Part shown: piece after piece, positions 1-33,204 of the stretch
How positions within the stretch are numbered: the stretch's first letter is position 1
How the letters are laid out: each line of letters begins with the position of its first letter
Assembly (NCBI RefSeq): GCF_944324525.1
Contig: NZ_CALUWS010000032.1
Span: 1-33,204, forward strand
From: an uncultured Desulfovibrio sp.
GTDB lineage: Bacteria; Desulfobacterota; Desulfovibrionia; Desulfovibrionales; Desulfovibrionaceae
Direction: 5' to 3'
Length of the DNA: 33,204 nt
Notes under the pieces: generated by a model
The model's input: only the letters and a program-made list of their open reading frames with translations
What the model was told of the DNA's origin: nothing
The model's database searches: none
Program-made: the position numbers and the translations under genes

Positions 1-69
1 TCTGCTGTCGATGTCCGTAAGGCTCCTGCGTCGCCTAACGGACACGGCCCTCCGGGCCGCCTTTCGGTC
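1..69 (+). repeat. Hairpin repeat, diverged left copy of the 71-bp family
   Basis: This stretch matches the tandem 71-bp unit found at 33058-33204, apart from a few substitutions and one extra base in each arm of the second stem. It carries two stems. The first is TGTCCGT (12-18) with ACGGACA (38-44). The second is GGCCC-TCC-GGGCC (46-58). In the right-hand copies the first stem reads TGCCCGT/ACGGGCA and the second GGCC-TCC-GGCC, so both stems change on both sides and pairing is kept. The left end is cut by the window. There are no spacers, so it is not CRISPR. REP/BIME-like is the nearest known class. Confidence 0.85.
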
Positions 70-299
70 GCCGCCGGTACGGGAGGGCCCAGCCTTTTCA
101 CAGCGAAGCGAGAAAAGACGTTCCCGTAATTCTTCCCCCCAAGCCCCCCATCCCTTCCCCAGCGCGCTTTTACAAAGAGAAGATACCGAGATACGAGGCA
201 GTGCCCAATGCTCTAAAAAGAAAACGCCCGTCGGAAGTTCCGGCGGGCGTTTGTCGTCTTTTTTTGTACTGACGGGTGCGGTTGCGTCACCGTCGAACG
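70..299. other. Gene-free left flank
   Basis: Between the repeat and the stop of the Rsm22-like gene I see no plausible gene. It holds a weak inverted pair, TACGGGA near 79 and TCCCGTA near 123, and the terminator described separately. Frames that run through it belong to the opposite strand of the neighbouring gene and resemble no protein. Confidence 0.6.
215..252 (-). terminator. Terminator of the Rsm22-like gene
   Basis: Read on the minus strand, AAACGCCCG and CGGGCGTTT form a 9-bp stem around a 13-nt loop, followed by TTTTCTTTTT. It lies 48 bp past the stop codon at 300. A T-run also follows the stem on the plus strand (257-265), so it may work both ways. Confidence 0.85.
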
Positions 300-2435
300 T
301 CACGACGGCTTACGGCGTGGCGGACGGTCTCCGGCAGTGCGCTCCGGCCGGCGGCCGTGATCCTGCCGCTCAGTCCGGGGACTGCGCGGCGTCTGCCGTG
401 CCGGTGACGAGGGGCGACCTTCTCTCGGCCTGCGCTGCCCGGCATGCTCCGGCCTTTCCCGCCCAGGACGTTCGCCGTGGTCCGGCCGCCGTTCGCGCCC
501 CTGCCGCCCGGCAGACCTTTCGGACGGGCGCGGTGCGCGCGCTGCCGTATCTTCTCCCGCCGCTTCCGTTTCAGGCAACAGGAGCAGCGCGCCGCTGCGC
601 CGGTCGAAACGTGGATGCTCCGGGATGTCGGCTTCCACAAGGCCCCCTGACGGCAGGGACTCCGCATCTCCCAGCAGAGCCAGTCCGCCCACGCCGCAGG
701 CATAGCGCGCTCTGCCCGGCAGGCCGGGGACGTCGAAGGGGGCCGAGAGCACCCGCAGAGCGGCACGCGACAGCAAGCCGTCAGCAGCCGTTTCGGCCAT
801 GCGCGCATCCAGTCCATCCTGCACCGTCTCCGCTGCCGTGGAAAGGAGGAGCGGCGCAAGGCTGAGACTGTCCTTGGCCAGCCCGGCCGCTTCGGAAAGC
901 TGGGCCAGCCAGTCGGGCACGCCCGCGCAGTCAAAGGTCACATGACACCAGCCGCGACCGCTGCGGCCCCGCTCCAGCGGACAATCCGCCGCGTGGGTGC
1001 AAGGGGCCAGCGGCACGAGTCCCCGCTCCAGCGCGGCCCCGCGCAAACGCATGACGGTCGTCCCGCCCAGCCGGGTTCCCGGCTCCACCACCAGCAGCGA
1101 GGCGGGCAGCTCGGCATCGCCGCCTTCCAGCACTTCTTCGAGGCTGTCCAGCACGCTTTCCAGACGTTGCGCAAAAAGACCGTCTTCCCGCGTGTCGCGA
1201 AACGCGCCCTGAGCGTCCGGCATGCCCATGCCCTCGCCGTCATCCCAGGCGGCATCCTCGCGCCGCCCCGTGCGGCCGGCCCCGCCCCCGGAAAGCATCT
1301 CGTTGAGCACATTGGCCGCCGAGGCCAGCCAGAGCGCCGGGGCTTCCTCGCCCTGGCCGCCACGGGCGCGCTGTCCGGCCATGCGGGAAAGCTGCCGCGC
1401 CGCCTGTCCCAGCGAGGCCCGCACCGTGCGCACCTCCCAGACAGGTTCTCCCAGCTCTTCGGCCAGGGCGCGCAGGAGATCCCGCCCGAGCTCCAGCGGC
1501 TGGGAGGAAGCATCCAGGGCCAGCACGGAAAGCGGCAGTGCCCGCCATTCGGGACGCGCCAGCCAGAGCGCGATAGGCAGGCTGAGCGGCCCGGAGCCCA
1601 TGTCCAGCAGCAACGGACGCCGCCCCTGTTCCAGCCAGATGCGGGGATCCGGCAGCGGCAGGGCTGACAGCAGGCGCGCCTGCCGGAGCACGTTCCAGGG
1701 CAGGAAATAATAGAGGTAGGCGCTGGTCAGCGCAGGCGAGGCCCAGTAAGGCTGATGCAGATGCGCCCGCTCCACGGTCAAGAGCCGGGAAAGGGAGGCC
1801 ACATCCTGCGGCAGGCTGCGGGCATGGGCCGCAGCCAGGGGACGGACTCGAGCCAGCGCCGCCCCGAGCCTGTCGAGACCGTCGCGCAAGGCGGCATCCG
1901 GTTCCGGCAGCAGGGGAGCGGCCAGCGGCCAGCGTTCCCGCGGCACGGACGGACGCCGTTCCGGACGTGCGCCACCGGCAGGCCGCGTCCCGCTGTGCCC
2001 GCTCAGCCGCCGTCCTGCGGTGGCTTCCGCCTCATACGCGCCCGTGCGGCCGCCTTCCTGCCTGCGTCCGGCAAAAGACGGACGGCCGTCACCGGGCTCC
2101 CCGGCGCGGCGGCCGTCACGAAACGGCGATATGCCCCGTCCCCGCTTGCCCTGCTCCGTCCGCTCACGCGCGGGCGCGGACGACGGACGGGCCTGAGAGC
2201 GCGCCCGCCCTTCTCCAGCGTCAGGCCGCGCGGCGGCCTGCGGGGCGTTTTCCCGCTCCGGCCGCTTCCCGCGCCGCTGTCTGCCGGAGGCAGCCGGATC
2301 ATCCCGCAGGAGCAGATCGTCATCCAGGACCGGGAAATCCTCGTCTTCCTGCCAGATCTCGTGCTGGCGCGCCTTTTTTTCCGCTTGGCCGCGGGACTTG
2401 CCGCCCGGTGCGCGGCGCTGTGCATGTCGTGTCAT
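300..2435 (-). CDS. Rsm22-like (METTL17-type) ribosomal small-subunit methyltransferase-family protein
   Basis: A 711-residue protein of the Rsm22 family, whose members bind the small ribosomal subunit during assembly and carry an Fe-S cluster. The core (about 170-620) has a SAM motif I, LLDMGSGPLSLP (276-287), an AANVLNEM segment near 373, and the family's cysteine signature with C479, C485, C497 and C503 (APCTHAADCPL, then GWCHV). It is flanked by low-complexity arms rich in Arg, Gly, Pro and Glu (about 1-170 and 625-711), unlike the compact family core. The ATG comes one base after the TGA of the upstream gene (TGATATG), so translation is probably coupled. Family assignment is firm; methyltransferase activity is inferred, since some relatives may act as assembly factors. 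Confidence 0.85.
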   Translation of the reverse strand: MTRHAQRRAPGGKSRGQAEKKARQHEIWQEDEDFPVLDDDLLLRDDPAASGRQRRGKRPERENAPQAAARPDAGEGRARSQARPSSAPARERTEQGKRGRGISPFRDGRRAGEPGDGRPSFAGRRQEGGRTGAYEAEATAGRRLSGHSGTRPAGGARPERRPSVPRERWPLAAPLLPEPDAALRDGLDRLGAALARVRPLAAAHARSLPQDVASLSRLLTVERAHLHQPYWASPALTSAYLYYFLPWNVLRQARLLSALPLPDPRIWLEQGRRPLLLDMGSGPLSLPIALWLARPEWRALPLSVLALDASSQPLELGRDLLRALAEELGEPVWEVRTVRASLGQAARQLSRMAGQRARGGQGEEAPALWLASAANVLNEMLSGGGAGRTGRREDAAWDDGEGMGMPDAQGAFRDTREDGLFAQRLESVLDSLEEVLEGGDAELPASLLVVEPGTRLGGTTVMRLRGAALERGLVPLAPCTHAADCPLERGRSGRGWCHVTFDCAGVPDWLAQLSEAAGLAKDSLSLAPLLLSTAAETVQDGLDARMAETAADGLLSRAALRVLSAPFDVPGLPGRARYACGVGGLALLGDAESLPSGGLVEADIPEHPRFDRRSGALLLLPETEAAGEDTAARAPRPSERSAGRQGRERRPDHGERPGRERPEHAGQRRPREGRPSSPARQTPRSPRTERQDHGRRPERTAGDRPPRRKPS

Positions 2436-2436
2436 A

Positions 2437-4029
2437 TCAGGCTACTCCAAAATGCATATGGCGAAGATACTGCTGATGGAAATCCGGCGCATCGGCCAGC
2501 GGGATCAGGCGCGCGCCCGCGCAGATGCGCGCCAGCGCCTCGCGCCGCTCCGGCTGACGGGCCAGCAGCACGGCCCCGTCCAGCGCGGCATTGCCCACGG
2601 CGCGTATCCGCGCCCCCAGGCCCTGCGGCACAAAGCCCAACCGTTCCAGATGCTCCACGGGGACATGTTCCCCCAGCGCCCCGGCCAGACAGAGACAGGC
2701 CAGATCGGCGGGACGCAGGGAGGCAGCCTCCAGCAGGCTCCGCAGCGCCAGAGAGAAGGCCGCCTTGACCTTGAGCAGTTCTTCCACATCCTGCGCCGTC
2801 AGACGCAGGCCGTACGGCAACTGCAGACAGGGGTGGCCATGACGCCGGGTCAGGTCGCCGGCCAGCCGCCGGGCCAGCGGCATGCTGACGGAATCCGGCG
2901 TGAAATGCCCTTCCGCATCCATAAGGCCCGTCTGCCGCAGCAGGGAAAGCAGGGAAAGATAGCCCGTGGCGCTGATGCCCTCAAACTGTGTCGTGGGCGT
3001 GGGGGCCAGCGAACTTGCGCCCACGAGCCCTTGCGGCGAAAGGCGAAATTCGGTGATGCTCTCCGGGCCGGCCTGCAGGCCGCACTCCGGCCCGATGCCT
3101 TCCAGCGCGGGCCCCAGCGGCACGCTGACCAGATAGAGGCGATCCTCCGCATCCAGCAGGGCCAGCTCGCCATTGGTGCCCAGATCGGCCAGGGCAAAGG
3201 GACGGGGCGTGCCCGCCGCCATGAGCGCGGCCAGGCCCGCCGAGATGTCGCCGCCCACGAAGGGCGCCATGAGCGGCGGGATGTAGACGGGCGGCAGCTC
3301 CGGCAGACGGGCCGTATCGTGCCCCGCATAGTCCAGCCGGTAGGGCGCGGCGCACAGGCCTTCCACGGAACGCTCCAGCAGGATGTCCGTCATGGCCGTA
3401 TTGCCCGCCACGCACAGGGCCTCCACCCGGCCTCCCGCGGCATATGTTGCCGCCAGACCTTCGCGCACCGCCTCCCGGGCCAGGGCGGCAAGTTTTTCCG
3501 CCATGCCCGCCTGACGGGCCGTCGCCAGCCGGGACATGACGTCCGCCCCGGCTCCCGCCTGCGGGTTGAGGAAATGTCCCTCGGCCAGCAAAGCGCCGTC
3601 ATCCTGACGGACAGCGCGGTAATATACGGAGGTCGTCCCCAGATCCACGCCCAGCGCCGCCGGAACGCCGGGCCCATCCGGCGCGTTCGGCGCATTTGAC
3701 GCATCCGGCGCGGGTACGGAGGGAACTATGGCAAGAGATACAGGGACTTCCAGCCGCAGACGGGCGACGTCAGGGACTTGACGGCGGCAGGCCAGACGCC
3801 AGCCCTTTGCCACGGCGTCGAGGCCGAGGATCTCCTCCTCTTCCGGCAAGGGCGGCGGGCAGTCCGCCGCGTCGCAAAACCGCACCCGGCAACGGCCGCA
3901 GCGCCCCAGGCCGGAACACATGGCCTGCGCGGGCAGCAGGCCCGACAGCCAGAGCGTGCGCGACAGGGGCGAACCGGCGGCGGCCTGCAGGCTGCGGGCC
4001 ACGGGAGCGGCATCCACAAGACTTGTCAT
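2437..4029 (-). CDS. ASKHA-domain [2Fe-2S] protein, RACo-like reductive activator
   Basis: About 530 residues. The N-terminus is a ferredoxin-type [2Fe-2S] domain with the spacing C38-x5-C44-x2-C47 and a fourth cysteine at C81. A Pro/Ala-rich linker (about 100-125) leads to an ASKHA ATPase fold with ALGVDLGTTS (phosphate 1), ADLGTNGE (phosphate 2) and GALGEH near the C-terminus. This is the architecture of RACo/RamA proteins, which use ATP and low-potential electrons to reactivate corrinoid methyltransferases. No corrinoid protein is encoded here, so the target is unknown. I chose the ATG at 4029, which has a weak GGAA 6 nt upstream; ATGs at 4041 and 4140 are in frame, but the latter would overlap the fliM promoter. 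The gene is divergent from fliM and coupled to the downstream Rsm22-like gene. Confidence 0.82.
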   Translation of the reverse strand: MTSLVDAAPVARSLQAAAGSPLSRTLWLSGLLPAQAMCSGLGRCGRCRVRFCDAADCPPPLPEEEEILGLDAVAKGWRLACRRQVPDVARLRLEVPVSLAIVPSVPAPDASNAPNAPDGPGVPAALGVDLGTTSVYYRAVRQDDGALLAEGHFLNPQAGAGADVMSRLATARQAGMAEKLAALAREAVREGLAATYAAGGRVEALCVAGNTAMTDILLERSVEGLCAAPYRLDYAGHDTARLPELPPVYIPPLMAPFVGGDISAGLAALMAAGTPRPFALADLGTNGELALLDAEDRLYLVSVPLGPALEGIGPECGLQAGPESITEFRLSPQGLVGASSLAPTPTTQFEGISATGYLSLLSLLRQTGLMDAEGHFTPDSVSMPLARRLAGDLTRRHGHPCLQLPYGLRLTAQDVEELLKVKAAFSLALRSLLEAASLRPADLACLCLAGALGEHVPVEHLERLGFVPQGLGARIRAVGNAALDGAVLLARQPERREALARICAGARLIPLADAPDFHQQYLRHMHFGVA

Positions 4030-4120
4030 GATGATTTCCATGCAGGCAGAGTGCCGCAAGACGGTCGCCAAGGCAAGCGCGCCCGCCTGCGGACGACCGG
4101 GCCAAAAGGGGCTTGCATTT

Positions 4121-4136
4121 TGGCCCTGATTTTGCA
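4121..4136 (+). promoter_or_regulatory. Sigma-54 promoter of fliM
   Basis: TGGCCCTGATTTTGCA fits the sigma-54 consensus TGGCACG-N4-TTGCW, with the invariant GG (-24) and GC (-12) at the correct 10-nt spacing. Transcription would start near 4147, giving a 5' leader of about 36 nt before the fliM ATG at 4183. Flagellar genes are common sigma-54 targets. I did not see an enhancer (activator) site. Confidence 0.75.
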
Positions 4137-4182
4137 ACATTTAAGCCGCATTTCGTCAAGATTCTGCCGTAACGGGGGAGAC

Positions 4183-5166
4183 ATGAACAAGGTACTGGCA
4201 CAAGATGAAGTGGATGCCCTGCTGCGCGGCCTTTCCGGCGGCGACATCGAAAGCGAAATGGACATGCCCGAAGAGGATGCCGACGGCGTCGTCGCCTTTG
4301 ACCTCGCCAATCAGGACCGCATCATCCGAGGGCGCATGCCCGTTCTGGAAATCGTCAACGACCGCTTTGCGCGGCTCTGCACCAATGGCCTGTCCAACGC
4401 CGTACGCAAACGCGTGGAGCTGAACCCCATCTCCATCGACATGACCAAATTCGGGGAATTCATGCGTTCCCTGCCCGTGCCGACCTCCATCAACATCTTC
4501 AAGATGGATCCGCTGCGCGGCAATGCCATCATGGTGGTGGACTCCCGTCTGGTCTTTGCCCTGGTGGAGAACATCTTTGGCGGGGCGGGCTCCCAGCCCA
4601 AGATCGAAGGTCGCGAATTCACCCGCATCGAGCAGGCGGTGGTGGACCGCATCGTCAAGATCGCGCTGGAAAACATGGAAGAATCCTGGCGTCCGGTACA
4701 TGACGTGAAACTGGAGCTGGTGCGCAGCGAGATCAACCCGCAGTTCGCGGCCATCGTGCCGCCCAGCGACGTGGTGGTGGTCATCACCTTTGAAGTGGAA
4801 CTGGACACGGCGCTCGGTTCCATGATCATCTGTCTGCCCTACGCCACCATCGAACCCATACGCTCCAAGCTGCACGCCAGCTTCCAGACGGAACGTCTGG
4901 AGATCGACCACGCCTGGGTGGCGCGCCTCAAGGAGCGGCTTATGGAGACGCCGGTGGATCTCAAGATCCATTTCGGCAGCACCACCATCACCGGCAATCA
5001 GCTCCTGCGTATGCAGGTGGGCGATGTGCTTGTGCTGGATACGGACGTGGAGGACCTGCTCCCCTGCACTGTGGCCGGCGTCAAGAAGTACGAAGGCATC
5101 GCCGGTACGGTGAAAGCCATGAAGGGCTTCCAGATCATCAAGGAGATCGAACCGCAGTACACCTAG
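4183..5166 (+). CDS. fliM: Flagellar motor switch protein FliM
   Basis: FliM forms the C-ring switch with FliG and FliN and binds CheY-P to set rotation direction. The 327-residue product starts with the CheY-binding segment LAQDEVDALLRG (5-16), continues with the CheC-like middle domain (DRIIRGRMPVLEIVNDRFARL, then LVFALVENIFGG) and ends with a SpoA/FliN-like domain (VDLKIHFGSTTITGNQLLRM, then GDVLVLDT). Length is normal for the family. The ATG at 4183 follows GGGGGAG at 3 nt and matches the known N-terminus; the frame is open further upstream but has no homology there. It stands alone between a sigma-54 promoter and a strong terminator, away from any other flagellar gene in the window. Confidence 0.97.
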   Translation: MNKVLAQDEVDALLRGLSGGDIESEMDMPEEDADGVVAFDLANQDRIIRGRMPVLEIVNDRFARLCTNGLSNAVRKRVELNPISIDMTKFGEFMRSLPVPTSINIFKMDPLRGNAIMVVDSRLVFALVENIFGGAGSQPKIEGREFTRIEQAVVDRIVKIALENMEESWRPVHDVKLELVRSEINPQFAAIVPPSDVVVVITFEVELDTALGSMIICLPYATIEPIRSKLHASFQTERLEIDHAWVARLKERLMETPVDLKIHFGSTTITGNQLLRMQVGDVLVLDTDVEDLLPCTVAGVKKYEGIAGTVKAMKGFQIIKEIEPQYT

Positions 5167-5225
5167 TGCGGAAGACATCACACGCCTGCTCTCTCCTGCA
5201 CAGGGGCGGGAGACGCCAGGCGCGC

Positions 5226-5271
5226 GCCCGGCACGGGGGAAGCTTGTTTCCCCTGCCGGGCAGCTTTTTTT
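5226..5271 (+). terminator. fliM terminator
   Basis: A long stem pairs GCCCGGCA with TGCCGGGC, and inside it GGGGAA with TTTCCCC, followed by AGCTTTTTTT. It sits 60 bp after the fliM stop. Confidence 0.9.
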
Positions 5272-5367
5272 GTTGCGCCGTGCCGGTAGGCTGCTGTCTG
5301 TGTCGGTATGGTCTTCACCGGCGGCGTTCCCAAGCGGCTCTCCCGACGGCCTTTTTTTCCTGAACGA

Positions 5368-5401
5368 AACGGGCTCCCTTTCCGAAGAAAGGGAGCCCGT
5401 T
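5368..5401. terminator. Bidirectional hairpin between fliM and the chemoreceptor
   Basis: A perfect 15-bp stem (5368-5382 with 5387-5401) is closed by a CGAA loop. It lies between two convergent genes. T-rich sequence follows on both sides but is interrupted. It most likely terminates the minus-strand chemoreceptor gene, whose stop is at 5427. Confidence 0.75.
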
Positions 5402-5426
5402 CTCTGTTCTTGCCTGATGGTATGCG

Positions 5427-7493
5427 CTAGGCCTGCTTCATCTGTTCGATCAGCGCGGAAAGTTCCTGCGCCTGTCGGGCCAGATCGGCCACCGCCTGTG
5501 CCGCCTCGCTCATGGCCTGCGCGGATTGCGCGGACATGTCGTTGACCTCGAGGATGGAGCGGTTGATCTCTTCACTGGCCGCGGACTGTTCTTCGCTGGC
5601 CGCGGCTATGGCGCTGACCTGATCCGCCGTCTTGTCCGCATCCTGCACGATGCCTTCCAGAGCACTGCCCGATTCATTGGCGAAGTCCGTGGCCTGTTCC
5701 ACTTCCTTCACGGCGCGTTCCACGGCATCGGAGCTCTTGCTCGTGCTTTCCTGGATGGCACGGATGGCATTGCCCACATCCGCCGTGGACGACATGGTCT
5801 TTTCGGCCAGCTTGCGCACTTCGTCGGCCACCACGGCGAAGCCGCGTCCGGCCTCGCCCGCACGGGCCGCCTCGATGGCAGCATTGAGCGCCAGCAGGTT
5901 GGTCTGATCCGCGATATCGGAGATGACGCCCATGATCTGGTCGATGGCCTGAGCATGCGTATTGAGCTGGGCCATATCCGTCTTGAGCGCCAGGGACACG
6001 TCATGCACCCGCTGGATGCTCTTCAACGCATTGCGTACGATGTCCGCCCCCGCGCTGGCCTTATGCCGCGTCTCGCCCGACATCTGCGAGGCATTGCCGG
6101 CATTCTTGGCCACTTCCTGCACGGTGGCGTTCATCTCGTTCATGGCCGTTGCGGCTTCGGACAGCCGTGTGGCCGACTCGGTGGCCGAATGGTTGGACTG
6201 CTCGATCTGGGCTGAAAGCTGCGTTGCCGCGGAGGAGATGACATTGACGATATGCTCCAGCTGATCGGCGGCGGCCAGCATGCCTTCCCGCTTGGCGTTG
6301 CGGGCTTCCTCAGCGGCGGCCTCGGCCCGTTGCATGGCCTCCTGCGAAACGCGGGACGCTTCTTCCGCTTCTTCGGTGCGCTTGCGCACGTCGGCAAACA
6401 TCCTGCGGAGATTTTCCACGGTTTCCGTGATGCCTCGGGCCAGCATCGAGACTTCATCGCCACGTCCGGCGATATGCTGCATGTAATTCTGTTCTTCCGC
6501 CGAGAATTCCAGACAGCCCTGACCCACCTTGGCCACATGGAGGGCGGACTTGCGCACGGGCACGGCGATGCTGCGCGCCATGAAGCAGATGATGCCGCCG
6601 ATGATCAGGACGGCCACGATGGCGGCTATGCTGTTGCTCAAGAGCAGCGTGCGCCCACCGCCGAGGATGTCCTGCTTTTCCACGGAAGCCAGGATGTACC
6701 AGTCCAGATCCGGCAAGTGACGAAATGTGGTGATTTTCTCCACGCCGTTCCAGGTATAATCCAGCATGCCGTTCTTGCGTGCGAGCACATCCTGCACCCA
6801 CGACAGCTTGCCGTCCTCGTCGCCCACATAGTTGCGGTTGGGGTGCATGTGCAAAAGGCCCGTACCGTCATAGATCATGCAGATGCCGGTGCGGGAAAGC
6901 GTAATTTTGTCCGTGCTCACGCTGCCGATGACTTCCATGTTCAGCGTGGCGACCAGCACGCCGACGGTCTTCCCCTGCCCATCCTCAATGGCCACCGCCA
7001 TGATGGACTCGGGCTTGCCATCCTCGGCCTTCCTGTTCTCCGCGCCGAAGCCGCTCTGAAGGGCCTTGCGGAAAAAGTCGTTCGCCGCAAGGGACTTGCC
7101 CACATGCTCCATATCGCTCCCGGAAAGGATCACGCCCTTGGTATCCAGCAGCTCCACATCCGTCACAAGGTTATAGAACGCCACGAATTCCGCCAGTTCC
7201 CTCTGCACGGCGGCAGCGGCCGTCGTATCTGCTTCCCCTTTGGCGGCTGTCGTTTCAAGGAAATCGAGGATGACGGCGATCCCACCCTCATTCCGCAGGC
7301 TTGCCCGCAGCAAATTCGTCATGATGGTCAGCTCGCGCAGCTGCGAATCCACGGCAAGATACATTTCCTCATCGACACGCTGCCGCAGAAAGTGATCGGC
7401 AAGCGTGGAACTGATCCCCGTAAGGCAGAGCAGCCCGAGCATGGCGGGAGCCAGTATGCCCAGGAGCATTTTTGGAAACAAACCCAGTTTCAT
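5427..7493 (-). CDS. Methyl-accepting chemotaxis protein with dCache-type sensor
   Basis: A 688-residue membrane chemoreceptor. TM1 is about 8-30. A periplasmic domain (about 35-275) has dCache/PAS-like features ([14 protein letters not shown], later [12 protein letters not shown] and [10 protein letters not shown]). TM2 is about 284-306, followed by a HAMP-like region (about 308-365), a long Ala/Glu-rich coiled coil, and the signalling tip [19 protein letters not shown]. dCache domains usually bind small metabolites such as amino acids or organic acids; the ligand cannot be read from the sequence. There is no C-terminal CheR-tethering pentapeptide. The ATG follows GGGAGG at 4 nt. It is transcribed alone, with repeat 7583-7729 just upstream of its start. 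Confidence 0.93.
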
Positions 7494-7834
7494 GTCGCCT
7501 CCCTGTCAATATACGCATCCGCCGTGAAGCAGGCGTTCCCGCCACGGCATGTTGTGCTCGCCCGACCGGCTGCTGCCGCCTCTAGCGCCTTTTCAGTTTG
7601 AAACGCTGTGCGTCCCAAACCATACGGCCTGGCGTTTCGCGGAAAAAACGCGGTTTTTCCGCTCACTTTTGGCTGGCGGCGCTGTACCGCCGCCTCGCAG
7701 TTTGCTTTTTTCAAAGGCAAAATGCGCTATCTCCCCCCAAGATGCCTCGCGCGGCACGCAGCGACTCTTTCCGTCTTATCGGACGTCTCATCGTTTTTTC
7801 AAAGAGCGATGTGCTGTTTTTTTCCTGCAACTGC
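7494..7834. other. Gene-free region upstream of the chemoreceptor
   Basis: About 340 bp between the chemoreceptor start and the terminator of the NimA-like gene. It is largely taken up by the dispersed structured repeat at 7583-7729. The remaining sequence must hold the chemoreceptor promoter; TATATT near 7511-7516 is a possible -10, but I find no convincing -35. Confidence 0.55.
7583..7729 (+). repeat. Dispersed structured repeat, copy A
   Basis: This 147-bp segment shares long identical blocks with copy B (17707-17849). Its ends are inverted (TAGCGC at 7583-7588, GCGCTA at 7724-7729), and the inverted similarity continues inward imperfectly. Inside are two conserved hairpins: a GGCGGC/GCCGCC stem around 7675-7695, and GCGGAAAAA paired with TTTTTCCGC around 7640-7662. 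Both copies have the same orientation and lie just upstream of a minus-strand gene start. Confidence 0.8.
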
Positions 7835-7860
7835 AAAAAAAAACCGCCCTGCAGGCGGTT
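7835..7860 (-). terminator. Terminator of the methyltransferase/NimA-like operon
   Basis: On the minus strand AACCGCC-TGCAG-GGCGGTT is followed by a run of Ts. It lies 33 bp after the stop at 7893. Confidence 0.9.
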
Positions 7861-7892
7861 TCAGGAACGTTGCCGCTCCCGCGGGTCATACG

Positions 7893-8369
7893 CTACGACG
7901 TTTCCCGCAGACGCTTGCCGCTCATGCTCTCCACATCAAAGCGCAGGACACGCGTCGCCTTTCCGGCGGCATCGGCACAGGCGGCTCCGTCAAAGCCGGC
8001 GGAATATTTTTCGGCTATGCACAACAGGCCCTGCCGTTTTTCCGCTTCGTCCGTCACTTCGGACAAGGAGCCTTCCAGCATGACGCTTTCGTATTCGATG
8101 GAAAATTTCTCGGGCACGACGTGCGTTGCGCCGACCACCACAAAATGGGCCGCGCCGCCGGCATGCAGGCAGTCCAGCTTGCGCCCTTCACGCGCGCAGT
8201 GGATATAGAGCGAAAGGCGCTGGCCGTCCCGCACGGCATAGGTCAAGGGGATACCGTAAGGTGTTCCCTCCGGCGTCAGCAGCGACAAGACGCCAAATAC
8301 CCCTTGCTGAAGCACACGCAGCGTGTCCTCGCCGGACATCTGCCTTTCCTTACGACGCATGGCATGCAT
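7893..8369 (-). CDS. NimA-like pyridoxamine 5'-phosphate oxidase-family flavoprotein
   Basis: A 158-residue protein of the split-barrel FMN-binding family, closest in pattern to NimA-type (nitroimidazole-resistance-like) proteins. The start MRRKERQ, the barrel segment FGVLSLLTPEGTPYGIPLTYA, LYIHCAREGRKLDCL and the AHFVVVGATHVVPEKFSIEYESVMLEG stretch are all typical. Such proteins bind a flavin and reduce small molecules, but resistance to any drug cannot be inferred. The ATG at 8369 has GGGAGAG about 7 nt upstream; an ATG at 8360 gives the more usual N-terminus. It lies 26 bp after the methyltransferase stop and before a strong terminator, so the two are probably co-transcribed. Confidence 0.85.
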   Translation of the reverse strand: MHAMRRKERQMSGEDTLRVLQQGVFGVLSLLTPEGTPYGIPLTYAVRDGQRLSLYIHCAREGRKLDCLHAGGAAHFVVVGATHVVPEKFSIEYESVMLEGSLSEVTDEAEKRQGLLCIAEKYSAGFDGAACADAAGKATRVLRFDVESMSGKRLRETS

Positions 8370-8395
8370 AGGCGCTCTCTCCCTTGCGGCAGCCG

Positions 8396-9166
8396 TTACC
8401 TGCCGCGGATCCAGTAGGTTTCAAAGCCGTCATCCAGCCAGCCGTCGGCGATGCCGGCAAAGCCGGCCACCTTGAAAAGCTGCTGGTATTCCCGTCGCGT
8501 TCTGCGCCAGCCCCAGAACTGCTGCCGTCGGATGCCGAGGAAGTGCAGCGCGCCGCGAATGACGATCTTGAGGGCATTGACGAAGCCGCCCACCGCGGAG
8601 TCCTCTTCCAGAAGCGAAGCGGAAAGGCAGATGAGCTCCCCGCCCGGCGCAAGCTGGGCGCGCAGTTCCGCAAGCAGGTGCTCCAACTCCCGCTGGGGGA
8701 TGCCGTAGTCCACGGTGGACAGATAGATCATGTCGTACTGCACGTCGGAGGGCAGACAGGCGGGCGGCAGGCCGATGTAGATACGCTCGCCCGGGATGAC
8801 CTTGCGCAGCCAGCGCAGGCTGACGGTGCTGGGTTCGTTGACGTGCAGCTCCAGCTCCGGCAGTTCCTCCAGCAGGATCTTTTCCATGTACCCCACCCCG
8901 CTGCCGATGGAGAGCACGCGCAGCGGGCCTTCCCGCTCCGCCGGGCGAACAGCCAGCTGGGCGCGCAGCTCGCCCGCCAGCCAGCGGGCATCCTTGCGCT
9001 TGTTCTCGCACCAGGCGGCGGGCAGATCCTCCCAGCTCTGGTAGCGGCGGAACAGCTCCTCATAAAACGTGGCATAGAACTTGGGTTCCGCCAGATGGAA
9101 AAAGGAAATGTGGGAAAAAGCCGTGAAGGGGATGCCCTGCCAGCTTTCCTGATAAAATCGCCGCAC
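8396..9166 (-). CDS. Class I SAM-dependent methyltransferase, substrate unknown
   Basis: About 256 residues with a Rossmann methyltransferase core: motif I VLSIGSGVGYMEKILLEE, an acidic end of strand 2 (HVNEPS), DMIYLSTVDYGIP, and LAPGGELICLSAS as the later motif. I do not recognise a specific subfamily. I chose a GTG start at 9166 (VRRFYQESWQG), preceded by GGAGG at 4 nt. The frame stays open to an ATG at 9247, but that codon falls inside the -35 box of a good promoter, so it cannot lie on the transcript. It heads a two-gene unit with the NimA-like gene. Confidence 0.8.
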   Translation of the reverse strand: MRRFYQESWQGIPFTAFSHISFFHLAEPKFYATFYEELFRRYQSWEDLPAAWCENKRKDARWLAGELRAQLAVRPAEREGPLRVLSIGSGVGYMEKILLEELPELELHVNEPSTVSLRWLRKVIPGERIYIGLPPACLPSDVQYDMIYLSTVDYGIPQRELEHLLAELRAQLAPGGELICLSASLLEEDSAVGGFVNALKIVIRGALHFLGIRRQQFWGWRRTRREYQQLFKVAGFAGIADGWLDDGFETYWIRGR

Positions 9167-9218
9167 GTTGCCTCCGGGAGCCGGGCTTGGCCGGCGCTGC
9201 TTATTGCCATTGCCTGTC

Positions 9219-9247
9219 AGTATACTCCATCCCCCCGGCAGGCGCAA
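9219..9247 (-). promoter_or_regulatory. Sigma-70-type promoter of the methyltransferase operon
   Basis: On the minus strand TTGCGC (9247-9242) is followed after 17 bp by TATACT (9224-9219). Transcription would begin near 9212 and give a leader of about 46 nt to the GTG at 9166. Confidence 0.7.
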
Positions 9248-9364
9248 CGCCTTTCGTCACTCGACGCCGGGCGTCGGTCCTTGCGGACTGGTCTGTCGGG
9301 GGGGCGCCCGCCGCCCGTTTGCCGGGCGTGTGGCCGTTGCCGGCGTTCCGCCGGCCGCTGCGGG

Positions 9365-9412
9365 AAAGCTGCCCTTCCCCGCGGCTCAGGCTCGGGAAAG
9401 GGCAGCTTTTTT
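9365..9412 (-). terminator. pgk terminator
   Basis: A long stem pairs AAAGCTGCCCTT with its complement, with a one-base bulge before GGG/CCC. It lies 42 bp after the pgk stop. The T-run is short on the minus strand (TTT) and longer on the plus strand (TTTTTT), so it may also stop plus-strand transcripts. Confidence 0.75.
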
Positions 9413-9453
9413 ACGGATGGGATCACAAAGGAAGTTGCCGGATCAGTCCCGGC

Positions 9454-10620
9454 CTAGCGGCTTTCCAGCGCCGCCACCGAAGGCAGCTTGATGCCTTCGA
9501 GCAGTTCCAGCGAAGCGCCGCCGCCGGTGGAGATATAGCCCATGCGGTCGGCAAGGCCGTAGCTTTCCACAGCGGCAACGGTATCGCCGCCGCCCACCAC
9601 CACGAAAGCCTTGTCGGAGGCCAGCGCCTCGGCCAAGGCCCGCGTGCCCTTGTGGAAGGGCTCGAATTCAAACGCGCCCACAGGGCCGTTCCAGACCACG
9701 GTGGCCGCATCGGCGAGCAGCTTCTCGTAGGCGGCCTCGGTCTTCGGGCCGATGTCCAGGATCATGGCGTCGGCGGGGACGGCGTCCACGTCGCAGACCG
9801 TCGCCTGCTGCCCGGCGGCCAGCTCGGGGGCGGTGGCCACATCCACGGGCAGGGGCAGCATCTTGCCCAGATCCTCGGCCTTTTTCATGATGCGGCGCGC
9901 GTCGTCGAGCAGCTCCGGCTCATGGAGCGACTTCTGCACATTGTGGCCGGCAGCCGCCAGAAAGGTGTTGGCGATGCCGCCGCCCACGATGAGGCAGTCC
10001 ACCTTGTCGAGCAGGTTCTCCAGCAGGGAAAGCTTGGTGGAGACCTTGGAGCCGCCGATGACCGCCACCAGCGGACGGGTCGGATGATCCAGCACCTTGG
10101 CGAAGGCATTGAGCTCGGCCATCATGAGCGGCCCGGCGCAGGCGACCTTGGCCTTGCGGATGGCGCCCTCGGTGGACGAATGGGCGCGGTGCGCCGCCCC
10201 GAAAGCGTCCATGACGTAGATGTCGCCCAGACCGGCCAGCCGGGCGGCAAGGTCGGGATCATTCTTCTTTTCGCCCTTGAAGAAGCGGACGTTCTCCAGC
10301 AGCACCACCTCGCCGGGGGCGACCTTCACGCTGTCGATGTCGGACGCCAGCGGCACCGCCTTGCCCAGCAGGCCGGCAAGATGCTCGGCCACCGGGGCCA
10401 GCGAGAACTTGGGGTCGAATTCCCCTTCCGTGGGCCGCCCCAGATGGGAAAGCAGCACAACGCCCGCGCCCTTTTCCAGCGCCAGCCGGATACCGGGCAG
10501 CGCGGCACGGATGCGCTTGTCGTTGGTGATGCGTCCGTCCTTCATGGGCACGTTGAGATCCTGACGGATGACAACGATCTTGCCCGCACAGTCCATATCC
10601 TTGAGTTCCTTGATGGCCAT
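9454..10620 (-). CDS. pgk: Phosphoglycerate kinase
   Basis: Interconverts 1,3-bisphosphoglycerate + ADP and 3-phosphoglycerate + ATP in cytosolic glycolysis and gluconeogenesis. The 388 residues cover the whole family: IRQDLNVPMKDG (18-29), SHLGRP, ENVRFFKGEKKN, DAFGAAHRAHSS, the hinge region AVIGGSKVSTK, and the nucleotide-binding C-domain with VWNGPVGAFE and VVGGGDTVAAV followed by STGGGASLELLEG. The ATG follows AAGGAG at 7 nt. It starts 33 bp after the tkt stop and is the last gene of the long block, ahead of a hairpin terminator. Confidence 0.98.
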   Translation of the reverse strand: MAIKELKDMDCAGKIVVIRQDLNVPMKDGRITNDKRIRAALPGIRLALEKGAGVVLLSHLGRPTEGEFDPKFSLAPVAEHLAGLLGKAVPLASDIDSVKVAPGEVVLLENVRFFKGEKKNDPDLAARLAGLGDIYVMDAFGAAHRAHSSTEGAIRKAKVACAGPLMMAELNAFAKVLDHPTRPLVAVIGGSKVSTKLSLLENLLDKVDCLIVGGGIANTFLAAAGHNVQKSLHEPELLDDARRIMKKAEDLGKMLPLPVDVATAPELAAGQQATVCDVDAVPADAMILDIGPKTEAAYEKLLADAATVVWNGPVGAFEFEPFHKGTRALAEALASDKAFVVVGGGDTVAAVESYGLADRMGYISTGGGASLELLEGIKLPSVAALESR

Positions 10621-10653
10621 GCTCGATCTCCTTGTGGAATGGCGTCCTGTCCG

Positions 10654-12675
10654 TTACTTCGCGGCGGTGCCGCGCAAAACTTCTTCCGCCAGCGCAACGA
10701 GATGCTCGACCGTGAAGCCGAACTGCTGCGCCAGCACCTTGCCCGGGGCGGAAGCGCCGAAGCCCTCCATCCCCAGTACCGCCCCGTCGAGGCCCACATA
10801 CTTGCGCCAGTAGTCCGCCGAAGCCGCTTCCACAGCCACGCGGGCACGCACCGCACGCGGCAGCACCGCTTCGCGGTAGGCGGCCTCCTGCGCGTCGAAA
10901 CGCTCGCAGCAGGGCAGGGAGACCACGCGCACGCGGCGGCCGCTGCGGGAAAGCTGCGCGGCCGCATCCAGCGCAAGGCCCACCTCGGATCCGGTGGCCA
11001 GCAAAATGATGTCCGGCGTCCCGCCGTCATCGGCCAGCACATAGCCGCCGCGCGAGATGGCGGCAAGGCGGGCGGCATCGCGCTGCACGAAGGGCACGTT
11101 CTGGCGCGACAGGGAGAGCACGCTGGGCGTCTGCGCATCTTCCAGCGCGCACTGCCAGGCCACGGCGGTCTCCACGGTGTCGCAAGGACGCCAGACCTCC
11201 ACATTGGGCGTCAGACGCAGGCCGGCCACCTGTTCGATGGGCTGATGCGTGGGGCCGTCCTCGCCCACGCCGATGGAGTCGTGCGTGAACACCCAGACGG
11301 CGCGGATCTTCATGAGCGCCGCCAGACGGATGGCGTTCTTGGCGTAGTCGGAGAACACCATGAAGGTGCCGGCATAGGGGATGAAGCCGCCATGCAGGGC
11401 CAGACCGTTCATGATGGCGCTCATGCCGAATTCGCGCACGCCGTAGGAAAGATAGTTGGCCTCGGCCCAGTTGCCCGCCGCGGCATCCAACTGCACGGAC
11501 GCGGCGGTCCTGGTCCCCACTGAGCCGGTGAGGTCGGCCGAACCGCCCAGCATCTCCGGCAGGTGCGGCACGAGATTCTCCAGCGCACGCTGGCCGGCCA
11601 CGCGGGTGGCGATGCTCTCTCCGGCTTCGGCGGCCTTGCGCACGGCTTCGGCGGCGATCTCACGCCAGCCGGCAGGCAGCTCGCCCCGCATGCGGCGGAC
11701 GAATTCGGCGGCCAGCTCGGGATAGGCTTCGGCATAGGCGGCGAATCCGGCCTCCCAGGCTTTCTGGGCGGCGGCGCCCTTCTCCCGGCAATCCCAGGCT
11801 GCGGCGATGTCGGCGGGGATCTCGAAGGGGGCGGCGCTCCACTCCAGCGCGGCGCGGGTGGCGGCGGCCTCTTCGGGGCCGAGGGGCGAACCGTGGCAGG
11901 ACGCTGAATCGACCTTGTGCGGCGAGCCGAAGCCGATATGGGTGCGGCAGATGATGAGGCTGGGATGCGCGGCATCGGCCCGGGCCTCGGCGAGGGCCTT
12001 GTCCAGCGCTTCCGCATCATGACCGTCCACCGGGCCGATGACCTGCCAGCCGTAGGCGCGGTACCGTGCCGCCACATCCTCGGTGAACCAGCCGGACACC
12101 TTGCCGTCGATGGAGATGCCGTTGGCGTCATAGAGCGCGATGAGCTTGCCCAGTCCCCAGACGCCGGCCAGCGAGCAGGCCTCGTGGGAAACGCCTTCCA
12201 TCAGGCAGCCGTCCCCCAGGAAAACATAGGTGTGATGGTCCACGATCTCGTGGCCGGGACGATTGAAGCGCGCCGCCAGCAGCTTTTCGGCCAGCGCCAT
12301 GCCCACGGCGGAGGAAATGCCCTGCCCCAGCGGCCCGGTGGTCATCTCCACGCCCGGCGTATGCCGGTATTCGGGATGGCCGGGCGTCAGGGAGCCCCAT
12401 TGCCGGAACTGACGGATGGCCTCCATGTCCAGCGCATAGCCGGAGAGGTGGAGCAGGCCGTAGAGCAGCATGGAGGCATGCCCGTTGGAAAGCACAAAGC
12501 GATCCCTGTCCGGCCAGTGCGGGTCGGCGGGATTGTGGCGGAGCAGATGCCGCCAGAGAGCTTCGGCCATATCGGCCATGCCCAGCGGCGCGCCGGGATG
12601 GCCGGAGCGGGATTGTTCGATGGCGTCTATGGCCAGGGCGCGGAGGGCATTGGCGCATTGCCTGCGAGTCGGCAT
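10654..12675 (-). CDS. tkt: Transketolase
   Basis: A thiamine-diphosphate enzyme moving two-carbon ketol units in the non-oxidative pentose phosphate pathway. The 673 residues show the expected order: ARSxxGHPGAP-like [20 protein letters not shown] (22-41), [29 protein letters not shown], the ThDP/metal motif GDGCLMEG plus [17 protein letters not shown], then the pyrimidine-binding domain with [25 protein letters not shown] and [18 protein letters not shown], and the C-terminal domain [16 protein letters not shown]. The ATG follows AAGGAA. It is 18 bp behind rpe, its pathway partner, and 33 bp ahead of pgk, so the three are almost certainly one operon. Confidence 0.98.
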
Positions 12676-12693
12676 GGGGAGTTCCTTCTCTGT

Positions 12694-13413
12694 TTAGGGG
12701 TTACAGGGTTGCCACTGCGCGGCCTGAGCGCAGCGAGTCTCTCCGGCGGCTGTCCCGGCGTGGCGGACGGCCTCCTGAAAGGCCTCGTGACGTGCCGCAT
12801 ACGGAGGATGATTGAAAAAGGCCGAACCGGAGACCAGCACGTCCGCGCCCGCATCCACCAGCGCCGCGGCGTTCTCGGGACAAGCGCCGCCGTCCACCTG
12901 CACAAGGACATGCTCGCCGCCCGAGGCGTCCAGCAGTTCGCGCACCGCGCGGATCTTGGCAAAGCTTTGCGGGATGAACTTCTGTCCGGAAAAACCGGGA
13001 TTGACGCTCATGACGAGCACCATGTCGCAGTCCGGCGCGAGCCAGCGCAGGGCCGCGATGTCCGTGCCCGGATTGAGGGCCACGCCCGCCCGGCAGCCCA
13101 GGCGGCGGATCTCGGTCAACGTCCGCTGCGGATGGCGGTCGGCTTCCAGATGGACGACCAGCATGTCGGCCCCGGCCTCGCGAAAGGCCGCCAGATGCCG
13201 GGCAGGCTGCTCGATCATCAGATGGACGTCAAAAAAAAGGCGGCTGCGGGAGCGCAGGCTGCGCAGGAGCGGCGGCCCGAACGTGATGTTGGGCACGAAG
13301 CTCCCGTCCATCACGTCAAGGTGCAACCAGGTGATGCCGGCCGCTTCCAGGGCCGTCAGCTCGTCGCCCAGACGGGCAAAATCTGCGGAAAGCAAAGACG
13401 GGGAGAGAATCAT
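12694..13413 (-). CDS. rpe: Ribulose-phosphate 3-epimerase
   Basis: Interconverts ribulose 5-phosphate and xylulose 5-phosphate, feeding transketolase. The 239-residue TIM barrel has the classical motifs: LSPSLLSADFARL (3-15), WLHLDVMDGSFVPNITFGP with metal-binding His and Asp, FDVHLMIEQP, VVHLEA, GVALNPGT, VMSVNPGFSGQKFIP, and VQVDGGACPENAAALVDAGADVLVSGSAFF for phosphate binding. The ATG follows GGAGG at 6 nt. It begins 14 bp after the MerR-like gene and ends 18 bp before tkt. The C-terminal 20 residues (ETRCAQAAQWQPCNP) are not part of the conserved barrel. Confidence 0.98.
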   Translation of the reverse strand: MILSPSLLSADFARLGDELTALEAAGITWLHLDVMDGSFVPNITFGPPLLRSLRSRSRLFFDVHLMIEQPARHLAAFREAGADMLVVHLEADRHPQRTLTEIRRLGCRAGVALNPGTDIAALRWLAPDCDMVLVMSVNPGFSGQKFIPQSFAKIRAVRELLDASGGEHVLVQVDGGACPENAAALVDAGADVLVSGSAFFNHPPYAARHEAFQEAVRHAGTAAGETRCAQAAQWQPCNP

Positions 13414-13427
13414 GCGGATCCTCCGTA

Positions 13428-13766
13428 TTACCGGTCAAGAAGATGGCGGATGGCCAGCAGTTCGGCATGCAGCTGCTGCAGGAAGGCCGGATCGGCGGCG
13501 GGAGCCGTATGGGCCTGGGCGGCCTCGCCCACGGGCGAACCGCCTTCCAGTACCCGCCGCGCCCCCTCGATGGTCATGCCCTGCTCGTGCAGCAACTGCT
13601 TGATGCGCCGCAAAAGCTCGACATGCTCCTCGGTGTAGAGGCGCTGCCCCTTTTCCGTCCTGAGGGGCGCAAGCTGCGGGAATTCCGTTTCCCAGAAACG
13701 CAGCACATGCGTCTTGAGCTGCAGCAGTTCGGCCGCTTCTCCGATGCGATAGGTGTGTGCGCTCAT
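13428..13766 (-). CDS. MerR-family transcriptional regulator
   Basis: A 112-residue protein with a winged helix typical of MerR: YRIGEAAELLQLKTHVLRFWETEFPQL (6-32), then RLYTEEHVELLRRIKQLLHEQGMTIEGARRVLE. After about residue 75 there is a short Ala-rich linker and a C-terminal helix (PAFLQQLHAELLAIRHLLD) that may dimerise. There is no cysteine-rich metal-binding loop, so it is not a metal sensor of the MerR/CueR kind. It sits 60 bp downstream of pheT, across a strong GC hairpin, and 14 bp before rpe. Whether it controls the block is unknown. Confidence 0.9.
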   Translation of the reverse strand: MSAHTYRIGEAAELLQLKTHVLRFWETEFPQLAPLRTEKGQRLYTEEHVELLRRIKQLLHEQGMTIEGARRVLEGGSPVGEAAQAHTAPAADPAFLQQLHAELLAIRHLLDR

Positions 13767-13788
13767 GGCCGCCCGTCATACGATTTGC

Positions 13789-13816
13789 GGCGGCCGCGCC
13801 GCAGGGCGCGGCCGCC
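13789..13816. other. Strong GC hairpin between pheT and the MerR-like gene
   Basis: A perfect 12-bp stem, GGCGGCCGCGCC with its complement, around a 4-nt loop (GCAG). No T-run follows on the minus strand, so it is not a canonical terminator. It could cause pausing or protect the upstream mRNA end. Confidence 0.65.
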
Positions 13817-13826
13817 GGGATTGTTG

Positions 13827-16238
13827 CTATACGCGCACGCCGAGGTGCTTCACGAGGGACTGTGCCACCTTTTCCCGTTCCTTGTCCACTTCGGCATCCT
13901 TGAGGGTGCGCTCCGCGTGGCGGAAGGTCAGGCGGAAGGTCAGGTTGCGCTCGTCGCTGCCCGCAGGCTCGAAGCAGTCCTGCAGCACGATGTCTTCCAG
14001 CAGCGGCAGACGCAGGCCTCGCACATGCTCCATGATCTGCGCCACCTGCACCTGGGGCGCGGCCATGACCGTGATGTCGCGGCGCACCGGCGGATAGACC
14101 GGCAGCGGGCGGAAGCGCACGCGCGCCGCATCATGCAGACGGCGCAGCACTTCCAGATCCAGTTCCGCCAGCCAGATGGCCTTGCGGGCATGGAAGGCGT
14201 CGGCCATGTCGGGACGCACCCGGCCCAGCACGCCGGCCCGCACCTGGCCCTCGCCGTCCGGGAGCATCAGCTCCACGCAGGGCAGGAGGAAGGGATGGGC
14301 TTCCATCTGCCGGTAGCGGGGGGCGGACAGATGCAGGAAGGAGAGCAGATGCTCCACCACGCCCTTGAGGTCGGTATAGTCCATGTCGCCTTCGGGCTGG
14401 GGCCAGGCGCTGTCATAACGCGCGCCGTAGAGCAGGATGCCGATCTTGCCGGTCTCGGTGGCCCCGGTGTCGTGGGCGTCCTCCAGCGGACGCGCATGGA
14501 AGACGTGCGCCAGCTCAAAGAGGTGCAGGCCCGCCGCGCCCTGGGCCAGATTGTTGCGCAGGCTGTTGAGCAGCCCGGGCGCGAGCCAGGTGCGCAGGGC
14601 GTCCTGCTCGGCGGAGAGCGGGTTCATGATGGCGATGCGGCCTTCCTGCGGCAGCCCCAGATGATCGAGGTCCTTGTGCCCCACGAAGCTGTAGTTGATG
14701 GCCTCGTTGAGACCGAGCCCGGCTCCCCAGCGCTTGATGCGCGACCAGAAGGCAAAGCGCGACTCCGGTTCGCCCGCGCGCGCCAGATCCCGCGCGATGG
14801 GCGGCAGCACGGGCGCGATGGTGTCCAGGCCGTGCACGCGGCCCACTTCCTCGATGAGGTCGGCCTCACGGGTCAGGTCGGGCCGCCAGCTCGGCTGGGC
14901 CACCTGCCAGCTCTCGCCCTTCCGGCGGATCTCGCAGCCAAGGCCGCTCAGCACGCGCTCGCAGAAGTCCTCGCTCAGTTCCACGCCCAGCAGGGCATTG
15001 GCGCGGGCGGGACGGAAGTCCATGAGCACCGGCGCGAAGGGACGCGGTTCGGCCACGGCCACGCCGGGGCAGACCTTGCCGCCGGACAGTTCGGCCATCA
15101 TGGCGCAGGCACGATCCAGCGCCCAGCGGGTGCGCTGCTGGTCGATGCCGCGCTCGAAACGATAGGACGCCTCGGAGGAGAGGCCCAGACGGCGGGAGGT
15201 CTTGCGGATGGTGCCGGGACGGAATACCGCGCTTTCCAGAAAGACGTTGCGGCTGTTCTCGTCGATCTCCGTATTGAGACCGCCCATGACCCCGGCCAGG
15301 CCCACGGCGCGCCCGGCATCGCGGATGCAGAGGTCGCGGGCGTCCAGCGTGCGTTCCTGACCGTCCAGGGTCACGAACTTCTCGCCTTCTTCGGCGCGGG
15401 AAACGATGATGCGCCCGCCCTGGAGCTTGTCGAGGTCGAAGGAGTGCAGGGGCTGCCCGCATTCCATGAGGATGTAGTTGGTCACGTCCACGATGTTGGA
15501 GATGGGACGTACGCCCACGGCGTGCAGGCGGTGGCGGATGCGCATGGGCGAGGGCGCGATCTTGCTGCCGGTGATGACGCGGCCGGTGTAGAGCCAGCAG
15601 AGGTCGGGATCCCGAATGTCGATGGGCGGCAGCTCCACGGCCGGCCCGTCCTCCACGCATTCCCGCTCGGGGATGCGGAACGGCAGCCCGAAGGCCTGCG
15701 CCGTCTCGCGGGCAAGACCGATGACCGAGAGGCAGTCCGCGCGGTTGGGCGTGATGGAGATGTCCAGCACTTCGCGGTCCAGCTCGAGCGTATCCACCAG
15801 CAGCGCGCCGGGGACGGCCGTCTCCGGCAGCACCATGATGCCGGAATGGTCTTCCGTAAGGCCCAGTTCGCGTTCGGAGCAGATCATGCCGCAGCTGGGA
15901 GCGCCGCGCAGTTTGGCCTTCTTGATGACCAGACCGCCCGGCATGGTGGTGCCCACCAGCGCCACGGGCACCTTCTGCCCGGCGGCCACGTTGGGCGCGC
16001 CGCAGACGATGTCCAGCAGCTCTCCCTGTCCGGCGTCCACCTTGCAGATGTGCAGATGGTCCGATTCGGGATGGTCGACGCACTCCACCACATGGCCCAC
16101 CACGATGGAGGCTATGCCGTCATAGGGACGGACGATCTCTTCCAGTTCCAGCCCCAGCATGGTCAGGCGGTCGCCGAGTTCCTGCGCCGTACCTTCGTAG
16201 GGGACAAATTCACGCAACCAAGACAGGGAAAGCAGCAT
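13827..16238 (-). CDS. pheT: Phenylalanine--tRNA ligase beta subunit
   Basis: The large subunit of the (alpha-beta)2 PheRS that charges tRNA-Phe. The 803 residues show the full set of domains: an N-terminal segment (SLSWLREFVPYEG), an EMAP/OB tRNA-binding domain (about 40-150, with VVGHVVECVDHPESDHLHICKV), the B3/B4 editing region (ITPNRADCLS), the B5 domain, the catalytic-like core (GLNEAINYSFV), and a C-terminal anticodon-binding FDX-ACB domain (about 705-803: YPPVRRDITVMA, ending VAQSLVKHLGVRV). It follows the small secreted protein gene by 30 bp and is in the same transcription unit as pheS. The Shine-Dalgarno is weak (GAG about 8 nt upstream), suggesting coupling to the upstream gene. 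Confidence 0.98.
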   Translation of the reverse strand: MLLSLSWLREFVPYEGTAQELGDRLTMLGLELEEIVRPYDGIASIVVGHVVECVDHPESDHLHICKVDAGQGELLDIVCGAPNVAAGQKVPVALVGTTMPGGLVIKKAKLRGAPSCGMICSERELGLTEDHSGIMVLPETAVPGALLVDTLELDREVLDISITPNRADCLSVIGLARETAQAFGLPFRIPERECVEDGPAVELPPIDIRDPDLCWLYTGRVITGSKIAPSPMRIRHRLHAVGVRPISNIVDVTNYILMECGQPLHSFDLDKLQGGRIIVSRAEEGEKFVTLDGQERTLDARDLCIRDAGRAVGLAGVMGGLNTEIDENSRNVFLESAVFRPGTIRKTSRRLGLSSEASYRFERGIDQQRTRWALDRACAMMAELSGGKVCPGVAVAEPRPFAPVLMDFRPARANALLGVELSEDFCERVLSGLGCEIRRKGESWQVAQPSWRPDLTREADLIEEVGRVHGLDTIAPVLPPIARDLARAGEPESRFAFWSRIKRWGAGLGLNEAINYSFVGHKDLDHLGLPQEGRIAIMNPLSAEQDALRTWLAPGLLNSLRNNLAQGAAGLHLFELAHVFHARPLEDAHDTGATETGKIGILLYGARYDSAWPQPEGDMDYTDLKGVVEHLLSFLHLSAPRYRQMEAHPFLLPCVELMLPDGEGQVRAGVLGRVRPDMADAFHARKAIWLAELDLEVLRRLHDAARVRFRPLPVYPPVRRDITVMAAPQVQVAQIMEHVRGLRLPLLEDIVLQDCFEPAGSDERNLTFRLTFRHAERTLKDAEVDKEREKVAQSLVKHLGVRV

Positions 16239-16268
16239 ACGTTATCTCACTGGCCGCAAGGCCGATTA

Positions 16269-16622
16269 TCAGTTGAAATTCCAGGCGGGTTTGGGTTTTT
16301 CCACCTCAGGCAGGGGACGCACGGCCTCTTCCTGTCGGCCATAGCCGCCATACGCTCCGGGACTGGGCCGGTTGCGGACCTTGCGCTCCGGCGGCCTGTT
16401 CTCCAGCCTGCGGCCGTAGGCGTCCGTATAGCCCATGCCGCCGTCGTCGGTCCGTCCGGCGGAGCGTCCGCCCGGCAGCGATTCCAGCGAACGCGGCCCC
16501 CCCGGCGGCTCAAGGCCGGAGTGCCGGGGACTGTAGGCCGAGCCGGCCACGGCGGCTCCCGCCGGGAACAGGCAGGCGGCGAGCAGCAGACAGGAAAGGA
16601 CGCGGTGCGGGCTGCGGAGCAT
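16269..16622 (-). CDS. Small secreted or lipoprotein-like protein between pheS and pheT
   Basis: A 117-residue protein I do not recognise. It starts with a signal sequence: a basic n-region (MLRSPHR), a hydrophobic core (VLSCLLLAACLFPAG) and either a lipobox (LAAC, Cys17) or a signal peptidase I site near AVAG-SA. The mature part is polar, low in complexity and rich in Gly, Pro, Arg and Tyr (YSPRHSGLEPPGGP, PGAYGGYGRQEE), ending in PEVEKPKPAWNFN, and probably disordered. It starts 8 bp after the pheS stop and ends 30 bp before pheT, so it is inserted inside the usual pheST pair. Codon use looks like its neighbours. Function unknown. Confidence 0.75.
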   Translation of the reverse strand: MLRSPHRVLSCLLLAACLFPAGAAVAGSAYSPRHSGLEPPGGPRSLESLPGGRSAGRTDDGGMGYTDAYGRRLENRPPERKVRNRPSPGAYGGYGRQEEAVRPLPEVEKPKPAWNFN

Positions 16623-16630
16623 GGGACGAC

Positions 16631-17665
16631 CTAGGCGAACTGACCGAGGAAGCGGACGTCGTTCTCGAAGAACATGCGCAGATCGCCGATGCCGTACTTG
16701 AGCATGGCCACACGCTCGACTCCCAGACCGAAGGCGAAGCCGCTCACCTCGGGCGCGTAGCCCACCGCCTCGAAGACGGCCGGATCGACCATGCCGCAGC
16801 CGAGGATCTCCACCCAGCCCGTGGTCTTGCAGACGCGGCAGGGCTCGCCGTTCACATGCCCCGCGCCGCCGCACATGCAGCAGGAGATGTCCACTTCCGC
16901 CGAGGGCTCGGTGAAGGGGAAGAAGCTGGGGCGGAAGCGCACCTGGGTCGAACCGCCGAAAATCTCGCGCACGAAGGCGGTGAGGATGCCGCGCAGATGG
17001 GCCATGCTGATGCCGTCGCCCACCATGAGGCCCTCGATCTGATGGAACATGGGCGTATGCGTGAGGTCGGAGTCCCGGCGGTAGACCTTGCCGGGGCAGA
17101 TGACGGCCAGCGGAGGCTTGCGCGCCAGCATGGTACGCACCTGCACGGGCGAGGTATGCGTGCGCATGACCACCTTGTCGCTGACATAGAGGGTGTCCTG
17201 CATGTCGCGGGCCGGATGTTCCGGCGGCATGTTGAGGGACTCGAAGTTATAGAAGTCGTTCTCCACTTCCGGGCCCGAGGCCACGTCGAAGCCCAGGGCG
17301 CGCAGCACGTCGCAGATCTCCTGCGTGACCAGGGTGATGGGATGCAGGGAGCCGCGCCAGGGCAGACGGCCCGGCAGGGAGGCGTCAAAACGGCGCAGGG
17401 CTTCGGCCTCCAGCGCCTTTTCCAGGGCAAGCTTGCGCGCTTCCAGCAGCGCGGTCAGGCTTTCCTTCACGGCATTGGCCTTTTGGCCCACTGCCGGACG
17501 CTGGGCGGGCTCCAGTTGCGGCAAGGCGCTCATGATGTGGGCCAGCCGCCCCTTGCGTCCCAGAAAATCGACCCGCAGATTTTCCAGTGCTTCCAGAGTG
17601 TGGGCCTCGGCCAGTCCCTTTTCCAGCTCCGGGGCCAGAGCTTCCAATGCGCTAATCAGATCCAT
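16631..17665 (-). CDS. pheS: Phenylalanine--tRNA ligase alpha subunit
   Basis: Catalytic subunit of PheRS. The 344-residue product begins with an N-terminal coiled coil ([39 protein letters not shown]), then the class II core: motif 1 region [30 protein letters not shown], motif 2 [16 protein letters not shown], and motif 3 [19 protein letters not shown] cysteine cluster ([17 protein letters not shown]) is present, as in many bacterial PheS. I chose ATG 17665, which gives the standard N-terminus; a TTG-initiated frame runs upstream to 17842 but only translates repeat copy B. The leader contains that repeat and follows the rplT terminator, so pheS probably has its own promoter. Confidence 0.97.
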
Positions 17666-17706
17666 GCAGTTCTTTCCCGTGCCGCCAAGCGGCCTTGGGC
17701 GCTCCA

Positions 17707-17849
17707 GAGCATTTTCCGTTTGCAACGCGTTGCCTTGCAAACCGTACGGCCTGGCGTTTCGCGGAAAAAACGCGCTTTTCCGCTCACGTTCGGCCGGGCG
17801 GCGCTGTGCTGCCGCCTCGCATCTTGCCTTTTTCAAAGGCAAAATGCTC
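17707..17849 (+). repeat. Dispersed structured repeat, copy B
   Basis: This is the second copy of the element at 7583-7729. It has inverted ends GAGCATTTT (17707-17715) and AAAATGCTC (17841-17849). The central block around 17738-17768 is nearly identical to copy A, and the same two internal hairpins are present. It lies in the pheS leader, directly downstream of the rplT terminator. Confidence 0.8.
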
Positions 17850-17860
17850 CAGAGTGCCGC

Positions 17861-17919
17861 AAAAAAACATACGCGGCACGCCGATCACAGGCCGGGCCTG
17901 TTGCCGGAGCGTGCCGCGT
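17861..17919 (-). terminator. rplT terminator
   Basis: On the minus strand an 11-bp stem, ACGCGGCACGC with GCGTGCCGCGT, encloses a loop with its own small stem (CAGG/CCTG) and is followed by ATGTTTTTTTG. It lies 25 bp after the rplT stop and separates the IF3/L35/L20 unit from pheST. Confidence 0.9.
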
Positions 17920-17944
17920 CACACAGCAATCCGTACGACGTCGC

Positions 17945-18298
17945 CTAGTTCAGCGCGCCCTTGGCCAGCTCCACCACCTTGGCGAAATCGTCCTTGTGGT
18001 AGACGGCCAGGTCAGCGAGCACCTTGCGGTTCAGGGTGATGCCGGCCTTGTCGAGGCCGTGCATCAGACGGCTGTAGGACAGACCGTTGAGGCGCGCGCC
18101 CGCATTGATGCGCAGGATCCAGAGGGTGCGGAAATCGCGCTTGCGGTGCTTGCGGCCGATGAAGGAATATTGGAGCGCGCGCTCCACAGCCTCACGGGCG
18201 GTACGGTACAGGCGGCTGCGACCGCCACGGAAGCCCTTGGCAGCGCTCAGGTATTTCTTGTGCCGGCGATGGGCGGCAAGACCTCTCTTCACACGCAT
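17945..18298 (-). CDS. rplT: 50S ribosomal protein L20
   Basis: Binds 23S rRNA early in large-subunit assembly. The 117 residues match the family over the whole length: [22 protein letters not shown] at the N-terminus, [48 protein letters not shown] and [12 protein letters not shown]. The ATG follows GGAGG at 8 nt. It is separated from rpmI by an unusually long spacer of about 200 nt. In other bacteria L20 represses its own operon by binding leader RNA; the GC-rich hairpins in this spacer could serve that role, but I cannot show an L20 site. Confidence 0.98.
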
Positions 18299-18496
18299 GG
18301 GTGTTTCCTCCTTTCACCCGGACAAGGCGGAGGTGATGCCCGCCGGGAGATAAAAAATCCGTTTCGCAGTGCGCTTGACGCGTAGCATGCAGGATTGGAC
18401 GCCCTTGCGTCGCGGCTCCTGCCGGCCGCCGGCCTTCCGGCCTTCGTCTTGCGCAAGCCCCGTCAGGGACGGCTCGGCCCGCGCAGACCCACGGCA

Positions 18497-18694
18497 CTAG
18501 CCGTTGGGCAGCATGCGGCGCACGGCCTTCTCGTTGGTCTTGTCCACGATGGCGGACTGGCCCAGACGCATCTTGCGGCCGGGGGCCTTCTTGGTCAGAA
18601 TATGGCGCAGATTCTGGCGGCGGCGCTTGAATTTGCCGCTGCCGGTCAGCTGGAACCGCTTGGCGGCGGCGCGCCGGGTCTTGATCTTAGGCAT
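18497..18694 (-). CDS. rpmI: 50S ribosomal protein L35
   Basis: A 65-residue, highly basic protein of the large subunit: MPKIKTRRAAAKRFQLTGSG, then KFKRRRQNLRHILTKKAPGRKMRLGQ. I chose the ATG at 18694, which follows AAGGAG at 6 nt and gives the family N-terminus; the ATG/TTG codons further upstream add non-homologous residues. It is in the conserved infC-rpmI-rplT order. Confidence 0.98.
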   Translation of the reverse strand: MPKIKTRRAAAKRFQLTGSGKFKRRRQNLRHILTKKAPGRKMRLGQSAIVDKTNEKAVRRMLPNG

Positions 18695-18796
18695 GATGTA
18701 CTCCTTGCACAATAATCGTACGGCCCGCCCTCAAAAAGGAAGGACGGGAAAGCATAGTGCCCTAAAAAGCGGCCGTATGCAAGCGCATTTTCCACG

Positions 18797-19328
18797 CTAC
18801 TTCTTGGGCACCAGCAGCATCTGCAGCGTGCGTCCCTCGGCGCGGGGCTCCTGATCCACCTTGGCCACATCGGCCAGGTCCTGCACCACGCGCTCAAGGA
18901 TGCTCAGACCGCGATCCTTATGGACGATCTCACGGCCGCGGAAAAATACCGTCACCTTGCAGCGGTCGCCGTCTTCAAGGAAGCGGCGGATATGGCGCAC
19001 CTTGGTCTCGTAGTCATGGTCGTCCGTCTTGGGACGCACCTTGATCTCCTTGATCTGCACCACGGACTGCCGCTTCTTGGCTTCCTGCTTCTTCTTCTGC
19101 TGTTCGTACTTGAACTTGCCATAGTCCATGATACGACAGACAGGCGGCTCCGACGTGGAAGCCACTTCCACAAGATCGAGGCCCGCTTCCTTGGCAAGAC
19201 TGATGGCCTCGTTACGCTGCAGAATCCCCAGCTGTTCCCCGTCGGCTCCGATGACTCGCACCTCTCTCGCACGGATCATCTCATTGCGGCGCACGCCGTC
19301 CTGTGCGACGTCGCGCCGCGGTCTCATG

Positions 19329-19342
<14 letters not shown>
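18797..19342 (-). CDS. infC: Translation initiation factor IF-3, probable AUA start
   Basis: IF3 binds the 30S subunit, prevents premature 50S joining and rejects non-canonical start codons. The N-domain ([22 protein letters not shown]), basic linker ([19 protein letters not shown]) and C-domain ([42 protein letters not shown]) are all present. An AGGAGG box (19351-19356) stands 8 nt before an in-frame ATA at 19342-19340, giving 181 residues. The first in-frame ATG (19327, giving 176 residues) is 23 nt from that box and has no Shine-Dalgarno of its own. infC in E. coli starts with AUU and is autoregulated through it. With the ATG instead, the gene begins one base after the thrS stop (TAACATG). 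The protein call is certain; the start is inferred. Confidence 0.95.
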
Positions 19343-21284
<1,942 letters not shown>

Positions 21285-21304
21285 GAAAAAACTCCTTATC
21301 GCTT

Positions 21305-21319
21305 CGCCGCATGGCGGCG
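21305..21319 (-). other. Hairpin directly before the thrS ribosome-binding site
   Basis: CGCCGC-CAT-GCGGCG forms a 6-bp stem 8 nt upstream of the AAGGAG box. A shorter relative, CCGC-CAT-GCGG, occurs earlier in the same leader (about 21375-21385). It may be a site of translational control, as thrS is autoregulated in E. coli, but the loops do not resemble a tRNA-Thr anticodon loop. Confidence 0.5.
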
Positions 21320-21327
21320 CATAACGC

Positions 21328-21360
21328 AAAAAGAAATGGGGAGGCGATACACCTCCCCAT
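21328..21360 (-). terminator. Hairpin terminator or attenuator in the thrS leader
   Basis: On the minus strand ATGGGGAGG pairs with CCTCCCCAT (9 bp, 7-nt loop), followed by TTCTTTTT. It ends only 43 bp before the thrS ATG, and the thrS Shine-Dalgarno is at 21291-21296. A promoter does not fit between. Either it ends the tRNA-Val transcript with partial read-through, or it is an attenuator for thrS. Confidence 0.85.
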
Positions 21361-21442
21361 CACTCTCAAAAATACCGCATGGCGGCTATAGTGGCGGGCA
21401 CTCAGCCCTTCGCCGTTAGGGGGACATTCCCCGGATCATCAC

Positions 21443-21519
21443 TGGTAGGAACGAGCAGACTTGAACTGCTGACCTCTTCCGTGTCAAGGAAGCGCTCTAG
21501 CCACCTGAGCTACGCTCCT
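21443..21519 (-). tRNA. tRNA-Val (anticodon GAC)
   Basis: A complete 77-nt cloverleaf with encoded CCA. The acceptor stem AGGAGCG pairs with CGTTCCT with one G-T pair. The D-stem is GCTC/GAGC. The anticodon stem CTTCC/GGAAG holds the loop TTGACAC, so the anticodon is GAC (Val, codons GUC and GUU). The T-arm is AGCAG-TTCAAGT-CTGCT. The discriminator is A, as expected for valine. Confidence 0.97.
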
Positions 21520-21537
21520 ACATGAGGCAAGAGTTCT

Positions 21538-21564
21538 TCTATACGCGACCCGACCAAAGGTCAA
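21538..21564 (-). promoter_or_regulatory. tRNA-Val promoter
   Basis: On the minus strand TTGACC (21564-21559) and TATAGA (21543-21538) are 15 bp apart, shorter than the usual 16-18. Transcription would start about 12 nt before the tRNA. A poly-A/T tract just upstream (21566-21590) could act as an UP-like element. Confidence 0.6.
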
Positions 21565-21950
21565 GTCTTTTTTTTTCTTCTTCCTCAAAAAAATATCGTC
21601 CCGTCTCCGCCCCGGGCGGCGGGCGCATCCCCCTGCGCGCCACCGGACGCGCCCGCACTGGACTGTGCAGGACAGGGGCGCAAGGTCTCGCCCACGGCGT
21701 CCAGCCCCCGCTTTGCCGAAAGGGGCCGTAAAGAGCTGCGAGCCCGTTTGCGCAGCGCGGCCGATCAACGCCACATGACCGGCAAACAGGACGGGCAGGC
21801 GGCCTTCCGCTGCGGAGCGGAGCAGACAGAGAGGATACCGCGTGATATGCGGCGGCAGTTGTGGAAGATGTTCCCCGCATGCGCAAGCGCAAGGACTCAC
21901 GGGCCGAAGCCCGCTCCCGTCGTGACGGCCATCCCTTCCCGGGCAACGGT
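21565..21950. other. Gene-free region between tRNA-Val and the transglycosylase
   Basis: About 390 bp downstream of the transglycosylase gene. Minus-strand open frames here (for example 21539-21946) run into the tRNA promoter and show no recognisable domain or good start, so I do not call them. A small CGGG-CTTCG-CCCG hairpin lies near 21897-21911 but has no T-run. No known structured RNA could be recognised. Confidence 0.5.
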
Positions 21951-23078
21951 TCAGGGCAGCGCGCCGGCGAACTGCGTCTTCAGATGCTGCACCTTGGCCA
22001 CATAGAAGCGCGTCTCCCGCACGGGAAGTTCCACGGTCAGCTTGCGGTAGAGGTCCTTCACGTCCAGACTGTTGATGCGGGCCACGGCTTCGGCGTTGGT
22101 GGGGGCCCAGAAACGGAGGAAGCGGTTGGGGCCCATGTTGTAGGCGGCCACGGCGCAGTACTCGCGGGCCACGGGATCGCGCACATCCTGGAAATATCTG
22201 GTCATAAGGATGTGCAGGTAGGCCGTGCCGTAGCGGATGTTGATCTCCGGGACGGCCAGTTCGTCAAAGCCCACATTGCCGCGCCTCCCGTACAGGAAGC
22301 GGTGCACTTCGTCGCTGGCCGTGCTGGGCAAAAGCTGCATGAGTCCCATGGCCGAACTGCGGCTGACCAGCGTGGGGCGAAAGGTGCTCTCGCTGTGGAT
22401 GATGGCGTAGACAAGAGCGGCGTTCAGCCCGTAGCGGCGGGAAAAGTTCTCCACCAGTTCCCTGTAGGAATCGGCGTGGGCCTGGAGGGTCCCGGAATCA
22501 TAGTGGGGCAGGGACAATACGGGAGCCACGGGGGCCACGGGCGCGGGCCGCCGGTGCAGCTCGGCCAGCTCGGCCAGATTGACCGGCTGATAGCCGTTCA
22601 TGAAGGCCCCGGAGGCCAGCCAGCGCAAAGGCCGCCCCTGACTGTCCAGCATATCGCCGTAAAAGTCCGGCTGCACGCCATAGAGCACGGGCATGCTGGA
22701 CCCGTCCAGCGCCAGCAGGGGAGCGAGCGCCGTGGTGGCATTGCCATCATAGAGGAGAGCCTTGTCGGTGATGGCCAGCCTGACGCCGTCCGCCTCAAAA
22801 CGGACCACATCCGTCCGCCGGGGCGGCGGCAGCGTTTCCGACGAAGTGACGAGCGTCCTGTCCACCGGCTGCCGCACGGCCCAGACGCGACCATCCGCCC
22901 CCTGCGCCATGATGGGGCGGGGCTTGTCCTCGGGACGCAGGCTGATCACCTGCGGATTGATGAGACCGCGCATCTCCGCCCCCCAGTACTGGGGGACGAA
23001 GCCGGCCAGCAACGGCACCAGCCCCAGAAGGCCCAGGAGCATGCAGGTGGCCAGCAGGAGGGTGATTCGGCGGGTCAT
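21951..23078 (-). CDS. Lytic murein transglycosylase (MltC-like SLT domain)
   Basis: A cell-wall enzyme that cleaves peptidoglycan, forming 1,6-anhydromuramic ends. The 375-residue product has an N-terminal hydrophobic segment (about 5-27) that anchors or exports it, a variable middle part (about 30-185) rich in PVAPVAPV-like linkers, and a C-terminal SLT domain (about 200-370): VYAIIHSESTFRP with the catalytic Glu, SSAMGLMQLLPSTA, NIRYGTAYLHIL and VAAYNMGPNRFLRF. Length and the N-terminal part resemble MltC. ATG 23078 follows AAGGA at 8 nt. Single gene with a good upstream promoter; no clear terminator follows. Confidence 0.92.
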   Translation of the reverse strand: MTRRITLLLATCMLLGLLGLVPLLAGFVPQYWGAEMRGLINPQVISLRPEDKPRPIMAQGADGRVWAVRQPVDRTLVTSSETLPPPRRTDVVRFEADGVRLAITDKALLYDGNATTALAPLLALDGSSMPVLYGVQPDFYGDMLDSQGRPLRWLASGAFMNGYQPVNLAELAELHRRPAPVAPVAPVLSLPHYDSGTLQAHADSYRELVENFSRRYGLNAALVYAIIHSESTFRPTLVSRSSAMGLMQLLPSTASDEVHRFLYGRRGNVGFDELAVPEINIRYGTAYLHILMTRYFQDVRDPVAREYCAVAAYNMGPNRFLRFWAPTNAEAVARINSLDVKDLYRKLTVELPVRETRFYVAKVQHLKTQFAGALP

Positions 23079-23120
23079 AGGCAGCATCCTTGCCGGAGCC
23101 TGTATTTCCGGCACGCTTCT

Positions 23121-23149
23121 AGTATGCAATGTTTTTGCCACAAAGACAA
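23121..23149 (-). promoter_or_regulatory. Sigma-70-type promoter of the transglycosylase
   Basis: On the minus strand TTGTCT (23149-23144), a 17-bp spacer and CATACT (23126-23121). Transcription would start near 23114, about 36 nt before the ATG at 23078. Confidence 0.65.
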
Positions 23150-23291
23150 TACCCTGTGATTCTGAGGTATTAAAAGGAATTTCCCCGATACTGAACAGGC
23201 GGCGTCAAAATTCCGTTGCCGCTTCCGCGTCCCTCCCATTGACCCGCAGGTACAGGCCGGATATGGTCGAAGGCAGTGCAGCCTTTTAAGG

Positions 23292-23510
23292 TCAGGACTC
23301 ATTATCAGGCAATATGTTCTGACTGAGATATTTTTATAACTTGTTGTAAAATAAATACTTATTTTTATAATCTGAGGTTTTTTGTTTCCAATTACTTTTA
23401 CCCAAGTAGCGGGTTTTGGGGAAGATGGGGGAGTGTGAGGGGGAAGAAACCCCTTTTTGCCGCGAGCAAAAGGGGTTTCTTCCCCCTCACAAAAGAGTAA
23501 TGAGTCCTGA
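23292..23510. mobile_element. MITE-like element with 13-bp terminal inverted repeats
   Basis: The ends TCAGGACTCATTA (23292-23304) and TAATGAGTCCTGA (23498-23510) are exact inverted repeats. The 219-bp interior encodes nothing. It contains an AT-rich left part and, at 23434-23491, a hairpin with about 26-bp arms and a 5-nt loop (CGCGA). No target-site duplication is obvious. It could be a non-autonomous element moved by a transposase encoded elsewhere, or an insertion-sequence remnant. Confidence 0.6.
23434..23491. repeat. Very long internal hairpin of the MITE-like element
   Basis: TGTGAGGGGGAAG... pairs with its complement over about 26 bp with a single bulged T; the loop is CGCGA. No T-run follows on either strand, so it is not an ordinary terminator. 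Confidence 0.8.
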
Positions 23511-23513
23511 GCC

Positions 23514-23550
23514 TAGAGCGTTTCACCTTTGAAAAAGGTGAAACGCTCTA
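23514..23550. repeat. Perfect 17-bp hairpin, possible minimal relative of repeats A/B
   Basis: TAGAGCGTTTCACCTTT and its exact complement flank a GAA loop. The arm resembles the ends of copies A and B (TAGCGC... and GAGCATTTT...CCTTTGAAA), so it may be an element reduced to its two ends. It is next to the 219-bp element but outside its inverted repeats. Confidence 0.6.
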
Positions 23551-23562
23551 TCGACTCCACCC

Positions 23563-23591
23563 TTGAGATTCCCGCGGCTTTTGCGTATGTC
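23563..23591 (+). promoter_or_regulatory. Possible promoter of the SulP operon
   Basis: TTGAGA (23563-23568), a 17-bp spacer and TATGTC (23586-23591). The leader to ATG 23722 would be about 124 nt. The -10 is weak. Confidence 0.35.
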
Positions 23592-23721
23592 CCTTTCGGC
23601 ACAAGCGCACCGACCGCAGCCGGGCCGTCGTTCCGGGCTGTCGTGCGGCAGGGACGGATACCGGGCCAAGCGCCCTCTTCTTTCCTTTTTTCGGGAGCAT
23701 GGCGCTCCGGGCTTGACCCTC

Positions 23722-25506
23722 ATGAAATATATCGACACCCTACTGCCCTTCTGGAAAGAACTGAAACGCTATCAGACCGCCGACTTTCGCGCCGATCTCG
23801 TGGCGGCCCTGACGGTCACGCCGGTGGCCGTACCGCAGGCCATGGCCTATGCGCTCATGGCCGGCGTGCATCCGCAATACGGCATCTACGCCTGCATGCT
23901 GCCGGTGGTGGTGGCGGCGCTCTGGGGTTCCTGCCGCTTCCTTGCCGCCGGGCCCACCAACGCCACGTCCATCGTCCTGCTCTCCACCATCGGCTCGGCC
24001 ACGGTGGGCGGCGTCGCCATCGCCGGCCTGCCGCCCTCCTATCAAATGACCTGCGTCTTCACCATCACCCTGCTCTGCGGCATGATCCAGGTGGCCATGG
24101 GGCTGGCCCGGCTGGGCGATCTGGCCAACTTCATCTCCCAGTCCGTCATGCAGGCCTTTGCCACGGGTACGGCCCTGCTCATCGCCTCCAGCCAGATCGA
24201 AACCGTGCTCGGCCTGCCGGACAGCCACTCCAGCGGCTTTTTCCTGCCGGTCTGGTCCGCCATCCAGCGGATCGATCAGGTAAACATCTGGTGCGTGGGC
24301 ATCGCCGCCCTGAGCATCTTCCTCGTGGAACTCTGCCGGCGCATCTCCCGCCGCCTGCCCGCCACCTTGCTGGCCCTGGTGGGAGCGGGCGTCTTTTCCT
24401 GGCTCATCGACGCCGGGAACAAGGGCGTGGCCCTGGTGGGGACCATCCCTTCGGTCATCCCGCCCATCTCCCGCCTGCCGCTGGACGTCACCATCTATAG
24501 GGATCTTTTCATGCCTGCCCTGGCGCTGGCGCTCATGGGCGCGGTCACCTCCCTTTCCACCGGCAAGCAGCTGGCCGGCCTCAAAGGCGACCGCTTCGAC
24601 GGCAGTCAGGAACTCATCGGGCAGGGGCTCGGCAACATGGCGGCGGCCTGCACGTCGAGCATCGTGGGCTGCGGTTCCTTCAGCCGCAGCGCGCTGGTGG
24701 TGACCTCCGGCGCACGCACGCGCATGGCCACCGTGCTTTCCGGCCTGCTGGCCCTGCCCATGCTCTGGCTCATCGCGCCCTTCATGAGCTGGCTGCCGCT
24801 TTCCGCTCTGGGCGGCGTGCTGCTGACCGTCTGCGTGCGGATGGTGGATGTGCCCGGCCTGCGGCTCTGCTTCAAGGCCACGCGCATCGACCGCACCGTC
24901 TTGCTGGTCACCTTTGCCGCCACCCTGCTGCTGGCGCTGGAGCAGGCCATCCTGCTGGGCGTGCTGCTCTCGCTCATCCTGTTCATCTTCAAGCTGGCCC
25001 ATCCACGCGTTTTCCGGCTTTCGCGCCATGATCCCATGATGCAGCACGCCCCGGAACCGCTGCCGGACGAGATCGCCGTCTACATCATCGAGGGCACGCT
25101 CTTCTTCGGGGCCATCAACGAGCTGGAACGCCGCATCTATGAAGAGACGGATACGCCGGTGCGGGTCATCGTCCTGCATCTGGCCCGCGTCTTCTGGCTG
25201 GACGCCGCGGGCACGCATTCTCTGGAGCAGTTCGTGGAACGCTGCCACGAGCGGCACATCCCGGTCATCCTCGTGGTCGGCAGCCGCAGCGTCCACGACA
25301 TCCTCAAGCGGACGGGCATGCTGAGCTATCTGGGCAAGGGCTTCGTGGCCCCCACCTTTGCCGACGGCCTCAAGCTCGGCTTCCGCACCTTCCACCGTCT
25401 GCAAAGCGACGAACGCCTGCATCTGCCCAAGCTGCCGCCTTCCAAGCGCAAGCAGAGCCGGCATGTCCATCATCCGCATCAGCACCACAAGAGCAGAAAC
25501 AAATGA
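23722..25506 (+). CDS. SulP-family anion permease with STAS domain
   Basis: An inner-membrane transporter of sulfate, bicarbonate or another anion. The 594-residue product opens with the family signature DLVAALTVTPVAVPQAMAYALMAG and HPQYGIYACMLPVVVAALWGS, has about ten or more hydrophobic segments, and ends with a cytoplasmic STAS domain (about 450-550: IAVYIIEGTLFFGA, then VIVLHLARVFWLDAAGTHSLEQF). The tail is His- and basic-rich (HVHHPHQHHKS), which is unusual. I chose ATG 23722, which fits the family N-terminus; it has no clear Shine-Dalgarno, and a TTG three codons upstream is possible. Its TGA overlaps the next ATG (ATGA). In a sulfate reducer sulfate is the obvious substrate, but bicarbonate is equally possible. 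Confidence 0.92.
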   Translation: MKYIDTLLPFWKELKRYQTADFRADLVAALTVTPVAVPQAMAYALMAGVHPQYGIYACMLPVVVAALWGSCRFLAAGPTNATSIVLLSTIGSATVGGVAIAGLPPSYQMTCVFTITLLCGMIQVAMGLARLGDLANFISQSVMQAFATGTALLIASSQIETVLGLPDSHSSGFFLPVWSAIQRIDQVNIWCVGIAALSIFLVELCRRISRRLPATLLALVGAGVFSWLIDAGNKGVALVGTIPSVIPPISRLPLDVTIYRDLFMPALALALMGAVTSLSTGKQLAGLKGDRFDGSQELIGQGLGNMAAACTSSIVGCGSFSRSALVVTSGARTRMATVLSGLLALPMLWLIAPFMSWLPLSALGGVLLTVCVRMVDVPGLRLCFKATRIDRTVLLVTFAATLLLALEQAILLGVLLSLILFIFKLAHPRVFRLSRHDPMMQHAPEPLPDEIAVYIIEGTLFFGAINELERRIYEETDTPVRVIVLHLARVFWLDAAGTHSLEQFVERCHERHIPVILVVGSRSVHDILKRTGMLSYLGKGFVAPTFADGLKLGFRTFHRLQSDERLHLPKLPPSKRKQSRHVHHPHQHHKSRNK

Positions 25507-26510
25507 ACCGACACCCCGCCCGCCCCTTGCCGCCCTGTCCGTCCGCCGCCGCGGAGCATCCCCCGGTCTTCGGCCCTGACGCGCCGTGGCTCGCGCCGCT
25601 GGCAGGCTACAGCGACCTGCCCTTCCGCCTGCTCTGCCGCGAATACGGCGCGGCGGTCTGCGTGACGGAGATGGTCAGCGCCAAGGGGCTTGTCTACCAT
25701 AGTCCCGGCACCGCCGAGCTGCTGGCGAGCCTGCCCGAGGATCAGCCGCTGGTGGTGCAGCTTTTCGGCGCCGAGGCCAGCTTTCTGGGCCAGGCCGTGG
25801 GCCTGCTGCGCGAGGCCGGTTACGGCTGGTTCGACCTGAACATGGGCTGTTCCGTGCCCAAGGTGCTCAAGCAGAAGGCCGGCGCGGCCATGCTCGGCGA
25901 TGTGGAGAACGCCCTCGACGTCGCCCGCGCCATGATCGCCGCCGCGGAGCCGGGCCATGTGGGCTTCAAGCTGCGCCTGGGACTGGACGACGGCCGTCAG
26001 GTCTGGCGGGAGCTGGCCCTGCGCCTGCAGGATGCCGGGGCCGGCTGGCTGACCCTGCACCCGCGCACCGCCCGGCAGGGCTTTGGCGGCGAAGCCCGCC
26101 ACGAGGCTCTTGCCGAACTTGCGCCGCAGCTCTCCATTCCCCTGCTGGCCAGCGGCGACCTCTTCAGCGCCGAGGACGGTCTGCGCGTCCAGACCGCCAC
26201 GGGGGTGAGCGGCGTCATGTACGCGCGCGGCGCGCTGCATGATCCCACCATCTTTGCCGCCCATCTGGCGCTCCAGCGGGGAGAGCCCGTCCCGCCGGTC
26301 ACGCCGCGGCGCCTGCGTGCCGTCATCGACCGGCACATCAGCCTGTCCCGCCGCCACTGCTCCGATGACGCCGTGCTCTGGAAGATGCGCAGCGTCGTGC
26401 CCCGCTACGTGAAGCATCTGCCCGGGGCGCGTGCCCTGCGCCATGCTCTCTGCCAGTGCACGGACTGGGAAGCGCTGCAGGACATCCTGGAGGAGTTCCT
26501 GCCGCAGTGA
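25503..26510 (+). CDS. tRNA-dihydrouridine synthase
   Basis: An FMN enzyme that reduces uridine to dihydrouridine in tRNA D-loops. The 335 residues have the TIM-barrel motifs LAPLAGYSDLPFRLLCREYGA (30-50), TEMVSAKGL, VQLFGA, DLNMGCSVPKVLKQKAGAAML with the catalytic Cys116, GFKLRLG, LTLHPRTARQGFGG, SGDLFS and GVMYARGAL (FMN phosphate site). The C-terminus (VVPRYVKHLPGARALR) matches the helical tRNA-binding domain. It is DusB-like, but I do not assign the paralogue. Its start overlaps the SulP stop by 4 bp (ATGA), so translation is coupled despite no evident functional link. Confidence 0.95.
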   Translation: MNRHPARPLPPCPSAAAEHPPVFGPDAPWLAPLAGYSDLPFRLLCREYGAAVCVTEMVSAKGLVYHSPGTAELLASLPEDQPLVVQLFGAEASFLGQAVGLLREAGYGWFDLNMGCSVPKVLKQKAGAAMLGDVENALDVARAMIAAAEPGHVGFKLRLGLDDGRQVWRELALRLQDAGAGWLTLHPRTARQGFGGEARHEALAELAPQLSIPLLASGDLFSAEDGLRVQTATGVSGVMYARGALHDPTIFAAHLALQRGEPVPPVTPRRLRAVIDRHISLSRRHCSDDAVLWKMRSVVPRYVKHLPGARALRHALCQCTDWEALQDILEEFLPQ

Positions 26511-26549
26511 GCGTTTGCCGCGCGCAGGCAGGCCGCAGGCCGCGTCCGG

Positions 26550-26578
26550 TTGAACTCTTCCGCCATGCGGACTATAAA
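26550..26578 (+). promoter_or_regulatory. Sigma-70-type promoter of ispH
   Basis: TTGAAC (26550-26555), a 17-bp spacer and TATAAA (26573-26578). Transcription would begin near 26585, leaving about 89 nt before ATG 26674. Confidence 0.75.
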
Positions 26579-26673
26579 GGGCGGGGCGTATCCGGCGTGT
26601 CCCGCCGGGCCGACCTTCCTTCCACCTTTTCCGGGCCCGGCGGCGCTCCGTCCGATCCCGCCAAGGAGACGTC

Positions 26674-27522
26674 ATGGAAATTCTACGCGCCAAAACGGCC
26701 GGGTTCTGCATGGGGGTGAGCCTGGCCCTGCAAAAGCTGGACTCCGCCATCGAGCATGCCGATGGCCGGCGCATCTGCACCCTCGGCCCCATCATCCACA
26801 ATCCGCAGGTCCTGGCCGACTATGAGGCGCGAGGCGTCTTCTGCGCCGCGTCGCCCGCGGAACTCGGCCCGCAGGACTGCGTGCTCATCCGCGCCCACGG
26901 CATCACCCGTCAGGTGGAAGAGGCCGTGCGGACGTCGGGGGCGCATGTGCAGGACGCCACCTGTCCCAAGGTGAAGAAGGCCCAGCTCGCCATACGCAAC
27001 GCCACGGAGAATGGCGCGACGCTCCTGCTCTTCGGCGAAGCGGAACACCCCGAGGTGCAGGGACTCTTGTCCTACGCGCACGCCACGGCCCATGTCTTCG
27101 GCAATCAGGAGGAACTGGACGCCCTGCCGATTGGGCCTTCCGGGAACTATGTGCTCGCTTCGCAGACCACGCAGGATCGCGGCGTCTTCGCCGCCATCGA
27201 GCAGGGACTGCGCGAAAAGCTCGAACGGCTGACGGTGCTCTCCACCATCTGCGACGCCACGCGGGAACGGCAGGAAGAGGCCCTGGAGATAGCGCGCACG
27301 GTGGACGTGATGGTCGTCGTCGGCGGCAGGCAGAGCGGCAATACGCGCCGCCTGGCCGATCTTGCCGCCCAGTGCGGCAAGACTACCTACCATATAGAAG
27401 AAGCGTCGGAGCTCCTTCCTGAGAATTTCTCAAAAAAAACGCGTGTGGGCCTAACGGCGGGCGCATCTACGCCGAAAAAGCTTATTGACGCGGCGCAAGC
27501 GTGGCTGGAAGCACTGCCCTAG
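26674..27522 (+). CDS. ispH: 4-hydroxy-3-methylbut-2-enyl diphosphate reductase
   Basis: The last step of the MEP isoprenoid pathway, making IPP and DMAPP with a [4Fe-4S] cluster. The 282 residues carry the three cluster cysteines C12 (AGFCMGV), C97 (DATCPKV) and C193 (TICDATRERQ). The substrate-binding residues are also present: H42 (IIHNPQV), H75 (RAHGI), H125 with catalytic E127 (EHPEVQG) and T165/T166 (SQTTQD). GGRQSGNTRRLADLA and LTAGASTP complete the family pattern. ATG 26674 follows AAGGAG at 5 nt. It has its own promoter and ends about 170 bp before cheV. Confidence 0.97.
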   Translation: MEILRAKTAGFCMGVSLALQKLDSAIEHADGRRICTLGPIIHNPQVLADYEARGVFCAASPAELGPQDCVLIRAHGITRQVEEAVRTSGAHVQDATCPKVKKAQLAIRNATENGATLLLFGEAEHPEVQGLLSYAHATAHVFGNQEELDALPIGPSGNYVLASQTTQDRGVFAAIEQGLREKLERLTVLSTICDATRERQEEALEIARTVDVMVVVGGRQSGNTRRLADLAAQCGKTTYHIEEASELLPENFSKKTRVGLTAGASTPKKLIDAAQAWLEALP

Positions 27523-27693
27523 GCGAAGCGTCCGGCTGCCGCGCGCATCCGCAGGCAACGGACCCCGCGTGAGGCGCCGGATTGCATACCCGTCTCCTGA
27601 CGGAAAGAAGCCGGAAGGGACTTCGATCCGGGCGGACGACGACGGCGGGGATCTTTCCCCGTGATGGGCGCAGGCGTATTTTATGGAGGCAGC

Positions 27694-28725
27694 ATGGCTC
27701 AGACCAATATTCTGCTCGAGGCGGGAACCAACGAACTTGAAGTCGTCGAGTTCTATCTTGATGAACTGGCGCCGCCCAACGGCGATCCCGCCGAAGGACA
27801 GACCACGACGGAAAACCCTGACGGCACATGCACCTATCGCGGCTATTATGGCGTCAACGTGGCCAAGGTGCTGGAAATCATCCGCATGCCCAAGGTAACG
27901 GAACTGCCTGAAGTCCAGCACCCCAGCGTGCTGGGGGCGTTCAACCTGCGCTCCCGCATCATCCCTCTTGTGGACCTGGCCATGTGGCTGGAAAAACAGC
28001 ACGCCCAGACGACCGAAGAACCCAAGACCATCGTGACGGAGTTCAACAACGTCACCACGGCCTTCATGGTCTCCGGCGTCAACCGCATCCACCGCATCAG
28101 CTGGGAAGAGGTCGAGCAGCCGAACAAATATGTGGCAGCCGTCTCCAGCAATACCATTGTCGGCGTAGTCAAGCTGGAGGGCCGGATCGTCTTTCTGCTG
28201 GACCTGGAAAAAGTGGTCGCCAACCTCAATCCCCGGCTCGGACTGCGTCTGGATGACCTGGGCGCCAACTGGGACGCCTCGCGCGGCTACCGCGCCCTCG
28301 TGGCCGACGACTCGGCCCTGGTCCGCGAGATGCAACGCGACCTGCTGGAGAAGGCCGGCTTCGTCGTGGAGGTCACTACCAACGGGCGCGAGGCCTGGGA
28401 ACGGCTCATGAACTTCAAGCGCCTTTCCGAGGAAGAGAACCGCCCCATCACCGACTTTGTGCAGGTGGTCGTCTCGGATATCGAGATGCCGGTCATGGAC
28501 GGGCTCAATCTGACCCTGCGCATCAAGGAGGATCCCATGCTCAAGGATCTTCCGGTTCTGCTCTTTTCCTCCCTCATTACCGACAAGCTGCGGCACAAGG
28601 GGGAAAGCGTCGGGGCGGACGGACAGATCTCCAAGCCGGAAGTGACCCAGCTCGCCAAGCGGGCCGCCGCGCTCATCCAGGCGCGGGAAGCCGCCCGGGC
28701 CGAAAAGCTGGCCAGCGGCGCCTAG
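27694..28725 (+). CDS. cheV: Chemotaxis protein CheV
   Basis: A chemotaxis coupling protein with a receiver. The 343 residues have a CheW-like domain (about 1-185: FNLRSRIIPLVDLAMWLE, KLEGRIVFLLDLEKV), with a short hydrophilic insertion at about 27-50, then a response-regulator domain (about 198-325). The receiver has the acidic pair D205/D206, the phospho-acceptor D262 (VVSDIEMPVMDG) and K314 (SKPE). Phosphorylation by CheA is thought to tune coupling between receptors and kinase. ATG 27694 follows GGAGG at 4 nt. Its nearest chemotaxis neighbour is the chemoreceptor at 30554. It ends at a double hairpin terminator. Confidence 0.96.
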   Translation: MAQTNILLEAGTNELEVVEFYLDELAPPNGDPAEGQTTTENPDGTCTYRGYYGVNVAKVLEIIRMPKVTELPEVQHPSVLGAFNLRSRIIPLVDLAMWLEKQHAQTTEEPKTIVTEFNNVTTAFMVSGVNRIHRISWEEVEQPNKYVAAVSSNTIVGVVKLEGRIVFLLDLEKVVANLNPRLGLRLDDLGANWDASRGYRALVADDSALVREMQRDLLEKAGFVVEVTTNGREAWERLMNFKRLSEEENRPITDFVQVVVSDIEMPVMDGLNLTLRIKEDPMLKDLPVLLFSSLITDKLRHKGESVGADGQISKPEVTQLAKRAAALIQAREAARAEKLASGA

Positions 28726-28749
28726 CCTGCCGCCATCTGCGAACCGATC

Positions 28750-28854
28750 GCCTCTCCCGCCTGCCTGCGGGAGAGGCTTTTTTGTATGAAGGAAACCTCC
28801 CGCCAGGCGGGAGGTTTTCTTCATACAAAAAAGGGAGGGGCAGCCGCCCCTCCC
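28750..28854. terminator. Nested three-hairpin convergent terminator
   Basis: Three stems in 105 bp. Stem 1 (28750-28777, GCCTCTCCCGC with its complement) plus T6 ends cheV. Stem 3 (28833-28854, GGGAGGGGC-AGCC-GCCCCTCCC) plus T6 on the minus strand ends the peroxidase gene. Between them, 28778-28832 is a 55-bp palindrome (27-bp arms, one G-T wobble) whose outermost bases are the T-tracts of stems 1 and 3. Confidence 0.9.
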
Positions 28855-28884
28855 GTCAAATAGCGTGTCCCGTCGGTCGCCGGA

Positions 28885-30270
28885 CTAGCGTTCCACGGCC
28901 TTGCCGGTCAGCGGCTTACCCTGGTATTCGCCGGTGAGCGTCCGCAGGAAGGCCACGATCAGCTTCCTGTCGGCATCGGAAACCGGGATGCCGGAGAGGT
29001 ACTTGCCCATGATGGCCACGCTTTCGTCAAGGGTGGTCACCGTGCCGTCATGCATGTAGGGATGCGTCAGCTCCACGTTGCGGAGGTTGGGCACCTTGAA
29101 GCGGTGCAGGTCCTCTTCCTTGTTGGTGGCGCCGATGCGGCCCTTGTCCGAACCCAGCGGATTGCCGCGATCGGCAAAGTAATCCGCCTTGAGGTCCATG
29201 TATTCAAAGGACCGACCGCCCAGACCCTTGCCCACATGGCAGCTCGCGCAGCGGTAGAGCTTGAAGAGCTCGTAGCCCTTCACTTCGTCCTTGCTCAGGG
29301 CGCCCTCGTCACCCATGAGCCACTTGTCGAAGCGGCTGTTGGGCGTGATCAGGGTCTTTTCGTACTCGGCGATGGCATCAGTGATGTTCTTGCCGGTCCA
29401 GCCGTCAGCATACACGGCACGGAACTCGGCGGTGAGCGCCTGGTCCTTCTCGAGCTTGGCGATGATCTCCTCCCAGTTCTTGGAGCCCATTTCGATGGGG
29501 TTCATGGGCGGGCCGCCAGCCTGCTCCTGCAGATCGGCGGCGCGGCCGTCCCAGAACTGCCAGCGGTTGAAGGCGGCATTGAAGACGGTCGGCGCGTTGA
29601 TGTCGCCGAACTGCTTGCGGATGCCTTCAGAGAAGCGGGAATTGTCCGTCCCGGCCTTGTCGTAGACATGGCAGCCGGAACAGGCCAGCGTATCGTCGGC
29701 CGAAAGACGCTTGTCGTTGAAGAGCTTTTCCCCCAGCGCCACCTTGGCGGCGTTGACGGGCAGAGACTGCGGAATGGGCTGCACGGGCTCGTTGGCATGC
29801 CGCGGGGCCGCCGTGCCGGTGGCGTAGAACTCGGCCCTGGTGGTGCGCACCCAGTCGCGGATCAGCTTCTTTTCCTCCGCGGTCAGACGGCTGCTCCAGT
29901 GGACGACGGTGAACTTGGCCGGCGGCATGGTATTGTTGTTGATGACCCATTCCATCTTGGCCAGCGTCGTTTCCCCGACGGGCTTGTCCGCGTCGTTCTC
30001 CACCAGCTCCGCGTTCAGATCCATGGCCCGCAGCCCGTCCCGGTAGTCCTGCTCGATGATCTGCCGGATGCCCGGGATCCTGGTATAAAAGGGCAGATCA
30101 AAATTGCGGCTGTGACACGCCATGCATTTTTCCATGACCACATCGGAAACCATGCTGAACTTGGCCATGGGGGGTTTGATGTCCGCTGCAGACGCCGTTT
30201 GCACGGCCGTGGCGGTCAACGCCGCGGCCGCCGTCACGGAACACAGGAACACGCGCTTCCAATCCTTCAT
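28885..30270 (-). CDS. Three-haem cytochrome c peroxidase
   Basis: A periplasmic enzyme reducing H2O2 to water. The 461-residue product starts with a Sec signal (MKDWKRVFLCSVTAAAALTATAVQTASA, cut before ADI). Three haem c sites follow: CMACH (49-53) in an extra N-terminal haem domain with NNTMPPAKFTVVHWSSRLTAEEKKLIRDW, then CSGCH (197-201) and CASCH (341-345) of the classical diheme peroxidase, with FWDGRAADLQEQAGGPP, NPIEMG and FKVPNLRNVELTHPYMHDGT. The three-haem form resembles E. coli Ccp/YhjA, a quinol-linked peroxidase. ATG 30270 follows GGAGG at 5 nt, better than the ATG at 30282, which is part of that box. Divergent from the chemoreceptor. Confidence 0.94.
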   Translation of the reverse strand: MKDWKRVFLCSVTAAAALTATAVQTASAADIKPPMAKFSMVSDVVMEKCMACHSRNFDLPFYTRIPGIRQIIEQDYRDGLRAMDLNAELVENDADKPVGETTLAKMEWVINNNTMPPAKFTVVHWSSRLTAEEKKLIRDWVRTTRAEFYATGTAAPRHANEPVQPIPQSLPVNAAKVALGEKLFNDKRLSADDTLACSGCHVYDKAGTDNSRFSEGIRKQFGDINAPTVFNAAFNRWQFWDGRAADLQEQAGGPPMNPIEMGSKNWEEIIAKLEKDQALTAEFRAVYADGWTGKNITDAIAEYEKTLITPNSRFDKWLMGDEGALSKDEVKGYELFKLYRCASCHVGKGLGGRSFEYMDLKADYFADRGNPLGSDKGRIGATNKEEDLHRFKVPNLRNVELTHPYMHDGTVTTLDESVAIMGKYLSGIPVSDADRKLIVAFLRTLTGEYQGKPLTGKAVER

Positions 30271-30282
30271 CCCAACCTCCAT

Positions 30283-30553
30283 GTATGGGCAGGCGGGGCG
30301 TCCTCCCGCTTTTGCCCGCTACCGTCTTGCCGGCCAAAACCGCTTTTGCCGGCTGGAACGCCAACGGTCGTTTGCGCCGTAAGGGCAACGTCATCACTGA
30401 CGACCTGGTTTTTTAGTAATAAAAGGTATTATTAGCAAGCAATTTGTGAACAAAGAAACAAATTTCCCGTTCCAGCACCCGAATGAACGCGGCTTGCTTC
30501 ACCGGCCTGTATGGAGTAAGGAAAAATCTTAATCGGTTCAGGAGGGAGGACGG
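30283..30553. promoter_or_regulatory. Divergent promoter region, peroxidase / chemoreceptor
   Basis: The 271 bp include an AT-rich block at 30405-30475. Candidate minus-strand boxes for the peroxidase are TTGTTC-16-TAATAC. A plus-strand candidate for the chemoreceptor is TTGCTT (30494-30499)-17-TAAGGA (30517-30522). Two inverted repeats could be operators: TAATAA-N6-TTATTA (30417-30434) and CGTCA-TCAC-TGACG (30389-30402). Confidence 0.45.
30417..30434. promoter_or_regulatory. Palindromic TAATAA-N6-TTATTA, candidate operator
   Basis: A perfect 6-6-6 palindrome that overlaps the peroxidase promoter candidate in an otherwise GC-rich genome. Its AT-rich nature recalls Fur/PerR-type operators but does not match one exactly. 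Confidence 0.4.
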
Positions 30554-32305
30554 ATGCTCTGGGCGAACCTTTCCATCAACAAGAAGCTGGCGCTGGGTTT
30601 TACCGGCTCGCTGTTCGCCATGCTGCTGTTTTCGGCGGTGGTATGGTACTCTTCCGAAAATATCATGCACCTGGCCGACACGGCCATCGACAAGCAAAAA
30701 TTCGCTCTGACCCTGACGCTGCGCGAAGTTGACCACCTCAAGTGGACCGAACGCCTGCACAAACTTGTGCTGGACGGTCCCAATGCCAACATGTCGTCCA
30801 TCCAGACCGACGGCCACAAGTGTGCTTTCGGCCAGTGGTTCTACTCTGGAGACCGGAAACGCCTGGAACAGCTCCTGCCCGAAACGGTGCAGCACTTCAC
30901 CGAGCTGGAAAAACCCCACCTGGCGCTGCATGAAAGCGCCATACGCATCCAGGAGCTTGTACGCGCCGGCAAGCTGCAGGAAGCCGAAGCCTATTTCCTC
31001 GACGTGACCGAACGCTCGTCGGCGGACGTGCTCGCCTATCTCGAGACCACCCGCAATCTCGTGCTGGCGGCTTCCCGGCAGGATGCGCAAAAGTACCTGG
31101 ATGTGGGCCATTCCACGCAATGGCTGTTCGTTGTCATGCAGAGCATAGCCATGCTGATGCTTGCCGTGGCGAGCATCCTCTTCGCCCGCTCCATCAGCCG
31201 GCCGCTGGGCCAGCTTGTGGCACGCTCGCGCGAAGTGGTGAACGGCAACCTTGACGTGGATCTGCGCCTGCCGCGCCGGGATGAGGCGGGACAGCTCTCC
31301 CAGGCGCTCGGCTCGCTGCTGGACAGCCTCAAGCAGAAGCTGGCAGAAAATGAAAAGACCTCGCGAGAAGCCCTGGCCCATGCCGCCCGTGCCGAGCAGG
31401 CCCTGCGCGCGGCCGAGGAGAAGGAAGGACGTATCAGCGGCCTGCTCAAGGAGATGACCGCCATCGCGGCCAAGGCCGACGACATCGCGGCGGATCTGGC
31501 CAGAAGCACGCAGAGCCTTGCCGAGCAGGTCGAGGCCGTCAATACCGGCAGCGTCGATCAGAACCACCAGATGAAGTGCAATATGGACAATGTGGAACAG
31601 CTGGCCGCCGCCGCCGGAAACATCGTCCAGAATGCCGCCCTCACCGCCGAGGATGCGGGCAAGTCGCGCCAGAGCGCCACCAGGGGCATGGAGGTGGTGC
31701 AGGGCTGCGAAGCCTCCATGAACCGGCTCCTGGTCATGGCCGAAAAGCAGGACAAGGATCTCCGCCAGCTGGACGAGACCGCCGGCAGCATCGGGGACAT
31801 CATGAGCGTCATCGTGGACATCGCGGATCAGACCAATCTGCTCGCCCTCAATGCGGCCATCGAGGCCGCCCGCGCCGGCGAGGCCGGACGCGGCTTTGCC
31901 GTGGTGGCGGACGAAGTGCGCAAGCTGGCCGAAAAGACCGTCGTGGCCACCTCTTCCGTAGGCGACAAGATCAGCGAGATCCAGTCGGCCATCCATTCCT
32001 GCGTGAGCTTCATGCAGGATGCCCGCTCGGCCGTGGAAGAGGCGGACGATCTGGCGCGCCGCTCGGGGACCGCCCTGCAGGAGATCGTGGAGGCCGCCAG
32101 TCACAACGAAGGCAACGCCTCACAGATATCGGCGGCGGCCCAGCAGCAGCACGGCATCGTGGTGACGGTGTCCGACGGCATGCGGCAGGTGCGCGAGATC
32201 GCCGACAGGAACTTTGCCGCCATGGAGACCGCGGGCGAGCAGGTCCGGGCCCTTGTGGGCATGGCCGCTTCCCTCAAGCAACTCATCGACCGCCTCAAGC
32301 GCTAG
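30554..32305 (+). CDS. Methyl-accepting chemotaxis protein with periplasmic CZB-like zinc domain
   Basis: A 583-residue chemoreceptor. TM1 is about 13-31 and TM2 about 189-211. The region between holds the pattern of a chemoreceptor zinc-binding (CZB) domain: H61 ([10 protein letters not shown]), C90 ([11 protein letters not shown]), H122 and H126 (PHLALHESA). CZB domains bind zinc through three His and one Cys and usually sit in the cytoplasm; here it falls in the predicted periplasmic loop. A HAMP domain (about 212-265), a long Ala/Glu-rich coiled coil and the signalling tip ([34 protein letters not shown]) follow. The ATG has GGAGGGAGG 4 nt upstream. It ends 12 bp before the carbonic anhydrase gene. 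Confidence 0.93.
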
Positions 32306-32317
32306 GGCTTTCCCGTC

Positions 32318-33010
32318 ATGCAGGACTTCCACAAGTTCATTAACGGCTTCAAGAACTTCCGCAGCTTTTACTACGATGCGGAGGTGGACTATTACGCCGC
32401 CCTGCGCGACGGGCAGCATCCCAAGGCGCTGGTCATCGCCTGCAGCGACTCGCGGGCTGACCCCGCCCTGCTCATGGGCTGCGACCCCGGCGACATCTTC
32501 GTCGTGCGCAATGTGGCCAACCTGGTGCCCCACGCTACGGAAGCAGGCCGCGGCGACGCGGTGCTGGCCGTGCTGGAGTACGGCGTGCGCCACCTTAAAG
32601 TGGAACACGTCATCGTGCTGGGGCACTCCTGCTGCGGCGGCATCCATGCGCTCATGCATCCCGAATCCACGCCCCCGGACAGCCATGTGGCGCACTGGGT
32701 CGCCATCGCCCGCCCCGCGCTGGAACGCATGGACGACGGCGACAACCGGGACGCCGCCGCCCATCGCCGGAACTGCGAGGAGGCCGCCGTCCTGCTCTCC
32801 GTAGAGAACCTGCTCTCCTATCCCTGGATACAGCGGCGGGTGGCCGAGCACAGGCTCTCCCTGCACGCCTGGTACTTCGACATGGAAGTGGGCGATCTGC
32901 TGGCCTATTTTCCTGACGCAGAGCGCTTTGAATCCCTGCATGAGCACGGGCTGCACCGGGATCTTTCCGGCCTCGGCCCCCATCTGCGCCGCCTGGTGGA
33001 AGGCGGCTAG
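32318..33010 (+). CDS. Beta-class carbonic anhydrase
   Basis: Interconverts CO2 and bicarbonate. The 230 residues carry the zinc and active-site residues of the beta class: C42, D44, R46 (ACSDSRADP) and H103, C106 (LGHSCCGG), plus VVRNVANLVP and AVLAVLEYGVRHLKVEHVIVLGH. Length is typical and there is no signal peptide, so it acts in the cytoplasm. It lies 12 bp after the zinc-domain chemoreceptor, with only a weak AGGG upstream, which suggests co-transcription. It may supply bicarbonate for carboxylation or equilibrate CO2 from organic-acid oxidation. Confidence 0.95.
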   Translation: MQDFHKFINGFKNFRSFYYDAEVDYYAALRDGQHPKALVIACSDSRADPALLMGCDPGDIFVVRNVANLVPHATEAGRGDAVLAVLEYGVRHLKVEHVIVLGHSCCGGIHALMHPESTPPDSHVAHWVAIARPALERMDDGDNRDAAAHRRNCEEAAVLLSVENLLSYPWIQRRVAEHRLSLHAWYFDMEVGDLLAYFPDAERFESLHEHGLHRDLSGLGPHLRRLVEGG

Positions 33011-33057
33011 AGGCTTTTGGCACTATTTGCTGTCTGTTTGAGGGGAAGGGGAACCCC

Positions 33058-33204
33058 GCGCTCTGCTGTCGATGCCCGTAAGACTCCTGCGTCGCCTAAC
33101 GGGCACGGCCTCCGGCCGCCTTTCGGTCGCGCTCTGCTGTCGATGCCCGTAAGACTCCTGCGTCGCCTAACGGGCACGGCCTCCGGCCGCCTTTCGGTCG
33201 CGCT
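33058..33204 (+). repeat. Tandem array of the 71-bp hairpin repeat
   Basis: Two identical 71-bp units (33058-33128, 33129-33199) and the first five bases of a third. Each has a stem TGCCCGT/ACGGGCA with a 19-nt loop, and a GGCC-TCC-GGCC stem. A diverged copy opens the window. The array continues past the window end, and there is no spacer between units. A DNA sequence break at a multi-copy repeat would explain why both window ends fall in it. Confidence 0.9.

Follow-up and report, generated by a model that had tools for sequence, protein, structure and literature searches.

Related repeat systems

MITEs derived from IS5-family insertion sequences (IS) are a known kind of element. Several other repeat systems also resemble the locus analysed here. 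The BOX elements of Streptococcus pneumoniae follow the plan boxA-(boxB)n-boxC, and their mobilisation in trans by an IS has been proposed, as outlined in PMC3049150. The REP/BIME sequences, the RAYT-associated GTAG repeats and the CGTC-tagged REPs are described in PMC3733652; a MITE of Coxiella is reported mainly from 3′ untranslated regions in the review PMC10969869.

The window is the whole stretch of DNA that was analysed, 33,204 nucleotides from an uncultured Desulfovibrio sp. Its ends carry copies of a conserved two-hairpin repeat of 71-74 nt (the unit). In this genome a non-autonomous element about 225-445 bp long (the carrier) bears the units, singly or two to four in tandem, in its apical loop. 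In overall plan, unit and carrier together appear closest to the pneumococcal BOX elements. Both are interspersed, MITE-like elements whose outer modules enclose tandem inner modules that form hairpins and vary in number, and for both a mobilisation in trans by an IS is proposed. Compared by plan and not by sequence with BOX as outlined in PMC3049150, the Desulfovibrio carrier differs in that it occurs in other bacteria and has IS5-family ends; moreover, its inner unit also exists without the carrier, and the carrier has an optional further module. A BOX-like modular element would thus be added in an unrelated group of anaerobes, and from their genomes one can read both which IS probably mobilises it and how widely its inner unit is distributed.

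The REP/BIME and GTAG repeats, in the form outlined in PMC3733652, are likewise short, high-copy imperfect palindromes, and some units are inverted neighbours in relatives; whereas the unit is 71-74 nt long with two hairpins, forms direct tandem arrays, has no GTAG foot and shows no RAYT association. The CGTC-tagged REPs, as sketched in the same source, share with it the palindromic form and the seeming lack of a dedicated transposase, but the unit is longer, two-hairpin and has no terminal CGTC, as read from the 40-copy alignment A1. The initial annotation of the window gave REP/BIME as the closest class; REP-like is a fair description of the unit, but the annotation had missed that the unit is the inner part of a larger IS5-type MITE. 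The carrier shares with IS5-derived MITEs the ends identical to those of an IS5-family IS, the TA target and the want of room for a transposase gene; it differs in that its apical loop holds arrays of an unrelated hairpin unit. Among the papers listed in searches of the literature on Desulfovibrio repeats, REP/RAYT and MITEs, none describes the element by its title and the beginning of its abstract. Integron attC sites were also considered; their two boxes stand in the reverse of the order in the Desulfovibrio unit, and this candidate was set aside.

The two-hairpin unit in the window

The window is the entire contig C32 of a 93-contig, 2.9 Mb draft assembly, and both of its ends break within the high-copy repeat. 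Among the contigs with a fetched stretch, at least 22 contig ends have a unit no more than 150 nt away. The repeat is therefore found at both window ends because the assembly breaks in a high-copy repeat, and these are not a biological pair of ends. The repeat thus helps explain the fragmented assemblies of such genomes.

The first unit lies at 1-70 on the forward strand (model R1, 93.6 bits, E 1e-18). Read directly from the letters, its stem 1 is TGTCCGT (12-18) paired with ACGGACA (38-44) around a 19-nt loop (19-37), and its stem 2 is CGGCCC (45-50), TCC, GGGCCG (54-59). At the other end, two identical units at 33060-33130 and 33131-33201, also on the forward strand, form a 71-nt tandem repeat (R1 85.5 bits each, at 33062-33129 and 33133-33200); their stem 1 is TGCCCGT/ACGGGCA and their stem 2 CGGCC TCC GGCCG. 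The letters GCT between the last unit and the contig end are compatible with the start of a third unit in this array. The three matches in the window compare with none in 100 shuffles.

The initial annotation had reported one copy at each window end; the repeat is indeed present at both, in three copies and not two. The two paired differences that it described between the ends, a T-A against a C-G pair in stem 1 and one C-G pair gained or lost in stem 2, were confirmed by direct reading. Its statement that the 19-nt loop of stem 1 is fixed does not hold, since one base differs between the window ends (AAGGCTCC.. versus AAGACTCC..) and the loop is 16 nt long (AAGGCCTTACGGCCTA) in some other copies of the genome. 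This loop can itself extend the stem beyond an A.A mismatch.

Copy number and arrays

A pattern of the loop and the 3′ arm (19-mer, up to 3 mismatches) found 124 matches in the genome, compared with 5 for the reversed control pattern. Across 352,855 bases retrieved around copies, at least 123 units were scored with both stem-1 arms, and the true number is higher, since other searches met further copies on contigs C78, C14 and C72. Of 143 unit heads recognised at first, 20 (false, cut or without a recognisable 3′ arm) are not among these 123. The conserved head is CTGTCGATG-like, and its TCGAT is invariant in the 40 rows of A1.

The 123 units form 85 head-to-tail arrays, including 55 single, 23 double, 6 triple and 1 quadruple (C82:72). 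Mean unit identity is 0.917 within arrays (47 pairs) versus 0.848 between arrays (2000 sampled pairs), which suggests that the arrays grow by slippage or unequal crossing-over. The arrays could provide variable-number loci for typing. In a relative (G097:C1, from 745355 onwards, locus L305), there are eight consecutive units, seven of them with equal model score and spaced at 73 nt.

Structure of the carrier element

The carrier has TAGGGCCTGTTAACACTA ends, with TA at the target and a pyrimidine preceding the TA. From left to right it consists of the end TAGGGCCTGTTAACACTATT, a hairpin arm rich in G (GGGGGGAAGGGGAACCCCTC), any number of units including none, the opposite arm (GGGAGGGGTTCCCCTTCCCCCC), in some copies an inverted-repeat module, then a block that finishes with CAGCGCGCTTTTA, and lastly the right end, which is inverted. 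The size classes of the complete carriers rest on counts of unit heads. Without the optional module, carriers with no head are 225-230 bp (n=7), those with one head 269-305 bp (n=7, the 269-bp one having the head only), those with two heads 355-374 bp (n=4) and the one with three heads 444 bp; with the module they are 246 bp (no head, n=1), 334-340 bp (one head, n=3) and 412 bp (two heads, n=1). The number of inner modules thus varies from 0 to 3 heads in complete carriers, and reaches 4 units at C82:72. Such a carrier surrounds most units; many of its copies are not complete, and in a few places, such as C30:9954, the unit has a different setting.

Two cut carriers, both on the forward strand, are found in the window. 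The 3′ part of one, cut by the contig start, occupies 1-215 by local alignment with the complete element C2:149619-150030; the match is good to about 200 and then decays, and the right terminal inverted repeat is unrecognisable, so that its end at about 215 is a judgement. It contains the optional module GGGCCCAGCCTTTTCACAGCGAAGCGAGAAAAGACGTT, an inverted repeat present in some elements only ('Alt', 85-122, by pattern and alignment), and the right-arm block CTTCCCCCC..CCATCCCTTCCCCAGCGCGCTTTTA (132-172, by the pattern Rarm and alignment). The 5′ part of the other, cut by the contig end, occupies 33008-33204 and aligns with a complete element from its first base; it includes a degenerate left terminal inverted repeat TAGAGGCTTTTGGCACTATTTG (33008-33029) and the left arm of the internal hairpin, AGGGGAAGGGGAACCCC (33041-33057, by direct reading and the pattern Larm).

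For the orientation of the unit in the carrier, 114 units were tested: the right-arm block lies downstream on the same strand in 72, on the reverse strand in none, and is not near in 42. As single-stranded DNA, a two-unit carrier has a folding z of -5.36. Of 20 unit flanks outside the MITE, no more than 5 exceed the 95% shuffle level when scored as hairpin arms, and 4 of these 5 are of one flank type; an apex position of the unit as a general rule is thus not supported there. The 107 flanks of the MITE class had been selected by their arms, so the high scores of 89 of them are no independent evidence for this position.

Probable IS5-family partner of the carrier

The carrier is classed as an IS5-type MITE because IS5-family insertion sequences of 825-827 bp in relatives have the same ends. 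In G117 the ends of an 827-bp IS match those of the carrier in 18 of 18 bases at both ends; this copy has open frames of 136 and 155 aa. The 825-bp IS of G177 has 2 and 0 mismatches to the carrier ends, and is the sole matching copy seen with one full frame, a 255-aa transposase of the IS5 family (NF033580, E 4.3e-70; also PF13340 and PF01609). At each end, the IS of G042 and G060 differ from the carrier in 1-2 bases. A transposase fragment in G103 terminates inside TAGTGTTAACAGGCCCTA, and the same ends delimit its homologues in G117, G177, G042 and G060. The likeness observed between the IS and the MITE is one of the ends only, and the carrier (225-444 bp versus 825-827 bp) is too short for a transposase gene. 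Mobilisation of the carrier by an IS5-family transposase appears well supported by the ends and the target.

No copy of an IS with the carrier ends was found in the assembly of the genome itself; the only match at E 1e-10, on C19, is 39% identical. This C19 copy was rejected as the partner, since it adjoins a MITE but has different ends. Three DDE_Tnp_1 hits occur in the genome, none with the carrier ends, and an IS630 (DDE_3) transposase was also dropped as a candidate, with no match in this genome.

Target sites, stop codons and mobility

The base preceding the TA at 104 outer carrier ends is C in 56, T in 40, G in 5 and A in 3. Of 24 complete elements, 13 have TA on both sides and the other 11 have a changed end. 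When the carrier enters a TAG or TAA stop codon at its TA, a TAG remains in place, and the insertion would be silent. An open frame of at least 100 codons enters the element in frame 0 at 50 of the 104 ends, versus 21 and 20 in the other frames; where the literal TAG is retained, it stops such a frame at 42 of 71 ends (binomial P 1.8e-5), these frames not being verified as genes. Counted by side in a slightly different way, such a frame is stopped at 29 of the 46 TAG ends on the left and at 10 of the 21 on the right. For example, the open frame at 32318-33010 in the window stops at the first TAG (33008-33010) of the right element. The initial annotation had proposed that copies be mapped relative to gene ends, and many begin at the end of an open frame and supply its TAG.

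Nested insertions, and one species-specific insertion into a shared element, may reflect mobility of the carrier. An element with no unit lies at a TA within the unit of another element (C6:12116-12527). In G044, a MITE with no unit appears inserted, seemingly at this same target, in the unit of an element which G000 and G105 have at the same site. A clean empty site of a single element was sought between the genome and its close relatives and not obtained; the region of C38:10206 is absent from G044, G103, G105 and G046 as a larger block of about 2.5 kb, with flanking hits that adjoin within 62-78 bases.

The element at C38:14094-14379 is common to G000, G044 and G105, whereas G102, G103 and G046 lose synteny at its site or close to it. 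These breaks look as if rearrangements had used the repeat. Numerous copies of another repeat, about 155 bp long (G000:C38, L338:3444-3605), occur in G044, G103 and G105 and are about 93% alike.

A second MITE family

A second family of MITEs has the ends TAGGCTCAGGACTCATTA, and a partner some 832 bp in length, which gives a DDE_Tnp_1 hit, is found in the genome (C45) and in G105. Both families seem, from the sites compared, to use the unit as an insertion target. The window has a copy of the second family (23287-23515, forward strand); it is bounded by TAAGGTCAGGACTCATTA and TAATGAGTCCTGAGCCTA, and no unit is recognised in it by model R1. The same two-hairpin unit is, however, present in the loop of copies from relatives (L246 and L306). 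The hairpin arms of the two families look alike, so that a joint transfer of arms and unit is as possible as two separate captures. In the region of G000:C21:4080, a TAGGCTCAGGACTCATTA-ended copy lies at the same TA inside a unit.

Distribution of the unit

A BLAST search with a one-unit element gave matches in 48 of 288 genomes of the family, many in the unit part alone. Model R1, which was built from 40 copies, found the unit in 61 of the 288 genomes and 12 of 44 genera, and in 3 of 297 genomes of a phylum sample, namely this genome and two others of its genus; both surveys used the stricter filters of Infernal, which lose weak matches. Among the matches listed are Candidatus Desulfovibrio gallistercoris, Desulfovibrio piger and Nitratidesulfovibrio oxamicus. 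By the names among these matches, the unit has so far been found only in Desulfovibrionaceae. In other genera it occurs without the TAGGGCCTGTTAACACTA-ended carrier, and some genomes have a second unit type (CTGTCGCTATCCGTAA ... AACGGCTACCG), in places as inverted neighbours. The unit pattern is also present in three IMG/VR contigs; phage records gave no match to window positions 33008-33204.

Covariation and folding

In alignment A1 (40 diverse copies), changes on both sides are found in 10 of the 16 pairs (24 cells), a level reached in 0 of 500 shuffles; slid controls gave 2-5 such pairs. The number of further pair types in A1 is not above the shuffles (16 versus 14.6; 145/500). In A2 (89 model-fitted matches, 70 of them distinct), an alignment which leans to the model, 13 of the 16 pairs are changed on both sides, in 65 cells compared with a shuffled mean of 15.7 cells, and none of 500 shuffles is as high in any of five measures. 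The compensatory changes in the unit stems are real, and the covariation across the family that the initial annotation had called for is present. Such paired changes over many species suggest that the folded shape of the unit is maintained.

Within the genome, 845 of 861 stem-1 cells are paired and 16 unpaired. Pair 3 of stem 1 is C-G in 76 units, T-A in 32, T.G in 3, C.A in 8, C.T in 3 and G.G in 1; pair 5 is C-G in 97, T-A in 23, T.G in 2 and C.A in 1. The Fisher P values of these associations (3.8e-18 and 1.4e-21) overstate the case, because the units are copied. A change of one arm without the other, named by the initial annotation as evidence against selection, is therefore seen in part of the copies (C.A, C.T and G.G at pair 3). 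The selection on the fold which it had read from two copies gains from the family-wide covariation; however, two copies alone are insufficient, and the covariation within the genome is partly that of three alleles multiplied by duplication. Compared with shuffles, single copies have a folding z of -1.85 (window 1-75), -0.89 (33062-33132), -0.94 (L140) and -2.26 (L141); of these four, only window 1-75 and L141 have both hairpins in the best fold.

Proposed explanation and its alternatives

The explanation that we consider probable as a whole is a REP-like two-hairpin unit of 71-74 nt on a non-autonomous IS5-type MITE. An IS5-family transposase, which may by now be absent from this genome or have escaped notice, would move the carrier in trans; the carrier may settle harmlessly at stop codons, where its first bases would restore the TAG. 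The units would multiply inside the carrier loop by slippage or unequal crossing-over, so that members of one array would resemble each other more than those of different arrays. The fold might, less certainly, be kept through recognition of the hairpin by a protein of the lineage, as single-stranded DNA or as RNA; a DNA parasite (REP-like, single-stranded DNA) is favoured over an RNA in gene 3′ ends, again less certainly. More tentatively, the unit could be a hairpin element of Desulfovibrionaceae in its own right, recognised by its structure through a putative non-RAYT enzyme; the two MITE families (TAGGGCCTGTTAACACTA and TAGGCTCAGGACTCATTA) and other long inverted repeats would have taken it into their loops, where it multiplies. 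Two selfish elements would then ride on one another.

The paired changes make the unit a test case for genomic hairpins, in which RNA function, recognition as single-stranded DNA and arm-to-arm copying have to be compared. A working RNA element would be transcribed in gene 3′ ends, its hairpins protecting or processing the messenger and its fold selected as RNA. The covariation in 13 of 16 pairs and the invariant unpaired bases between the stems would fit such an element, and carriers often start at open-frame ends, so that units would often fall in 3′ untranslated regions. However, unit copy number varies freely, the folding energies of single copies are weak, and no Rfam family reaches its gathering score with the unit: in the window tRNA alone does so and no family matches the unit, and five unit-bearing loci of relatives (E up to 5) gave three matches, all below the gathering score and only near units at chance level (one, to a microRNA family at E 3.7, lies across the edge of a unit of the second type in L146). 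We regard the RNA element as rather doubtful. Neutral covariation, by which template switching repairs one palindrome arm from the other before the repaired copy is spread by the carrier, would fit the three main stem alleles (49, 28 and 23 of 123 units), the mismatched or wobble intermediates at pair 3 (C.A 8, T.G 3) and the multiplication of units by duplication. It seems unlikely, since the A.A mismatch inside hairpin 1 (A19 and A37) stands unrepaired in all 40 diverse copies of A1; this mismatch and the invariant TCGAT speak against simple arm-to-arm copying, as do the conservation of bases outside the stems and the several pair types (GC, AU, CG, UA) at one position in A2 (columns 13-65). 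A REP of the classical kind, mobilised by a RAYT (Y1) transposase, would likewise be a short imperfect hairpin in high copy number, and unit types are inverted neighbours in some relatives (L211, L312 and L315). But Y1 transposases occur in 20 of 35 unit-bearing versus 26 of 44 other genomes of the genus (Fisher P 1), no unit was seen in 30 fetched Y1 loci, and A1 shows no GTAG foot; the link to a RAYT-type transposase raised in the initial annotation thus found no association behind it, and the RAYT/REP identity, ruled out as a working candidate on this lack and on the flanks, is very improbable.

Other repeats

In L211, L312 and L315, which belong to other species, the inverted unit types have about 40-50 nt between their heads and are REPIN-like. 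Another interspersed repeat was also observed in the window at 7580-7759 and 17702-17881; it consists of two blocks, which agree to 85% and 76% between these positions, and resembles sequence adjoining an IS end in L386.
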